Below, piece after piece: positions 1 through 64,000 of a stretch of DNA of 64,000 bases; positions within the stretch are counted from its first letter, which is position 1; the number at the start of each line of letters is the position of its first letter. Made by a program: the position numbers and the translations under genes. This DNA is from an uncultured Clostridia bacterium (GTDB lineage Bacteria; Bacillota; Clostridia; Christensenellales; Borkfalkiaceae). The stretch lies in contig CANQOB010000004.1 in the NCBI GenBank assembly GCA_947625385.1, forward strand, positions 1 through 64,000, written 5' to 3'. Under the pieces are notes generated by a model. It searched no databases. It worked only from the letters and a program-made list of their open reading frames with translations, and was not told the origin of the DNA.

Positions 1-104
1 AACAGCCCCGCAGGGCACACGGAACTTATGGAGCGAAGCGCAATAAGTATAGTGTGCTATACCTATGGTATAGATGCTCGTCGTCCGTGCGGCTAAATTG
101 AAGT

Positions 105-257
105 TTATTTTACTTGCCTTTCATAGGTAACTATAATTCCGTAACCCATAGCTATATTCGGCGTAACAGCAATAACCCGCCAGCCTTGTTTAGCCAATGA
201 ATTTAATTCTTTTTCCAATTCTTTGACTTTATAAATTTCCACTTTGTATTCAAACAT
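105..257 (-). CDS. small DUF4177-like protein (50 aa), not in the supplied ORF track
   Basis: Reads MFEYKVEIYKVKELEKELNSLAKQGWRVIAVTPNIAMGYGIIVTYERQVK*; GGAGGA RBS at 263-268 and TTGATT-17-TATAAT promoter upstream. Confidence 0.75.
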   Translation of the reverse strand: MFEYKVEIYKVKELEKELNSLAKQGWRVIAVTPNIAMGYGIIVTYERQVK

Positions 258-294
258 AATATTCCTCCGCTAAATTCCTGTTTATCGTTCTAAT

Positions 295-323
295 ATTATA
301 GCATAAAACTCTGCATAAATCAA
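295..323 (-). promoter_or_regulatory. sigma-A-type promoter for the DUF4177-like gene
   Basis: -35 TTGATT (318-323), 17-nt spacer, -10 TATAAT (295-300). Confidence 0.7.
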
Positions 324-346
324 GCCCGAAACTATGCTCATAGATA

Positions 347-394
347 AAAAGTAAATCCGAACCATTCACTCGTTACGAGTATTTGGTTCGGATT
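347..394 (-). terminator. rho-independent terminator after tRNA-Leu
   Basis: Perfect 11-bp arms AATCCGAACCA / TGGTTCGGATT with an inner ACTCG/CGAGT stem, then T-rich tract on minus strand. Confidence 0.8.
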
Positions 395-403
395 ATACTG
401 ACT

Positions 404-486
404 TGGTGCGGATGACAGGACTTGAACCTGCATGGTCTCCCACAGGAACCTGAAACCTGCGCGTCTGCCAATTTCGCCACATCCGC
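404..486 (-). tRNA. tRNA-Leu (anticodon CAG)
   Basis: GCGGATGTGGCGAAATTGGCAGACGCGCAGGTTTCAGGTTCCTG...GGTTCAAGTCCTGTCATCCGCACCA; acceptor stem pairs, long variable arm, encoded CCA. Confidence 0.93.
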
Positions 487-1167
487 TTATTCGAATTTTG
501 TCTTGACGAGCGTCCCGCCTCTGCCGTCGAGCCGCCAGACGCTGCCGCCGCATGAAATGCTTCTTACGGGGATGCCGTCCTCGATTTCGAGCGCGGCACA
601 GTTCTCCAATCCCCAGGCGCAGTACTTATTATACAATACGATCTCGTCGAAGTCAAGCGATCTTTCGTCATAATGCGGAGAAATTTTTCCCTCTATCCAG
701 CCCAGGCCGGGATACATGCGGAACTCCCCTTCGATGACGGAATCCGAATACATCTCTTCGAACCAGCAGATCGCCCCCGCCGAGAGTCCGCAGATCGGTT
801 TCCCGGCGTCAAACGCTTCTTTGATCGGTTGCAGAAGTCCGCAGCGCTTCCATTGCTCCAACATAAACACGGTATCGCCGCCGCCGACATACAAAAAATC
901 CGCCCTTTCAAACTTTTCGCGCAGCTTTTCGGGATCCGTTTCCCGCCCCACGGTGAGAGCGACGTCCGTTTTGATTCCGAACACTCCCGTGTAGACCTTA
1001 TGGAACGTATTGTAATACGGCATACAGTCGTGGCTCGCCGTCGGGAGAAAGAGTCCGCAGACGCGCCTCTCCCCCGCCGCTTTTTTTGCCGTCGCGACGA
1101 TATATTCATCGATGGGCAGGGTGTCGCGGGCTTTGAGCTCCCCGCCGCCTATGAGGATGAGATGCAC
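487..1167 (-). CDS. peptidase S51 / dipeptidase E-like protein
   Basis: 226 aa; VGGGDTVFML and GLSAGAICWF nucleophile-elbow motif. Confidence 0.8.
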   Translation of the reverse strand: MHLILIGGGELKARDTLPIDEYIVATAKKAAGERRVCGLFLPTASHDCMPYYNTFHKVYTGVFGIKTDVALTVGRETDPEKLREKFERADFLYVGGGDTVFMLEQWKRCGLLQPIKEAFDAGKPICGLSAGAICWFEEMYSDSVIEGEFRMYPGLGWIEGKISPHYDERSLDFDEIVLYNKYCAWGLENCAALEIEDGIPVRSISCGGSVWRLDGRGGTLVKTKFE

Positions 1168-1177
1168 GGTTATCTCC

Positions 1178-1624
1178 TTAGTCCCCCGTTTCGAGAGCGG
1201 AGATCTTGTCGATGCGTCTTTGGTGGCGTTCCTCGTTCGAGAACGGCGTTGTAAGGAAGGTTTTAACGATCTCGATCGCGTCGCTTCTGCTCACGAGGTC
1301 GGCGCCGAGCGCGAGCACATTCGCATCGTTGTGCAGACGGGTGAGCTGCGCCGCCGTCACGGAAGGACAGAGCGCGCAACGCACGCCGTGCGCCTTGTTG
1401 GCGACGATGGACATTCCGATTCCCGTCCTGCAAATGACAATGCCGAAATCGCATTCTCCCCTTCCCACTGCGCAAGCGGCGGGATACGCAAAGTCGGGAT
1501 AATCGCAGGACGCGGGACTATCCGTACCGAAATCCACGACGGTAAAGCCGCAGCTATGCAGATGATTCACGATCGTTTCTTTGAGTTCGAGCCCGCCGTG
1601 ATCGCAGGCAACAGCAATTTTCAT
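1178..1624 (-). CDS. rpiB: ribose-5-phosphate isomerase B
   Basis: MKIAVACDHGGLELKE..., GIVICRTGIGMSIVANKAHGVRCA motif; internal Met with RBS preferred. Confidence 0.92.
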   Translation of the reverse strand: MKIAVACDHGGLELKETIVNHLHSCGFTVVDFGTDSPASCDYPDFAYPAACAVGRGECDFGIVICRTGIGMSIVANKAHGVRCALCPSVTAAQLTRLHNDANVLALGADLVSRSDAIEIVKTFLTTPFSNEERHQRRIDKISALETGD

Positions 1625-1641
1625 ATATTTTCTCCGTTTTT

Positions 1642-2088
1642 TTATTCTACTTTCGGCAGCAAGACCCGTATGATCTCGGGCAGACATTCGCGAATCTCGC
1701 GGAGAGCGACGCGGTAGGCGTCGATATCCTGCCCGTAGGGGTCTAAGATCTCATGCTTGCAGAGGGCGTAAAAACTCGTCACGTGCGGGAGATCTTGCAG
1801 CGCCTCGCGCTGGGACTCCGTCATACAGACGATGCAAAACGCCTCTTCCGCCATCGCGGGCGTCAACTGTTTCGAGGTGAAATTTTCATCGAACGGGATA
1901 TGCGCTTCCTGCAAAGCCCGACGGCTGTTCGCGGACATCGGCTGCCCGTTTGCCGCGGAAAGCCCCGCAGAGGACACCGTGTACCAGCGAATCCTGCGCT
2001 GTTTGAGTTCGGCGCGGAGCGCCGCCTCCGCCATGGGAGACCGGCAAGTATTGCCCGTACAGACGAAAAGTACTTTTCTGTGTTTCAT
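1642..2088 (-). CDS. low-molecular-weight protein tyrosine phosphatase / arsenate reductase-like
   Basis: MKHRKVLFVCTGNTCRSPMAE (CX5R loop) and ...ILDPYG motif. Confidence 0.9.
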   Translation of the reverse strand: MKHRKVLFVCTGNTCRSPMAEAALRAELKQRRIRWYTVSSAGLSAANGQPMSANSRRALQEAHIPFDENFTSKQLTPAMAEEAFCIVCMTESQREALQDLPHVTSFYALCKHEILDPYGQDIDAYRVALREIRECLPEIIRVLLPKVE

Positions 2089-3073
2089 GCTTCTGCTCCA
2101 AATGCACGGCAAAGGCGGTTCAAGACGCCTGCCATGACGCCGCCGCTCTGCTTCGGACGTATCGCGATGAGAAGGCTCGCCGTCTTTTCTCCCGTCCGCA
2201 AGAGCGCATAGAGGTTCTTCGCCATCTCCTCGCCCGTTGCGCCGAGTTTTAAGAGCGCGCATCCGCCGAGCTCGCCTGCGACGCCGTCCTCGCACAAGAT
2301 ATACGGATCTCCGCCGCTCTCTCCTGTTCATAGAGTTTCCGCGCCTCCTCCGCCGAGACGCAGTATGCCGTCCGGCATCGGGGAGAATAGTGCTTGTACG
2401 CCATGCCGGGGCTCTTGGGGCGTTCCCCTTTCGCCGCATGATAGAGTCTGCAATCCCCCGCGACGGAAGCGATCATCTCCCGCGTGACGAGCCCCTCCCG
2501 CAAGATCTGCGGCACTTCCCCCGTGCAGTCGAGGACGGTGCTCTCGATGCCGCCGTCGCATGCGCCGCCGTCGAGAATGAGCGGAATCTTCCCGTTGAAA
2601 TCGTCATAGACGTGCCTCGCCGTGACGGGCGACACGTGCTTGGACACATTGGCGCTGGGCGCCGCGACGGGCAAATCGACTTCCCGCAAAAATGCCTGCG
2701 CAGTCGGCGACGAAGGCACGCGGATCGCGAGCGTGTCCAGCCCGCAGGAGACATGCTTCGACACCCTTCCCGCGGAGGGATAGACCATGGTGAGCGGTCC
2801 CGGCAAAAAGGCGCTGCGGAGCGCTGCGGCATAGGGCGGTTCCCTGTCGATGAGGCGGGAGATGTCGTACTCCCGATGGACATGGACGATGAGCGGGTTA
2901 TCGGCGGGTCTGCCTTTGAGCGCGAAGATCTTGAGGACGGCGCCGTCGTCGAACGCATTTGCGCCCAAACCGTACACCGTCTCCGTATGGAAGGCGACGA
3001 CCTCGCCCGATTCGATATACTTCTTGGCGGCTCTCAGCCAGACGGCGTTCCCGTCTGCGATCACGGTCTGCAT
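2085..3073 (-). pseudogene. threonylcarbamoyl-AMP synthase (Sua5/YrdC/TsaC), apparently frameshifted near 2317-2323
   Basis: ORF 2249-3073 carries the YrdC domain and KHYSP linker; the Sua5 C-terminal domain continues in another frame in ORF 2085-2297. Confidence 0.8.
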
Positions 3074-3074
3074 A

Positions 3075-4502
3075 TCATTCGAAGGGAATGTCGCCGTCGC
3101 CCGCGGGAGGGTCGTCGTCCTGCGGCTTTTTGCGATAGGTCGGCTCCTCGTCGGGACGGTTCTGGTCGTCCACGTCGATGAACCGCGTGGTCTCGCCGAT
3201 GAAGCGCAGCTGGATGCGCCCGAGCGGACCGTTTCTGTGCTTGGCGATGATGAGCTCCGCCGCGCCCTTGACGACCTTGCCCTGTGCGATCTCTTCCTTG
3301 GATGCGGTCACGTCGGGACGGTTGATGAACATGACGATGTCGGCGTCCTGCTCGATGGCGCCCGACTCGCGCAGATCGGACAGCTGGGGCTCCTTGCTCT
3401 CGATCCGCCGGAGCTGGGAGAGCGCAATGACGGGAACGTCGAGTTCCTTCGCCATGAGTTTGAGGTCGCGCGTGATGGAGGCGACCTCCTGCTGGCGGTT
3501 GAGCTCCCCTCTCCCGTACTTCTGGTCGGAACCCATGAGCTGGATATAGTCGATCATGACGAGATCGAGCCCGCCCTCGCTCGCGGCGAGCCGTCTGCAC
3601 TTGGAGAGCACTTCGGCGGGCGTAATGCGCGAAGAATCGTCGATATAGATCTTGCTCCTCTGCGCTTTATCTGCGGCGACGAGCAGATTTTTCCAATCCT
3701 TTGCCGTGAGCCGCCCGGAGAGTCCCCTCTCCATGCTCACTTCGCCGTGGGAGAACAGCAACCTCTGCCCGATCTGGACCTTGGGCATTTCGAGGGAGAA
3801 CACCGCCGCGGTCAGCCCCTTGTCGAGACAGGCGTGTTCGACGATATTCATCGCAAGGGAGGTCTTTCCCATGCCGGGGCGGGCGGCGAGGACGATCAGG
3901 TCGGATTTCTGCAAGCCGTTGGTGATGCGGTCGAGGTGGGTAAAGCCCGTCTCGACGCCGCGGAAGGCGTTGGGATCGCTCTGAATCTCCTCGAATTTTT
4001 TGATGATCTCCTGAATGACGACCCCGTCGCCGAGACCCGCAAGGCGGGAGCGCTCCCCCTTCTTCGAGACGTCGTAGATCAACTTCTCGGCAAAGGAGAC
4101 CGCATCCTGCTCCTCGGGACCCGACTGGCACGTCTCCACGATGCTCTTTGCGGCGCGGATGAGCGCACGGTTTACGCTGTCGCGCTTGACGATATCGTAA
4201 TATTGCTTGTAATTCGCCGTGGACGGGATGGAGGCGGAGAGTTCGGAGATGGCTTGAAGTCCCCCCGCGCGCTGCAAGTTGCCGTCATGCTCGAGCTGAT
4301 CGGCGAGCGTGACGACATCGACGGCTTTGCGCCCTCCGACGACCTTCTTCATCGCATCGAGAAGGATGCGGTGGGACTCTTGATAAAAATCCTCTTCGTT
4401 CAGCGTTTCGAGAATCTCGGTCTGCACATACTCGTCCATGATGAGACAGCCGAGGAGGGCTGCCTCCGCTTCGAGATTGTGCGGCATCTGTTGAATTGCC
4501 AT
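3075..4502 (-). CDS. dnaB: replicative DNA helicase DnaB
   Basis: 475 aa; MPHNLEAEAALLGCLI, ARPGMGKTSLAMNI Walker A, QLRRIESKEPQLSDLRESGAIEQDAD. Confidence 0.97.
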   Translation of the reverse strand: MAIQQMPHNLEAEAALLGCLIMDEYVQTEILETLNEEDFYQESHRILLDAMKKVVGGRKAVDVVTLADQLEHDGNLQRAGGLQAISELSASIPSTANYKQYYDIVKRDSVNRALIRAAKSIVETCQSGPEEQDAVSFAEKLIYDVSKKGERSRLAGLGDGVVIQEIIKKFEEIQSDPNAFRGVETGFTHLDRITNGLQKSDLIVLAARPGMGKTSLAMNIVEHACLDKGLTAAVFSLEMPKVQIGQRLLFSHGEVSMERGLSGRLTAKDWKNLLVAADKAQRSKIYIDDSSRITPAEVLSKCRRLAASEGGLDLVMIDYIQLMGSDQKYGRGELNRQQEVASITRDLKLMAKELDVPVIALSQLRRIESKEPQLSDLRESGAIEQDADIVMFINRPDVTASKEEIAQGKVVKGAAELIIAKHRNGPLGRIQLRFIGETTRFIDVDDQNRPDEEPTYRKKPQDDDPPAGDGDIPFE

Positions 4503-4519
4503 GGTGATTTTTCCTTGAT

Positions 4520-6292
4520 TTATTTCATCAGCGTCTCGAACTCATCGAGCGCGGCTTCGAATTCCGCCATCGCCGCCTTGAAGGGCGCGTCGGAAGTGAG
4601 ATCGGCTCCCGCGAGTTTGAGCAGGGAGACAGGGTCGGTCGAACAGCCGCCCTTCAAAAATTTCTTGTAGTCCTCCACCGCGCGTTCGCCCTCGGAGAGG
4701 ATGCGGTTCGCGATGCAGATCGCCGCGGTGATGCCCGTCGCGTACTTATAGACATAGAAAGAACGGTAGAAGTGGGGAATCCGCGCCCATTCGATGGCGA
4801 TATTCGCATCGTGCACGACCGCGTCTCCGTAATACTTCTTGTTGAGTTCCAGATAGATCTCGGACAGATTGTCCTTATTGAGGGGCTCCCCGCTCTCGGC
4901 GAGCGCATGCGCCCGTTCTTCGAACTCGGCAAACTGCGTCTGGCGGAAGAGCGTCGTTCTGATCATGTCCATGAAGTAGTTGAGCAGATATTTTTTGAGT
5001 TCGCCGTCCTCCGTCGTCTTTAAGAGATATTTGAGCAGGAGCACCTCGTTGACCGTGCTCGCGACTTCGGCGACGAAGATCTTATAGTCCGCCTTCGCGT
5101 AGGGGCAGAACGTGTTGGAGTAATGGGAATGGATGGAATGCCCCATCTCGTGCGCGATGGTGAACACGTCATGCGTCGTTTTCTGGTAATTCAGCAGCAC
5201 GAAGGGGTGGTTCCCGTAGATGCCGATGGAGTACGCTCCCCCGGTCTTTCCCTCCGTCTCGCACACGTCTATCCATCTCTCCTCTCTTCCGCGACGGAAC
5301 AGGGCAAGATATTCCTCGCCGAGCGGGGCAAGCCCTTTCAGGCAGAGGTCGAACGCCTCCTCGAAGGAGAGTTTCAGCTCCGCACCCTCGACAAGGGAAG
5401 GATAAATATCGTACATGTACATTTCGTCGTAGCCGAGAATGCGCTTGCGCAGTGCCATATAGCGGTGCATGAGAGGCGCGGAGGCGTCCACGCAGTCCAC
5501 GAGACGGCGGTAGACGTCGACGGAGACGTCCTCGTCGAAGAGCGCGCGTTCGAGACAGCTCTGATACCCGCGCACCGTCTTATAGAAGATATTCGCCTTG
5601 ACGTTGCCGGAATAGGTCGTTGCGAGCGTCCCGATGATCTTGTGATAGGCGGAATAATAGAGCTCGTATGCCTCCTTGCGCAACGCGCGGTCATGCCCGC
5701 TCATGATGACGGAATAGAGCCCGTGCGTGAGCTGCGTCTTTTTCCCCTCGTATTCGATCTCGGGGAGGTTGAGTTCGGCATTGTCGAGCATGTCGAACAC
5801 GTCGCTGAACAGACCGAGCGGCTCGCTCGCCTGTGCGAGGATGACCTCTTCACGCTCGGAGAGCGTATGCTTCTTGCTCGCCTTGATGCGGGACAGGAGA
5901 TAGTCGTAATCTTTGAGCCGCGCGTCCGCGATCATCGCGTCGAGCGTGCTCTCGGGGAGCGCGGTGAGCTCGGGCGTGGAGAACGCCGTCTCGGCTCCCA
6001 CGCGCGTGAGCAGGGAGATGATCTTCCCGAGATAGGAATTGTACTTCGTGACGCGGATATCCTCGTCGTGCTTCAAAAAGGCGTAAAGATAGACCCTCAT
6101 CGCTTGCAGGGAAAATTCCCTGTCGGCTTCGAAAAAGGCGGCGAGATTTTCCGCCGTGTTCAGCGTGCCCTTGAAACGGGCAAAATCCACCTTCTTTTCG
6201 AGGTCGGAAAATGCCGCCTCCCAAGCTTCGTCGCTTTCGAACACATCGGAGACTTTCCATTTGTACTGTTCGGGTACTTCGCTTCTTTTCAT
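4520..6292 (-). CDS. pepF: oligoendopeptidase F (M3)
   Basis: 590 aa; HEMGHSIHSHYS zinc site. Confidence 0.93.
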   Translation of the reverse strand: MKRSEVPEQYKWKVSDVFESDEAWEAAFSDLEKKVDFARFKGTLNTAENLAAFFEADREFSLQAMRVYLYAFLKHDEDIRVTKYNSYLGKIISLLTRVGAETAFSTPELTALPESTLDAMIADARLKDYDYLLSRIKASKKHTLSEREEVILAQASEPLGLFSDVFDMLDNAELNLPEIEYEGKKTQLTHGLYSVIMSGHDRALRKEAYELYYSAYHKIIGTLATTYSGNVKANIFYKTVRGYQSCLERALFDEDVSVDVYRRLVDCVDASAPLMHRYMALRKRILGYDEMYMYDIYPSLVEGAELKLSFEEAFDLCLKGLAPLGEEYLALFRRGREERWIDVCETEGKTGGAYSIGIYGNHPFVLLNYQKTTHDVFTIAHEMGHSIHSHYSNTFCPYAKADYKIFVAEVASTVNEVLLLKYLLKTTEDGELKKYLLNYFMDMIRTTLFRQTQFAEFEERAHALAESGEPLNKDNLSEIYLELNKKYYGDAVVHDANIAIEWARIPHFYRSFYVYKYATGITAAICIANRILSEGERAVEDYKKFLKGGCSTDPVSLLKLAGADLTSDAPFKAAMAEFEAALDEFETLMK

Positions 6293-6306
6293 AACTATAT
6301 CGCTCC

Positions 6307-7662
6307 TTAATTTTTGAAACTGTGGATGGGTGCGGGGATGAGTCCCCCGCGGGATATAAATTTGCCCGCGTCCCCCTCGTGGACGGGCAGGATGGGCGCT
6401 CTGCCGAGCAGCCCGCCGAACTCCACGCTGTCCCCGACGCCCTTGCCGGGAACGGGGATGACGCGCACTGCCGTCGTCTTGCCGTTGATCATGCCGATCG
6501 CAGCCTCGTCCGCGATCATCGCGGAGACGGTCGATGCGGGCGTGTCGCCGGGGATGGCGATCATGTCGAGCCCCACCGAACAGACGCAGGTCATCGCTTC
6601 GAGCTTATCTATGCCGATCTTTCCGCGCTCCGCAGCCTCGATCATGCCGATGTCCTCGGAGACGGGGATGAACGCGCCCGATAGCCCGCCCACATGCGAG
6701 GACGCCATGACGCCGCCCTTTTTGACGGCATCGTTGAGCATGGCGAGCGCGGCGGTCGTGCCGTGTCCGCCCACGGATTCGAGACCGAGTTCTTCGAGGA
6801 TATGCGCCACACTGTCCCCCCTCGCCGGGGTGGGCGCAAGGGAGAGATCGACGATTCCGAAGCGCGCGCCGAGAATTTCGGCAGCCTCTTTGGCAACGAG
6901 CTGTCCCGCGCGCGTGATCTTGAACGCCGTCCGCTTGATGATCTCCGCGGCTTGCGTCAAGTTCGCCTCGGGAGCGCCCTTTAATGCATGCAGGACGACG
7001 CCGGGTCCGGACACGCCCACATTGACAACGGTGTCCGCCTCCCCCACGCCGTGGAACGCGCCCGCCATGAAGGGGTTGTCCTCCACGGCGTTGCAGAATG
7101 CGACGAGCTTGCAACAGCCGATGCCGCTTTGTGCAGCCGTGCGCTCCGCCGTCTCCTTGATGAGCTCGCCCATGAGCCGCACCGCGTCGATGTTGATGCC
7201 GGAGCGCGTCGAGCCCACATTGACGGAGGCGCAGAGCCGCTCTGTGCGGGCAAGCGCTTCGGGAATCGTGCGCAGAAATTTCTCCTCATAGTCCGCCGTC
7301 CCCTTGTGCACGAGCGCGGAATACCCGCCTAGAAAGTCGATGCCGAGTTCGCGCGCCGCTCTGTCGAGGGCGTCCGCGACCAGCCCGCTCTTCTCCGGGA
7401 AAGCCGCCGTGATGAGGGAAACGGGCGTCACCGAGACGCGCCTGTTGACGATGGGAATGCCGTATCGGCGGGAGAGCCCCTCCGCCGTGGGCACGAGGCG
7501 GGCGGCGGCGTGCGTCACGCGGTCGTAGACCGCCCGCGCGGTCTCCTCTGCGGTGGCGCGCACGCAGGACAGCAGGGAGAGCCCCAGCGTGACCGTGCGG
7601 ATATCGAAATGTTCCTTTTCCACCATGTCGATGGTTTCGAGCACCTGTGATTTCGTAAACAT
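6307..7662 (-). CDS. UPF0210 / PFL family protein
   Basis: 451 aa; overall family pattern, e.g. [30 protein letters not shown]. Confidence 0.85.
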
Positions 7663-7686
7663 GTTTTTCCTGTGTTGTATACCCGC

Positions 7687-7953
7687 CTACACGTTGTGCA
7701 TCGCGTCGAAGATATCCGCGTGTTGCAGGCGGATCTGCATGCCGAAGCTCTGTCCGAGCTCGCAAATTTCATCCTGCAACAGGGAAAAATCCGTCGTGTC
7801 GGGGATATCCGCGATCATCATCATGGCGAACTGGTCCCCCAAGATCGTCTGCGAGACATCGAGGATGTTGATGTCCCGCCCGAAGAGATAGCCGCTCACG
7901 CGGGCGATGACCCCTTTTTTGTCCGTTCCCGTGACTGTTACGACCGCTTTCAT
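7687..7953 (-). CDS. ACT domain protein (UPF0237)
   Basis: 88 aa; MKAVVTVTGTDKKGVIARVSGYLFGRDINILDVSQTI. Confidence 0.9.
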   Translation of the reverse strand: MKAVVTVTGTDKKGVIARVSGYLFGRDINILDVSQTILGDQFAMMMIADIPDTTDFSLLQDEICELGQSFGMQIRLQHADIFDAMHNV

Positions 7954-7964
7954 GGCGCCCTCCG

Positions 7965-8807
7965 TCACTTGGAAATGAAGAGCACGCCGAGGGTGTTCCT
8001 GCCGCAATGCCCGGTGATGACGGAGCCCGCGACCGTTTCGCAGATCTCTTTGAAGGCAAATTTCTCTTTGACTTTCGCCTCGGCAAACTCCACGAGCTCC
8101 CTGTCCGCGCTGCTGTGCGTGATGAAGCAGCGCGTGTCGTCGTACGCGGGATACTTGACGGCGAGGTCGTCGATATAGCTCGAAATACATTTCTGCATGG
8201 AGCCGCGGTACTTTGTCCCCGCAACGAGCTGACCGTCCTCCATTTCGATGAGCGGGTGAATTTTGAGGATGTTCGCGCCGTACATCGCCATGCGCGAGCA
8301 TCTGCCGCCCTTGTAGAGATAGTCCAGCCTGTCCGGGATGAACGAGGTGTTGACGAGGGGACGGAGGCGGTTGACCGTCTGTGCGATGTCCTTCGCGCAC
8401 ATCCCCGCCTGCAAGAGGTCGTATGCCTTCATGACGAGCAATCCCTGCCCCGAGGAGAGCGCCTTGGTGTCGATGACGATCACCTTCCCGCCAAACTCCT
8501 TCGCCGCCTCCGCGGCATAATCATGCGAGGAAGAGGACTTGGAAGAGATATTGAAGTGGATGACCGTCTTGCCCTCATCGACGAACTTTTTGAAAAATTC
8601 CGCATAATCGCCGATGCTCGGCGCCGCCGTCTTGGGGAGCTGCCCCGTCTTTTCCACATGATCGAAGATGTCCTGCGGGACGATGTTCACGCCGTCGAGA
8701 TAGGCGTCCGCCCCGAGAATGACGGAGAGAGGCATGATCTTTACGTCGCGCTCCTGCCCGTATTTGCCGAGATCGCATGTGCTGTCCGCTGTCAGTTGAA
8801 TATCCAT
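7965..8807 (-). CDS. DegV family fatty-acid-binding protein
   Basis: 280 aa; TADSTCDLGKY..., TAAPSIGDYAEFF, ISSKSSSSHDYA. Confidence 0.9.
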   Translation of the reverse strand: MDIQLTADSTCDLGKYGQERDVKIMPLSVILGADAYLDGVNIVPQDIFDHVEKTGQLPKTAAPSIGDYAEFFKKFVDEGKTVIHFNISSKSSSSHDYAAEAAKEFGGKVIVIDTKALSSGQGLLVMKAYDLLQAGMCAKDIAQTVNRLRPLVNTSFIPDRLDYLYKGGRCSRMAMYGANILKIHPLIEMEDGQLVAGTKYRGSMQKCISSYIDDLAVKYPAYDDTRCFITHSSADRELVEFAEAKVKEKFAFKEICETVAGSVITGHCGRNTLGVLFISK

Positions 8808-8828
8808 CTTTGCTCCTTTATGTTCTTA

Positions 8829-9488
8829 CTATCTCAAAAATCCGTTGAGAAATCCTTCGACAAAAAATTGTTCGATGCCCCCGTTTTGGGCGCTGCCGGG
8901 CAAGCTCCAACCGAGCACGACGCCCGTCAGCATCGTTTTCTGCAAATTCTTCGCGCCGACTCTGTGGAGTTCGCGGGAATCGTCGCTCTTCTCTCTGTGG
9001 TCTCCCATGACGAAGATCTCGCCCTCGCCGAGCACGACCTCCTCGAAGTCCTCGGTCACGGTGCCCTCGGCAAGATACCCTTCCTCGACCTCTTGGTAGC
9101 CCTCTCCCCTGTCGAGATACACCACGCCGTTTTCACACTTGACCCTATCGCCGCCCACCGCGATCAGCCGTTTGATGATATAAGATCTGCCGTATCGGTC
9201 GGTCGGCAGGCGGGAAAAGTGCGAGACGTTCGAGACTTCGACCACCACGATGTCCCCCCGCCGTACGCCGTCCGTGTTGCGCGTCGCGTAGACGGTGTCG
9301 CCGTCGTGGACGGTCTGTTCCATGGACGACCCGTCGACGGGCACGATGAGATAGCTGTTGACCACATACAGCCTTCCCGCAAGAATGGCGACGATGACGA
9401 CCAAGATGAGATACAACACCGTCCAGAGCAGACCGGAACGGGGCTCCTTATCCTTCAACGGCGTCGGCTGCTTTCTGTATTTCTCCAT
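8829..9488 (-). CDS. lepB: signal peptidase I
   Basis: VPVDGSSMEQTVHDGD (Ser), YIIKRLIAVGGDRV (Lys), FVMGDHREKSDDSR; N-terminal TM. Confidence 0.94.
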   Translation of the reverse strand: MEKYRKQPTPLKDKEPRSGLLWTVLYLILVVIVAILAGRLYVVNSYLIVPVDGSSMEQTVHDGDTVYATRNTDGVRRGDIVVVEVSNVSHFSRLPTDRYGRSYIIKRLIAVGGDRVKCENGVVYLDRGEGYQEVEEGYLAEGTVTEDFEEVVLGEGEIFVMGDHREKSDDSRELHRVGAKNLQKTMLTGVVLGWSLPGSAQNGGIEQFFVEGFLNGFLR

Positions 9489-9489
9489 A

Positions 9490-11178
9490 TCAGATCCAAA
9501 GAATATTCGAGATGAGCACTTCGTCCGCGCTCTCAAAGACAACGGAGACGACGCCGCCGAACGTGTCGAGCGAGTTCCCCTTTTCGGTCTTTAAGTCCGA
9601 AGGGTCGATAAGAACGCTCTTCCATTTGCCTCCGCCCGCGACTTTGACCGAGGCGGCATAGCCCGTCTCTTCATCCTCGTCTTTGAAAAAGATGACTTTG
9701 AGCAGGGCGTCGCACTTGGAATAGGCGTCGAAGCGGAAGGTCACGCCTTCGGGCGGGCGGAAGCGCGGTTCCCCCACGCGGTACGAGATGATGCCCGTCG
9801 AGACGTCGATTCCCTTGATTCCGCCGAATCCGGGCAAGATCTGCTCCTCTTCGTTGATGTTTTCGATAAAGCAGTCCGCGATCGCGCGCGCCCTCTTCCG
9901 GTAATAGGAGAAGCCGTTTCTCCCGTCCTCTCCCGAGAAGATGATGCGGCTGCGGCTGCAACTGTTGGCATATACTTTCTTTCCCGCGTCGATCTCGAGA
10001 ATCTTCGAGGTGACGGAGAATCCGTTGGAATAATTCACAAAGGCATAGACGAGCGCCTTCTTGCTCTCCTCGCACAGAGGGAGCGGCACGGTCCCGACGT
10101 TGCCGGTAAGGTCCTGCTGTCTGCCGAGCAGGCGCGTCCAGTCCCGCGTCTTGAACGCGGTGATGTTCTCGGTGTAGAAGATACCGAATTCCTTGATCTC
10201 GCCCTCGGGGTCGAAGGCGCTCTTCACGATCAATCCCCTCTCTTTGTCCTCCTCGAAGGAGACGGTGATCGGCTTGCTCACAAATACGGTGTGTCCTTTG
10301 AGATTTTTATCGAGGAAGAGGTCGATATCCGTGACGGTATGTCTGCCGAGCAGCCCGTTCCCGTGCGCCGAGAAGAGGAGCGCTTTCTCCACGTTCGGAT
10401 TGAGCTGCGAAAACGTATCGAACACGCGGTCATAGTTGTACAGCTTGTCGTTGACTGCGGAAAGGAGGAGCACGGGACACTTCACGGAGGAGGCATAGCT
10501 CTGGGAATCCAGACCCGCAATGAAGCGGTGGCGCTCTTCGTCGAAGATGCGCTTCTCCCCCGCGATCCCGAATTTATCGATGCCCTGATAGGCGAGCCAA
10601 CCCGCCGCGCACACCGAAATGAAGCAGGAAAGATCGGAAAAAGGCGCGATCTTGAAGAGGACCTCGCCGCCCGCCCTCAGCCCGATCGCCCCGACGGCGG
10701 TGACGTTCTCGCGCGAAGCAAGATAGCGGACGGCATAGCGCGCGACGGCAGCCCACTCGTACCAGCTCGTCTCCTTGGCGGAGTCGTCGCAATGCGTCAT
10801 CCGTCTGCCCGCGCGGACGAAGTTCGCATAGTCGACGTTCTTGGGGTAAACGGTATAAAGCCCCTCTTCCTTCTCTCCGCAGTAATCCACGGCGAGCACG
10901 CCGTACCCCTCGCGGACAAAGTGCATGACGAACGCCTCGTCGAAGGGCAGCCCGGCGCCGAAAAGGACGACGACGGCGGGAAAACTCTCTTCCCCCGCGG
11001 GAAACGTATAGCGCGCATAGATGCGCACGCGCCCCGCGCCCGTCTCTCTGCCCGAAAAGCGGACGTCCCTTACAAAATGGTCCTCCTCCCGCGCCTCGGA
11101 AAGCACTTCTTCGTCGAGAGGAAGGCTCTCGTCGAAATCTTTCCAAAGCGTCACGGGGGTCAAAATTCTGTTCGGCAA
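9490..11178 (-). CDS. alpha/beta hydrolase (dienelactone hydrolase/acyl-thioesterase-like) with C-terminal beta-rich domain
   Basis: 562 aa; GAIGLRAGGEV nucleophile-elbow-like region, CPVLLLSAVNDKLY; no signal peptide. Confidence 0.6.
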   Translation of the reverse strand: MPNRILTPVTLWKDFDESLPLDEEVLSEAREEDHFVRDVRFSGRETGAGRVRIYARYTFPAGEESFPAVVVLFGAGLPFDEAFVMHFVREGYGVLAVDYCGEKEEGLYTVYPKNVDYANFVRAGRRMTHCDDSAKETSWYEWAAVARYAVRYLASRENVTAVGAIGLRAGGEVLFKIAPFSDLSCFISVCAAGWLAYQGIDKFGIAGEKRIFDEERHRFIAGLDSQSYASSVKCPVLLLSAVNDKLYNYDRVFDTFSQLNPNVEKALLFSAHGNGLLGRHTVTDIDLFLDKNLKGHTVFVSKPITVSFEEDKERGLIVKSAFDPEGEIKEFGIFYTENITAFKTRDWTRLLGRQQDLTGNVGTVPLPLCEESKKALVYAFVNYSNGFSVTSKILEIDAGKKVYANSCSRSRIIFSGEDGRNGFSYYRKRARAIADCFIENINEEEQILPGFGGIKGIDVSTGIISYRVGEPRFRPPEGVTFRFDAYSKCDALLKVIFFKDEDEETGYAASVKVAGGGKWKSVLIDPSDLKTEKGNSLDTFGGVVSVVFESADEVLISNILWI

Positions 11179-11190
11179 AAAAGTACCTCG

Positions 11191-13770
11191 CTATGAAAGT
11201 ATTTGCGAACCGCGCCGTTCCGTCGCCTTGACGACGGTGAGTTTCCGGTCGATTCTGTATTTCAACTCCTCCACATGGGAGATGATTCCGATGGTAAAAT
11301 TTTCCTCGCGCAGTTTTTCGAGGCTGTCGGTCACGAGGTCGACAAGTTTGCTGTCCAACGTTCCGAATCCCTCATCAAGGAAGAAAAATTCGATGGGACG
11401 GAGCGATTTGCGGCTGATCTCCGTGCCGAGAGCGAGCGCAAGAGAGAGCGAGACCAGAAAGGTCTCCCCGCCCGAGAGGGTGACGATCGCACGGAGCTCT
11501 CCCCCGTTGAAATTATCACCGACGAAGAACCCGCCCTCGTAGCGCAGAAAGTACCGTCCCCCGGTCAGGGAAAGCAGCCGCGCGCTCGCATTGACGGCGA
11601 CGGTCGCAAGGTACTCTTCGGCGAGAAACTCCACGAATTTATTGCCTTCGAGCAGCTTTTTCAGCCGCTCCAAGAGTTCGCTCTTTTGCTTTGCTTGTGC
11701 GTGCTGCTCTTCGAGCTCTCTCTTTTGCGTCAAAAGATTTTTGAGCCGCGTCCTCTCCTGTCCGAGCACGGCAAGGCTCTTTTCCGCCTCTCGCTCCTCC
11801 GATTCGCAGCGTTTGCGGGTCTCCTCCGCCGCGCGCAGCGCTTCCTCCGTCGCGCGGGCGCAGTCGATGGCGGCAAGTTCGTCCCGACGGGAGATCGCCG
11901 CGGCAAGGTCCGCTTTGAAGGCATCGAGTTTTCTCTTCGCCTCCTCCGCGCTGCCGTACCGCCCGGCAAGGGCGCGCGCCTCCTCGGCGCTTGCAAAACC
12001 GCCCGCATCCAGCGCGGCGCGGTAGCGTGCCCGTCCCGCTTCGAGAGCGTCGGCGGCGGCTCTTTTCTTCTCCGCACAGGCGGCCTCTTGCCGCCGCAGT
12101 GCATTATATTCTTCCAGCGCCGCTCTGCGCCGTTCGCTCATGTCGCGCTTCTCTTTTCGCTTCGCTTCGAGGAGCTTCTCCGTTTCCCCGAGGTCGGGCA
12201 AGCGGGACAGTTTATCCACGCACTCCGCGCGTTCTTCCCGCAGCTGTGCGCTCTCCGACGCATATTGCGACAGGCGGGCGCAGAACTCTTCATGGCCGCC
12301 CTTCCGCTTTTCGAGCGCTCCGAGCGCTCTGTCCAACGCCTCCCGCGCGGACTTTGCCGCCTCGAATCTTTCGCGAAGGACGCCGAAATCGGCTTCCCCG
12401 CCCGAGGCGAGCGCGCTGTATTTGCGGATGAGCGGCTCGATCTCCCCCTCCGCTTCGGGATAATGCGCGCAAAGGGCGCGGAGTTCGGATGCAAAGACGG
12501 CGTACTCCTTGCGGAAGAGGGCATCCTTGCCCGCCTCGTCGAGATATGCGGCAAAATCCGCGGCGCCGAGAGAGAGTTTTTTGCTCTCCAAGGAGGCGCG
12601 CTCGGCTTCATAGTCGAAATTCTCATAAGCGAGCCGACCCTCCCGCGTGCTTTTTCCGATCTCCGAAAGGCGGCGGTCGATCGCCGCAACGTGCGCCGAA
12701 AGCTGTGCCGCGCTCTGTGCCGCCGCGCGCTGTTCCATCAGCGTCTCGATGGCGGCGTCCGTTTCCTCTTCATTCCATCCCGCAAGGGAATCGTATGTAC
12801 GCTCCGCGCGTTCCAGCGCCTGTGTCACGGCGGCGTAGTCGCGTTCCGCCTGTTCCGACGCGGCGCGGAGAGCTCTGCCCTCCTCGTATCGGCGCCCCGC
12901 TTCGGCGGCAGCCGCCAGACGGGACAGCTCCCGTTCCAACGTTTCGAACGCGCCTTTTTGCGCTTCGAGCGTCTGCAAACGCGCGGCGATCTTTTCGCTC
13001 TCACGGCGTTTTTCGGCGAGAGAGCGCAGAGTCTCCTCCTCCGTGCGCGCAGAGGTCAGCGCGGCTTTGAGCTCCGCCGAGCGACCCGAAAGGCTTGTAT
13101 AATCCTCTTCCGCCTTACGGAAGCTCTCCTCGGTCACGTCTGCGTAGGCAAGCAGGCGGGACGCGAACCCGACCGTGACGAGATTTGCGCTTTCATATCT
13201 CTTTTTCACCCGGTCGTAGAGCTTTTCTCCGTACGCTTCGAGATCGAAGAGGCGGGAGATGAGTTTGAGCCGCTCCGGGCGTGCGCATTTGATGAATTGG
13301 GCGAATTCCCCCTGCGGGAGCGCGATACACTTTTCGAAATCGTCCTGCGTCATGCCGATGACGCGCTGCATGTATGCGCAGCATTTGTCTGCGCCGTCGC
13401 AGACCGCAATGAGCTTGCCGTCGATGCGCTCGTACACTTTTGCGTTATGCGAAAGCACGCTTTTCCCCCGTTTGAGAGTATGTTCGACGCGATATGTCCT
13501 GCGCTTGCCCTCGAAAAAGACAGAGAACTCAAAGAGCGTATAGGCGCTGTTGCATTTGTCGTTGACGATGGCGGCGAGAGAGCGCCCCGCTCGCGACCGC
13601 TCCGTGCTCCCATAGAGGGAAAACACGATACAATCCAAAATCGTGCTCTTGCCCGAACCGGTGTCCCCGAAGATTCCGAAGATTCCGTATTCCGAAAGCT
13701 TTTCGAAGTCGATCTTCGCGGGCTCCGAAAAGGAATTGATGCCGCAGAATTCGAGATAGACGGGTCTCAT
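11191..13770 (-). CDS. sbcC: exonuclease SbcC (SMC-like ATPase)
   Basis: 859 aa; IFGDTGSGKSTILDCI, coiled coils, LSGGETFLVSLSLALAL, FFLDEGFGTLD. Confidence 0.93.
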   Translation of the reverse strand: MRPVYLEFCGINSFSEPAKIDFEKLSEYGIFGIFGDTGSGKSTILDCIVFSLYGSTERSRAGRSLAAIVNDKCNSAYTLFEFSVFFEGKRRTYRVEHTLKRGKSVLSHNAKVYERIDGKLIAVCDGADKCCAYMQRVIGMTQDDFEKCIALPQGEFAQFIKCARPERLKLISRLFDLEAYGEKLYDRVKKRYESANLVTVGFASRLLAYADVTEESFRKAEEDYTSLSGRSAELKAALTSARTEEETLRSLAEKRRESEKIAARLQTLEAQKGAFETLERELSRLAAAAEAGRRYEEGRALRAASEQAERDYAAVTQALERAERTYDSLAGWNEEETDAAIETLMEQRAAAQSAAQLSAHVAAIDRRLSEIGKSTREGRLAYENFDYEAERASLESKKLSLGAADFAAYLDEAGKDALFRKEYAVFASELRALCAHYPEAEGEIEPLIRKYSALASGGEADFGVLRERFEAAKSAREALDRALGALEKRKGGHEEFCARLSQYASESAQLREERAECVDKLSRLPDLGETEKLLEAKRKEKRDMSERRRAALEEYNALRRQEAACAEKKRAAADALEAGRARYRAALDAGGFASAEEARALAGRYGSAEEAKRKLDAFKADLAAAISRRDELAAIDCARATEEALRAAEETRKRCESEEREAEKSLAVLGQERTRLKNLLTQKRELEEQHAQAKQKSELLERLKKLLEGNKFVEFLAEEYLATVAVNASARLLSLTGGRYFLRYEGGFFVGDNFNGGELRAIVTLSGGETFLVSLSLALALGTEISRKSLRPIEFFFLDEGFGTLDSKLVDLVTDSLEKLREENFTIGIISHVEELKYRIDRKLTVVKATERRGSQILS

Positions 13771-14915
13771 TCCGTTTCCTCCAACAGCGACAGAAATTCT
13801 TCTTTGAGCTCCGCCGCAGGCTCCGTGCCGTATTGGGCGCGGTAAAACGCGTCGAAGAGCTCGGGCGGCTCCAACCGCGAACGGGAGACCGTCTCCACGC
13901 GTTCGCCGCCCTCCACATGCGTGAGCAGAGAGACGAGTCCCTCATTCGCCGCACGGAGCGCCTGCGTCTCCGCAGAGGTCAGCGGCGCTGTCAGATGCAA
14001 AGTGAGCTCGATGAAGCAGCCGGGGTTGTGAAGGAGCGCTTCCCTGCCCGCCTCCGCGCCGTTCGCTTCCAGTCTGACCAATTTTTTCCCCGAACGAAGA
14101 GGAATCTTCTCCGAAACTTCGATCTCACAGCCCTTCGTTTCGAGAAGAAGCACATATTTTTCCGTGTTTGCTTCATCGAAAGAATATTGCAGAATGGAGC
14201 CGCTGTACCGTCCGTTGGGACCCGCAGACTGTTCCCTGTGCAGGTGCCCGAGAGCGTTATAGCCGAATGCGGGCAGATTGCCGACGGGAACGGCGCGCGC
14301 CCCGCCGAGAGAGATATCCCGCTCGCTCTCGGACGCCTTCCCTCCCGCAACGAAGAGATGGGAGAGCAAGATATGCGGCATGCTCTTGTCGTAAGCCGCA
14401 TCCCCCGCTTGAATCCAGCGGAGAGTCTTGTCCGCATAGCTCTCCTCCGTCTTTTCCTCTTTGAGGCGCGCCTCCGTGGGATAGGGCAACGCATTGATGT
14501 ATACGCGTTCCCCCCTATCGTTTTGGATGACGATATGGCGCTCGTCCGCTTCCGCAGCGCACACTTTGCGCCCGGAGCCCGCCGAGGGGGCGACTCCTCC
14601 GCCGAACAGATACACGCCCTCCTTTCCCGCGAGCGGGGAGGATGCCGCAAGCCGCACGCCGTCGTCATGGTTTCCGCTCACGACGACGACCGCCCTGCCC
14701 TCGGCAAGTTTTTTGACGGCACGGAAAAAGAGTTCCTCCGCCTCCGCGGGCGGGAGAAAGGTATCGAACACATCCCCCGCGACAAGGACGAGGTCCACCC
14801 CGCGCCCGTCGCAGATCGCCGCGATCTCGTCGAGGACTTCCGCCTGCTCCGAAAGACGCTCACGGTCCATGAGGCGCTTTCCGAGATGCCAGTCCGACGT
14901 GTGAAGAATCTTCAT
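13767..14915 (-). CDS. sbcD: exonuclease SbcD
   Basis: MKILHTSDWHLGKRL, VAGDVFDTFLP, VVVSGNHDDGVRL; overlaps sbcC start. Confidence 0.93.
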   Translation of the reverse strand: MKILHTSDWHLGKRLMDRERLSEQAEVLDEIAAICDGRGVDLVLVAGDVFDTFLPPAEAEELFFRAVKKLAEGRAVVVVSGNHDDGVRLAASSPLAGKEGVYLFGGGVAPSAGSGRKVCAAEADERHIVIQNDRGERVYINALPYPTEARLKEEKTEESYADKTLRWIQAGDAAYDKSMPHILLSHLFVAGGKASESERDISLGGARAVPVGNLPAFGYNALGHLHREQSAGPNGRYSGSILQYSFDEANTEKYVLLLETKGCEIEVSEKIPLRSGKKLVRLEANGAEAGREALLHNPGCFIELTLHLTAPLTSAETQALRAANEGLVSLLTHVEGGERVETVSRSRLEPPELFDAFYRAQYGTEPAAELKEEFLSLLEETE

Positions 14916-15065
14916 GACGTTCCCGATGAGAAAAATTCCCTCCCGCAAGAAAAAGGCGTTGCAATTTCTCACAGGCTATGATATACTATTATACAGCGCC
15001 TTGCGGAAAAAAGCAAGCGTTGAAGGGATTTTCGGGAAAAATCCCGCGCCGTTTCGGAGGAAAAT

Positions 15066-16787
15066 ATGTCCTTTTGCTCCTTCTCCAAAGATTTTACGGA
15101 GAACGCGTTTACGAGCGTGGAAAACCAGTTCATCACAAAATATCTGCCCGAAGCGGACGGGGACGCCGTGCGCGTCTATCTCTACGGGCTGTATCTCTGC
15201 GCGACGGCACAGGAATTCGACGCGGAAAACACCGCGCGCCTGCTCCGTCTCACGCCCGAAAAACTCGGCAATATTTTCGGATTTTGGGAAGAATGCGGGC
15301 TCGTCAACATCCTCTCCCGCGCCCCTTTGCTGGTCGAATACCTGCCCGTGAGCTCCGCGATCGGAAAGCCGAAACCCATCCGTCCCGAAAAATATGCGGA
15401 ATTCAACCGGGAGCTCTTCGGGATTCTGCAACGCGAAGAGAAATTCCTGAAACCGTACGAACAGCTCAAAATTCTCGAATTTCTCGAAAATAATCCCATG
15501 CAGCCGCAGGCATTCCTGCTCGTCGTGGAATACTGCGCCAAAAAGGACGGCAAAAAACTCACGTTCGCGCACATCCTGCATGCCGCGGAAAAACTTGTCC
15601 GGGAGCACAAGTATACCTATGAACAAGTGGAGGCGGAATACGCGGATTTCAATGCAAACACCCAAATTCTTTCCGAACTCTTTGCAAAACTCGGGATATT
15701 CCGCAAGATTCGCGAGGAGGACGGCGTTTATCTCTCGAAATGGCAAGGTCTGGGACTGAATAAGGAGACGATCTTCGTGGCGGCGGACAGTCTGCCGCGC
15801 GGCTCGCTGCCCGCGCTCGACGCCCTCCTTTCGGAACTCGCCGAAAAGGGCATAAAGGACAGCGAACAGGCAAAAGAATACATATCGCGCCGCGGGGAAC
15901 TTCTGCAAACCGTCTACCGCGTCGCAAAATGCCTGAACGTCAAAGTCGAACAGCCCCGCCACTTCCTCGAAACCTATATGGAGCGGTGGTCGGAGCACGG
16001 CTACGACGGCGAAAGTCTCCCGCTCGTCGCTGCGCTGTGCGCCCGCTTCGGGTACGGCTTCGCCGAAATGGACAACCTTCTGTCCGATCTGTATGCGGCG
16101 GGAATCGTGGACGTCGAAAGCGTCAAGGAGTACTGCGCAAAGCAGAACAACGGGCTGAAACTCATACAATCTATTGAAAAAATTTGCGGAGTCGTCAAAA
16201 AATCGCAATCCGCGCTCGAAATGGTCGCGACCTGGAAGAGCTGGAACTTTACGGACGCGATGATTCTCGAAGCCGCCAAGCGCAGCGCGAACGCCTCCGC
16301 CCCCATCGCCTACATCAACAAGCTTCTGTCCGAATGGAAACGGCTCGGCGTATTCTCCCCGTCCGAGATCCCGGAGCGGGAAACTTCTTCCGCGCCGCGC
16401 GGCACAATGTTCAAAACCGAAGCCGCCATCGCAGCGGATGCGCGCGGCGAACGGGAGCATTACTACGCCGTCCTGCGGCAGAGAGCGCAGCGCCTTGTGG
16501 AGGAAGCCGAACGGCGCGCCCGCTCCGACCCCGAATTTTCCGAGGCGGAAAAGGCGCTCAAAAAGGGCGAGATCGAACTCGCACGGGCGGAAGTGTTCCG
16601 CCCCGAATCTCTTCCCTCCATCCGTGCGCATCTCGAACAGATGCGTGCAAAGCGCGCCGCTGCGCTCGCGCGCCTCGGGATGACCGAGGAGAGCTTTGTT
16701 CCCGCCTATACTTGCCCGAAGTGCTCGGATACCGGATTCTTGCCGGACGGTCGCGCCTGCGATTGCTATCAAAAGCGAACCGAATAA
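15066..16787 (+). CDS. DnaD-domain replication protein fused to a DnaC/DnaI-type N-terminal zinc-binding region, no AAA+ domain
   Basis: 573 aa; winged-helix/DnaD-like repeats then coiled region ending ...YTCPKCSDTGFLPDGRACDCYQKRTE*. Confidence 0.75.
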   Translation: MSFCSFSKDFTENAFTSVENQFITKYLPEADGDAVRVYLYGLYLCATAQEFDAENTARLLRLTPEKLGNIFGFWEECGLVNILSRAPLLVEYLPVSSAIGKPKPIRPEKYAEFNRELFGILQREEKFLKPYEQLKILEFLENNPMQPQAFLLVVEYCAKKDGKKLTFAHILHAAEKLVREHKYTYEQVEAEYADFNANTQILSELFAKLGIFRKIREEDGVYLSKWQGLGLNKETIFVAADSLPRGSLPALDALLSELAEKGIKDSEQAKEYISRRGELLQTVYRVAKCLNVKVEQPRHFLETYMERWSEHGYDGESLPLVAALCARFGYGFAEMDNLLSDLYAAGIVDVESVKEYCAKQNNGLKLIQSIEKICGVVKKSQSALEMVATWKSWNFTDAMILEAAKRSANASAPIAYINKLLSEWKRLGVFSPSEIPERETSSAPRGTMFKTEAAIAADARGEREHYYAVLRQRAQRLVEEAERRARSDPEFSEAEKALKKGEIELARAEVFRPESLPSIRAHLEQMRAKRAAALARLGMTEESFVPAYTCPKCSDTGFLPDGRACDCYQKRTE

Positions 16788-16843
16788 GGCTTTTTGGGAA
16801 GGAAATCAAGTATTATGCGTCGCATAGTACTTCGCAAACACGA

Positions 16844-16871
16844 AAAAAACGGCACATTCGCGCCGTTTTTT
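16844..16871. terminator. bidirectional rho-independent terminator between convergent genes
   Basis: Perfect inverted repeat AAAAAACGGC / GCCGTTTTTT. Confidence 0.85.
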
Positions 16872-16876
16872 CATAT

Positions 16877-17200
16877 CTATTCATATTCTCCGTAGTCGCG
16901 CCGATCGCCATAGCCGGGCTCGGGCGGCGCATCCTCCCACTTGGCGCGCCGCTTTTCATTGGGCTTGGGCGCTGCCTTGATCTCGACCAGAATGACGTCG
17001 ATTCCGATTTTTTTGATGCACTTCATATCGATAAAGAGGTCGGCTTTCCCCCACCGGAAGCCCCTTCCGCCGGGGACGACGATTCCCTGCACCTTGCATT
17101 CCGGCCAGGTGAACACCACATCGCAAACCTTGCCGAGACGCTTTCCGTCGATCAGGTTTACCGCTTCCTTCCGTTTAAGTTCGCCATAACTCGTTTCCAC
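16877..17200 (-). CDS. ylmC: YlmC/YmxH family PRC-barrel sporulation protein
   Basis: METSYGELKRKEAVNLIDGKRLGKVCDVVF...; next to sigG. Confidence 0.85.
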   Translation of the reverse strand: METSYGELKRKEAVNLIDGKRLGKVCDVVFTWPECKVQGIVVPGGRGFRWGKADLFIDMKCIKKIGIDVILVEIKAAPKPNEKRRAKWEDAPPEPGYGDRRDYGEYE

Positions 17201-17239
17201 ACCCTATCGTATGCGCAAGACGGGCGGGATGTGAATCTT

Positions 17240-18010
17240 TTATGAAATTTCTTTCCGGATGGTCCCGAGCGCGTTTTTTTCGAGGCGGGAGACCTGCGCC
17301 TGCGAAATTCCCACCTCGGCGGAGATCTCCGTCTGCGTCTTGCCCTCGAAGTAGCGCAGCATGAGAATCTTTTGCTCCCGCTCCGTGAGCCGTGCGATCG
17401 CCTCGCGCAGGGCGACGTGCTCCGTCCATATCTCATCGCTTTGGGATTCGTCGTAGAGCTGGTCGACGAGCTGCAAGGTGTCCCCCGTCTTATTGTAGAC
17501 GGGTTCGTAGAGCGAGACGGGGTCGGAGATCGCGTCGAGCGCATAGACGACTTCCCGCTCCTTGACCTGCATTTCCTCTGCGATCTTTTCGATCGTCGCC
17601 TCTTCGTCCCGTTCCTCGATCTTTTCACGGACTTTGAGGATGCGATAGGCGGTGTCGCGGATGGAGCGCGAGACCCTGAGCGAATTCCCGTCGCGAAGGT
17701 AGCGTTTGATCTCTCCCAAGATCATGGGGACCGCGTACGTCGAAAATTTGACGCGGTAAGAGAGATCGAAGTTCTCTATCGCCTTGATGAGCCCCACGCA
17801 CCCCGCCTGAAAGACGTCGTCGGCGCAGGCGCTCTTTGCCCAGAACCGCTTTACAAGCGAGAGCACGAGCCGCATATTCCCCACAATGAAGCGTTCGCGC
17901 GCCTGTTCGTCCCCCGCTTTGAGCTTTTCCATGAGCTCTTCGTTTTCTTTTGCCGTGAGTTTGGGAAGCCCCGCCGTATCCACGCCGCAGATAACAACTT
18001 TATTCAACAT
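17240..18010 (-). CDS. sigG: RNA polymerase sporulation sigma factor SigG
   Basis: MLNKVVICGVDTAGLPKLT N-terminus, sigma-70 regions 2-4; downstream of sigE. Confidence 0.95.
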   Translation of the reverse strand: MLNKVVICGVDTAGLPKLTAKENEELMEKLKAGDEQARERFIVGNMRLVLSLVKRFWAKSACADDVFQAGCVGLIKAIENFDLSYRVKFSTYAVPMILGEIKRYLRDGNSLRVSRSIRDTAYRILKVREKIEERDEEATIEKIAEEMQVKEREVVYALDAISDPVSLYEPVYNKTGDTLQLVDQLYDESQSDEIWTEHVALREAIARLTEREQKILMLRYFEGKTQTEISAEVGISQAQVSRLEKNALGTIRKEIS

Positions 18011-18019
18011 ACTTCACCT

Positions 18020-18048
18020 CCGCATAGAGCTTGCTCTATGTACTGCGG
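18020..18048 (-). promoter_or_regulatory. hairpin immediately 5' of the sigG ribosome-binding site
   Basis: CCGCagtaCATAGAGCaaGCTCTATGCGG followed directly by AGGTGAAGTATG. Confidence 0.6.
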
Positions 18049-18076
18049 AAAAGAAGTATCTGCATTCGCAAAAAAA

Positions 18077-18787
18077 TTATACGAGTTTGGAAATTTCCTT
18101 TTTCAGCCGTTCGATGATCTTCTTTTCGAGACGGGAAATATAGCTTTGGGAGATCCCGAGCACGTCCGCGACGTCCTTCTGCGTCATTTCCTCGCCGCCA
18201 CCCAGCCCGAAACGCATGTACATGATCTTGCGTTCGCGCTCCGGGAGCCTTCCGAGCGCATCGCGCAGCAGCTGCTTTTCCACCCCCGATTCCACGCCGC
18301 CGTAGACGGATTCGCAATCGGTGCCGAGAATATCGGAAAGCAGGAGCTCGTTTCCCTCGAAGTCGGAATTGATGGGCTCGTCGAAAGAAATTTCGCTTTT
18401 GAGCTTGACCGTTCGTCTCAGATACATGAGAATCTCGTTCTCGATACAGCGGGAGGCGTAGGTCGCAAGCTTGATGTTCTTATCCGTGCGGAAGGAATTG
18501 ATCGCCTTGATGAGCCCGATGGTGCCGATGGAGATGAGGTCGTCCGCGTCCACGCCCGTATTCTCGAATTTGCGGGAGATGTACACCACGAGACGGAGAT
18601 TGTGTTCGATGAGTTTTGCCTTGACGGTCGCCTCGTCCGTTCCGTCCTCGAGCTTTTTGAGCATTTCCGCCTCCTCTTCCGAGGACAGCGGCAGCGGAAG
18701 TGCCTCGCTCCCGCAGAGATAGTGTACGACATTCTCGCCGCCGCGCAGCGTTTTGAGCAGATCGAGAAGTTTGGAAAAGAGATTCAT
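18077..18787 (-). CDS. sigE: RNA polymerase sporulation sigma factor SigE (with pro-sequence)
   Basis: 236 aa; [19 protein letters not shown] processing region. Confidence 0.95.
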
Positions 18788-19585
18788 TTATGCCTCCATC
18801 AGTGCGGCGCTCAAAATGAGCGGATACGATTTGCCCACTTTGCCGACGGTCAGATATACGCCTTGGCGCTCGATGATCTCCGCTCCCGCCCGAATCGTGA
18901 GCTTCTCGCATTCGAACACGGGCGATTCGCAGCCGCCGTTCACGGTGGACAGACGGATTCTGCCCGCCTCCTTGGCTCCCCGCCCGAAGAGGGCGAGACA
19001 GGCAGCCGCGGAGATGACGCAGACGGGCTTCCCGCGGAACGTCAGAAGGTTCCCGCTGTCGGCAAAGCCCTGCCAGTTCACCTCCCGCCCCGCCGCCGTC
19101 AGCGTGCAGGAGAGCAGATTGCGCTGCACCTTGCGAAAGCGGAAAAAGGCTCTGATGGCACACTGTGCGGCGATGAGAAAGGCGCCGCCCGCGCCGAGGA
19201 TGAGCCCGATCGGCGCCTGTTCGACGAGATAGCCGTTCCCCTCCGCATACTCTGCGCCAGCGAAGGAATAGATCGCAGTCAGCGCGCCGCCGAGCGCAAA
19301 CGTCAGCGCAAAGAACGCTGCGGTCGCGATCAGGTGCCGTTTGAGACTCTTCGAATGCACGGCGGTGGCGCAGAGCAGAATGCCGCCGAGCGCCTTCACG
19401 AGATATGCCGCCCAGACCGGGAGCGTCAGCAAGGGAAAGACGACCGCCTCCGCCGCACCGAGCGCGGCGGCGAGAAGAAGCCGCCAAACCTTGATCTTTA
19501 CGCGGGCACAGCAAAGGGCGAGATACAAGAGCACCCCGTCGAGCAAAAAATTTTCCAGCAATGCGATTTCCAGCCAGACAGTCAT
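18788..19585 (-). CDS. spoIIGA: sigma-E processing peptidase SpoIIGA
   Basis: 265 aa; N-terminal TMs, aspartic-protease-like FADSGNLL; directly upstream of sigE. Confidence 0.92.
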   Translation of the reverse strand: MTVWLEIALLENFLLDGVLLYLALCCARVKIKVWRLLLAAALGAAEAVVFPLLTLPVWAAYLVKALGGILLCATAVHSKSLKRHLIATAAFFALTFALGGALTAIYSFAGAEYAEGNGYLVEQAPIGLILGAGGAFLIAAQCAIRAFFRFRKVQRNLLSCTLTAAGREVNWQGFADSGNLLTFRGKPVCVISAAACLALFGRGAKEAGRIRLSTVNGGCESPVFECEKLTIRAGAEIIERQGVYLTVGKVGKSYPLILSAALMEA

Positions 19586-19605
19586 ATTCTCCCTTTGTGC
19601 TCAGC

Positions 19606-19660
19606 ATTATAAAGACTTTTGGAGCATGAAAAAAGGTATTTCCTGTCGAAAAATCGCGAA
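19606..19660 (-). promoter_or_regulatory. spoIIGA promoter with candidate tandem Spo0A boxes
   Basis: TATAAT on minus (19606-19611); TGTCGAA (19644-19650) and TCGCGAA (19654-19660), 10 bp apart. Confidence 0.45.
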
Positions 19661-19731
19661 AAAAGGCGGGAATTTTATCATACGGACGGAGCAAACGCTC
19701 CGACGGGCGCGGGAAAATTTTTTCGAAGCTG

Positions 19732-19760
19732 TTGACAACGGGCGGAAAAGCGTTTATAAT
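19732..19760 (+). promoter_or_regulatory. sigma-A promoter for the tandem zinc-ribbon genes
   Basis: TTGACA-17-TATAAT. Confidence 0.85.
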
Positions 19761-19792
19761 ATATACGAACAAACAAAAGGAGGTTCGAATCT

Positions 19793-20131
19793 ATGTTTTG
19801 CAGAAACTGCGGAAGCGAGATCGACGACAGAGCCGTCTTTTGCCCGCATTGCGGCGTTGCGACCTCGAATGAAATGCAGCCCGCGAGCGGCAAAACGAAT
19901 ACGATGTCGGTCGTGGGGCTCGTGCTCGCCTTCTTCTTCCCGATCGTCGGGTTGGTCCTCTCCATCATCGGTTTGAGGCAGTGCAGGGAGAAGGGCGAAA
20001 GCGGCAGAGGACTCGCCATTGCGGGAATCGTCATCAGCATCCTCGAAATCATTTCCGTGATCGTCATCTGCATCGTTTACGCCATCGTCATTGTGGGGAT
20101 TCTCAACGCCGCCGGCGGCGGCACCGTTTGA
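19793..20131 (+). CDS. zinc-ribbon + DUF4190-like membrane protein
   Basis: MFCRNCGSEIDDRAVFCPHCG + two TM helices. Confidence 0.75.
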   Translation: MFCRNCGSEIDDRAVFCPHCGVATSNEMQPASGKTNTMSVVGLVLAFFFPIVGLVLSIIGLRQCREKGESGRGLAIAGIVISILEIISVIVICIVYAIVIVGILNAAGGGTV

Positions 20132-20174
20132 CCGGCACTCTCTCTGCAGAGCGGTTTTCATCAAGGAGGAGAAT

Positions 20175-20507
20175 ATGTTTTGTCCCAACTGCGGAAAACA
20201 ACTTGACGACCGTGCCGTCGTATGCCCGAATTGCGGTGTCGCGGTCCCGGGACATTCCAACAGTGTCCCCTCGACGAATATCCTCGCTATCGTGGGATTC
20301 GTTCTCTCGTTCTTCGTCTCGATCGCGGGGCTGGTTTGCAGCATCATCGCCCGCAAACAGATCAAGGAGACGGGAGAAGGCGGAAGCGGGTTTGCCCTCG
20401 CGGGAATCATCATCAGCTCCATATCGATCGGTATCGTAGTGCTCGCCGTCTCTATCTATCTCTTACTTACTATCCTCTTTTTCCTCGGAATTACAGGGTA
20501 TCTTTGA
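20175..20507 (+). CDS. zinc-ribbon + DUF4190-like membrane protein (tandem paralogue)
   Basis: AAGGAGGA RBS; MFCPNCGKQLDDRAVVCPNCG + TM helices. Confidence 0.75.
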   Translation: MFCPNCGKQLDDRAVVCPNCGVAVPGHSNSVPSTNILAIVGFVLSFFVSIAGLVCSIIARKQIKETGEGGSGFALAGIIISSISIGIVVLAVSIYLLLTILFFLGITGYL

Positions 20508-20520
20508 CGTCGCAAACGGA

Positions 20521-20553
20521 AACGCCCGCCGTATCATCGGCGGGCGTTTTCTT
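20521..20553. terminator. bidirectional rho-independent terminator
   Basis: AACGCCCGCCGTATCATCGGCGGGCGTTTTCTT. Confidence 0.85.
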
Positions 20554-21862
20554 ATCTCTTTTTTCCTTTTCGTTTTCTCAACTCTCTCACCGCCTTTTCG
20601 TACCCCTTGTCGGAGGGGGTATAATAGACGCGGTCTTTGAGCGAATCCGGCAAATATTGCTGTTCGACATACCCGCCGTAATCGTGGGGATACTTGTAGC
20701 GTGCGCTGTCCGCCTTCATCTCCTTGCTGCCGTAGGAATTATCGCGGAGGTATTTGGGGATATCGTCGTCACGGTTATTCTTCGCGTCGGCACGGGCTGC
20801 ATTCATCGCCAAAACGACGGTGTTGCTCTTCGCCGCTTCGCAGACGTAGACGATCGCCTCCGTGAGGGGAAGAAGTCCCTCGGGATATCCCATGTTCTGA
20901 TAGGCGGTGAGCGCGGCAACGCTCATGAGCAGCGCCCGCGGATCCGCCATGCCCACATCCTCCGACGAATGCGCGATGAGCCTTCTGAGAACGAGGAGCG
21001 GGTCGCATCCGCCTTCGATGAGCCGCATGGCATAGTAGAGCGCCGCGTTCGCGTCGCTCCCGCGCAGGGATTTGCAAAACGCCGAGAGAATATCGTAATA
21101 CAGATCTTCGTTGTAGGAGAGCGCCTTGCGCTGGATGGACTGCTCGGCGTCCGAGAGCGTGACGTGAATCTTCCCGTCCTCGGGCGCCGTCGTGAGAACG
21201 GCAAGTTCGAGCGCATTGTACGCGGTGCGCAGATCCCCTCCCGCCGTCACGGCGAGGTGGTCGAGCGCGTCGTCGTCCACGAGCGCCTCGTATGCGCCCA
21301 ATCCCTTGCGCTTGTCTGTGAGCGCCCGCACCAGCGCGCCGCGAATCTCTGCGGAAGTGAGCGGTTCAAAGTGAAACACGCGGCAGCGGGACACGATCGC
21401 GGGGGTCATCGAAGCATAGGGATTCTCCGTCGTCGACCCGATAAAGAGAATGGTGCCCTGTTCGATCGCGGGCAGCAGGGAATCCGACTGCGTTTTATTG
21501 AAGCGATGGCACTCGTCAAGCATGAGATAGGTCTTTTTCCCAAACATGCGCAAATCGTCGCGCGCCTTCTCGACTGCTTTTTTGACGTCGGCGACGCCGG
21601 ATGAGACCGCGTTGAGCTTGACGAACGAACCGTTCGTCTGCGCGGCGATGATGTTGGCGAGCGTCGTCTTTCCGCATCCGGGAGGTCCCCAGAAAATGCA
21701 GCTGCCGAGGCGGTCGAGAGAGATCGCCCTGCGAAGGAGCGAGCCCTCCGCAATGAGGTGGCTCTGCCCCACAAAGTCTTTGAGCGTGGAGGCGCGCATC
21801 CGCTCGGCAAGCGGCTTCGCCCGCTCTTCGTTGTCGTTAAAATCAAACAGATCCATTGTCAT
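20552..21862 (-). CDS. rarA: replication-associated recombination protein A (RarA/MgsA)
   Basis: FWGPPGCGKTTLANIIA, LMLDECHRFNKTQSD, IGSTTENPYASM. Confidence 0.95.
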   Translation of the reverse strand: MTMDLFDFNDNEERAKPLAERMRASTLKDFVGQSHLIAEGSLLRRAISLDRLGSCIFWGPPGCGKTTLANIIAAQTNGSFVKLNAVSSGVADVKKAVEKARDDLRMFGKKTYLMLDECHRFNKTQSDSLLPAIEQGTILFIGSTTENPYASMTPAIVSRCRVFHFEPLTSAEIRGALVRALTDKRKGLGAYEALVDDDALDHLAVTAGGDLRTAYNALELAVLTTAPEDGKIHVTLSDAEQSIQRKALSYNEDLYYDILSAFCKSLRGSDANAALYYAMRLIEGGCDPLLVLRRLIAHSSEDVGMADPRALLMSVAALTAYQNMGYPEGLLPLTEAIVYVCEAAKSNTVVLAMNAARADAKNNRDDDIPKYLRDNSYGSKEMKADSARYKYPHDYGGYVEQQYLPDSLKDRVYYTPSDKGYEKAVRELRKRKGKKR

Positions 21863-22650
21863 CCCAAGAGCGCGAGGATGTCCCCCACGCTGTCTTTTCC
21901 GAGTTCGTAGCCCTTTTCATAGGCAAAATCGAGATCTTTGACCTTATATTGGTCCATATCGCCCAATGCGGGTTCCAGCCAGAGATCGATATAGTCGCGG
22001 CTCTCCCGTGTGCGCGCGGTGTTGTAACCGTCCAAAATATCTATATAGCGCAGCACCGTGCCGAGCGGCGTATTGGGCATCTCCTTTTGGAGAAGAGCGC
22101 CGAGGACATCGACGGCGACGACGACGTCCGCGCCCATCGCTTTCACCTGTTTCGTGGGGACGCGTTCCAGGATCCCGCCGTCCGAAAGATGTTCGTACTC
22201 TCCCACTCTCGCCGAAGTGAACACGCCGGGAATCGACCCGGAGGCGAGCACGGCGTCCAAGACGTTGCCGTGCGAGAGCACCACGCTCGTCCCCGTCACC
22301 AAGTCGGTCGCGAGGCAGGCGAAGGGAATCTTCAATTCCTCGAACGTGACCTCGCCGATGACGGAAGCGAGCATTTTCCTCGCCCGTTTCAGCTGCATGA
22401 TGCCGCTGTGCTCGGAGAGCGAAAGATTGATCGCCGCGATCTTCCCGAGGTTGAGCTGCATCGCGTGCTGTTTCAACACGGAGGGGCTCACGCCCGCCGC
22501 ATAGCAACCGCCCACAACGGCTCCCATCGAGCTCCCTGCGATCATATCGGGGACGATCTCAGCCTCTTCGAGCGCCTGCAAAAAGCCGATATGCGCGATT
22601 CCGCGCGAACCGCCCGCGCCAAGCGCAAGCCCCAATTTCTTTTTTTTCAT
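21859..22650 (-). CDS. patatin-like phospholipase (YlbK/RssA-like)
   Basis: LGLALGAGGSRGIAHIGFLQALEE, GSSMG, LSDGGILERVP. Confidence 0.9.
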   Translation of the reverse strand: MKKKKLGLALGAGGSRGIAHIGFLQALEEAEIVPDMIAGSSMGAVVGGCYAAGVSPSVLKQHAMQLNLGKIAAINLSLSEHSGIMQLKRARKMLASVIGEVTFEELKIPFACLATDLVTGTSVVLSHGNVLDAVLASGSIPGVFTSARVGEYEHLSDGGILERVPTKQVKAMGADVVVAVDVLGALLQKEMPNTPLGTVLRYIDILDGYNTARTRESRDYIDLWLEPALGDMDQYKVKDLDFAYEKGYELGKDSVGDILALLG

Positions 22651-22681
22651 AAATTCCTCCCTCTTTGCATACCTATCAAGT

Positions 22682-23608
22682 ATGAAGATCAAATTCCGCG
22701 CGAAGTATGTTCTGACGGCAGCCGTCCTGCTTGCGCTGGTGCTCTTTATGCTCTTTCCCGCTCACTACGCAAAGAGCGTGCGGGAAGGCATCGATCTCTG
22801 GGCGGTGAGCGTGCTCCCCGCGACATTGCCCTTCCTCTTTCTGACTTCGATCTTCACGGGACTCGGCCTCTTCTCCAAAACGGCGCGGGCGATCTCCCCC
22901 GCGGCGGACAAGCTCTTGAAGATCTCGGGCGCGGGCGGCTGCGCCGCCCTCCTCTCCGCTCTCTCGGGCTATCCCGTCGGCGCACGGACGGTACAGGATC
23001 TGGCGGGCGCGGGATACCTTCCGAAGGAGGAACGGCTGCGCGTTGCCGCCGTCTCCACGACGACGGGTCCCGCCTTTTTGGTGGGCGCGGTCGGCGCGGG
23101 AATGTACGGCGATCCGCTTGCGGGATGGCTCCTTCTCTTTTGTCATTTCACGGGGGTGTATGCCGTCGGCGTTCTCTTGCGGTTCGGTGCAAAAACGCAG
23201 GGGCGCGGGGCCCTTCCCGCAAAGAAGCCTCTCTCCCTTTCGGACGCGCTTACCTCCTCCGTTCTGGCAGTGCTGTGCGTGGGCGGAGCGATTGCCATAT
23301 TTTATGCTTTCGGAACGATGATCGCGGACATGGGTGCCCTGTTTTCGCTCCCGCCCCTTGCGGAGACGGTCATTCGCGGGCTTCTCGAAATGACGGCGGG
23401 ATGTGCCTTGGCGGCAAAAGATCCCTCGCCGGCGGGCTTTGCGCTGAGCGCGTTTTTCGTCACCTTCGGAGGGCTGTGCGTCCTCGTGCAGCAGCTTGCA
23501 TTCCTCGAAAAAGCGGAGATTCCCGCGGGAAAATTCATCGCCGTCAAACTCTTGCAGGGCGCCGTCGCCGCGCTGGTCGCCTATCCGCTCTCCCTTTGTT
23601 GGCTTTAA
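22682..23608 (+). CDS. ylbJ: sporulation integral membrane protein YlbJ
   Basis: 308 aa polytopic; SGYPVGARTVQDLAGAGYL; next to coaD/rsmD and patatin. Confidence 0.88.
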   Translation: MKIKFRAKYVLTAAVLLALVLFMLFPAHYAKSVREGIDLWAVSVLPATLPFLFLTSIFTGLGLFSKTARAISPAADKLLKISGAGGCAALLSALSGYPVGARTVQDLAGAGYLPKEERLRVAAVSTTTGPAFLVGAVGAGMYGDPLAGWLLLFCHFTGVYAVGVLLRFGAKTQGRGALPAKKPLSLSDALTSSVLAVLCVGGAIAIFYAFGTMIADMGALFSLPPLAETVIRGLLEMTAGCALAAKDPSPAGFALSAFFVTFGGLCVLVQQLAFLEKAEIPAGKFIAVKLLQGAVAALVAYPLSLCWL

Positions 23609-23626
23609 GCTCGCAGCAAAGCGGGC

Positions 23627-24649
23627 TCAGACGTTCTCGGCGATGGAAAAGATGAGACGTTCGGTATCTTCCCAACCGAGGCAGGGGTCGGTGATCGATC
23701 TTCCGAACACTTCGTCATGCTCCTGGCATCCCTCTTCGAGGAAACTTTCGATCATGACGCCCTTGACGGCGCGGCGGAAATCCGCATCGAACCGACGGTT
23801 TTGCAGCACCTCTTCGCAGATTCTGATCTGCTGGCGGAACCGCTTCCCCGAGTTCGAATGGTTTGCATCGATAATGATGGCGGGATTTTTCAATTCGTAC
23901 TCCCCATAGCCTTCGAAGAGCTGCATGACCGTTTCGTAGTGATAATTGGGGATGTCGTTGCCGCTTCCGTCCACCATTCCGCGCAGGACCGCATGGGCGA
24001 GCGGATTGCCGCTCGTGCGCACCTGATAGTCGTGATATTTGAATACCTGCGGCTGCTGCGCCGCATAGACCGAATTGAGCAGCCCTTTTACGGAGCCGCC
24101 CGTCGCATTTTTGATACCTACGGGAAGGTCCATCCCGCTCGCAACGAGACGGTGCATCTGATTTTCGCTCGACCGCGCGCCCACCGTCACATAGGTGAGA
24201 AGGTCTTGAAGATACGCGGTATTCTCGGGATAGAGCATTTCATCCGCCGCGGTGAGCCCCGAAGCTTTCATGCAGCCGATATGCAGTTCGCGGATGGCGC
24301 GGATTCCGCGCAGAATGTTCTCCCCTCCCTCCGGATCCGGGCGGGAGAACATGCCCATATAGCCGACTCCCCTCGAGCGCGGCTTATTCGTATAGACGCG
24401 GGGAATGAGCACGAGACGGTCTTTGACTTGGTCGTTGAGCCTGCCCAACCGTCCGACATATTCGAGCACGGGCGCCGCCTCATGTGCGGAACACGGTCCG
24501 ACGATGACGAGAAATTTGTCGCTCTTGCCCGCAATGACGTCGGCGACCAGCTTGTCCCGCTCCGCCTTCCTCTGCGCGAGCTCGCAAGACAAGGGAAGTT
24601 CCGCGACGATCTCCTCCGCTGTGGGGATTTGAATCTCTTTTACGAACAT
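23627..24649 (-). CDS. 3-deoxy-7-phosphoheptulonate synthase (type I DAHP synthase)
   Basis: FLVIVGPCSAHEAAPVLEY, VYTNKPRSRGVGYMGM, DANHSNSGK. Confidence 0.94.
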   Translation of the reverse strand: MFVKEIQIPTAEEIVAELPLSCELAQRKAERDKLVADVIAGKSDKFLVIVGPCSAHEAAPVLEYVGRLGRLNDQVKDRLVLIPRVYTNKPRSRGVGYMGMFSRPDPEGGENILRGIRAIRELHIGCMKASGLTAADEMLYPENTAYLQDLLTYVTVGARSSENQMHRLVASGMDLPVGIKNATGGSVKGLLNSVYAAQQPQVFKYHDYQVRTSGNPLAHAVLRGMVDGSGNDIPNYHYETVMQLFEGYGEYELKNPAIIIDANHSNSGKRFRQQIRICEEVLQNRRFDADFRRAVKGVMIESFLEEGCQEHDEVFGRSITDPCLGWEDTERLIFSIAENV

Positions 24650-25122
24650 GATTCCACCTCCGAGAGCATCCGATAGACTGCGGGCGGAACATATCGCGAA
24701 AAGGGTTTTCGGAAGGCGATGCAATTTCGCACGAGGGTGGAACTGATATGCGTATGCGCCTGCTCCGTCGGGAAATATAACTCGACGAAATTTCCGTCGA
24801 GATCTCTGCTCGCGTAAAAATCCGTCGTCTCGTATTCATAATCGACTGCGTTGCGCAGACCGCGCACATAGAAGGGCGTGTTCTCCCGCTCCAACAGGTC
24901 GACGATCGTCCCCTCCCATGCGAGCACCCTTACGCGCGGTTCGTTTTCATAGACAGCGCGCACCATCCGCTCGCGGAATCCGAGATCGTAACGGCAGGTC
25001 TTGCTCCTGTTTTCGGCGACCGCGATCACGACCTCGTCGAAGAGAGCAAGACACTTTTCGACCGTGTCCGCATGCCCGACGGTAAACGGGTCGAAGGTCC
25101 CCGCAAAGACGCACTTCTTCAT
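24640..25122 (-). CDS. coaD: phosphopantetheine adenylyltransferase
   Basis: KCVFAGTFDPFTVGHADTVEK, ISSTLVR. Confidence 0.96.
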   Translation of the reverse strand: MKKCVFAGTFDPFTVGHADTVEKCLALFDEVVIAVAENRSKTCRYDLGFRERMVRAVYENEPRVRVLAWEGTIVDLLERENTPFYVRGLRNAVDYEYETTDFYASRDLDGNFVELYFPTEQAHTHISSTLVRNCIAFRKPFSRYVPPAVYRMLSEVESCS

Positions 25123-25652
25123 TCGTCGCTCCTTGTAAACATGGTTATTTTCGTCCTCCCGTAGCTCCTTTGATCAAAGACCGTCCACTTCGGCGGGCAG
25201 AGCTCGTCCCGCTCGCTCTCGACGATGACCAGCCCGTGCGGGTTCAGAAGTTCCCGCTTCGAAACGGCGGAAAGAATCGCCTGCGTATATTCCTCCCGAT
25301 AGGGCGGGTCGGCAAAGATGAGATCGAATTTCCCCTCCACCGAGCAAAGGCAGGCGGCATAATCTTTGTTCATGATCTCCCCGCTCTCCCTGAGCAGGGC
25401 GAGATTGCCCCTTAAAATGGCGAGGCTCTCCTGCGACGCGTCGTTAAAGACGACTTGCGCCGCCCCCCGGGAGAGCGCTTCGAGCCCGAGCGCGCCGCTC
25501 CCGCAGAACAGGTCCAATACGCGCGCTCCCGCAAGGCGGGCGGAGAGGATCTGGAACAGCGATTCCTTCACTCTGTCCGCAGTCGGACGGACGTCTTGCC
25601 CGCGAAAGGTTTTGAGGACGCGTCCCCGATGTTTTCCCGCGATGATTCTCAC
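25119..25652 (-). CDS. rsmD: 16S rRNA (guanine(966)-N(2))-methyltransferase
   Basis: MRIIAGKHRGR...RPTADRVKESLFQIL, FADPPY. Confidence 0.95.
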   Translation of the reverse strand: MRIIAGKHRGRVLKTFRGQDVRPTADRVKESLFQILSARLAGARVLDLFCGSGALGLEALSRGAAQVVFNDASQESLAILRGNLALLRESGEIMNKDYAACLCSVEGKFDLIFADPPYREEYTQAILSAVSKRELLNPHGLVIVESERDELCPPKWTVFDQRSYGRTKITMFTRSDE

Positions 25653-25679
25653 TCTGTTCTCCTTGGCGCCCGGCCGAGG

Positions 25680-26660
25680 CTACCGATACACCCGCTCCGC
25701 CTTCCTTGCGACGTTCACGAGGACTTCGTACACGATCGTCCCGTGCGCCTTTGCGTACGCCGCCGCATCGGCGAGCACGCACCGTCTCGCGCCGACGCGC
25801 GCCTTTCCTTCGGCGACGCAGGCGTCCATGCACAGATTTCCAACGCCCCCGCCGCCGCTTCGCGGAAAACCGTCTCCGTACCCGAAGCGGAGCGTATGCA
25901 GCGCGCTCTCTCCCGCCGCAAAGCCATACCCCACGCCCCCGCCGAGGCGCATGCGCGCATCGGCGACCGTGGCATAGAGCTTCATGGCGGGTCTTACGGG
26001 CAATCTGCCCTCGAACGGCTCGGGAAGATATCCGTAGAGCGCGATTCCCACGCGTACGGCGTCGTAGCCGACGCCCGCGAGCATGCCGCCCGTCGCGGCG
26101 AGGTGACGCACACAATCCGGATAGAACCCGCGAACGGTGCGGCAGGCGTCCTCAAAGAGCGCCGTCTGCTCGGCGACCGCCCGCGCGCTTTCGGGCGCAT
26201 ACAGGTGGGAATACACTCCCGACACCCGCACATCCTTCTCTTTCGCCGCGCGCAGGAGGGCGTGCAGCCTGTCAGGGCGGGCGCCGTAGCGGTTCATGCC
26301 CGTATTGACGCAGATGTGCGCTTCAAACCTTCCCCCGAACAGCGCGAGCGTCCCAAGCGAGGCGAGGGACGCCGTCAAACGATAGGCGGAGATCTCCTCC
26401 GCCTCTTCCCTTGACAGCGGGGGCGTGAGCACGAGAACGGGCTCCGTCACCCCGCCGATTCTCAAAGCTATGCCCTCTTGCACCGTTGCAACGGCAAAGG
26501 AGGCGGCAAGCCCGTGCAGCGCATGGCAGACCTCCACGGCGCCGTGACCGTATCCGTCATCCTTGACGACGGCGATCAACGGTCTTTGGGAAAAGCGGCA
26601 TACGCATTCTGCATTTTTTCGAAGGACCGACCTGTCTATGACAGCAAGCAAAGACTGCAT
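25680..26660 (-). CDS. alr: alanine racemase (compact)
   Basis: IAVVKDDGYGHG PLP-lysine motif, VNTGMNRYG, GYGDGFPRS, GTIVYEVL. Confidence 0.88.
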   Translation of the reverse strand: MQSLLAVIDRSVLRKNAECVCRFSQRPLIAVVKDDGYGHGAVEVCHALHGLAASFAVATVQEGIALRIGGVTEPVLVLTPPLSREEAEEISAYRLTASLASLGTLALFGGRFEAHICVNTGMNRYGARPDRLHALLRAAKEKDVRVSGVYSHLYAPESARAVAEQTALFEDACRTVRGFYPDCVRHLAATGGMLAGVGYDAVRVGIALYGYLPEPFEGRLPVRPAMKLYATVADARMRLGGGVGYGFAAGESALHTLRFGYGDGFPRSGGGGVGNLCMDACVAEGKARVGARRCVLADAAAYAKAHGTIVYEVLVNVARKAERVYR

Positions 26661-26692
26661 ATCTCATGGTATGCAGCCGGACCGCGCTCCGT

Positions 26693-27394
26693 TCAGGGCT
26701 TGTAAATGATGCGGCGGCAGTGCTCGCACTCGATCATATTGCCGCCCGCCAGCTCGCTCTGGTGCAGGAGCGGAAGTTCCATGCCGCACACGCACATCCA
26801 GTTGTTGAGCGGAACGACAATGGGGAAGATCCTCTCCTTCCGTTTGGTCTTGTACCGTTCGAGGATCTCGGGCGCAATGAGCTTGGCGAGCTCCTCCAAC
26901 TTTGCATTGATGCGCCGCACTTCTTCCGCCCTCGAATTTTTCAGCTCCTTGAATTTTTCGCTGTAATCCCTGTACTGTTTCTGCATGGCGATCGTCTGCT
27001 TTTTGAACTTCTCGTATTCTTCCGAAGCCGCAGCAATCTCCGCGATCAGGCGGTTGAGGTCGTTTTTGATGGTGCGGAGCTGTTCCAAAAGCGCCTGTGC
27101 GTTCTTCTTGTAGAAGGAGAGATCCCCCCCGCTCTCCTCCAAGATCTCGTCGAGATCGTTGTATTCGGCGATCGCCCGCGTCGTTTCGTCGGCGCGGCGG
27201 ATGAGTTCGTCCCGAAGATCGCGCAGCTCCACGGCGTGCTTGTCCTGCGCTTCGAGGCGCTCGCGCGCGGTCTCCATGAACTTCTTCGCCTGCATGTACT
27301 TTTTGCGCTCCTCGCTCGCCGCTATCTCCTGTTCGATCTTGCGAAGTTGTCCGTCTACTTGTTGATATTCCAACAATTCCTTTGAAATGGGCAT
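26693..27394 (-). CDS. C4-type zinc-ribbon coiled-coil protein
   Basis: Long coiled coil then CVCGMELP...CEHCRRIIYKP. Confidence 0.85.
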   Translation of the reverse strand: MPISKELLEYQQVDGQLRKIEQEIAASEERKKYMQAKKFMETARERLEAQDKHAVELRDLRDELIRRADETTRAIAEYNDLDEILEESGGDLSFYKKNAQALLEQLRTIKNDLNRLIAEIAAASEEYEKFKKQTIAMQKQYRDYSEKFKELKNSRAEEVRRINAKLEELAKLIAPEILERYKTKRKERIFPIVVPLNNWMCVCGMELPLLHQSELAGGNMIECEHCRRIIYKP

Positions 27395-27415
27395 ATAATT
27401 ACCACCTTTGATTTT

Positions 27416-28189
27416 TTACAGTAAATTTTTATCTACAAAGAGCGTGCACGGAATCGTCAAACGCTCCTTCATCGCGCGGTAAAACGCGGAGAATCCGTAA
27501 ACTTCGGAGGCATAATGGGTGAGGAGCACAACGTTCAGCCCCCTCTCTGCCGCCTCCGCGAGCAGATGATGTTTCGCATCCGAAGAGACGACCGTATCCG
27601 CTCCCTGCGCCAGCGCAAAAGAGAGCGCGCTATGGGTAAATCCGCCGCCGCAAAAGCTTGCCACCCGCCTCACGGGCGCGCTTCCGTAGGAGATGACCCG
27701 CTCCGTGGAAAAGGTCTTTTCGATCTCCCGTACGAATGCTCCGAGGGAGAGCGGCGTCCTGTCGAACACCCTGCCGTAGCCGCCTGCAAAGAGCTGCTCC
27801 ATCACGGCGGCGGGTTCGCTCCCTCCCAGACCGCGCATGAGCCAATCGTCGATTCCGCCGTCGGCGGCGTCGAGATTGAGATGCGCCGAGATCACGGAGA
27901 TTCCCGCGCCGACCGCGCGGAAGAGAGCGGGAGTCTCTTCGGCGTCGATGTGTTTGACCGCCTCCCAAATCGCGGGATGATGGGTCACGATGCAGTTGCA
28001 GCCCGCATCCTCCGCCGCTTCGACGGCGCGATTTGAAAGATCGAGCGAGAACAGCACGCCCCGTATCTCCTTTCCGCAGTCGAGAAGAATTCCGCTGTTG
28101 TCGTACTCCCCGTATTTTTCAATGAACTCCCGCGAGAGCGCAAAGGGCGCGGCGGCGTCAATCGTATCGTATATTTCCTTCAACTTCAT
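27416..28189 (-). CDS. Nif3-like dinuclear metal center protein
   Basis: VTHHPAIW, AHLNLDAADGGIDDWL, SDAKHHLLAEA. Confidence 0.92.
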   Translation of the reverse strand: MKLKEIYDTIDAAAPFALSREFIEKYGEYDNSGILLDCGKEIRGVLFSLDLSNRAVEAAEDAGCNCIVTHHPAIWEAVKHIDAEETPALFRAVGAGISVISAHLNLDAADGGIDDWLMRGLGGSEPAAVMEQLFAGGYGRVFDRTPLSLGAFVREIEKTFSTERVISYGSAPVRRVASFCGGGFTHSALSFALAQGADTVVSSDAKHHLLAEAAERGLNVVLLTHYASEVYGFSAFYRAMKERLTIPCTLFVDKNLL

Positions 28190-28838
28190 GGATGATCTCC
28201 CAAAGTTCGATTTCCCGGGTCTCGAGCTTTGCTCTGCTCGCCGCGCCGAGGTCGCCCTTCAAACGCGTCTCCGTCTTTTCGAGCTCCTCTTTCATCTCAA
28301 AGAGAAAGGCAGCGGATGCGCCGCGCAGGTTGTCCCGCCCGAAGCGGAGCTCCTTCTCGGAATAAACGCTCCCCCCCTTTGCGGAGCCGAGGATGAGGTC
28401 GTAATATTTCCTCTGCACTTTCCCCTCGGAGAAAGTGTAATCGCGCTCGATGCCCGCCCCGCGCTCCACGAGGTAGCGCCGCACTTTTTCGGTGTTCTTC
28501 ATGGGTTGGAGCAGAAAGCGGGCGGGGATTCCGCCCCGTTCCAAGATCTTGACGGTCTCCTCTCCCCCGATTCCCGCAATGAGGACGAAGTCGCAGGGCT
28601 CGCGGATCCCCTCCAGCCCGTTTGCGACGACGGGGATACACTTCCCCGCGGCGATCTCCTCCGCCAAGAGCTTTTGCGCCTTCGCAAGGCTCTTTGCGCT
28701 GATGTCCGATATGTACGCTCTCTCGCACAGCCCGCGGCGGAGCATATAGCGGGTCATGTAGCCGTGGTCGCAGCCGATGTCGGCGAACACGCGGCAGGCG
28801 GGAAGCAAACTTACGATGTGGGCGATGCGCGCCGTCAT
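28158..28838 (-). CDS. trmK: tRNA (adenine(22)-N(1))-methyltransferase TrmK
   Basis: FADIGCDHGYMTRYMLRRG, LIAGIGGEETVKIL, LQPMKN. Confidence 0.93.
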   Translation of the reverse strand: MTARIAHIVSLLPACRVFADIGCDHGYMTRYMLRRGLCERAYISDISAKSLAKAQKLLAEEIAAGKCIPVVANGLEGIREPCDFVLIAGIGGEETVKILERGGIPARFLLQPMKNTEKVRRYLVERGAGIERDYTFSEGKVQRKYYDLILGSAKGGSVYSEKELRFGRDNLRGASAAFLFEMKEELEKTETRLKGDLGAASRAKLETREIELWEIIHEVEGNIRYD

Positions 28839-29893
28839 CAGTTGAGGAAGTCGCGCAGACGCTTGCTCCGCGAAGGATGGCGGAGTTTGCGGAGCGCCTT
28901 CGCCTCGATCTGGCGGATGCGTTCACGCGTGACGTTGAATTCCCTGCCCACCTCTTCGAGGGTGCGGGGCTTGCCGTCGTCGATGCCGTAGCGCAGGCGA
29001 AGCACCTTTTCTTCGCGGGGAGTAAGCGTATCGAGCACGCCCAGCAGCTGCTCTTTCAACATGATGAAGGTGACGCTGTCCCCGGGCGTCTGCGTCTTGT
29101 CGTCCTCGATGAAGTCGCCGAGATGGGAATCCTCCTCTTCGCCGATGGGCGTTTCGAGGGAGACGGGATCCTGTGCGATCTTTTGGATCTCCATGACGCG
29201 CGCCACATCGATTCCCATCGCTTCCGCGATCTCTTCGGGAGAGGGCTCCCGCCCGTTTTCCTGCAAAAGCATGCGCGAAACGCGGGTCAACTTGTTGATC
29301 GTCTCCACCATGTGGACGGGAATGCGGATGGTTCGCGCCTGGTCTGCGATGGCGCGCGTGATGCTCTGCCGTATCCACCACGTTGCGTAAGTGGAAAATT
29401 TGAAACCCTTCTGGTAGTCGAATTTCTCCACTGCCTTCATGAGCCCGAGGTTGCCCTCCTGAATGAGGTCGAGGAAGAGCATCCCCCGTCCGACATAGCG
29501 TTTGGCGATGGACACGACGAGACGGAGGTTGGCTTCGGACAGTCTCCGCTTCGCCGCCTCGTCGCCCTCCTGCATCCTGCGGGCGAGCTCGATCTCCTCG
29601 TCCGTGGAAAGAAGAGGAACTCTGCCGATATCTTTGAGATACATCTTTACGGGGTCGTCCAGCCCGATATCGGAGAGCGCCTGTTCGAAAAGCTCCTTGT
29701 CGCGCTCGTCCTCGTCATAGATGGTCACGCCCAAGTCGGGCAGAGCCTTGTAGACCTGCTCGATCTGTTGCGGCGTAAGGTCGTATTTCTCCAACGCATC
29801 GCAGAGCGCGTTGGTGGAAACGCTTCCCTTCATCTTGTATTCCGAGGCTATCGTTTCGATGAGTCCGTTCAGTTTTTCTTCGTTTACGATCAT
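28838..29893 (-). CDS. rpoD: primary RNA polymerase sigma factor
   Basis: [71 protein letters not shown]. Confidence 0.97.
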
Positions 29894-29906
29894 GCTTCCC
29901 TCCGTC

Positions 29907-31682
29907 TTAATTCTTACGTTTGTTTGTATTCAGCAGTTTGCTGTACTTTCCGATGAGCAGGAGAAGTTCCCTTCTCTCCTCATCCGTCTTTGCCTCCGCG
30001 TACCGCCTGAGCGCCTCCGCATTCTTCGCCTCCAACGAGGCTTTCATGAGGACGCCGAGGCTGTCCCTGAAATATTTTTCCGCCGCTGCCCCGTCGAGAT
30101 TGTCCCCGAAGTCGAGATTGAGCACTTCCGAGAGCTCCCCCTCGGGCGGCATCACGTCGAAAATCCCGCTCGGACGGAGCATTCCTCTCTTTCGCCCCTC
30201 GATGATGTACTCTGCGATCTTTCGGTGTGCCTCATCGGGGAAATCATATGCAGCGAGGTCGCAATCTGTTGCGTAGGGCTTGGACAACAGGCATGCCGCA
30301 AGCACAAAACGCGCGGCTTTTTTAACGCCGTCCGCGACCTCGGTCTTGGCGGGCGGCGGCTCCTCCGCCTCCTTGGAGGGCACGCGGTCGAGGTCGCGCA
30401 AAATCGATTCGCGGCTGATGCCGGAGACCTCGGCGACGCGTCCGATGAGCTCTTCTCTCTCCGAAGCGCTCTCCGCCTCCCGGAGAATGGGCAACGCCTC
30501 TTTGATGAATTCCCGCCTCTCCTCCGTCCGCGTGAGGTCGAATTTTCTCTCCGCGGAGAGGATGCGGAAATCAATGAGCGGCATGGCGGCGTCCAGACAG
30601 CGGCGGTATCCGTCCGCGCCCTGTTTGCGCACAACGTCGTCGGGGTCGAGCCCCTCCGGAAGGGGCACGACGCGTATCTTCACGCCCTCCTTTTCGAGGA
30701 GTTTCAGTCCGCGCAGATTTGCGGATTGCCCCGCCGCATCCCCGTCGTAGCTGATGAGCACCGTCTCCGAATACCGTTTCGCGAGCCGCACCTGCTCCTT
30801 GGTGAGAGAGGTCCCCATGCTCGCCACCACATTGCGGAATCCCGCCTGATAGAGCGAAATGACGTCCATATACCCTTCGAGCATGATGAGGAAGGGAAGC
30901 CCGCCCGCCCGTTTTTCCTTCTTGACGAGGTTGATATTGTACAGACTTTTGCTCTTGTTGAAGAGCAAGGTCTCGCGGGTGTTCACATACTTGTTGCGGT
31001 TGGACTTTTTGAGGATTCTCCCGCCGAAGGCGATCACCTCGTCCATGTTGTTGATGATGGGGATGATGAGCCGTCCCCCCTCCGCGTCGAACAGTTTCCC
31101 GTCCTCCAACCTGCCGCATGCGCCGCTTTCGATACATTCCTCGGGCGTGTAGCCCTGCGCCAACAGGTAGGAAGGGAGCGCGCGGTAGTCGAGAGAGGCG
31201 CCCAACCCGAATTTTTTTGCCGTGGAGGGCGCGATTCCCCGCTCTTCGAGATAGGCGAGATGCTCCTGTGCGCGTCCCGCATAGAGATTGTTGAGATAAA
31301 AGCGCGCGGCATCGCGCATGAGCGCAGACAGCCTGTCCCTCTTTTTTTTCTTTGCCGCGGCTTCCTCCGCCGCTTTCTCGTCGTAAGCGGGCACTTCGAG
31401 CCCCACGCGGGAGGCAAGAATCTGGACCGCCTGCGCGAAATCGACGTTTTCGTATTCCTTTACAAAGGTGATGACGTCGCCCGAGGCTCCGCAACCGAAG
31501 CAGTGATAGTACCTGTCCGCAGCGTTGATGGAAAAACTCGGCGTCTTTTCGTGGTGGAAAGGACAGCAAGCCCAATAATTATATCCTCTGCGTTCGAGTT
31601 TGATATACGAACCGATGACCTCCGTGATATCGCATTTCTCTTTGAGCAAACGCAGAAAATCGGAAAAGCTCTCATGGTTCAT
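29907..31682 (-). CDS. dnaG: DNA primase
   Basis: [35 protein letters not shown] zinc motif, [19 protein letters not shown]. Confidence 0.97.
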
Positions 31683-32671
31683 ACGCTTCCCTCCCGCGGC
31701 ACAAACAGTTTCAGGAATACGTTGATCGCATACCTATCCGTCATGGAGGAGAGATAGTCGCACACCGCCCGCGAAACGTCGGTCTCCGCCGTCGGGAGAT
31801 AGAGCGCGGGCAGCTGCTCGGGACGCGCGTAAAAATAGTTGTAGAGCGCTTCGAGCATGCGCTCCGCATTCTCCTGGATGAGCTTGTTCGCGTGCTCATA
31901 GACATGTTCGAACATGAACGCGCGGAGCTCATCGAGCGCCGTTTGCCGCGCTTCGGACATCCGCACATAGGGTTTCCCCTCGGATTCCTCATAGATATCC
32001 GTGATCGCGGTGTTGATTCGCGCGGAGGTATCCCTGCCAAAAACTTCGACCGCGTGCGGCGGAAGCTCCTCCGCCCGAAGAAAACCCGCGCGGATGGCGT
32101 CCTCGATGTCGTGATTGATATAGGCGATTCTGTCGGCGAGGGAGACTGCGGCGCCTTCCAGCGTGCAGGGCGCGCCGTGCGAGGGATGGTTGAGAATCCC
32201 GTCGCGCACCTCGTATGTAAGATTGAGTCCCGCGCCGTCCTTTTCGAGACAGTCGACGACGCGCAGGGATTGCTCCGAATGGCGGAACCCCGTTGGCGAG
32301 AGCTTGTCGAGAACGCGCTCCCCCACATGCCCGAAGGGCGTGTGACCGAGGTCGTGCCCGAGCGCGATCGCCTCCGCAAGATCTTCGTTGAGGGAAAGAC
32401 ACCGGGCGATCGAGCGGGCGATCTGACTCACGTCGAGCGTATGCGTGAGCCGCGACATATAGTGATCGCCGTCCGGCGCGAAAAAGACCTGCGTCTTGTT
32501 TTTCAGACGCAGAAAGGACTTGGAATAGATGATCCGGTCTCTGTCGCGCTGGAAATCGGTGCGCATGGAACAGGGCGGCTCCTCTTTGAGCCTGCCGCGC
32601 GTACATTCCGAGCGCATCGCATAGGGCGAGAAAAACGCCGCCTCTTTTTCGTATGTCTTTTGTTTCATCAT
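31679..32671 (-). CDS. dgt: deoxyguanosinetriphosphate triphosphohydrolase
   Basis: HD motifs RLTHTLDVSQIARSIAR, ALGHDLGHTPFGHVGE. Confidence 0.93.
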   Translation of the reverse strand: MMKQKTYEKEAAFFSPYAMRSECTRGRLKEEPPCSMRTDFQRDRDRIIYSKSFLRLKNKTQVFFAPDGDHYMSRLTHTLDVSQIARSIARCLSLNEDLAEAIALGHDLGHTPFGHVGERVLDKLSPTGFRHSEQSLRVVDCLEKDGAGLNLTYEVRDGILNHPSHGAPCTLEGAAVSLADRIAYINHDIEDAIRAGFLRAEELPPHAVEVFGRDTSARINTAITDIYEESEGKPYVRMSEARQTALDELRAFMFEHVYEHANKLIQENAERMLEALYNYFYARPEQLPALYLPTAETDVSRAVCDYLSSMTDRYAINVFLKLFVPREGSV

Positions 32672-32730
32672 TGGTTATTTCGCCAAAAAAGGAAAAAACT
32701 CCTTTTTTTCCAAAAAAGTTTTTCCCAATT

Positions 32731-32760
32731 TTATAAAAAATCCCGCAAAAAACGGGATTT
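32731..32760 (-). terminator. rho-independent terminator of the aro/SDR cluster
   Basis: AAATCCCG TTTTTTG CGGGATTT then TTTAT on minus strand. Confidence 0.85.
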
Positions 32761-32800
32761 ATGTCTGGCATAGTACTATGCAAACGGTCAAAATCGGAAA

Positions 32801-33502
32801 TTACAGGTCGAAGCAGCCCCCGTTGACTCCCAGGACTTGTCCCGTGATGTAGCGATGCTCGGCGAGGAACAGAACGGCGGAGGCAATTTCTTCCGGGCTT
32901 GCAAACCGCCCGAGCGGAATCTTCCGGGCGAGCTCTTCCCTCTCCGCTTCCGAGAGACGGGCGTTCATCGCCGTGTCCACCACCCCGGGGGTGACGCAGT
33001 TGACGGTGACGCGGGAGGGCGCCAACTCCTTTGCAAGCGATTTGGTGAACGCGATGATCGCCCCTTTCGACGCGGAATAGACGCTCTCGCAGCTCGCGCC
33101 CGTCTCGCCCAGCACGGACGATACGGTGACGATGGTGCCCTCTCGTTCGATGAGTTTTTTGACGGCATGCTTGCAAGCAAAGAGCACGCCGCCGAAGTTG
33201 ATATCCATGACGCGGCGGTATTCTTCCTCCGTGACATCCTGCACCTGCGAAAAAAGGGAAACTCCCGCATTTGCCACGAGCAGATCGAGCGCGGGCATCC
33301 CGTCGAGCACCCGTTTGATCTGCGGCTCTTCGGAGACGTCTGCGCGGACGAACGCAGCGACTGGACAGAGCTCTTTCGCGCGGGCGGCGTCCGCTTCGCT
33401 CGACGCATAGAGCGCGGTGACGGCAAAGCCGTGCGCCGACAGCAGTCTGACCGTCGCCAACCCGATTCCCCGCGTTCCTCCCGTGACGAGCGCATACTTC
33501 AT
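32801..33502 (-). CDS. SDR family oxidoreductase (FabG/YmfI-like)
   Basis: VTGGTRGIG, YSASKGA, final GGCFDL. Confidence 0.85.
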   Translation of the reverse strand: MKYALVTGGTRGIGLATVRLLSAHGFAVTALYASSEADAARAKELCPVAAFVRADVSEEPQIKRVLDGMPALDLLVANAGVSLFSQVQDVTEEEYRRVMDINFGGVLFACKHAVKKLIEREGTIVTVSSVLGETGASCESVYSASKGAIIAFTKSLAKELAPSRVTVNCVTPGVVDTAMNARLSEAEREELARKIPLGRFASPEEIASAVLFLAEHRYITGQVLGVNGGCFDL

Positions 33503-33990
33503 CCCATGACCTCCTTTTCGATCGCAGAGGCGATCTCCGACGGCGTTTTTCCCTTTGTTTCTATGCGGACACCGACCTCTTCATAGAGAGGCGCGCGCAT
33601 GCGCATGAGCGTTTCGAGACCGCGGCGCAGATCTCCGCGCAGAAGATAGCGCGTATCGTCGTTTGCGAGCCGCGCGCAGAGCTCGTTCATGTCGGAGGCG
33701 AGATAAAACACCCGCTTGCCCGCCATCAGCTCACGGTTCTCCGCCCGCGTGACGATGCCGCCTCCCGTCGCGATGACGCAGCCGTCCTCTTTCAGAAGCG
33801 CACGGAACGTCTCTGTCTCGATCTCCCGGAAGAAGGACTCGCCCTGCGTCTCGAACAGTCGGGCGATCTGCCCGTACTTGCGTTCGATGAGCGCGTCGGT
33901 GTCCGCAAAATTCATCGACAGACGCCCGGAGAGCAGCTTTCCGACCGTTGTCTTGCCCGAACCGGGCATGCCGCAGAGAATGATGTTCAT
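33499..33990 (-). CDS. aroK: shikimate kinase
   Basis: MNIILCGMPGSGKTTVGKLLS, FADTDALIE, IATGGGIV. Confidence 0.94.
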   Translation of the reverse strand: MNIILCGMPGSGKTTVGKLLSGRLSMNFADTDALIERKYGQIARLFETQGESFFREIETETFRALLKEDGCVIATGGGIVTRAENRELMAGKRVFYLASDMNELCARLANDDTRYLLRGDLRRGLETLMRMRAPLYEEVGVRIETKGKTPSEIASAIEKEVMG

Positions 33991-34409
33991 ACGAAAAAGC
34001 TCTCGAGCGCCAGGCGATAGCTGTCCTCGCCGAAGCCGAGAATCTCCCCCTTGCATACTTCGGTGAGAACGGAATGTCTGCGAAATTCTTCGCGCGCATG
34101 CACGTTGCTCATGTGGACCTCCACGACGGGGACGCCGACCGATGCGATCGCGTCGCGGATGGCATACGAATAGTGCGAATACGCCCCCGCATTGAGGATG
34201 ATTCCGTCGTACTTTCCCTCTGCATGTGCGATCTCGGCGCAGAGTTCCCCTTCGAGGTCGCTCGTAAAAAATTCCGCCGTATGTCCGCGCGCAGCGGCAT
34301 ACGCTTTGAGCGACGCATTGATCTCGTCGAGCGTGCGCGTGCCGTAGACCGCTTGTTCGCGCCGCCCCGTTGAGCTGAGATTGACTCCGTTGATGATGAG
34401 CAGTTTCAT
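33987..34409 (-). CDS. aroQ: 3-dehydroquinate dehydratase, type II
   Basis: KLLIINGVNLS, LNAGAYSHYSYAIRDA, EVHMSN. Confidence 0.94.
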   Translation of the reverse strand: MKLLIINGVNLSSTGRREQAVYGTRTLDEINASLKAYAAARGHTAEFFTSDLEGELCAEIAHAEGKYDGIILNAGAYSHYSYAIRDAIASVGVPVVEVHMSNVHAREEFRRHSVLTEVCKGEILGFGEDSYRLALESFFV

Positions 34410-35221
34410 GATTCCTCCCGATAGCGCCGATAGAGCGCATCCGCTTCCGTATTTGAACTTTCCCTGCCGGAAAAGATACATTCCGAAAAATAAGCTTGAA
34501 AAAAGAGCATCGAGCCGCCCGCCAACGTACGTTTCCCCATCGAGCGGGCAACGCGGAGAAATTCGGATTCCCGTTCATAGATGAGATCCACCGCGCAGGA
34601 ACACCCTTCGAGCGCCCTGTCTGCGGGAAAAACGCCGTCGGGATATGCGATCTCGGGCGTCTTGCCGACCGTTTCGTGCATCCCCACGCCGGTACAGTTG
34701 ACGATGACGTCAAATGCGCCGTCCACAACAAAGAGCGGCGTAAAACAGCGCAGCGCCGCATGGCATTCCCCGAGTCTCGCGCCGTCCCGCTCGTAGCAAA
34801 AGACTTGTGCGCCCGCCTGTGCAAGGCGGTAGAGAACGCTCCGTCCCGCCCCGCCCGCACCGAGCACGAGCACGCGCCTGCCTCGGACGGGAACGTCCGC
34901 AGACGAGAGCATGCAGGAAAAGCCGAGCCCGTCCGTATTATAGCCTGTGCGGGTCGCCGTCACAACGGTGTTGACGGCGCCGAACACGCGCGCGTCGCCC
35001 TCTGCGGAGCGCAGATAGGGAAGAATGTCCCGTTTGTAGGGAATCGTAACATTCAGCCCGTCATATTTGCGGAGAATGTGCCCGATCTCCGAAGAAAATC
35101 CGCTCTCGGGAAGGGAGATTCTGTCATAGTCGCAGGGCAGCCTCCATTGCTTGCGGATGAATTGATGAATCTGCGGGCTTTCGGAACGGGATACATCCCG
35201 TCCCAGAACGGCGAGTTTCAC
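34406..35221 (-). CDS. aroE: shikimate dehydrogenase (GTG start)
   Basis: KLAVLGRDVSRSESPQIH, LNVTIPYK, GAGGAGRSV; GAGGAG RBS before GTG at 35219-35221. Confidence 0.9.
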   Translation of the reverse strand: MKLAVLGRDVSRSESPQIHQFIRKQWRLPCDYDRISLPESGFSSEIGHILRKYDGLNVTIPYKRDILPYLRSAEGDARVFGAVNTVVTATRTGYNTDGLGFSCMLSSADVPVRGRRVLVLGAGGAGRSVLYRLAQAGAQVFCYERDGARLGECHAALRCFTPLFVVDGAFDVIVNCTGVGMHETVGKTPEIAYPDGVFPADRALEGCSCAVDLIYERESEFLRVARSMGKRTLAGGSMLFFQAYFSECIFSGRESSNTEADALYRRYREES

Positions 35222-35231
35222 GGCTTGCTCC

Positions 35232-36293
35232 TCACAGCGCGCGGCGTATCCTTTCAAGCGCGCTTTGGTAAGTTTGATAGGGAAGTTCCAACGTCTCGTA
35301 TGCTCCGGGCGAGACGGGAACAACGAGCGTCACCCGTTCCGCCGACGTATTCTTTTTGTCAAACGCCGCGCGGGCGGCAGAGCGCGGGACGTCCGCCGCG
35401 GCGGGATCGAAATCCGCGGCAGTGCGGATGAGCGCTTCGAGACGGGCGAGGTACGCCTCATCCGTACGGACAAACATCGCGGCAAGGCGCGCTTCATAGA
35501 GCATGCCGAGGAGGACGCAGGCGCCGTGCGAATAGGTGCCGAGAGCGAGTTCTGCGGCATGCGCCGTCGTATGTCCGAGATTGAGACAGGCGCGGAGCCC
35601 GAGATCGCTCACATCCCTCTTTACGATCTCCGCTTTGCAAGCGATGCAGTCGGGGACGACGCTCTCCAAAAATCCGAGATCGCGCAGATTCTTTTGCGCG
35701 CAGAGCTTTTCGAAGAGCGCGCCGTCGAGCGCGCCGTATTTGACGATCTCGCCCAACCCGCAGGTGATCTCCCGCGCGGGGAGCGTCCGAAAAAACGCCG
35801 CATCCGCATAGACCGCCTTGGGTTGATGAAAGGTCCCGATGAGATTTTTGATGCCGCAGCAATCGATGGCGGTCTTGCCGCCGATGGCGCTGTCCGTCTG
35901 CGCAAGCAAGGTCGTCGGCACCTGTATGCAGGCGATTCCCCGCATATACAGGCTCGCGGCGAGCCCGCCGACGTCGCCTACGACGCCCCCGCCGAGCGCG
36001 ATGAGCGTTGAATCGCGGCGAAGTTTCGCCTTCGCCATCGCTTCCAGCAGAGAAAACAGCGTCTTTTCCGTCTTGAATTCTTCGCCCGCGGGCATGACGT
36101 ACACGGGAACATCCGCGAGATAGCGCCCGATTTGGCTTCGATAGAGCGAATAGACGTTGGAGTCGGTAAAAACGATTCCCCCGCCGTCGCACAATTCCGC
36201 GCGCAGAGGCGCAAGCACTGCGGAAAACACATGCTTTCTGCATACGATCACGCTCTCTTCTTCGGTTTTACAGCGTATCCTGAACGTTTTCAT
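35232..36293 (-). CDS. aroB: 3-dehydroquinate synthase
   Basis: LIALGGGVVGDVGGLAAS, TDSAIGGKTAID. Confidence 0.95.
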   Translation of the reverse strand: MKTFRIRCKTEEESVIVCRKHVFSAVLAPLRAELCDGGGIVFTDSNVYSLYRSQIGRYLADVPVYVMPAGEEFKTEKTLFSLLEAMAKAKLRRDSTLIALGGGVVGDVGGLAASLYMRGIACIQVPTTLLAQTDSAIGGKTAIDCCGIKNLIGTFHQPKAVYADAAFFRTLPAREITCGLGEIVKYGALDGALFEKLCAQKNLRDLGFLESVVPDCIACKAEIVKRDVSDLGLRACLNLGHTTAHAAELALGTYSHGACVLLGMLYEARLAAMFVRTDEAYLARLEALIRTAADFDPAAADVPRSAARAAFDKKNTSAERVTLVVPVSPGAYETLELPYQTYQSALERIRRAL

Positions 36294-37402
36294 GGCAGCT
36301 CTTTGTACCGTTTGACAACTTCTTGCAGCGTATCTCCGCCGAGACGGTCGAGAACGGCGGCGCAGAGCTCCGTCGCGAGCACGCTTTCGAGGACGACTTC
36401 ACAGGCGGGGACGGCGCAGATGTCGCTCCTCACCGCCTCGGCGGTCGCGGGTTTCCCCGTCGCCGTATCCACGGTGAGAAGTCCGCGCATCAAGGTAGGA
36501 ATGGGTTTCATGACCGCGGAGAGCACAAGCTCTTCGCCGTTGGACATGCCGCCCTCGATTCCGCCCGCGCGGTTGGTTTTCCGAAAATATCCCCGTTCCT
36601 TTTCAAAGAAAATCTCGTCGTGCACTTCACTGCCGCGCAGCCCCGCCGCGGCAAACCCGAGTCCGACCTCCACGCCCTTCACCGCCTGCACGGAAAAGAG
36701 CGCGGCGCAAAGACGGGCATCCAGCTTCTCCCGCGCCGTCATACAGCTCCCGAATCCGCTCTTCAAGCCCTTGACGCGCAGTTCGACGGCGCCGCCGAGC
36801 GTGTCTCCTGCCTCCCTGCACGCGTCGATCTCCCGCCGCGCACGCGCGGCGCATTCCAAATCGAGCATTCCCGTATCGGAATCGAGCAGGATATCTGCGA
36901 AGGCATAGTCCCGTCCGTCCGCCACGCTGCCGATTCTGCGCACGAACCCCCGGATGCCGACGCCGAGAGCGCCGAGCAGCTGACGGCAGACCTCGCCCGC
37001 CGCCACCCGCGCCGCGGTCTCCCGTGCGGACGCACGTTCCAAGATGTTGCGCGCGTCGTCCGTGCCGAATTTGAGCATCCCGGGAAGGTCGGCATGTCCC
37101 GGGCGCACGCATGTGAGTTTTTCCTGCGGGCATGACGGTGCCATCGCATTGCTGCTTTCGCAGTCGCGGTTGGAGACCGCAATGGCGATCGGACTTCCGA
37201 GCGTGACGCCGCCGCGCACACCCGAAAGAACGGTTACACGGTCCTGTTCGATGCTTTGACGCGCGCCCCTGCCGTAGCCCGCCTGGCGCCGCGCGAGCGC
37301 AGCGTCGATCGCAGCCCCGTCGAGCGCCAGCCCCGCAGGCATGCCCTCGATGACGGCGTACACCCCTTTTCCGTGGGATTCCCCTGCCGTAGCAACTCTC
37401 AT
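36290..37402 (-). CDS. aroC: chorismate synthase
   Basis: ATAGESHGKGVYAVIEG, RASARETAARVAAGE. Confidence 0.95.
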   Translation of the reverse strand: MRVATAGESHGKGVYAVIEGMPAGLALDGAAIDAALARRQAGYGRGARQSIEQDRVTVLSGVRGGVTLGSPIAIAVSNRDCESSNAMAPSCPQEKLTCVRPGHADLPGMLKFGTDDARNILERASARETAARVAAGEVCRQLLGALGVGIRGFVRRIGSVADGRDYAFADILLDSDTGMLDLECAARARREIDACREAGDTLGGAVELRVKGLKSGFGSCMTAREKLDARLCAALFSVQAVKGVEVGLGFAAAGLRGSEVHDEIFFEKERGYFRKTNRAGGIEGGMSNGEELVLSAVMKPIPTLMRGLLTVDTATGKPATAEAVRSDICAVPACEVVLESVLATELCAAVLDRLGGDTLQEVVKRYKELP

Positions 37403-37406
37403 ATGT

Positions 37407-38372
37407 TTACTCCGATAAAGTTTGTATGGAATACGTCCCGCCGCAGACGGAGACGATGATATCGCCGCATTCGTCGATGCGGTACAGCTCGTCCGAATAT
37501 CTTGCAAGGCGCTCGACCGCGTCTTGCGAGGGATGCCCGTACCGATTGTCCTCTCCGCAGGAGATCACGGCGACCTCCGGGTCCAAAAAGGACAGCCATC
37601 CTTCACAGGAGGACTGTGCGGAACCGTGGTGAGAGACGCGCAGAATGTCCACCGCGTCGAGACGGACGGGATACTCGCCGCAGTCGAAGATTCCCTCCGC
37701 CAGCGCATATTCGCGCATGAGCAGACGTTCCCTCGCGGCGGTGATGTCTGCGCCGAGCAAAATATTCACCCCTTGATAGCTCACATAGAGGACGGCGGAA
37801 GTATCGTTGTCCCCCTCCGTGTCCAGACTGCGCGGATTGACGCAGGCGCAATAGGCGCCGGAAGGTCGCGCGATCACTTCGTAGCGCGTGAGAATCCGCG
37901 TCCCGACGTCCGCGGCTGCCGCCGCCTTTTTGAGATTCGTAAAGGCGCGATACGGCGAATCGAGAACGGGAAGATAGAGCGTATCCACCTCGAACGCTTC
38001 AAACAGTTGGGTGAGTCCGCCCGCATGGTCGCAGTCCGTATGCGTTGCGACGAGCGTCAGATGCGAAACCCCGAGCCCTTTGAGATAGCGGACGATATGT
38101 TCGGCATGTAAAAAGGAGCCGTCGCCGCCGTCGACGACGAGCGCATCTCCCTCCGGGAATTCCACCACCGTGCAGTCGCCCTCCCCGACGTCGAGAAAGT
38201 GCACGCGCATCTCCCCTTCTGCGCGGGCGGGCAGCTCGAGCCCCGCAAGCAAACTGCGGAACGGTACGAAATGAAAAAACAGCGCAAGCGCAACGACGGT
38301 CACCGCCGCAGCCGCAACCGATACCGCACGCATCACAATGCGCTTTTTTCTCGCTTTCGCGCGCTCACTCAT
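37407..38372 (-). CDS. ComEC/Rec2-like MBL-fold hydrolase, membrane anchored
   Basis: N-terminal TM; FLDVGEGDCTVVEFPEG, THTDCDHAGG, VSHHGSAQSS. Confidence 0.85.
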   Translation of the reverse strand: MSERAKARKKRIVMRAVSVAAAAVTVVALALFFHFVPFRSLLAGLELPARAEGEMRVHFLDVGEGDCTVVEFPEGDALVVDGGDGSFLHAEHIVRYLKGLGVSHLTLVATHTDCDHAGGLTQLFEAFEVDTLYLPVLDSPYRAFTNLKKAAAAADVGTRILTRYEVIARPSGAYCACVNPRSLDTEGDNDTSAVLYVSYQGVNILLGADITAARERLLMREYALAEGIFDCGEYPVRLDAVDILRVSHHGSAQSSCEGWLSFLDPEVAVISCGEDNRYGHPSQDAVERLARYSDELYRIDECGDIIVSVCGGTYSIQTLSE

Positions 38373-39198
38373 GGCTCTTTGCTTTCATGGCGGCTTTGAT
38401 CTCGCCGATTCGGCTCTTCGCCTCGCGGTAGCCGATCTCCATCATGGATTCCATCGCGGCGGGAGACACGTCCGTTGCGTCATACTCCCTGAGGTCGGGG
38501 CGGAGCATGACGTCCGCATGCTCGTATCCGCGCGTTCTGCAATCCTCCCGGTATCTGACGGGGGTCATCGCGCTCACCGCGTTCCCCAAGAGACGCCTGA
38601 TCCTGCCCTGCTCTTCCTCCTGACGGAGAAAGGCGGAGAGATCCACCCCCACGACGAAATCCGCGCCGAGCTCTCGACATATCTCGCTGGGGACGGCGTT
38701 GGAAAAGGCGCCGTCGTACAGTTTTCTCCCGCCGATCTCCACGCCGCGGAAAAAGGGCGGGATGGCGGCGGACGCCGTGAGCGCACGGGCAAGATTTCCC
38801 GTCCGCAGGACGACGCTTTCGTTCGTCTCTCCGTCCGTCGCGACTGCCGCAAACGGCTTGGGAAGTTGCTCGATGTCGCCGTCGAGATAGTCGGAGAGGA
38901 ACTCCTCGGCAAACGCCAGATCGGAGAAAGGACGGAGATTCTTCGCAAATTCCTTGCGGTTGAGGCTCTCCACAATGCCCGCCATGTCGCGCGAAGTGTA
39001 GCCCTTGGCATACAGCGCGGCGACGATGGAGCCGATGCTCGCCCCGGCGGCGACAGAGAAGGAGAGCCCCTCCTCTTCGAACGCTTTCAGTACGCCGAGG
39101 TGCGCCATGCCCTTCGCGCCGCCGCTGCCGAGCGCAAGCCCGGCGACAAGGCTGTGTTTGGGCGCAAATAAATTTTTGAAAAAGGAAAAAATACCCAT
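38365..39198 (-). CDS. patatin-like phospholipase
   Basis: LALGSGGAKGMAHLGVLKAFEE, GASIG, YDGAFSNAVP. Confidence 0.9.
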   Translation of the reverse strand: MGIFSFFKNLFAPKHSLVAGLALGSGGAKGMAHLGVLKAFEEEGLSFSVAAGASIGSIVAALYAKGYTSRDMAGIVESLNRKEFAKNLRPFSDLAFAEEFLSDYLDGDIEQLPKPFAAVATDGETNESVVLRTGNLARALTASAAIPPFFRGVEIGGRKLYDGAFSNAVPSEICRELGADFVVGVDLSAFLRQEEEQGRIRRLLGNAVSAMTPVRYREDCRTRGYEHADVMLRPDLREYDATDVSPAAMESMMEIGYREAKSRIGEIKAAMKAKSHE

Positions 39199-39205
39199 GG
39201 ATGAT

Positions 39206-39643
39206 TCAATTCTCGTAGATGAGCGTGACGGGACCTTCGCAGACCTGTTCGATGCGCATGTTCGCCCCGAATACCCCCGTCTTTACCGGGACGCCGAGCC
39301 CTGCCAGATACTCTGCGGCATGCCGGTACAGCGCGTTTGCGCGCGCAGGTCCTTCCGCTTCGGAAAAGCTCGGACGGTTCCCCTTTTTCGCGTCGCCGTA
39401 GAGCGTAAACTGCGAGACAAAGAGTACCTCGCCCCCGACGTCTTTTACCGACAAATTCATCTTGCCCGCCTCATCCGCAAAAATGCGCAGACCGGCGAGC
39501 TTTTGCATGCTTTTTTCCGCTTGCGTCTCGCTGTCTCCCGCTTTCACGCCGAAATAAACGACAAGCCCGTATCCGATCTCGGAGACGGGCGTATCATCAA
39601 CGGAAAGCGCCGCACGGCTGACGCGCTGTGCGACGAACTTCAT
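39206..39643 (-). CDS. dtd: D-aminoacyl-tRNA deacylase
   Basis: MKFVAQRVSRAAL, VSQFTLYGDAKKGNRPSF, KTGVFGANM. Confidence 0.95.
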   Translation of the reverse strand: MKFVAQRVSRAALSVDDTPVSEIGYGLVVYFGVKAGDSETQAEKSMQKLAGLRIFADEAGKMNLSVKDVGGEVLFVSQFTLYGDAKKGNRPSFSEAEGPARANALYRHAAEYLAGLGVPVKTGVFGANMRIEQVCEGPVTLIYEN

Positions 39644-39645
39644 AC

Positions 39646-40209
39646 TTACACTCTCGACATATATTCGCCCGTGCGGGTGTCGATGCGGATGGTGTCGCCC
39701 TCGTTGACGAACATCGGGACCTGGAACACGGCGCCCGTCTCGACTTTTGCGGCTTTCGTGACATTGGTCGCGGTGTTGCCTTTCACGCCCGGCTCCGCCT
39801 CGATGACTTTGAGTTCGACAAAGTTTTCGGGTTCGACCGAGAAGGCGCTGTCGTAAAGGAAACGGACCGTAACGATATCGTTCTCACGGATATAGCGGAG
39901 CGCATCCGCGACCTGATCGTGATTGAGGCGGGTCTCGTTCCATTCGTCGTCCACAAACACATAAAATTCCCCGTCGAAGTAGGAATACGTCATCTTCTTC
40001 GTCTCGACCTGCGCCGTTTCGAGCTTCGTGGAGGGATTGAAGGTCTCATCGGAAAGGACCTGTCCCGTGACGACGTTTTTGAGCGTCGTGCGAACGAATG
40101 CAGCCCCCTTCCCAGGTTTCACATGCTGAAATTCGGTGACGGTATAGACGCCGCTCTTGTATTCGAACGTCGTGCCCTTGCGAATGTCGCCTGCCATGAT
40201 TTGTGCCAT
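39646..40209 (-). CDS. efp: elongation factor P
   Basis: [31 protein letters not shown]. Confidence 0.96.
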
Positions 40210-40234
40210 ATAATTTCTCCTTAATTCGTTATCG

Positions 40235-41296
40235 TCAAAGAATGAGCGCCTGACGGCTCGTCTTGCTCATAAAGGTCCGGACCCTTCCCCCCTGCATCAT
40301 GACGGTATCCTCGATGCGGATTCCGTACTTGCCCTCGACATAGACGCCGGGTTCATCCGAAAAGACCATGCCGTCCGCAAGAATCTCATCGCTGCGGGGC
40401 GAGAGCGTGGGCGCCTCGTGGATGCGCAGACCCACGCCGTGCCCGAGAGAATGGGTGAACGCGTCCCCCAAGCCCTTGGAAGCGAGGTATTTGCGCGCGA
40501 TCCCGTCGGCTTCTCTGCCCGTCATCCCCGCTTTGACGCGCTCCTTTACGAGCTCGTGCGCCATGAGCACCATCGCGTGGATCTTCTTGAACTCCTCGTG
40601 CTGACCGTCGTCCCCGAAGAGGAAGGTCCGCGTGATATCCGAACAGTAGCCGTTGTATTTGCAACCGAAGTCGATGAGCACGGGGTCCCCGAATTTGAGT
40701 TTGCGCCTGCCCGTCTCATGGTGCGGGACGCTCGCATTTTCGCCGAACGCACAGATCGTATCGAAGGAGACGCCCGAAGCGCCCAGCGTGCGCATGACGT
40801 ATTCGAGCACTGCGGCGACCTCCGTCTCCGTCATCCCTTCCTTGATCTCGGGTAGGAGAAGATTGAACGCGTCCTCCGCGATCTCGCATGCCTTTGCAAT
40901 GCCGGCGATCTCTTCCTCCGATTTGATGAGCATCGCCGTGCGCAGCGCAGACGTGCAATCCACGAGCTCGAACCCGCTTTGCCGAAGCGATTCCGCACAG
41001 GAAAGCGTAATATGGGCGAAGGGCACGCCGAGACGCTTGCGCTCCCCGATGAGTTCGAGCGCCTTGCGGTAGCTCCCCTCGACGACGTGCACGCGGCTCG
41101 CGCGGAGCGCCTTTTTCGCGGCTTCGAAGTAGCGCGCATCGACAACGAGCATGCAATACTTCCCGTCAAGGACGACATAGCCGTCCGTCGAGGAAAACCC
41201 CGTGAGATATTTGCGGAGGAAATCCGTCTCGATCAGAAGGACGTCCGCTCCGCTATCCTCGTATATCTTGCGCATTTTATCGGTAATCATAACCAA
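40235..41296 (-). CDS. M24 family Xaa-Pro aminopeptidase
   Basis: [40 protein letters not shown]. Confidence 0.93.
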
Positions 41297-41329
41297 ATTA
41301 TACCATATGCGCGCGCACGAGTCAAGGAT

Positions 41330-41367
41330 TTTTTTGAAAAAAGGACGCGAATTATATCCCGCGTCCC
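41330..41367 (-). terminator. rho-independent terminator after nfo-like gene
   Basis: GGACGCG / CGCGTCC stem then TTTTTTCAAAAAAA on minus strand. Confidence 0.75.
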
Positions 41368-41401
41368 ACCAAATCGTCCGAAACCTCCGGGAGAGCGGAG
41401 C

Positions 41402-42253
41402 TTAACCGTTCATCCGGAAATAGATCGCCTTCATCGCGGCGGCGTCCTCGGCTTGCGTGCCGTCGGACTCCGAGACTATGTACGGCTCCAATTTCAGCTC
41501 GTGCAAGACCTCGGCGAGCGGCTCGAATTCGGGACCGAATACGTCGTCGGCAAACGTGAGATGTTTGAGTTCCCCCTTCGGTCCGTATTGAATCTTGGAG
41601 AAATGCACATGAAAGTGCTTCATCCGCTCGAAGCCGAGGCGGGACAGCATGTATTCGAGGCGGTCGCGATAGTCGCGCGCCGTCCGCAGACTGCCCTGTT
41701 CGCGCGCGTTGACGTGCCCGAAATCCACGCAGGGCGTAAAGACGGGGTCGATCTCGCAGAATGCCGTGACCTCTTCGATTGTACCGATCTGGGCGACCTT
41801 CCCCATCGTCTCCGGGCAGAACATGAGGTCGTCCAGCCCCTGTTCATAGATCATGTCGCGCAGAATTTTCAGTCTGTCCGAAGTCCGTATGACTGCCTCT
41901 TCGCGGGTCGCTTTGCCCTGCGCGGCAGGGTGAAAGACGATGCGCTTTCCGCCGAACAGGCGCACCGCCTTGGCGGTGTCGAGGACGTAGCCGTAGGACT
42001 TTTGCGCCATTTCGCTGTCGGGGTTCGCGAAGTTGATAAAGTAGGGCGCATGGGCGGAGATCTCCACGCCCTCCCTCGCAAAAGCGGCTGCAACAGAGCG
42101 CGCCTTTTGCTCCGTCATCCGTACGCCGCGCCCGAAGGAATATTCGAAGCAGTCGAGTCCGCGCTCCTTCACAAAATGCGCCGCATCCTCCGTGTGCTCG
42201 TATCCCGCGGCGTAAAAGCTCTCCGAATTCCCGCTCGGTCCGAATTTGATCAT
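41402..42253 (-). CDS. deoxyribonuclease IV-like AP endonuclease
   Basis: MIKFGPSGNSESFYAAG..., AHAPYFINFAN, CVDFGHVNA, HFHVHFSKI; start inside the longer ORF, RBS upstream. Confidence 0.88.
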   Translation of the reverse strand: MIKFGPSGNSESFYAAGYEHTEDAAHFVKERGLDCFEYSFGRGVRMTEQKARSVAAAFAREGVEISAHAPYFINFANPDSEMAQKSYGYVLDTAKAVRLFGGKRIVFHPAAQGKATREEAVIRTSDRLKILRDMIYEQGLDDLMFCPETMGKVAQIGTIEEVTAFCEIDPVFTPCVDFGHVNAREQGSLRTARDYRDRLEYMLSRLGFERMKHFHVHFSKIQYGPKGELKHLTFADDVFGPEFEPLAEVLHELKLEPYIVSESDGTQAEDAAAMKAIYFRMNG

Positions 42254-42312
42254 ATCTTCCTCCGTTGTGCTTTTTGAAGGGTTTGTCGCAGACATGGGTA
42301 CCCCGTTTTCCG

Positions 42313-43170
42313 TCAAATATGTTCGCGAAGCCGTTTGATATCCCGTTCGAGCTGACTTCTTAAAGCCTCTTTCGAAGGGAATTTTTCCACCCCGCGGTAG
42401 CGCTCGGCGGGATAGACGCGCACCGTCTCCCCATAGAGATCTCCCGAAAATCCGTCGAGATAGACCTCGATCATTTTCTCCTCGACGCCGAACGTCGGGC
42501 GGGCGCCGAAATGGACGATGCAGGGAAACTCCCCCCGCGGCGTCGCGCATATACCGCCGTAAACGCCGTCGGGAGGGAGCAACTTTTCGGGCGGCGGCGT
42601 GAGGTTGAGCGTGGGAAAGCCGTACGTTCTGCCGACCTCTCTCCCGTGCTCCACGACGCCCTGCACGAAATAGCCGGGAACAAGCGCGCGCGACATGCGC
42701 ATATCCCCCTCTTCGAGCATTTCCTTCAACATGGACGCGGAAATCTTTTTGCCGTCCGCCTTCACGACGGGAAGAGCAAAGACCTCGCATTTTGCATACT
42801 GTTTGAGAAGTTCCGGGGCCCCGAGAGCGTCTTTCCCGAAGCGGAAGTCCTCTCCGCAGAACACGGCGCGCGCTTCGATCGACGAAAGGATTTTTTCCGC
42901 AAACGCTTCCGCGGACATCGCGCGCAGCCCGTCGCCGAGCTCCGCCTCACATACGGCGAACACGCCCGCTTTCGCAAAGATGAACCGCCGTTCCCCGCGG
43001 GTGAAGAGCTGCTTCCCCTTGCCGCCGAACATCGACGTGAGCACAACGGGAAGTCCCGTCCTCTTCGCCGCCGCAAGCAGCGACATGTGCCCCGCATGCA
43101 GTCCGTCGAAGCCGCCCAAAAGAAGCGCGCACGGCGTTTGGCATGTTTCGCCGAACGCAAACGTCAGCAT
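42313..43170 (-). CDS. ribF: bifunctional riboflavin kinase/FAD synthetase
   Basis: ALLLGGFDGLHAGHMSLL, GRTYGFPTLNL, VHFGARPTF. Confidence 0.92.
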   Translation of the reverse strand: MLTFAFGETCQTPCALLLGGFDGLHAGHMSLLAAAKRTGLPVVLTSMFGGKGKQLFTRGERRFIFAKAGVFAVCEAELGDGLRAMSAEAFAEKILSSIEARAVFCGEDFRFGKDALGAPELLKQYAKCEVFALPVVKADGKKISASMLKEMLEEGDMRMSRALVPGYFVQGVVEHGREVGRTYGFPTLNLTPPPEKLLPPDGVYGGICATPRGEFPCIVHFGARPTFGVEEKMIEVYLDGFSGDLYGETVRVYPAERYRGVEKFPSKEALRSQLERDIKRLREHI

Positions 43171-43997
43171 AGCTTTTTCCCCGTTTTCAGAAGCCCGTCC
43201 GCAGCGCGGGCGAGCCCGTAGAACTTGCCCTCGTCATAGAGTTTATACAGCCCGTCCGCAGCATCCGTCGGCACGGAAAGTCCGTTGTAGAGGCGCGCAT
43301 CCGAGCAATCGAGCACGGGCAAAGGCAGCACCGAATCCGTGGGAATGAGATAGTTTTGCCACGTTTCGGGCGTCAGCGCGTCGGGAGGGACTGCCGTGCT
43401 CTCCGTAAAGACGCCGCTTGCCGTACGGCGCAGCATGGAGCAATAGCCGACCGTACCCACAGCGGCGGCGAGATCGCGGGCAAGCGCGCGGATATACGTT
43501 CCGGCACCGCAGACGATTTGAAATTCATATTCATCCTTCGCCGTCTGTCCGACGAGATCGAAGGCATACACCGTCACCTGTTTGCACGCGAGCGCGATGG
43601 GCTCCCCCATCCGTGCGCGCAGATAGCTGCGCTTGCCGTCCACGCTCTTTGCGCTGTATGCGGGCGGGACTTGGGAGATCTCGCCCGTGAGCGAGGGCAA
43701 CGCAGCCCGCAGAGCTTCCTCGTCCGGTACAAAGCCCTCTGCCGCGATCTTCCCCTCCGGGTCGAGTGTGTCCGTCGTCACGCCGAAGCGGAAACGGGCG
43801 CGGTAAGTCTTTTGTTTGGTGAGAAAATAGTCAAAGAGCCGCGTTGCGTTTCCGATGCCCACCGGAAGGACGCCCGTGGCGAATGGGTCAAGGGTGCCGA
43901 GGTGTCCGCAGGCGCTCCCCGTGACGCGTTTGACGATGTTCACGATATGTGCCGAGGACTTCCCCGCGGGTTTGTCGATGTTCAGAAACCCGCTCAT
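43164..43997 (-). CDS. truB: tRNA pseudouridine(55) synthase
   Basis: GFLNIDKPAGKSSAHIV, GHLGTLDPFATGVLPV, GTYIRALARDL. Confidence 0.95.
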   Translation of the reverse strand: MSGFLNIDKPAGKSSAHIVNIVKRVTGSACGHLGTLDPFATGVLPVGIGNATRLFDYFLTKQKTYRARFRFGVTTDTLDPEGKIAAEGFVPDEEALRAALPSLTGEISQVPPAYSAKSVDGKRSYLRARMGEPIALACKQVTVYAFDLVGQTAKDEYEFQIVCGAGTYIRALARDLAAAVGTVGYCSMLRRTASGVFTESTAVPPDALTPETWQNYLIPTDSVLPLPVLDCSDARLYNGLSVPTDAADGLYKLYDEGKFYGLARAADGLLKTGKKLC

Positions 43998-44953
43998 CCT
44001 TCGTTCTGCCACACCGCATAGGCGATCCTGTCGTAGATCTCTTCGAGCTCTCCGAAGAACATGCAGCCCGCGGCGAGCGTGTGCCCTCCGCCCCCGAACG
44101 TGCGGGAGACGGCGTTGACGTCGACCTTTCCCTTGGAGCGGAAGGATGCCTTGTACTGTCCCTTTCGCACTTCGAGCAGACAGATGCTCACCTCCACGCC
44201 GTCGACGGTGAGCCCGAAATCGACGATGCCCTCCGTCACCGAGGAATCCAGCCCGTGGCGGGCAAGCATCTCGCAGGTGACGAGCGCGGCGCAGATCTTC
44301 CCGTCCGAGAGATAGCGGAGATGGGAGATGACCTCCGCGTAGAGCTCCGCGCGGGCGCGTGACTGGCGCCGCATCGTCTCGAAGGAGATTCTGTTCACGT
44401 CGGCGCCGCCGTCCAGACAGAGCGCCGCGGCGCGCAAAGTGTCTCCGTCCACATCGGAGTGCGAAAAGCATCCCGAATCCGTCACCATGCCGAGCAGGAG
44501 AAAGTTTGCGATCTCTCCCTCGATCCTGACCCCCAACGCGCGGATAAGCGCGGCGACGTTCTCGGCGTTGCTCGGGCGCTCACGCACATAGTTGTATGCC
44601 GCAAAGCGCGTGTTGGAGACATGATGGTCGATATTCACCGTCGTTTTCTTCCTCGCGGCGAGAAAATCCGTCTCCAACATCCCGAGGCGGGTCGTCGCGC
44701 TGACGTCGACGGCGATATAGGCATCCTCGTCGCCCCGCGGTCTTTGGGAGATCTCCTCCGTCCCTTTCAGAAAGGAAAATTTCGCGGGGATGGGGCTTTC
44801 GCATACCGTGTGTGCGGAGATTCCGCACATAGAAAGAGCGCGGCAGAGCGCCATGCCGCTCCCGATGGTGTCACCGTCCGGGCGCATGTGCAGAAAAATT
44901 GCCGCGCTTTTGATGCGTTTGAGCACGCTTGCGATCTCTTCAACCGTATTCAT
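43994..44953 (-). CDS. DHH/DHHA1 phosphoesterase (NrnA-like)
   Basis: HMRPDGDTIGSGMAL, NIDHHVSNTRFA, GGGGHTLAAG. Confidence 0.93.
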   Translation of the reverse strand: MNTVEEIASVLKRIKSAAIFLHMRPDGDTIGSGMALCRALSMCGISAHTVCESPIPAKFSFLKGTEEISQRPRGDEDAYIAVDVSATTRLGMLETDFLAARKKTTVNIDHHVSNTRFAAYNYVRERPSNAENVAALIRALGVRIEGEIANFLLLGMVTDSGCFSHSDVDGDTLRAAALCLDGGADVNRISFETMRRQSRARAELYAEVISHLRYLSDGKICAALVTCEMLARHGLDSSVTEGIVDFGLTVDGVEVSICLLEVRKGQYKASFRSKGKVDVNAVSRTFGGGGHTLAAGCMFFGELEEIYDRIAYAVWQNEG

Positions 44954-45309
44954 GATTCGTCCTTATGAAGTTTTGAAAGCAGCTCGTCCATTCTGGAACC
45001 GTATTCGAAGCTCTCGTCCGCTTTGAACGTGAGCTCGGGGACCGTGCGCATCCGCATGACGCGCGCGAGCTCCCGCCGTACGAAACCCGCGTTTGCGCAG
45101 ATGATCGCAAACGAACGCGCGCGCTCCTCTTCTTCGGCGGAAAAGACGCTCACGTACACCTTCGCCGTTTTGAGATCGGGCGAAACGTCCACTTCCGTCA
45201 CGCTGACGAGACCTTTCAGGTCGGGTTCCTTGTTTTTGAGCGCGCCCGTGAGAATGGAAGAGATCTCTTTGCGGAGCTCGCTGTCCACCCTTTGCGTGCG
45301 TTTTGTCAT
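44950..45309 (-). CDS. rbfA: 30S ribosome-binding factor A
   Basis: [28 protein letters not shown]. Confidence 0.92.
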   Translation of the reverse strand: MTKRTQRVDSELRKEISSILTGALKNKEPDLKGLVSVTEVDVSPDLKTAKVYVSVFSAEEEERARSFAIICANAGFVRRELARVMRMRTVPELTFKADESFEYGSRMDELLSKLHKDES

Positions 45310-47843
45310 TGTTTGACCTCCTCGACGAGATAACATTCGATGAAATCGCCGATTCTGATCTCATTGAAGCCCTCGATCGCACAGCCGCATTCGAGCCCCG
45401 CGGCGATCTCTTTGACATCGTCTTTGTAGTGTTTGAGCGTCTTGGCATTGCCCTCGACGATCATGATATTGTCGCGGTAGATGCGCAGTTTGCCGCCCCG
45501 CATGAGCCGTCCCTCCACGACGAGACAGCCCGCGACGACGCCCACGCCCGAGACGTTGAAGGTCTGGCGGACTTCCGCCTTGCCGACGAGCGTCTCCCTG
45601 TACTTGGGCGCAAGCATGCCCTTCATCATCGCTTCCATTTCGTCGAGAAGCTCATAGATGATGCGGTACGTGCGCACTTCGACGCGGCTGCGCTCGGCAA
45701 GCGTCTTGGCTTTGGAATCCGGTCTGACATTGAATCCGACGATGAGCGCGGAAGCGGAGTCCGCGAGCGAGACGTCGCTCTCCGTGATGGCGCCCGCGGC
45801 GGCGCGGATGACATGCACTTTGACCTCGTCGTTTTCCAACTTTTCGACGGCGGCTTTGACTGCCTCGACGGAGCCCTGCACGTCGCCTTTGATGATGATG
45901 TTGAGAGTCTTGACCGTGCCGTCCGACATATTTTTGAAGATCTCGTCGAGGCTCTTCTTGTCGCGGGATTCGGAGAGGAGACCTTCGCGCTGTTTGTTCT
46001 TGCGCTCCTCCTGCACCTTCTTCATGAGAGAGGCTTCGACCGCGAAGATCGCGTCGCCCGCGCCGGGAACATCCTCGAGACCGAGGACGGAGACCGCCGT
46101 CGAGGGACCCGCCTCTTTGACCTGCTTGCCCGTATCGTCGATCATGGCGCGCACGCGTCCCATCGTCGTACCGGAGATCAGATTGTCGCCCGTGCGGAGC
46201 GTTCCGTTCTGGACAAGCACGCTCGCAACGGGGCCTTTGCCCTTATCGAGCTTCGCCTCGATCACGACGCCCTTTGCCTTGCGCTCGGGATTCGCTTTGA
46301 GCTCGAGCATCTCCGCTTGCAGGCAGATATCTTCCAGAAGTTCGTCGATTCCGTCCCCCGTCTTTGCGGAGACGGGCACGACGATCACGTCGCCGCCCCA
46401 TTCCTCGGGAACGAGACCGTAATTCATGAGCTCCTGCTTCACGCGGTCGGGAGAAATATTGGGCTTATCCATCTTGTTCAGCGCGACGATGATGGGGACG
46501 TCCGCCGCTTTCGCGTGGTCGATCGCCTCGACCGTCTGCGGCATGATGCCATCGTCTGCCGCGACGACAAGGACGACGATATCCGTCACCATCGCCCCGC
46601 GCGCACGCATGGCGGTGAATGCCGCATGCCCCGGGGTGTCGATAAAAGTGATCTTCCGCCCGTCCGGGATGGTGACGGTGTACGCGCCGATGCTCTGCGT
46701 GATGCCGCCGGCTTCCCCTGCGGTGACGTTGGTGCTCCGAATCTTGTCGAGGAGCGACGTCTTGCCGTGATCGACGTGTCCCATGACGGTGACAACGGGC
46801 GCGCGCGGCACCGCGCTCTCGTCCGCACCCTCTCCGTGCTGTTCGATGAGGGTCTCCTCCGCCGTCTTTTCGGGCTTAAATTCGAGGTCGATTCCGAGGT
46901 CGAGCGCCATGAGCGCTGCGCTGTCGTAATCCACGGATTCGTTCACCGTTTTCATGACGCCCTCTTTGAAGAGGCGCTTGGTGATCTCCACCGCGGAGAT
47001 CCCGAGCTTTTCGGAGAGGACCTTGATGGGGATATCCCGCGTCGTGACAACGGCGTGGTCGATCTTGACGGTCTGCGTTTCCTTTCTTGTCTTTTTCCCG
47101 AAGCGGGCTTTTCTGTACCCGCTCTCCTTTTCGAAATCGCCGATATCCGCGCCCTGTTGCCGCTGCAATGCACGCTTGTTGACGGGACCGCGCGCCTTCT
47201 CGACGTACGTTTTTTCAAATTTTTTGGCAGGTTCCCGACGGGTCGGCGCGGGGGGCGGAGGCGGCGTGGGACGGACAAACGTCCGCGGCGGTCTGCCCTG
47301 CTGCGAGCCTCCCGGGACAAACGTGGGACGGCCGCCCTGCGCGGGCGCTCTGCCCGTCTGCTGCGAACCGAATCTTCCCGCGGGACGGGAATTGTCAGGA
47401 CGGAACGTGCGCTGTTCCTGCGGGCGGGGCTGACGCGGAGGATTTGGCTGTGCGGGACGGGGAGAGCGCACGGGCGTTTCGCGCGGAACGCTTTCCCTCA
47501 CCGGAGTTTCGCTCTTCGGCGCGGGAGCAGGCGCAGGCGCGGGCTCCGGAGCGGGGACTCTGCGCGCTTCCTCCTCGGCTGCCTGCCGGGCGGCTTCCTT
47601 CGCCTCTTCTTCGGCGCGCTTCGCCGCTTCCTCGGCTTTTTTCGCCTCGGCTGCGCGGCGTTCCTCTTCCGCACGGCGCGCGGCTTCCTCAGCCCTCTTT
47701 GCCGCGGCTGCGGCTTCGAGCTCGCCTAACTTTTTGAGCAGCTCCGCGACCTTCTTCTCGTTGGAGGAAACAGTCTCCCGAAGATCGATCGTGGCGCGCT
47801 CCTTTGCCAGCGCGCTCAATTTTTCGATATTGTCATAAGCCAT
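45306..47843 (-). CDS. infB: translation initiation factor IF-2
   Basis: [40 protein letters not shown]. Confidence 0.98.
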
Positions 47844-47850
47844 AAATCAG

Positions 47851-48153
47851 TCATTCCTCCGAACTTGACTTCGCAAATTCCGCGGCGGCTGCCGCTGCCA
47901 GATGTTCTTCGCGGACGGCTACGAGCTTGACTTCCGCCTTATCCGCGAGTTCTTCGAGGCGGCTCGTCTCCACGAACGGACAGCCGAATTTTCTTCTCAG
48001 CCGTTCAATCTCTTTTTTGGTATTGGGCGACGCGCTCTCATCGGCGATGAGGAGAAACACGTCTCTTTTGAGCGTTCCGACCGCGGCAACGCCGAGCGTG
48101 AGCTTCCCCGCCCGTCTTGCAAACCCGAGATAGGTCTTGATTTTTTCTCTCAA
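47851..48153 (-). CDS. YlxQ-like L7Ae-family RNA-binding protein
   Basis: KIKTYLGFARRAGKLTLGVAAV, LLIADESASPNTKKE. Confidence 0.88.
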   Translation of the reverse strand: MREKIKTYLGFARRAGKLTLGVAAVGTLKRDVFLLIADESASPNTKKEIERLRRKFGCPFVETSRLEELADKAEVKLVAVREEHLAAAAAAEFAKSSSEE

Positions 48154-48162
48154 AAGTTCCCC

Positions 48163-48444
48163 CTATTGCGCGTCCCCGCACAGTGTGCGGAGATCCGCTT
48201 CGATCTTTTCATAGGTCTCCTGCGGGACGGGCTCGGAAAACGCACGGGAGAGCAGCTTCTTCTGCACGAGTTTTTTCGCGCATTCCTCGCTGCGGCAAAT
48301 ATATGCGCCCCTGCCCGCGCATTTGCCCGTCGCGTCGAGAAAGATGCCGTCCGCGTTCTTCACGATTCTGCAAAGCTCGCGCTTGGGCTTCTCGGCGCGG
48401 CATGCGATACATGTCCGCACGGGGAATTTTTTCGGTCCCTGCAT
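48163..48444 (-). CDS. YlxR/RnpM family (DUF448) protein
   Basis: KKFPVRTCIACRAEKPKRELCRIV, GRGAYICRSEECAKK. Confidence 0.92.
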   Translation of the reverse strand: MQGPKKFPVRTCIACRAEKPKRELCRIVKNADGIFLDATGKCAGRGAYICRSEECAKKLVQKKLLSRAFSEPVPQETYEKIEADLRTLCGDAQ

Positions 48445-49524
48445 TTATTCCTCCGCGTCCGTGCCGAGATCGAGCTTCGCGGCGGCGGATTCGCTCTTGA
48501 CGTCGATCTTCCAACCCGTCAGGCGGACGGCAAGACGGGCGTTCTGACCGTCTCTTCCGATGGCAAGGGAAAGCTTGTCGTCGGGCACGACGGCGACCGC
48601 CGACTTCTCCCCCACCTGCGTGACGGAGACAACCGTCGCGGGAGAGAGCGCCTTGGCGATAAATTCGAGGGGATTTTCGCTCCAAAGAATGATGTCGATC
48701 TTTTCGCCGAGCAGTTCCGCGACGACGGCGTTGACGCGCGCGCCTTTATTGCCCACGCAGGCGCCGACGGCATCCACGCGGTCGTCCAGAGAGGCGATCG
48801 CCATCTTCGAGCGGTGACCGGGTTCACGGGAGACCGCCTTGATGACGACCGACCCCGCCTTGATCTCGGGCACTTCCTCTTCGAAGAGACGCTTGACGAG
48901 CCCCGGAGCGGAACGGGAGACGAGCACCTGCGCGTTCCTTCCGCCGCTGCGCACCCGCTTGACATACACTTTGATGCGGTCGCCCACGATGTATTTTTCC
49001 CCGTTCACCTGATCTTGCGGGAGCATCACGCCCTCGACCTGACCCTTCCCGAGCTCGATATAGACGCCGCGTGCGTCGACTTTGCGGATGAGACCCGTCA
49101 TGAGTTCGCCCTCTTTGTCCGCAAACTCGGAGAGCGTGATGTCGCGCTCGGTCTCATGGATGCGCTGATAGATGACCTGCTTTGCCGTCTGCGCGGCGAT
49201 GCGCGAAAAATCCTTGGGAACGAATTCCTCGGTGAGCACATCCCCCACCTTGGCATTCTTCTTGATCTCCAACGCGTCGTCGAGCATGATCTCCCCGTCG
49301 CCGATCTCTTCGTCCGTATTCTCTACGACGGTGCGGTGCAAGAAAAAGCGAATCGTGCTCTTTTCCGGATTGAGGCGGACCTCGACGGCTGCGGTCTCCC
49401 CGTAAGCTTCTTTCTTGTACGCAGAGGAAAGCGCGCTCGAAAGCGCGTCGATGAAGATCTGCTGGCTGATGCCGCGTTCATGTTCCAGATCGGCGAGCGC
49501 CGCAAAGAAATCCTTGTTGACCAT
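48445..49524 (-). CDS. nusA: transcription termination/antitermination factor NusA
   Basis: S1/KH pattern, DPVDAVGACVGNKGARVNAVVAEL-type KH motif, LAIGRDGQNARLAVRLTGWKIDV. Confidence 0.97.
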   Translation of the reverse strand: MVNKDFFAALADLEHERGISQQIFIDALSSALSSAYKKEAYGETAAVEVRLNPEKSTIRFFLHRTVVENTDEEIGDGEIMLDDALEIKKNAKVGDVLTEEFVPKDFSRIAAQTAKQVIYQRIHETERDITLSEFADKEGELMTGLIRKVDARGVYIELGKGQVEGVMLPQDQVNGEKYIVGDRIKVYVKRVRSGGRNAQVLVSRSAPGLVKRLFEEEVPEIKAGSVVIKAVSREPGHRSKMAIASLDDRVDAVGACVGNKGARVNAVVAELLGEKIDIILWSENPLEFIAKALSPATVVSVTQVGEKSAVAVVPDDKLSLAIGRDGQNARLAVRLTGWKIDVKSESAAAKLDLGTDAEE

Positions 49525-49549
49525 GCTGAATTTACTCCCGTAATATGAT

Positions 49550-50005
49550 TTATACTTCGATGAGAAGGCAGACCTTGGACGTCTTGCCGAAGGGAATCTC
49601 CTTCTCTCCCTTTTGGGTTTTCAGGCGGATGACGCCGTTTTCGAAGGCGAGCAGTTCGCCCTCGTAGTACTTCGCGCCGTCGAGCGGCGCATAGAGATGC
49701 ACTTCGATCTTCTCCCCCAAGCGGCGAAGGAAATCCCGTTCCGTCTTGAAGGGTCTGTCGAGACCGAGAGAGGAACAGTTGAGCGTGTAGGGTGCGCCGA
49801 AGGTGGGGTCCAGCTCGTCGAGCGGTCCGTCCACGGCGCGGTGAAAGGCTTCGAGCGCAACCAGATCGACGCCGCCCTCCCTGTCCACAAACAGGGTGAG
49901 CGAGCGGGAGCGCATATCCCATGCCGCCTCCACGAGTTCCAGACCGTGCTCCTCCGCAATGGGACGAAGGAACGCGACGATCTCCTCTGTCTTTTTGACT
50001 TTCAT
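49550..50005 (-). CDS. rimP: ribosome maturation factor RimP
   Basis: 151 aa; GLELVEAAWDMRSRSLTLFVDREGGVDL; next to nusA. Confidence 0.92.
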   Translation of the reverse strand: MKVKKTEEIVAFLRPIAEEHGLELVEAAWDMRSRSLTLFVDREGGVDLVALEAFHRAVDGPLDELDPTFGAPYTLNCSSLGLDRPFKTERDFLRRLGEKIEVHLYAPLDGAKYYEGELLAFENGVIRLKTQKGEKEIPFGKTSKVCLLIEV

Positions 50006-50132
50006 ACCGCCCTCTACATAAGAAATGAGAGCGGCGACCCGCTCTCAATCTCTTTTCATCGATCAAGTAAGACCATTATAACACGCGTGCGGGATTTTTG
50101 CAAGCATTTCCGCAAAAATTTTTCCGAAAATT

Positions 50133-51644
50133 TCAACATTCGAATTTTCCCGCCATGCGGATGAGCTCGATGAAGATCTTTGCGGTGACAAATGCGTCGT
50201 CATAGGCGCGGTGATGATTGAAATGCAATCCGAAATGGTCGGCAAGCGCCTGCAAATTGTGTTTGGAGAGGTTGGGGAGCTGCTGCTGCGCCATGAGCAG
50301 CGTATCGCAGACCTTTTGGTCGAAGAGATACCCCTCCTCCTCGCCGTAATGACGGATGAATTTGCAATCGAATTGCTTGGCGTTGTGCCCCACGAGGATG
50401 CTCCCGGCGGAAAACTTATAGAAGTCCGCGAGAACGTCCCCCACGGGGGGCGCGCCGACGAGCATGGAGTCGTCGATGCCCGTCAGCCCGACGATCTCGG
50501 GCGGCAACTTGACGGGGCAGGCGACAAACGAAGAAAACTTCTCCGAGATCTCCCCATTGACCACTTTGACGGCGCCGATCTCGATGATACGGTCCATCGT
50601 ACCCGCCATGTTGATTCCCGTCGTCTCCAAGTCGAACACGACGAACGTTTCGCGCAAAAATTCCGCGGGCAGCGGCTTTGCGCCGAACAGATCGCCCTGC
50701 TCCGGGTCGACCGCGGGGGTGGGGAACACCGCCTTGTAGGCGAGCGGCACGGGACGGGAGCGGCGACGCTCCGGGACATATCCCGCGGGCGGTCCGCCGA
50801 GGTTGAAATACTGCACGCGGAGGCAGAGCTTCCCGTTGTAGAATTCACTGCTCCCCGTAAGGCATACGCTGTCGCCGACCGCAACGGAGCGAACCTTTTC
50901 GAGCGTCGCTTTCTTGGAAAAATAGGTCGCCTGCTGGCTCTCGCCGCTCACATCGGTGAGCGTGAGACGGAAGAACGGCTTGCCGGTCTTGGTCTGCCGC
51001 TCCTCGATAAAATCCACCTTTCCGCAGACCGTAATATTCTCCGCTTCCCCTTTCAGATCGGCAAGATACAGCGCGCAGGCGGGAACGGGACCGCCGTCGA
51101 TGGCGGAAAAATCGGACACTTCGAAATATCTCGGCGTGAGAACATACTCCTCCGCCGGCGTCTCCCGCTCGATTCCCGCGATCTCCTTCTCTTTCTCGAC
51201 CAGCTCGCACGGCCAGCTCCCGCAGAAATTGCGCGCGAGGAATTCGGACAGCCCGTCCGTCACGCTCTCCTCGCTGCTCCGCTGCCGTTCGAAGGCGGAG
51301 ACGCCGATCAGAACGCGCCCTCCCGTCTCGCAGACCGTCGCGCTCAGATCTTCCGGGCGCACGAACGCGGCGAAAGACGGGAAACGGGTGCGAAGAAATT
51401 CCGACGCGGCATGGCATACGCCCTCCTCGCTCGGGACCGAGCGCACGACCTTCGCGACGGCGGGGAGCCCGCCCGCATACTGCGCGGAGACCCCGCTCGC
51501 ATAGGAGACGTCCCGCTCCGAATATCCCGTATCCGTGACGAGATGGAACACCGCCTCCCCGTTCTCCACGACGATCTTTTTGAGGATGGCGCGCGCCAAT
51601 CCCTCCGATTTTCTGATTTCTTTCAAATAGTCCTGACTTGTCAT
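50133..51644 (-). CDS. PolC-like protein reduced to N-terminal/OB region plus DEDDh 3'-5' exonuclease
   Basis: 503 aa; OB-like ENITVCGKVDFIEERQTKTGKPFFRLTLTD; VVFDLETTG, HNAKQFDCKF, HHRAYDD; sits between ispG and rimP. Confidence 0.8.
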   Translation of the reverse strand: MTSQDYLKEIRKSEGLARAILKKIVVENGEAVFHLVTDTGYSERDVSYASGVSAQYAGGLPAVAKVVRSVPSEEGVCHAASEFLRTRFPSFAAFVRPEDLSATVCETGGRVLIGVSAFERQRSSEESVTDGLSEFLARNFCGSWPCELVEKEKEIAGIERETPAEEYVLTPRYFEVSDFSAIDGGPVPACALYLADLKGEAENITVCGKVDFIEERQTKTGKPFFRLTLTDVSGESQQATYFSKKATLEKVRSVAVGDSVCLTGSSEFYNGKLCLRVQYFNLGGPPAGYVPERRRSRPVPLAYKAVFPTPAVDPEQGDLFGAKPLPAEFLRETFVVFDLETTGINMAGTMDRIIEIGAVKVVNGEISEKFSSFVACPVKLPPEIVGLTGIDDSMLVGAPPVGDVLADFYKFSAGSILVGHNAKQFDCKFIRHYGEEEGYLFDQKVCDTLLMAQQQLPNLSKHNLQALADHFGLHFNHHRAYDDAFVTAKIFIELIRMAGKFEC

Positions 51645-52690
51645 GCTTTTTTCTCGTTGAGCAGCGCATTGAGGCGGGCGAAAAACGCCCTCTCCGCATT
51701 CTGTGAAGGGACGCGGACGCGCTCTTTCCCGCGCTCGAAGATCACACAGTATTCTCTGCCGCCGGCAATGCCGAGGTCGGCGTCGGACGCCTCTCCCGGA
51801 CCGTTAACGACACATCCCATGACGGCGACTTTGAGCGGAATGTTCAGATTCGCGACATGCTCGTTGACCCGCTTTGCAAGCCCCATGCAGTCGTACTCGC
51901 ACCGCCCGCAGGTGGGACATGACACAACTTCGACATACGCTTTCTCGATGCCGCAGGCGCGCAGAATCTCATGCGCGGCGACGACCTCTTCGACGGGATC
52001 CGCCGTCAGCGATACGCGGATCGTATCGCCGATTCCGCCGAGCAGCAAAGCGCCGATGCCGATGCCGCTTTTGAGAAGCGCGCGCTGTCCCGCGCCCGCC
52101 TCCGTCACGCCGAGATGCAGCGGATAGGAAGTCCTGCCTGCGAGCATGGTATATGCCTCGACGGTCATCGGGACCGAGGACGCCTTGACGGAGAGCACGA
52201 TCTCCTCCACGCCGCAGCGCTCGAAAACATGCGCATTTTCGAGCGCGCTTTCGACGAGCGCCCGCGCGCTCCTGCCGTATTTTTCGAGGCATGCGGGAAG
52301 GATGCTGCCCGTATTCGCCCCCACGCGCACGGGGATGCGGTGCGCTTTGAGGCAGTCCGCAACGAGCGCGAGCTCGCGCTCTCCGCCGATGTTCCCGGGA
52401 TTGACGCGCAGCTTATCCGCGCCCGATTCCGCCGCAAGAACGGCAAGACGGGGCGAAAAATGGATGTCCGCCACGATGGGGATATGGATTCTCTCTTTGA
52501 TGCGCGCGATGGCGCGCGCGTCCGCCTCATCCCGCACGGCGACCCTCACGAGGTCGCAACCCGCCTGTTCGAGACGCAGAATTTGAGCGACGCTGCTGTC
52601 CGCGTCGCTCGTCTTGGTCGTTGTCATGCTCTGTACGGCGACGGTCCCTCCGCCGAGAAGGACGCCGCCGACCCGAACCGTCCGTTTCAT
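51641..52690 (-). CDS. ispG: 4-hydroxy-3-methylbut-2-enyl-diphosphate synthase
   Basis: VGGVLLGGGTVAVQSMTTTKT, CPTCGRCEYDC, AVMGCVVNGPGEA. Confidence 0.97.
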   Translation of the reverse strand: MKRTVRVGGVLLGGGTVAVQSMTTTKTSDADSSVAQILRLEQAGCDLVRVAVRDEADARAIARIKERIHIPIVADIHFSPRLAVLAAESGADKLRVNPGNIGGERELALVADCLKAHRIPVRVGANTGSILPACLEKYGRSARALVESALENAHVFERCGVEEIVLSVKASSVPMTVEAYTMLAGRTSYPLHLGVTEAGAGQRALLKSGIGIGALLLGGIGDTIRVSLTADPVEEVVAAHEILRACGIEKAYVEVVSCPTCGRCEYDCMGLAKRVNEHVANLNIPLKVAVMGCVVNGPGEASDADLGIAGGREYCVIFERGKERVRVPSQNAERAFFARLNALLNEKKA

Positions 52691-53160
52691 GATTTTTTCT
52701 CGCTTTCCTTGCGCTCCATCATGCGTTGGAGCTCCGCCATAAAGGACGAGATGTCTTTGAAGGAGCGATAGACCGAGGCGTAGCGCACATAGGCGACCTC
52801 GTCGAGCTGTTTGAGCCCGTCCATGACCATTTCGCCTATCTGCTTGGAGGAGATCTCCTGCTCCATGGAGTTGTAGAGGCGCTTTGTGATGTCCTCCACG
52901 AGCTCGTCGATGCGTTCGAGCGGAACGGGTCTCTTCTCGCAGGACTTGATGATGCCCCGCTTGATCTTCTCCTTGTCGAACGCCTGCCGCGTCCCGTCCG
53001 ATTTCACAACGAGGATGGGCGCGATCTCGATGGTCTCATACGTCGTGAATCTTCTGCCGCAGCCGATACATTCGCGACGGCGGCGAATCGTCCTGTCATC
53101 GTCCGCCGAGCGGGAATCGATGACCTTGCTCTCCGTGCAATTACAATACAAACAACGCAT
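52687..53160 (-). CDS. nrdR: transcriptional repressor NrdR
   Basis: MRCLYCNCTESKVIDSRSADDDRTIRRRRECIGCGRRFTTYE. Confidence 0.97.
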   Translation of the reverse strand: MRCLYCNCTESKVIDSRSADDDRTIRRRRECIGCGRRFTTYETIEIAPILVVKSDGTRQAFDKEKIKRGIIKSCEKRPVPLERIDELVEDITKRLYNSMEQEISSKQIGEMVMDGLKQLDEVAYVRYASVYRSFKDISSFMAELQRMMERKESEKKS

Positions 53161-53253
53161 ACCCAACTCCGTCTTTTCTGTCTTTATCGTCATTATACCA
53201 CAAAATATGCGGTTTGTAAAGCAAATCACGTACATTTTTTAAGGAGGAAAGTA

Positions 53254-53282
53254 TTGACACGTCCGAGAAAATGTGATATAAT
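53254..53282 (+). promoter_or_regulatory. sigma-A promoter of the Ig/VanZ gene
   Basis: TTGACA-17-TATAAT. Confidence 0.85.
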
Positions 53283-53311
53283 AACATTATCAAAGTTTTA
53301 CCGAGGTTCGT

Positions 53312-54985
53312 TTGAAACATCGAATCAAGATTTTTTTCAAATATTTCTTTTTGGCGGCGCTGATCGCGGAGGTCGTTTTTTTGATCGCCGAATCTTTGAT
53401 GCCGGGCAAAAAATCCTCCGAGCAGAGCTCCGCCGTCGGCGGCGTGGTGGACGACATCATCACGGACATCGGAGGAGACGACGAGCCCGAGGACGTGCTG
53501 CCCGAGGAGATCTCTATCAAGGGCGGCGATCTTGTTCTCAATATCGGGAAGAAAAAGACGCTTGCGCTTGCCGTCGTCCCCGAAAATGCCTCCGCAAGCC
53601 ATCTCAAAACGGTTTGGTCGAGCGACAACGAGACGGTCGCCGAGATTCGCGACGGCGTCGTCTTTGCGCGCGCCATCGGGAGCGCGAACATCACCGTCTC
53701 GCTCGAAGAGAACAGCGCGATCTCGGACACCGTGTGCATCACCGTCCGCGAGATCTTTGCCGAGAGCCTATCCCTTAAATTCGCAAACGGCACGACGGAG
53801 ACGACCGTTGCGGTCGGTTCTGCGGTGACGCTGCAACCCGTCCTGTCCCCTTCGGCGGCGACGGCGGGGACGATCACCTACCAAAGCGAGGACGCAAACA
53901 TCGCAACGGTGAGCGCGGGCGGTGCGGTCAAGGGCATCTCCGTCGGCACGACCACGGTCACGGCAAACTATCGCTCCTATACGGAAAAGAACGGGAAAGC
54001 CGTCACGCTCACCTCCGACCCCGTCACCGTCAATGTCGTGAAAAAAGAGACCGTTTTCCCCACTGCGCTCACGGTGGAACCCGTCTCGGGCGTGGAATTC
54101 GATGCGGGGAGCCCCTATCTCTATACGGATGACAGCGCTTCGTTCAAGGCGGTCCTGTCTCCTGCCGAAACCACGGAGAAAGACGTTCTGTGGTCGAGTT
54201 CGGACGAAAAAGTGCTCACAGTCGACGCAAAGGGCAAGGTAACGCCCGTCGGAAAAGGCAAGGCGTCGGTCACGGCGACCGCCGCGGCATCCCCGGACGG
54301 TCCCTCCTTTTCCTATGCGCTCGAAGTGCGCAACCGTTCGCTCGGCGTCACGCTCTATGCCGGCAACGACGTTCTGGAACCGGACGGCACGGGGGAAATT
54401 TCCCTCACCGCGACGGCGGGAAAACACTTCCCGTTCTCCGTGAGCGCTCTTCCGGGCGAGGTCTACATCAAATACGCCTCGGACGACGCCCGAATCGCGG
54501 AGATCGACGACGGCATGCTCCTGCCCTACCGCGCCGCATCCGTCAAACTGTACGTGACCGTCGCGGACAATGCGGAATTTTCCGACCGCGACGGCAACCT
54601 TGCGGAGACGTTCACCCTATCGCTCACCGTCCGCCGCGTTCCGTTCAGCGAGACGGTGCAAGGCTGGGCGCTCATCATCCGGAAGCTCTTCGGGCACTTC
54701 GGCGCCTTCCTTCTTTTGGGACTCCTTGCGGGCGCGGTCGGTATCTTCTTCGAGAGAAAAGATACAAAATGGCGGCTCATCACCCTCGTATTGCTCCTCG
54801 TGTGCGGATTTGCCTTCGCGGGACTTACGGAGATTCTCCAAATGAGCATCTTTACGGCAGGTCGCGGACCCTCCTTCCGCGATGTGCTCATCGATTTTTG
54901 CGGGTATGCGCCCGCCGTGCTCTTGGTCTACGGCGGCTACCTCGTCATTTCGGCGATCGTTCGGCATGTCCGACGAAAAACATGA
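53312..54985 (+). CDS. VanZ-like membrane protein with inserted Ig-like (BIG_2-type) repeats
   Basis: TM1 + PGKKSSEQSSAVGGVV; Ig-like repeats (VWSSDNETVAEI, YQSEDANIATVS, LWSSSDEKVLTVDAKGKVTPVGKGKASVT); then KLFGHFGAFLLLGLL...LTEILQMSIFTAGRGPSFRDVLIDFCGY. Confidence 0.8.
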   Translation: MKHRIKIFFKYFFLAALIAEVVFLIAESLMPGKKSSEQSSAVGGVVDDIITDIGGDDEPEDVLPEEISIKGGDLVLNIGKKKTLALAVVPENASASHLKTVWSSDNETVAEIRDGVVFARAIGSANITVSLEENSAISDTVCITVREIFAESLSLKFANGTTETTVAVGSAVTLQPVLSPSAATAGTITYQSEDANIATVSAGGAVKGISVGTTTVTANYRSYTEKNGKAVTLTSDPVTVNVVKKETVFPTALTVEPVSGVEFDAGSPYLYTDDSASFKAVLSPAETTEKDVLWSSSDEKVLTVDAKGKVTPVGKGKASVTATAAASPDGPSFSYALEVRNRSLGVTLYAGNDVLEPDGTGEISLTATAGKHFPFSVSALPGEVYIKYASDDARIAEIDDGMLLPYRAASVKLYVTVADNAEFSDRDGNLAETFTLSLTVRRVPFSETVQGWALIIRKLFGHFGAFLLLGLLAGAVGIFFERKDTKWRLITLVLLLVCGFAFAGLTEILQMSIFTAGRGPSFRDVLIDFCGYAPAVLLVYGGYLVISAIVRHVRRKT

Positions 54986-54990
54986 GAGAA

Positions 54991-55024
54991 ACGCCCCGGG
55001 CAAGTTGCCCGAGGCGTTTTTTAA
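54991..55024 (+). terminator. rho-independent terminator
   Basis: AACGCCCCGGGCAAGTTGCCCGAGGCGTTTTTTA. Confidence 0.85.
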
Positions 55025-55386
55025 TGGTTTTTGGAGAACTCCTTCAAGATCTCGAAGAGCTCGGGGGAGATGACATGCTCGATGCGGCAGGCATTCTCTT
55101 CGGCGAGCTCCGCGTCCGCTCCGAGGCGCATGAGCAGTTTTGTGATGACGCGGTGCCGCTCATAGATATCGGATGCCTTTTTAAGCCCCGATTCCGTCAG
55201 AATGATCTCGTCGCTATCGTTGACAACGATATACCCGCGTGCGGCGAGCAGCCCCATCGCGCGCGAAACGCTCGACTTTGCATAGCCGAGTTCGCTCGCC
55301 ACGTCGATCGCATGTACGCTCGGATGCTCCTTTTGCAGGAGCAAGATCGTTTCGAGATACATTTCTTCGGATTCGTGCGTTCTCAT
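55021..55386 (-). CDS. DtxR/MntR-family metal-dependent regulator
   Basis: SEEMYLETILLLQKE...VASELGYAKSSVSRAMGLLAARGYI, ACRIEHVIS. Confidence 0.88.
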   Translation of the reverse strand: MRTHESEEMYLETILLLQKEHPSVHAIDVASELGYAKSSVSRAMGLLAARGYIVVNDSDEIILTESGLKKASDIYERHRVITKLLMRLGADAELAEENACRIEHVISPELFEILKEFSKNH

Positions 55387-55418
55387 GAGTTCCCCCTTTC
55401 ATGGACGCCTTCGGACGG

Positions 55419-55670
55419 TTATTTTCGCCCGAACAGCCCGCGTTTGACATAGGGCGTTGCGGTCGCCTCCGTCACGGTGTAGCCCATCTCCTGTATCGCA
55501 TTCTTTACGGCATCGGTGCAATCGGTCTCCGAGAGAAATCTCGTCTCGCCTTTCGCCGCGCTGGAAGCCACTTTTTTCGCGTCGGGCGCCGCCTTGCGGA
55601 CGGCGTCGTTGACATGCGCTTCGCACATCCCGCAATGCATCCCCTCTACTTTCATTATAATTTCATACAT
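55419..55670 (-). CDS. heavy-metal-associated (HMA) domain protein
   Basis: MKVEGMHCGMCEAHVNDAVRK (CxxC). Confidence 0.88.
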   Translation of the reverse strand: MYEIIMKVEGMHCGMCEAHVNDAVRKAAPDAKKVASSAAKGETRFLSETDCTDAVKNAIQEMGYTVTEATATPYVKRGLFGRK

Positions 55671-55707
55671 TTTGAAACCTCTCGGTTCGCTCTTGCGAAC
55701 TTCTTAT

Positions 55708-55736
55708 ATTATAGCGTGTTTTTTCGGGAAAGTCAA
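55708..55736 (-). promoter_or_regulatory. sigma-A promoter for HMA/DtxR genes
   Basis: TTGACT (55731-55736)-17-TATAAT (55708-55713). Confidence 0.75.
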
Positions 55737-55965
55737 GAGCATTTTTGAAAAAAAGTGTGGAAAACCGTTTTCAAGCGCGTGCCGCGGTTTTTTGAAGAAA
55801 GCAAATATACGAAGATTTTGCATAAAGTTATCAACATTTTGCCGTCTCAAAGGAGAAAAACCGAGCGGAATCGACAGAAAAATCAGGAATACGAACAAAA
55901 AATCGGTTTGAGAATTCCACAACGGGAATTTTTTTGTGGAAATCTCTTTTTCTCCGCGAAATTCA

Positions 55966-55994
55966 TTGACAAACGCTTGCGAAAGTACTATAAT
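55966..55994 (+). promoter_or_regulatory. sigma-A promoter of tRNA-Arg
   Basis: TTGACA-17-TATAAT. Confidence 0.85.
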
Positions 55995-56017
55995 GATACA
56001 GCGATCAAGGCAGATAT

Positions 56018-56094
<77 letters not shown>

Positions 56095-56097
56095 AAG

Positions 56098-56138
56098 TCC
56101 GAACCTTTTACTTATCACGAGGTTCGGATTTATTTTTT
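56098..56138 (+). terminator. rho-independent terminator after tRNA-Arg
   Basis: TCCGAACC...GGTTCGGA then TTTATTTTTTA. Confidence 0.8.
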
Positions 56139-56156
56139 ACTTTAAGGAATAGAGAA

Positions 56157-56200
56157 CGCCCGCCGACGGAGCGAATGCTCCGTCGGCGGGCGGCGTTTTA
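56157..56200. terminator. strong 16-bp GC-rich hairpin, likely terminator between convergent tRNA-Arg and lipoprotein gene
   Basis: CGCCCGCCGACGGAGC gaat GCTCCGTCGGCGGGCG followed by GCGTTTTATG on plus strand. Confidence 0.65.
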
Positions 56201-56287
56201 TGGGCTTCCAATTCGATTTTGCCCTCTGAAATCGTTACCTGCCCTGTTTGGGGTCGAAGGAGAAGTCCCCTCTTCGAGCCCTTTTCT

Positions 56288-56842
56288 CTACTCCTCTTTC
56301 GCGCGCAGGATGACTTTGAGCGTCAACCCGCCTTGCACCGTATTGATGACGGTAAAATTTGTCCCATCAAATGTGCATGTGATCGCGGGGGCGTCCGCGG
56401 GAACCTGTTGTGTAACGCCGTTCATGGTGACCGAAACGCTCGTAATCGTGACGGTGTCCCCGTTTACGGTATAGGTCGCGACTTGCTCGATCTTCATTTC
56501 GCCGTCGTCGGCTTTCAAGAGCGCCGTTCCGTCGGCATGGAATGTATATTCAAGACCGCGGTTGTGCCCTCGGTACTCTTCGAGAAGCGTTGCATCCATG
56601 CCCTCGCACTGCACGTCGTAGAATACAAACGTCTTTCCGGCAAGACTCGTTTCCTCGCCGCTTCCCTGTTCGGTTCCGCTGCCTTCGATTCCACTGCCCT
56701 GCTCATTCCCGGAGCCGCCCTGCTCGGTCTGCGACCCGTCCGAAGGGGTTTCCGGCGTTTTTTCGCCGCATGCGCCGAGACCGAAGCAGAGGCAAAGTGC
56801 CACGGCAAGCGCAAACATCGCCGCCAAAAATTTGTGTTTCAT
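56288..56842 (-). CDS. hypothetical lipoprotein
   Basis: MKHKFLAAMFALAVALCLCFGLGAC lipobox, Gly/Ser/Glu/Gln linker, beta-rich domain; AAGGAG RBS; start inside the longer ORF. Confidence 0.75.
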   Translation of the reverse strand: MKHKFLAAMFALAVALCLCFGLGACGEKTPETPSDGSQTEQGGSGNEQGSGIEGSGTEQGSGEETSLAGKTFVFYDVQCEGMDATLLEEYRGHNRGLEYTFHADGTALLKADDGEMKIEQVATYTVNGDTVTITSVSVTMNGVTQQVPADAPAITCTFDGTNFTVINTVQGGLTLKVILRAKEE

Positions 56843-56870
56843 CGTTATCTCCTTGTAAACTATTTGCGGG

Positions 56871-57036
56871 CAAAAAATAAGGGCATCCGACAAGGGATGC
56901 CCACATAATGTATCCCTGTCGTTTGCCTAATAACTTAATTTCCTTCCTTTGTTGGATGAGAAATCAGGATACAACTATGCTATAGTAGTATCCAACAAAG
57001 GCAGAGGAATATAATTCTCCAAATTAAGTTATTAGG
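56871..57036 (-). ncRNA. candidate structured 5' leader/attenuator upstream of the lipoprotein gene
   Basis: 16-bp P1 stem (56926-56941/57021-57036), inner 12-bp stem (56946-56957/56990-57001), antiterminator (56912-56921/56888-56898), terminator (56881-56888/56895-56902) plus U-tract. Confidence 0.6.
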
Positions 57037-57043
57037 CTCTTTC

Positions 57044-57072
57044 ATTATAGCATGCAAAAGCAAGATTGGCAA
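57044..57072 (-). promoter_or_regulatory. sigma-A-type promoter for the structured leader
   Basis: -35 TTGCCA (57067-57072), 17-nt spacer, -10 TATAAT (57044-57049). Confidence 0.7.
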
Positions 57073-57114
57073 GCAAATTTCGGAATGATTGTATTTTTTG
57101 TCGTCCGACTACAC

Positions 57115-57150
57115 AAAAACGGCTTGAAAACAACGTTTTCAAGCCGTTTT
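57115..57150. terminator. bidirectional rho-independent terminator after GH3
   Basis: CGGCTTGAAAAC aac GTTTTCAAGCCG flanked by A/T tracts. Confidence 0.85.
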
Positions 57151-57188
57151 ACTGTCGATCGTTGAACGGTATCGCCGAAGAAGGAGCC

Positions 57189-60100
57189 TTACTCCTCTTT
57201 CTTGGCTTTCGGGAAGAACATGAACAGCACGCATGCGCCGATTCCGAGGATGAGGACCACGTCCGCGACCGCCCACAGTGCGGGCACGACGGGAGAAAAC
57301 GGAGTCTTGCTGACGCCCGCGCCGAGCGCGACGTTGTAGGAGTCGTCGCCGTTCTTCTGATAATCCTTTGCCGCCATGTAGGTGTCCACATAGGTGTAGA
57401 GAATCCCCTTGACGGACTGACGGGAGGCATATTTGAGCGCATTGTCGGAGTCGATGGCAAGGCTCTGGTCGCCCGTAGGATTCGAGCCGAACAGCCACAG
57501 GTCGTTGCCCGCCTTGACTCCCTTGTCGAAATACTTCATATAGTCATCGTTCATGTGCCAGTCCGTGATCACAGAGCCGTGGAAGCCCCATTCGCCGCGG
57601 AGAACGTCGGTAAGGAGCGCATGGTTGTAGCCGCACCACACGGCGCCGAGCTTATTGAAGGCGCTCATCATGGCGTTTGCGCCGCCCTCCTTGACGCAGA
57701 TCTCGAACGGTTTGAGGTAGACCTCGCGCAGAGCTTGTTCGGGAATCCATTCGTACCAATCCTTTGCGTTTTCGCCGTTGTCGCTGAGCACGAAGTGCTT
57801 GACGTAACAATACAGGTTGAGCTGCTTTGCGCCGCGGACGGTCTCCGCACCGAGCTCGCCGGAGAGGACGGGGTCCTCGCTGTAATACTCGTAATTCCGG
57901 GTATTGTAGACGGAGCGGTGCAGATTGACGCCGGGAGCGTACCAGCCGTAGGCATTCGTGGCATTGCCGATCATGCCCTGTGCGCGACCGAGATTATAGG
58001 TGAGCCGCGTGTTCCAGCAGCACCCCGTCAACGTCTCCGCGGGGAACACCGCCCAGGAGGGGTCGGGATTGCCGGGAGAGATGACTGCCGAATTGAATCC
58101 CGCAGGTCCGTCCGTATTCATCTGGAAGGGCTTGCCGATGCTCTCGATGTTCATCGTGCGGAACCCGCCCTTGATGATGAGATTTGCGACATCGGTACGG
58201 GTCATCTGGTTGAGGAATTCGTTCCACGCGTCCTCATTGTCCCAGTCACAGAGCTCCTCGAAGAGTTCCTCGTTGACTTCGAGCTTGCGGGCGTTCGCCG
58301 CGCCCGTCAAATCGTCGTTGTTCGGTCTGGAACCGTCGGAAGCGACAACGGTGAGATAGCTCCCTGCATCGTTGCCGAAATCGATCCCGGCAGTATCCGC
58401 GCCCGCATCTCCCTCATAGGTGTACCCTGCCGCGCTCAGCGCCGACTGCGTGAGATTGTACGTCTCGACGGTGCGGGGGAAGTTCTCGAATTTGTTCTCG
58501 CGCGAGAGATAGGAGACGCCGCCCGCGATTCCGGTCGAGCCGTCGACGGGCATGTTCGCATAGGCAGTCGTCTCGGAATTGGTCGTAAAGCGGTTTTCGA
58601 CCTTCGCCCCCGTCGCGGGGTCGCTGTCGAATTTGATTCCGTCACAGTAGGGAAGCAGCGGCTCACAGTCATCGAGCGCTTCGTGCGCGTTCGCCATGAG
58701 TTTGATCTCGTAGTCGCCCTCGTCGAGCTCATAGCCCATATGGTTGTTCTGATTCTTGTCGTCCGCATCGTAGGACGCCATGTCGTATGCCGTGAAAGAG
58801 AGAACGACGTCCTGTTGGTCGAGCGAGACCCCTTCCCCGTTCACGGAGCCCGCCTTTTCGAGCTGGGCGGTCTTGCCGAACGCAAGAAGGTTGATGCTCG
58901 CCTTTTCGATCTGCCCCGAATAGTAGGGCGCCGAGTAATAGAGCTGGACGACCTCTGCGCCGCGGCGGTCGCCCGTATTGGCGACGTGTACGGTCACATA
59001 GTATTCCGTGTCGGGTTCGAGCAGATCGAGCCCGTCCGTCGGGACCTTCTCCTTTTCGCCCTTCTCGTTGACTTGATAATACCCGACTTCGGTGATCTCA
59101 TGCGAGAAGGTCGTATAGCTCAATCCGTAGCCGAACGGGAATTGAACGACGTCCTCATACGTCTTGCCGACGGAAGAGAAATACCCATCGGCGTCGGCGG
59201 TCTCATACCACTTGTAGCCGAAGTAGATACCTTCCTGATACACGATTCCGGCGTTCCCGGGATAGCCGTGCTGCGCGCCGTGCGAAAGTGCGTTCGCATA
59301 CACGGGATTTTCGGTCTGCCAGTCATAGGCATAGGTATCGGAGAGCCTGCCCGAGGGGCTGACCTCCACGAACTCGTAATCCCCCGTCCCCTCTCCGTTC
59401 TCATCGAGGATCTCGACGGGTTTTTCGCCGTAGAGCACCCACGGCACAGCCCGCGCGCCCGACTGCCCGGGAATCCCGATGTAGAGACATGCACGGATGT
59501 TTTTGTACGTTTCGAGGAAGCCGAGTTCGAGCGGGTTGGTCGTGTTGAGAAGGACGACGACGTCGAAACCGCCCTGTTCGAGTTTCTCGAAGATCGCCTT
59601 CTCCTCGGCGGTGAGTTCGAGGAATGTTCCGTCCCGATAGACGCTCATCTTGGTTTCGACGAGCTCGCCCCCGCCGCCGTTTTCGCAGCCCCAGCGGGAG
59701 AGCACGACGACCGCGGTGTTCGAGAAGCTCTTCGCTTCATTCATGAGGTCTGTCCCGTACCAATCCGCGCCGGGATTTTTGAGACTGTCCTCCGCATTCG
59801 CCCCTGTGGAGCCGTCTGCGCCGCGATAGTCGGCGTCTTTGACATCTCCGAGCGTCGTCGTGAATTCGTCGTACTTCGCCGCAAGCGCGGTGTTGTAGAG
59901 CGGTTCGTCATACTCGTAGATCTTTCTGTATTCCTCAAACGCTTCGAGCAGCGTCAAGTGCATGGGATTGCTCTCCTCGATGGGCGAGCCGCCGCTGCCG
60001 CCGCCGACGAGAAGGAAGCCGTTGTCGGACGAACCCCATCCGAAAAAGTTGACCTTGCTCCCCTTTTCGAGGGGCAGGAACCCGTCATCGTTTTTGAGAA

Positions 60101-60335
60101 GGACGAAACTTTCCTCCGCGATCTCCCCGATGAGGTCGTCCGCGGAATTGAGCGCATTCTCCGATTCGACCGTTCCCCCGCCGCTGCCGAGTCCTCCGAA
60201 GTAGGCGTGAAGAATGGATTGATAGGTGTAGAGAACGACATTCGCGGCGATCAAAGCGGCGCAAAGCACCGCCGCGACGGCGAAAAGTACGATTCTCTTC
60301 TTTCCCTTTTTCCCGGAAAAAAACGGAATTGCCAT
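57189..60335 (-). CDS. glycoside hydrolase family 3 protein, domain-permuted, TM helix at both ends
   Basis: 1048 aa; N-terminal EESFVLLKNDDGFLPL (GH3_C-like), FPFGYGLSYTTF, C-terminal barrel with GFHGSVITDWHMND. Confidence 0.88.
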   Translation of the reverse strand: MAIPFFSGKKGKKRIVLFAVAAVLCAALIAANVVLYTYQSILHAYFGGLGSGGGTVESENALNSADDLIGEIAEESFVLLKNDDGFLPLEKGSKVNFFGWGSSDNGFLLVGGGSGGSPIEESNPMHLTLLEAFEEYRKIYEYDEPLYNTALAAKYDEFTTTLGDVKDADYRGADGSTGANAEDSLKNPGADWYGTDLMNEAKSFSNTAVVVLSRWGCENGGGGELVETKMSVYRDGTFLELTAEEKAIFEKLEQGGFDVVVLLNTTNPLELGFLETYKNIRACLYIGIPGQSGARAVPWVLYGEKPVEILDENGEGTGDYEFVEVSPSGRLSDTYAYDWQTENPVYANALSHGAQHGYPGNAGIVYQEGIYFGYKWYETADADGYFSSVGKTYEDVVQFPFGYGLSYTTFSHEITEVGYYQVNEKGEKEKVPTDGLDLLEPDTEYYVTVHVANTGDRRGAEVVQLYYSAPYYSGQIEKASINLLAFGKTAQLEKAGSVNGEGVSLDQQDVVLSFTAYDMASYDADDKNQNNHMGYELDEGDYEIKLMANAHEALDDCEPLLPYCDGIKFDSDPATGAKVENRFTTNSETTAYANMPVDGSTGIAGGVSYLSRENKFENFPRTVETYNLTQSALSAAGYTYEGDAGADTAGIDFGNDAGSYLTVVASDGSRPNNDDLTGAANARKLEVNEELFEELCDWDNEDAWNEFLNQMTRTDVANLIIKGGFRTMNIESIGKPFQMNTDGPAGFNSAVISPGNPDPSWAVFPAETLTGCCWNTRLTYNLGRAQGMIGNATNAYGWYAPGVNLHRSVYNTRNYEYYSEDPVLSGELGAETVRGAKQLNLYCYVKHFVLSDNGENAKDWYEWIPEQALREVYLKPFEICVKEGGANAMMSAFNKLGAVWCGYNHALLTDVLRGEWGFHGSVITDWHMNDDYMKYFDKGVKAGNDLWLFGSNPTGDQSLAIDSDNALKYASRQSVKGILYTYVDTYMAAKDYQKNGDDSYNVALGAGVSKTPFSPVVPALWAVADVVLILGIGACVLFMFFPKAKKEE

Positions 60336-60373
60336 GAATTTTCTCCTTTTCGAAATTGCTTCCCGCGGTCGTA

Positions 60374-60401
60374 CTCTCCCCCCTGCTTACAGGGGGGAGA
60401 G
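60374..60401. repeat. 12-bp perfect intergenic hairpin
   Basis: CTCTCCCCCCTG ctta CAGGGGGGAGAG. Confidence 0.8.
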
Positions 60402-60430
60402 GTGTTACCGCGTCATGGGTCGTTTTCGGC

Positions 60431-62710
60431 TCAGTTCGCCGTCCACTTGATGTTCGTCAGCGTGAGCTCGTAGGCGGTGTTGGCTTTCGGCTGCAACTGC
60501 ATGTCGAAGAGCGAGAGACCGGAGCCGAGCGTGAACGTGACGGAGATCTGCTGTTCGACATTCGCTTTGAACGACTTATGGCTCTCTCCGTTGAAGGCGA
60601 TCTCGCAGTCATTCGACGCCTTTGCCGTCAGCGTGAGCGTATAGGACTTCCCTGCTTGATAGGCGGGGTCGTTGTAGAAGAGCTGGAAGCCGAAGGCGCA
60701 GACGTTTTCGTTGTCGCTCGAGAATTTTGCCGTGACGTCGAAGGAGCCGTCGCCGTTCTTCGTGTATTTCGCTTCCTGTACGGTGACCCACGAATAGTTG
60801 GGCTCGTATCCCTGATCGTTCCAATAGACCCAGTGGTCGGTCGCGCTCGCTTCGTCGCCGCTGACGATCGTGCCCGGCTCGGGGACGACTTCCGTCCATG
60901 TCATCTCGGTGATCGTAAACGTGCACGCGCCGAGGCGTCCCGCGCCGCCGTAAGCTTCCCCTTCTACCCCGTGCCAGACGTCGAAGAGAATCTGGATGGA
61001 ATAGCCGTTCGTCTCGGTGAATTGCGCGGTAAAGGTGTTCGCACCGTTCACGAGCGTGTGTTCCTCACCCGAAATGAGAATCTTCTGCCCTGCCGCCAAC
61101 GTGATGCCGGGATCCATCGTGCAGGTGAATTTCATCGTGAAGTTGTACTTCTTGCCCGTTTCAAGCTCGGGATTCTTGTAGTAGAGCTGGTAGCTGTCCC
61201 AGTTGCCGCTGCCGAGATAGTGGAAGGAGAGCACGCCGTTTTCGACCTTCGCATTCTGGAACCCTGCGTTCTCCCACTCTTCGCGGAAGTGCCATGTGCC
61301 GGGAGTCTCGAGCGCCGCATCCGCCCCGCCCTTCGTGACGGGATAATTGATGCCGCCGTTGTTGACGACGTACGTCGCAAGCTTGCCGGATTCGGCGGAG
61401 GTGCCGTATTCGCCCTTGCCAAGCGCCATGACGTGGACGTCATAGCTGCCGTCCTTCATATAATAATCCTCGAACGTGCCGCCCGTCTTGCCGCTCACGG
61501 TCGCGGCGGCGAGCGTCTTGCCGTTCTGTTTGAAGAGAAGGCGGTAGCCGGAGATGTTTGCGGCGTCGTTGGTATCGGTGATCGTGACGGTCTTGCCCGA
61601 AATCGCGAGCGCGGTGGGCGTGTTCAGCGTCTTGGGCGTATATTCCGTCCAGGAGACGTTGGAAATTTCGACCGTGGCGTCCGTGATGTTCGCGGCGCCC
61701 TCTACGCCCATCTTCAAGCTGAAAGATGCCATGGTGGCGCTCTGCACATAGTAGAGCGTATATTCATGGGTGCCCGACTGCACGTCGAGCGTCGAGCCGT
61801 TGAGGCTGACCTGTCCCGCCGCCGTGCTGTTCATCGTGAACGTGAGCTTATAATTCTTTCCCGCCGTCGTATTCGAGGACTGATAGAAGATCTGTATGCC
61901 GTAGAATGCGCCGGTGTTGTTGGAATATTCGACGGTCATCTTCTCGTTTCTGTATTCCGCACGGGCAACATTGACGACGACGCCCGCCCAAGACGCTTCT
62001 TTCGAGTTCCAATACCACCATTTATTGAAGTTTTCGGTTTTGCCGTAGACGTTAGACTCTTCTATCCAATCCATGGTATAGCTGCCGCCGACCGCGACGT
62101 CCTCTACGGTGACGTTGACCTTCGCGCTGCTGCCGCCCGCGGAAGCGGTGATGGTGACGGGCAGATCCGCCGACGTGGGATACACGCCGTGGATGGTCGC
62201 CTTGTTTTTGTTCGTCGCGTCGGGCGTCACGGTCGCCTTGCCGGAGTCGGAAGAAGCCCATGTCACGGTCGCGCCGCTCGACACTTCGGCGACGACAACG
62301 AGGTCGGCGTCTCTCTTGACGGTCGCGGTCTCGCCGAGCGCCGTCCCGTCCTCCTTTTTCAAGGTGATGGTCACGGCTTCTTTGGCATTGACGGTGACGG
62401 TCGCTTTCGCGCTGCGGCCGTCCTCATGCGTCGCGGTGATCTCCGCCGTCCCTTCGCCCTGCGCAGTCACTCTGCCGCGCGAAGTCACGGTCGCAACATC
62501 TTTGTTGCTTGTAGTCCAAGTGAGATCGGTCGCTTGGAGTTCGGTTTCGCCTTCGAGAACCTTGAACTGCTGCGATTCCCCTTCGGTCAATTCCACCGAT
62601 GAGGGGTTGAGGACAAGGTCTTTCGAGGCTTCCGGTGCGCAGGCAGCCGCAAAGGTCACGGCAAACAATGCCGCGAGCAGGGTCGCCGTAATGACGCGCA
62701 ATTTTCTCAT
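60431..62710 (-). CDS. secreted lipoprotein with Ig-like domains and three CBM-like modules
   Basis: 759 aa; signal peptide with LFAVTFAAAC; SSVELTEGESQQFKV Ig-like; three beta-rich repeats each with a Q(L/I)(F/Y)Y motif. Confidence 0.75.
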   Translation of the reverse strand: MRKLRVITATLLAALFAVTFAAACAPEASKDLVLNPSSVELTEGESQQFKVLEGETELQATDLTWTTSNKDVATVTSRGRVTAQGEGTAEITATHEDGRSAKATVTVNAKEAVTITLKKEDGTALGETATVKRDADLVVVAEVSSGATVTWASSDSGKATVTPDATNKNKATIHGVYPTSADLPVTITASAGGSSAKVNVTVEDVAVGGSYTMDWIEESNVYGKTENFNKWWYWNSKEASWAGVVVNVARAEYRNEKMTVEYSNNTGAFYGIQIFYQSSNTTAGKNYKLTFTMNSTAAGQVSLNGSTLDVQSGTHEYTLYYVQSATMASFSLKMGVEGAANITDATVEISNVSWTEYTPKTLNTPTALAISGKTVTITDTNDAANISGYRLLFKQNGKTLAAATVSGKTGGTFEDYYMKDGSYDVHVMALGKGEYGTSAESGKLATYVVNNGGINYPVTKGGADAALETPGTWHFREEWENAGFQNAKVENGVLSFHYLGSGNWDSYQLYYKNPELETGKKYNFTMKFTCTMDPGITLAAGQKILISGEEHTLVNGANTFTAQFTETNGYSIQILFDVWHGVEGEAYGGAGRLGACTFTITEMTWTEVVPEPGTIVSGDEASATDHWVYWNDQGYEPNYSWVTVQEAKYTKNGDGSFDVTAKFSSDNENVCAFGFQLFYNDPAYQAGKSYTLTLTAKASNDCEIAFNGESHKSFKANVEQQISVTFTLGSGLSLFDMQLQPKANTAYELTLTNIKWTAN

Positions 62711-62764
62711 AACGATACATCCTCCTGAAATTTTTATTGCACACGGCTTTTGCCGTTGTTGCCT

Positions 62765-64000
62765 CTATTTTTGATAGACGCGCACGTAATCCACCGCCAT
62801 CGACGCCGAGGTGAAGGAATCTTCGGGACCGATGCCGCCGTCGAAATTGCCTCCGACCGCTAAATCGAACAGGATATAGAAGTCGGTATCGAAGGGCGCG
62901 TCGGGGTCGTCCATGGCGCTCCGCGAAAACCATTCATAGCTCTTGATGACGTGCTTTGCGATTCGGTCTATATAGAATATCATGGAATCCGACGTCCATT
63001 CCAGCCCGTAGGTGTGCCATTCGGCGATCGACGAGGACAGGGAATGGTCGCGCGAAAGATAGCGGCTCTGCCAAGTCCCCTCGGTCGCGGGACCGAAATG
63101 GAGGGTCGTCCCCACATTGTAGGGGAGTCTGCCGCGCGCTTCCATGATATCGATCTCCCCGCTCGCAGGCCAGCCGCCGTACTTGTTGCGGGTGGAGCTG
63201 AAATCCGCGGGCTGCGGGAGCATCCAGAACGCGGGCCACATCCCGTTGCCGAGCGGGAGCCGCATCCGCGCCTCGAAGTAGCCGTAGGTGAAATACCGCC
63301 GGTCGCGCGTGGCGATGCGCGCCGAGGTGTACTCCATCCCCTCCCGCGCCTCTCTCTTTGCCGTGATCACGAGGGCGCCGTCTTGCAGAGAGACCGCATC
63401 CCGCGTGTAATATTGGAGCTCGTTGTTGCCCCAGTTCCAATTCTGCGTATCGTGACCGTGATAGATGTCGCGGATGCCCTCCTGATATTCCCAATCCGCG
63501 GAGAGCTCCGTGCCATCGAACTCGTCCCCCCAGACTTTGCGGTATGCCTCGGTGACGGTGACGGTGCAGTACGCCGAGCCCGCAGTCCTGCTCGTCGCGA
63601 AGATGCGGGTCTGTCCCGCGCCGACCGCAAAGACCGTGCCGTCCCCGTCCACCCGCGCGACCGCAGAATTTTCCGACGACCACTTCACGGCGGAGCCGTC
63701 CGAAGTCATCGCCGAGAGCGCTTGCTCTTCGCCTACGGTGAGTTCTGCGCGTTCAGGAATGACCTGCACCGTTCGGGACGTCCCCGTGACCGTGACGGTA
63801 CAATACGCCGCCTGCGCCGTCGGACTTTCGGCGACGATGCGCGTCGTACCGAATCCCGCGGCATAGACGAGCCCGCCTTCCACGGTGGCGATCCCGGCAT
63901 CCTCGGTGCGCCATGCGACGGCGGAACCGTCCGACGCCGTTGCGGTGAGCAGATACATTGCGCCGACCGAGAGCGTGATCGCGGTTTCGGAGAGGGTCAC
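62765..64000 (-). CDS. glycoside hydrolase family 16 (beta-glucanase/laminarinase-like) with N-terminal Ig-like repeats; 5' end outside the window
   Basis: GEIDIMEARG (ExDxxE catalytic motif), GNGMWPAFWMLP, FDLAVGGNFDGG, MAVDYVRVYQK. Confidence 0.92.
   Translation of the reverse strand: MTLSETAITLSVGAMYLLTATASDGSAVAWRTEDAGIATVEGGLVYAAGFGTTRIVAESPTAQAAYCTVTVTGTSRTVQVIPERAELTVGEEQALSAMTSDGSAVKWSSENSAVARVDGDGTVFAVGAGQTRIFATSRTAGSAYCTVTVTEAYRKVWGDEFDGTELSADWEYQEGIRDIYHGHDTQNWNWGNNELQYYTRDAVSLQDGALVITAKREAREGMEYTSARIATRDRRYFTYGYFEARMRLPLGNGMWPAFWMLPQPADFSSTRNKYGGWPASGEIDIMEARGRLPYNVGTTLHFGPATEGTWQSRYLSRDHSLSSSIAEWHTYGLEWTSDSMIFYIDRIAKHVIKSYEWFSRSAMDDPDAPFDTDFYILFDLAVGGNFDGGIGPEDSFTSASMAVDYVRVYQK

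Follow-up and report, generated by a model that had tools for sequence, protein, structure and literature searches.

A Putative Riboswitch-like Leader RNA Family with a Switchable Terminator in Clostridia

Features of the Leader Locus

The window, that is, the whole stretch of 64,000 nt analysed (contig CANQOB010000004.1 of assembly GCA_947625385.1), carries on its minus strand a leader upstream of a lipoprotein gene. Between 57189 and 64000, the same-strand upstream genes encode what we take, by reading, to be a GH3-like protein, an Ig-like-repeat lipoprotein, and a GH16-like protein, and the gene at 57189-60335 is presumably glycoside-hydrolase-like. The latter gene is followed at about 57149-57114 by a hairpin seen in the sequence and resembling an intrinsic terminator, so the leader would have its own promoter. 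The features are given below with the evidence for each. A1 was a MAFFT alignment of 32 members and the source of covariance model R1; A3 comprised 54 matches including divergent members and was the source of covariance model R2. In the swap test, the pairing energy of a member's own strands (self, kcal/mol) was compared with that of its strands paired with those of other members (cross).

57044..57072, minus strand, predicted promoter: TTGCCA (57072-57067), 17-nt spacer, and TATAAT (57049-57044); predicted start 57037 (sequence)
56872..57037, minus strand, whole leader RNA from P1 to the U-tract, about 166 nt (R1, R2, fold)
57021..57037, minus strand, P1 5' strand GCCTAATAACTTAATTT (covariation in A1 and A3; swap test)
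56925..56941, minus strand, P1 3' strand AAATTAAGTTATTAGGC (covariation in A1 and A3; swap test)
56990..57001, minus strand, P2 5' strand CCTTTGTTGGAT (fold; A3 covariation)
56946..56957, minus strand, P2 3' strand ATCCAACAAAGG (fold; A3 covariation)
56967..56993, minus strand, P3 hairpin GGATACTACTATAGCATAGTTGTATCC (A3 covariation)
56967..56980, minus strand, P4 5' strand GCATAGTTGTATCC (complementary to the linker; swap test)
56904..56915, minus strand, P4 3' strand GGATACATTATG, after P1 (complementarity; swap test)
56912..56921, minus strand, P5 antiterminator 5' strand CGACAGGGAT (linker shuffles; swap test)
56888..56898, minus strand, P5 antiterminator 3' strand ATCCCTTGTCG (shares bases with the arm and loop of the terminator)
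56872..56902, minus strand, intrinsic terminator GGGCATCC...GGATGCCC plus TTATTTTTT (energy; covariation)
56288..56842, minus strand, downstream lipoprotein gene, 184 aa, lipobox LGAC (ORF and translation)

All the elements named in a first-pass annotation of this DNA were found in the minus-strand sequence at the positions it had given. These were the TTGCCA-17-TATAAT promoter, the antiterminator helix (56921-56912 with 56898-56888), the terminator stem (56902-56895 with 56888-56881) with its U-tract (56880-56872), and the lipoprotein ATG after the U-tract, which lies at 56842. The inner 12-bp stem (57001-56990 with 56957-56946) and the near-palindromic hairpin (56993-56967) were also present, with GGAT common to both. 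The outer stem was likewise found, but it is 17 bp long instead of the proposed 16 bp, as G57037 pairs with C56925 too. Three features had gone unnoticed: about 12 divergent copies in the window's own genome, conservation across the class, and the long-range helix P4. The 3' arm of P3 doubles as the 5' strand of P4, which forms a pseudoknot across P1.

The leader at 56872..57037 (minus strand) matched R1 with 100 bits (E 1.6e-16) and R2 with 95 bits, and both models had been trained with the window copy included. Folding of the 167-nt RNA gave -57.5 kcal/mol against -33.6 kcal/mol for 200 dinucleotide shuffles, none of which folded as well (z -5.75). The downstream lipoprotein (56288..56842, minus strand) had only a weak match to DUF5640 (Pfam E 0.0012, below the family cut-off).

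Directly 3' of the U-tract (56870-56865, minus strand) lies GCCCGC, which is complementary to the pre-terminator GTGGGC/GCGGGC (56904-56899). The GCCCGC/GCGGGC pairing was frequent in the window's family and missing from many members, and it was rejected as a core part. Pairing of the linker with the 3' strand of P1 (ATTGT/ACAAT) had seemed promising on inspection, but it failed the swap test (-3.1 vs. -2.6) and was likewise rejected.

Promoter and Transcription Start

Among 120 members, the TATAAT-like -10 box was separated from P1 by 6 nt in 80 and by 7 nt in 13, and the spacer to a -35-like box was 17 nt in 75. The best-match score of the promoter alone is indecisive, because the DNA is AT-rich and shuffles often reach 4-5 of 6. 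The fixed distance from the -10 box to P1 makes the first base of P1 the likely start, which is predicted and not measured. The putative sigma-70-type promoter is locked in register with P1.

Classical leader-peptide attenuation by ribosome stalling would have the same layout of terminator and antiterminator as these leaders. However, P1 begins at the predicted +1, and a start codon with a Shine–Dalgarno match was present in only 23 of 128 leaders, by which the test for a conserved translated leader ORF was not met. An explanation of this kind is hardly credible for the family.

Conservation of the Helices

Covariation in homologues, on which the first-pass annotation had made its proposal depend, was present in both alignments and in the swap tests. 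In A1 (32 members), P1 and the terminator were paired in 97.8% of cells, with a covariation score of 0.45 vs. 0.18 for shuffled alignments. In A3 (54 divergent members), P1, P2, P3, and the terminator were paired in 93.3% of cells, and changes on both sides occurred in 34 of 35 pairs. The covariation score of A3 was 0.716 vs. 0.221 shuffled (0 of 500 shuffles as good), and slid controls reached 0.07-0.13. Both-side changes were found in all eight pairs of P2 (8/8), and the pairs of P3 also covaried, with 90.5% of cells paired. Thus, the evidence for compensatory change in the predicted P1, P2, P3, and terminator is strong.

The alignments A2 and A3 were fitted to the model structure, which biases them toward that structure. 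As A3 favours the structure in this way, swap tests without alignment were added; neither the shuffles nor the swaps are phylogeny-aware. The self and cross energies were -19.2 and -9.2 for P1, -13.0 and -7.1 for P5, and -14.2 and -12.6 for P4 (90 members). For the 52 divergent members, the corresponding values were -17.1/-7.3 for P1, -11.5/-6.9 for P5, and -13.4/-10.8 for P4. The alignment-free swaps back the inferred P1 and antiterminator P5, and P4 more weakly. The weaker signal of P4 arises because its letters are partly conserved; a median of 14-24% of its crosses paired equally to self. The P4 duplex was GCATA..GTATCC/GGGATAC..TATGC in the window's family, and it was rebuilt with other letters in divergent members, such as GTATCTC/GAGATAC, CTTCTC/GAGAAG (L202), and CCAA/TTGG (L207). 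Outside the order, it took the form AAAAGG.GT/ACACTTTT.

Terminator and Antiterminator

The first-pass annotation had described antiterminator and terminator as mutually exclusive, and this held well beyond the window copy. P5 had at least 6 bp and at least 3 nt in common with the terminator in 106 of 116 members, with a median length of 11 bp. Furthermore, P4 and P5 shared at least 2 nt in 98 of the 116. Strands are thus shared in succession by P3/P4, P4/P5, and P5/terminator. The P5 score was 20.8, compared with 11.3 when the linker was shuffled, and p was 0.05 or less in 100 of 115 members. Comparison of the members shows the predicted helices and their mutual exclusivity, and the leader test of a terminator with an exclusive antiterminator, both kept by compensatory change, was met. 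The label "attenuator" is well supported by this comparison, in the absence of transcript or termination data.

The terminator and antiterminator of the window copy had energies of -15.6 and -10.0 kcal/mol, respectively, and the medians over the members were -17.5 and -10.0 kcal/mol, with the terminator more stable in 109 of 115. The strand GUAUCC belongs to both P3 and P4, which points most naturally to two global states: P3 with P5 for read-through, and P4 with the terminator for stop. The antiterminator is transcribed ahead of the terminator and both are stable, which would also suit a leader that has no specific ligand, switches through folding kinetics, temperature, or ions, and serves chiefly to hold read-through at a constant level. 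However, read-through at a purely constant level would not require compensatory changes that preserve P3 as well as P4, and we regard a ligand-free leader as improbable.

Distribution of the Family

R1 found 12 copies in the window's own genome (the number is approximate) and matches in 53 of 61 genomes of the genus. In the order, 55 of 297 genomes had matches, covering 26 genera and at least 13 families besides that of the window, and in the class 48 of 392 genomes did. With R2, matches (E<=1e-4) were obtained in 70 of 292 genomes of the class, and these covered 45 of 180 genera. The R2 tally is not entirely independent, as about 15 loci of the class sample were in its training set; R1 was trained without them, and the E-values of both models are rough. 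Elsewhere in the phylum, neither R1 (299 sampled genomes) nor R2 (249 sampled genomes) gave any match.

BLASTN against same-family genomes gave 79% identity over 183 nt in one genome (G047), along with numerous shorter hits in the region of the terminator. In addition, a terminator-flank pattern searched in 85,462 species genomes matched at least 117 stretches. By inspection, most of the listed stretches were true members from uncultured Clostridia MAGs, and those in other phyla were chance matches. According to the record names, many member MAGs came from rabbit-gut and other host-associated samples.

Many copies per genome, together with P1 as an inverted repeat at the ends, could suggest a MITE-like mobile repeat. 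However, BLASTN in the own genome yielded no second copy and only short weak matches (best E 0.02), so the copies there are too diverged for BLASTN to detect beyond such pieces. Plasmid records gave no BLASTN match, and phage records gave none for two queries, including the window element, whereas a third query had a single weak match; viruses were covered only by this BLASTN search. Moreover, the changes compensate internal RNA pairings, and the orientation to the downstream gene is nearly constant. The element is accordingly not a transposing repeat by the searches of its own genome, plasmids, and phages, and a mobile origin is extremely unlikely.

The phage-record match (L241:555-714) lies in MT837627.1 (Bacteriophage sp., unverified, 6.5 kb, human faeces) and scored 65 bits with R2. 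The next ORF encodes a zinc-ribbon membrane protein, and the record may be bacterial.

Downstream Genes

A total of 94 members were examined for downstream genes, and 89 had enough downstream sequence. An ORF started within 150 nt in 81 of these 89, mostly 13-45 nt 3' of the U-tract, and its start codon nearly always had a Shine–Dalgarno match. The leader test of position, namely between a promoter and a start codon on the same strand, was met. About 8 copies had no suitable gene close downstream. Such copies, for example L206, where the gene runs in the opposite direction, would be compatible with a separate small RNA that has its own promoter and is ended by the terminator, the downstream gene being incidental. 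This possibility is very improbable, as a close ORF follows in 81 of 89 copies, the kinds of gene found there are far from a random set, and a conserved antiterminator would be purposeless in such an RNA.

A lipobox was present in 42 of the 81 downstream ORFs, compared with 10 of 122 window ORFs (Fisher p 4e-12). Because every long window ORF, even a spurious one, counted in the control, this enrichment is only approximate. A further 15 downstream proteins had zinc-ribbon cysteines at their start, and that of L008 combined a zinc-ribbon with a BspA-type LRR. The other downstream genes were, by reading, presumably lepA, metK, an ABC ATPase, a methylase-like gene, and genes for small proteins of unknown function. 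The description "orphan lipoprotein" in the first-pass annotation was fair for the gene in the window; it does not fit the RNA overall, which is a family with varied downstream genes. The proposed regulon would consist mostly of surface lipoproteins and zinc-ribbon membrane proteins.

Some individual copies were distinctive. In the own genome, one copy (L217, C14:38013-38155) stands directly before lepA and has a poorer U-tract than usual. Among the other members, L182 is separated from a metK-like gene by about 120 nt. Eight members (L019, L049, L099, L105, L136, L143, L148, and L153) precede secreted proteins with the common N-terminus MKIKRKTFVGG(I/L/M)LATLCACTALTFG. These proteins diverge after the N-terminus, like a common leader and signal peptide with exchanged bodies.

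Proposed Mechanism

Sequence comparison gives good support for the RNA family, for its switchable terminator, and for its position before genes. Very probably, the window element belongs to an undescribed family of leader RNAs that regulate transcription termination in cis and in a riboswitch-like manner. Transcription would start at the first base of P1, and P1, P2, and P3 would fold first, after which the linker 3' of P1 would have two pairing options. In the ON state, the linker would form antiterminator P5 by pairing with the terminator's 5' arm and loop, and the polymerase would enter the gene. In the OFF state, GGGAUAC...UAUGC of the linker would pair with the P2 loop as the P4 pseudoknot and P3 would be unravelled. 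With the inner portion of the P5 5' arm taken up by P4, the more stable terminator would form. A signal favouring P3 or P4 would decide the outcome. The direction of the switch and a small-molecule signal acting on the P1-P2-P4 pseudoknot are inferred, without expression or ligand data.

The downstream genes are diverse and indicate no single metabolite. That most copies precede diverse surface genes, and not one metabolic pathway, would also agree with an attenuator switched by a protein, either an antiterminator or an RNA-binding repressor, and the conserved single-stranded letters of the P3 loop and the pyrimidine tract could be protein contacts. However, the targets of BglG/LicT are far smaller and less elaborate than this element. 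The own genome has one NusG domain protein and no NusG paralogue; with a single NusG homologue there is no LoaP-type paralogue, and LoaP-type antitermination is unlikely. No candidate protein was identified. A protein switch remains possible, though we consider it unlikely.

A strict ligand-binding riboswitch is likewise an unproven hypothesis, as there are no ligand data. We give an even chance to the reading that the family is a new class of ligand-sensing riboswitch, present in about a quarter of the sampled class genomes and often in 5-12 copies per genome, which chooses which surface lipoproteins and zinc-ribbon membrane proteins are made in response to a signal other than c-di-GMP in the window's species. 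GGDEF had no match in the own genome, which is 95% complete, and control genomes did match, so c-di-GMP is unlikely as the signal. An RNA switch in dozens of Clostridia families and absent from Rfam would rank among the more widespread orphan regulatory RNAs, and it would join many uncharacterised surface proteins into one regulon. Furthermore, the alignment, the models, and the defined switching strands provide a direct handle for finding the signal.

Comparison with Known Systems

The leader had not been recognised as a known riboswitch class, and no known Rfam family was found in the window or in 26 member loci (Rfam 15). The scan of the window at gathering scores gave no family over the leader, and in the member loci at E<=5 nothing over the element came near a family gathering score. 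The orphan RNA lists (PMC8632094, PMC11109978, and PMC8040213) likewise contain computationally found bacterial structured RNAs before genes, and the available passages of these papers describe nothing with the present features; supplements and subscription papers were outside the scope. The supplements of PMC8040213 hold 3161 candidate structured RNAs, and an unnamed entry for the element there is possible. The term "undescribed" thus holds for Rfam 15 and for the accessible passages of the literature.

T-box leaders resemble the element as Firmicutes leaders with an antiterminator and a terminator that have a common strand. However, no T-box match was found with the Rfam model up to E 5 (stem I was not searched separately), and the genes downstream of the inspected copies were not aminoacyl-tRNA or amino-acid genes. 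The leaders of LoaP and other NusG paralogues are similar in being leader RNAs before surface or long genes in Clostridia. In the window and member loci, no Rfam model of a c-di-GMP riboswitch matched. The leader differs from riboswitches of the preQ1 and c-di-GMP-II type in that it matches no Rfam class and its ligand is unknown, but it shares with them the 5' position, a compact pseudoknot, a terminator with an antiterminator, and many uses per genome.
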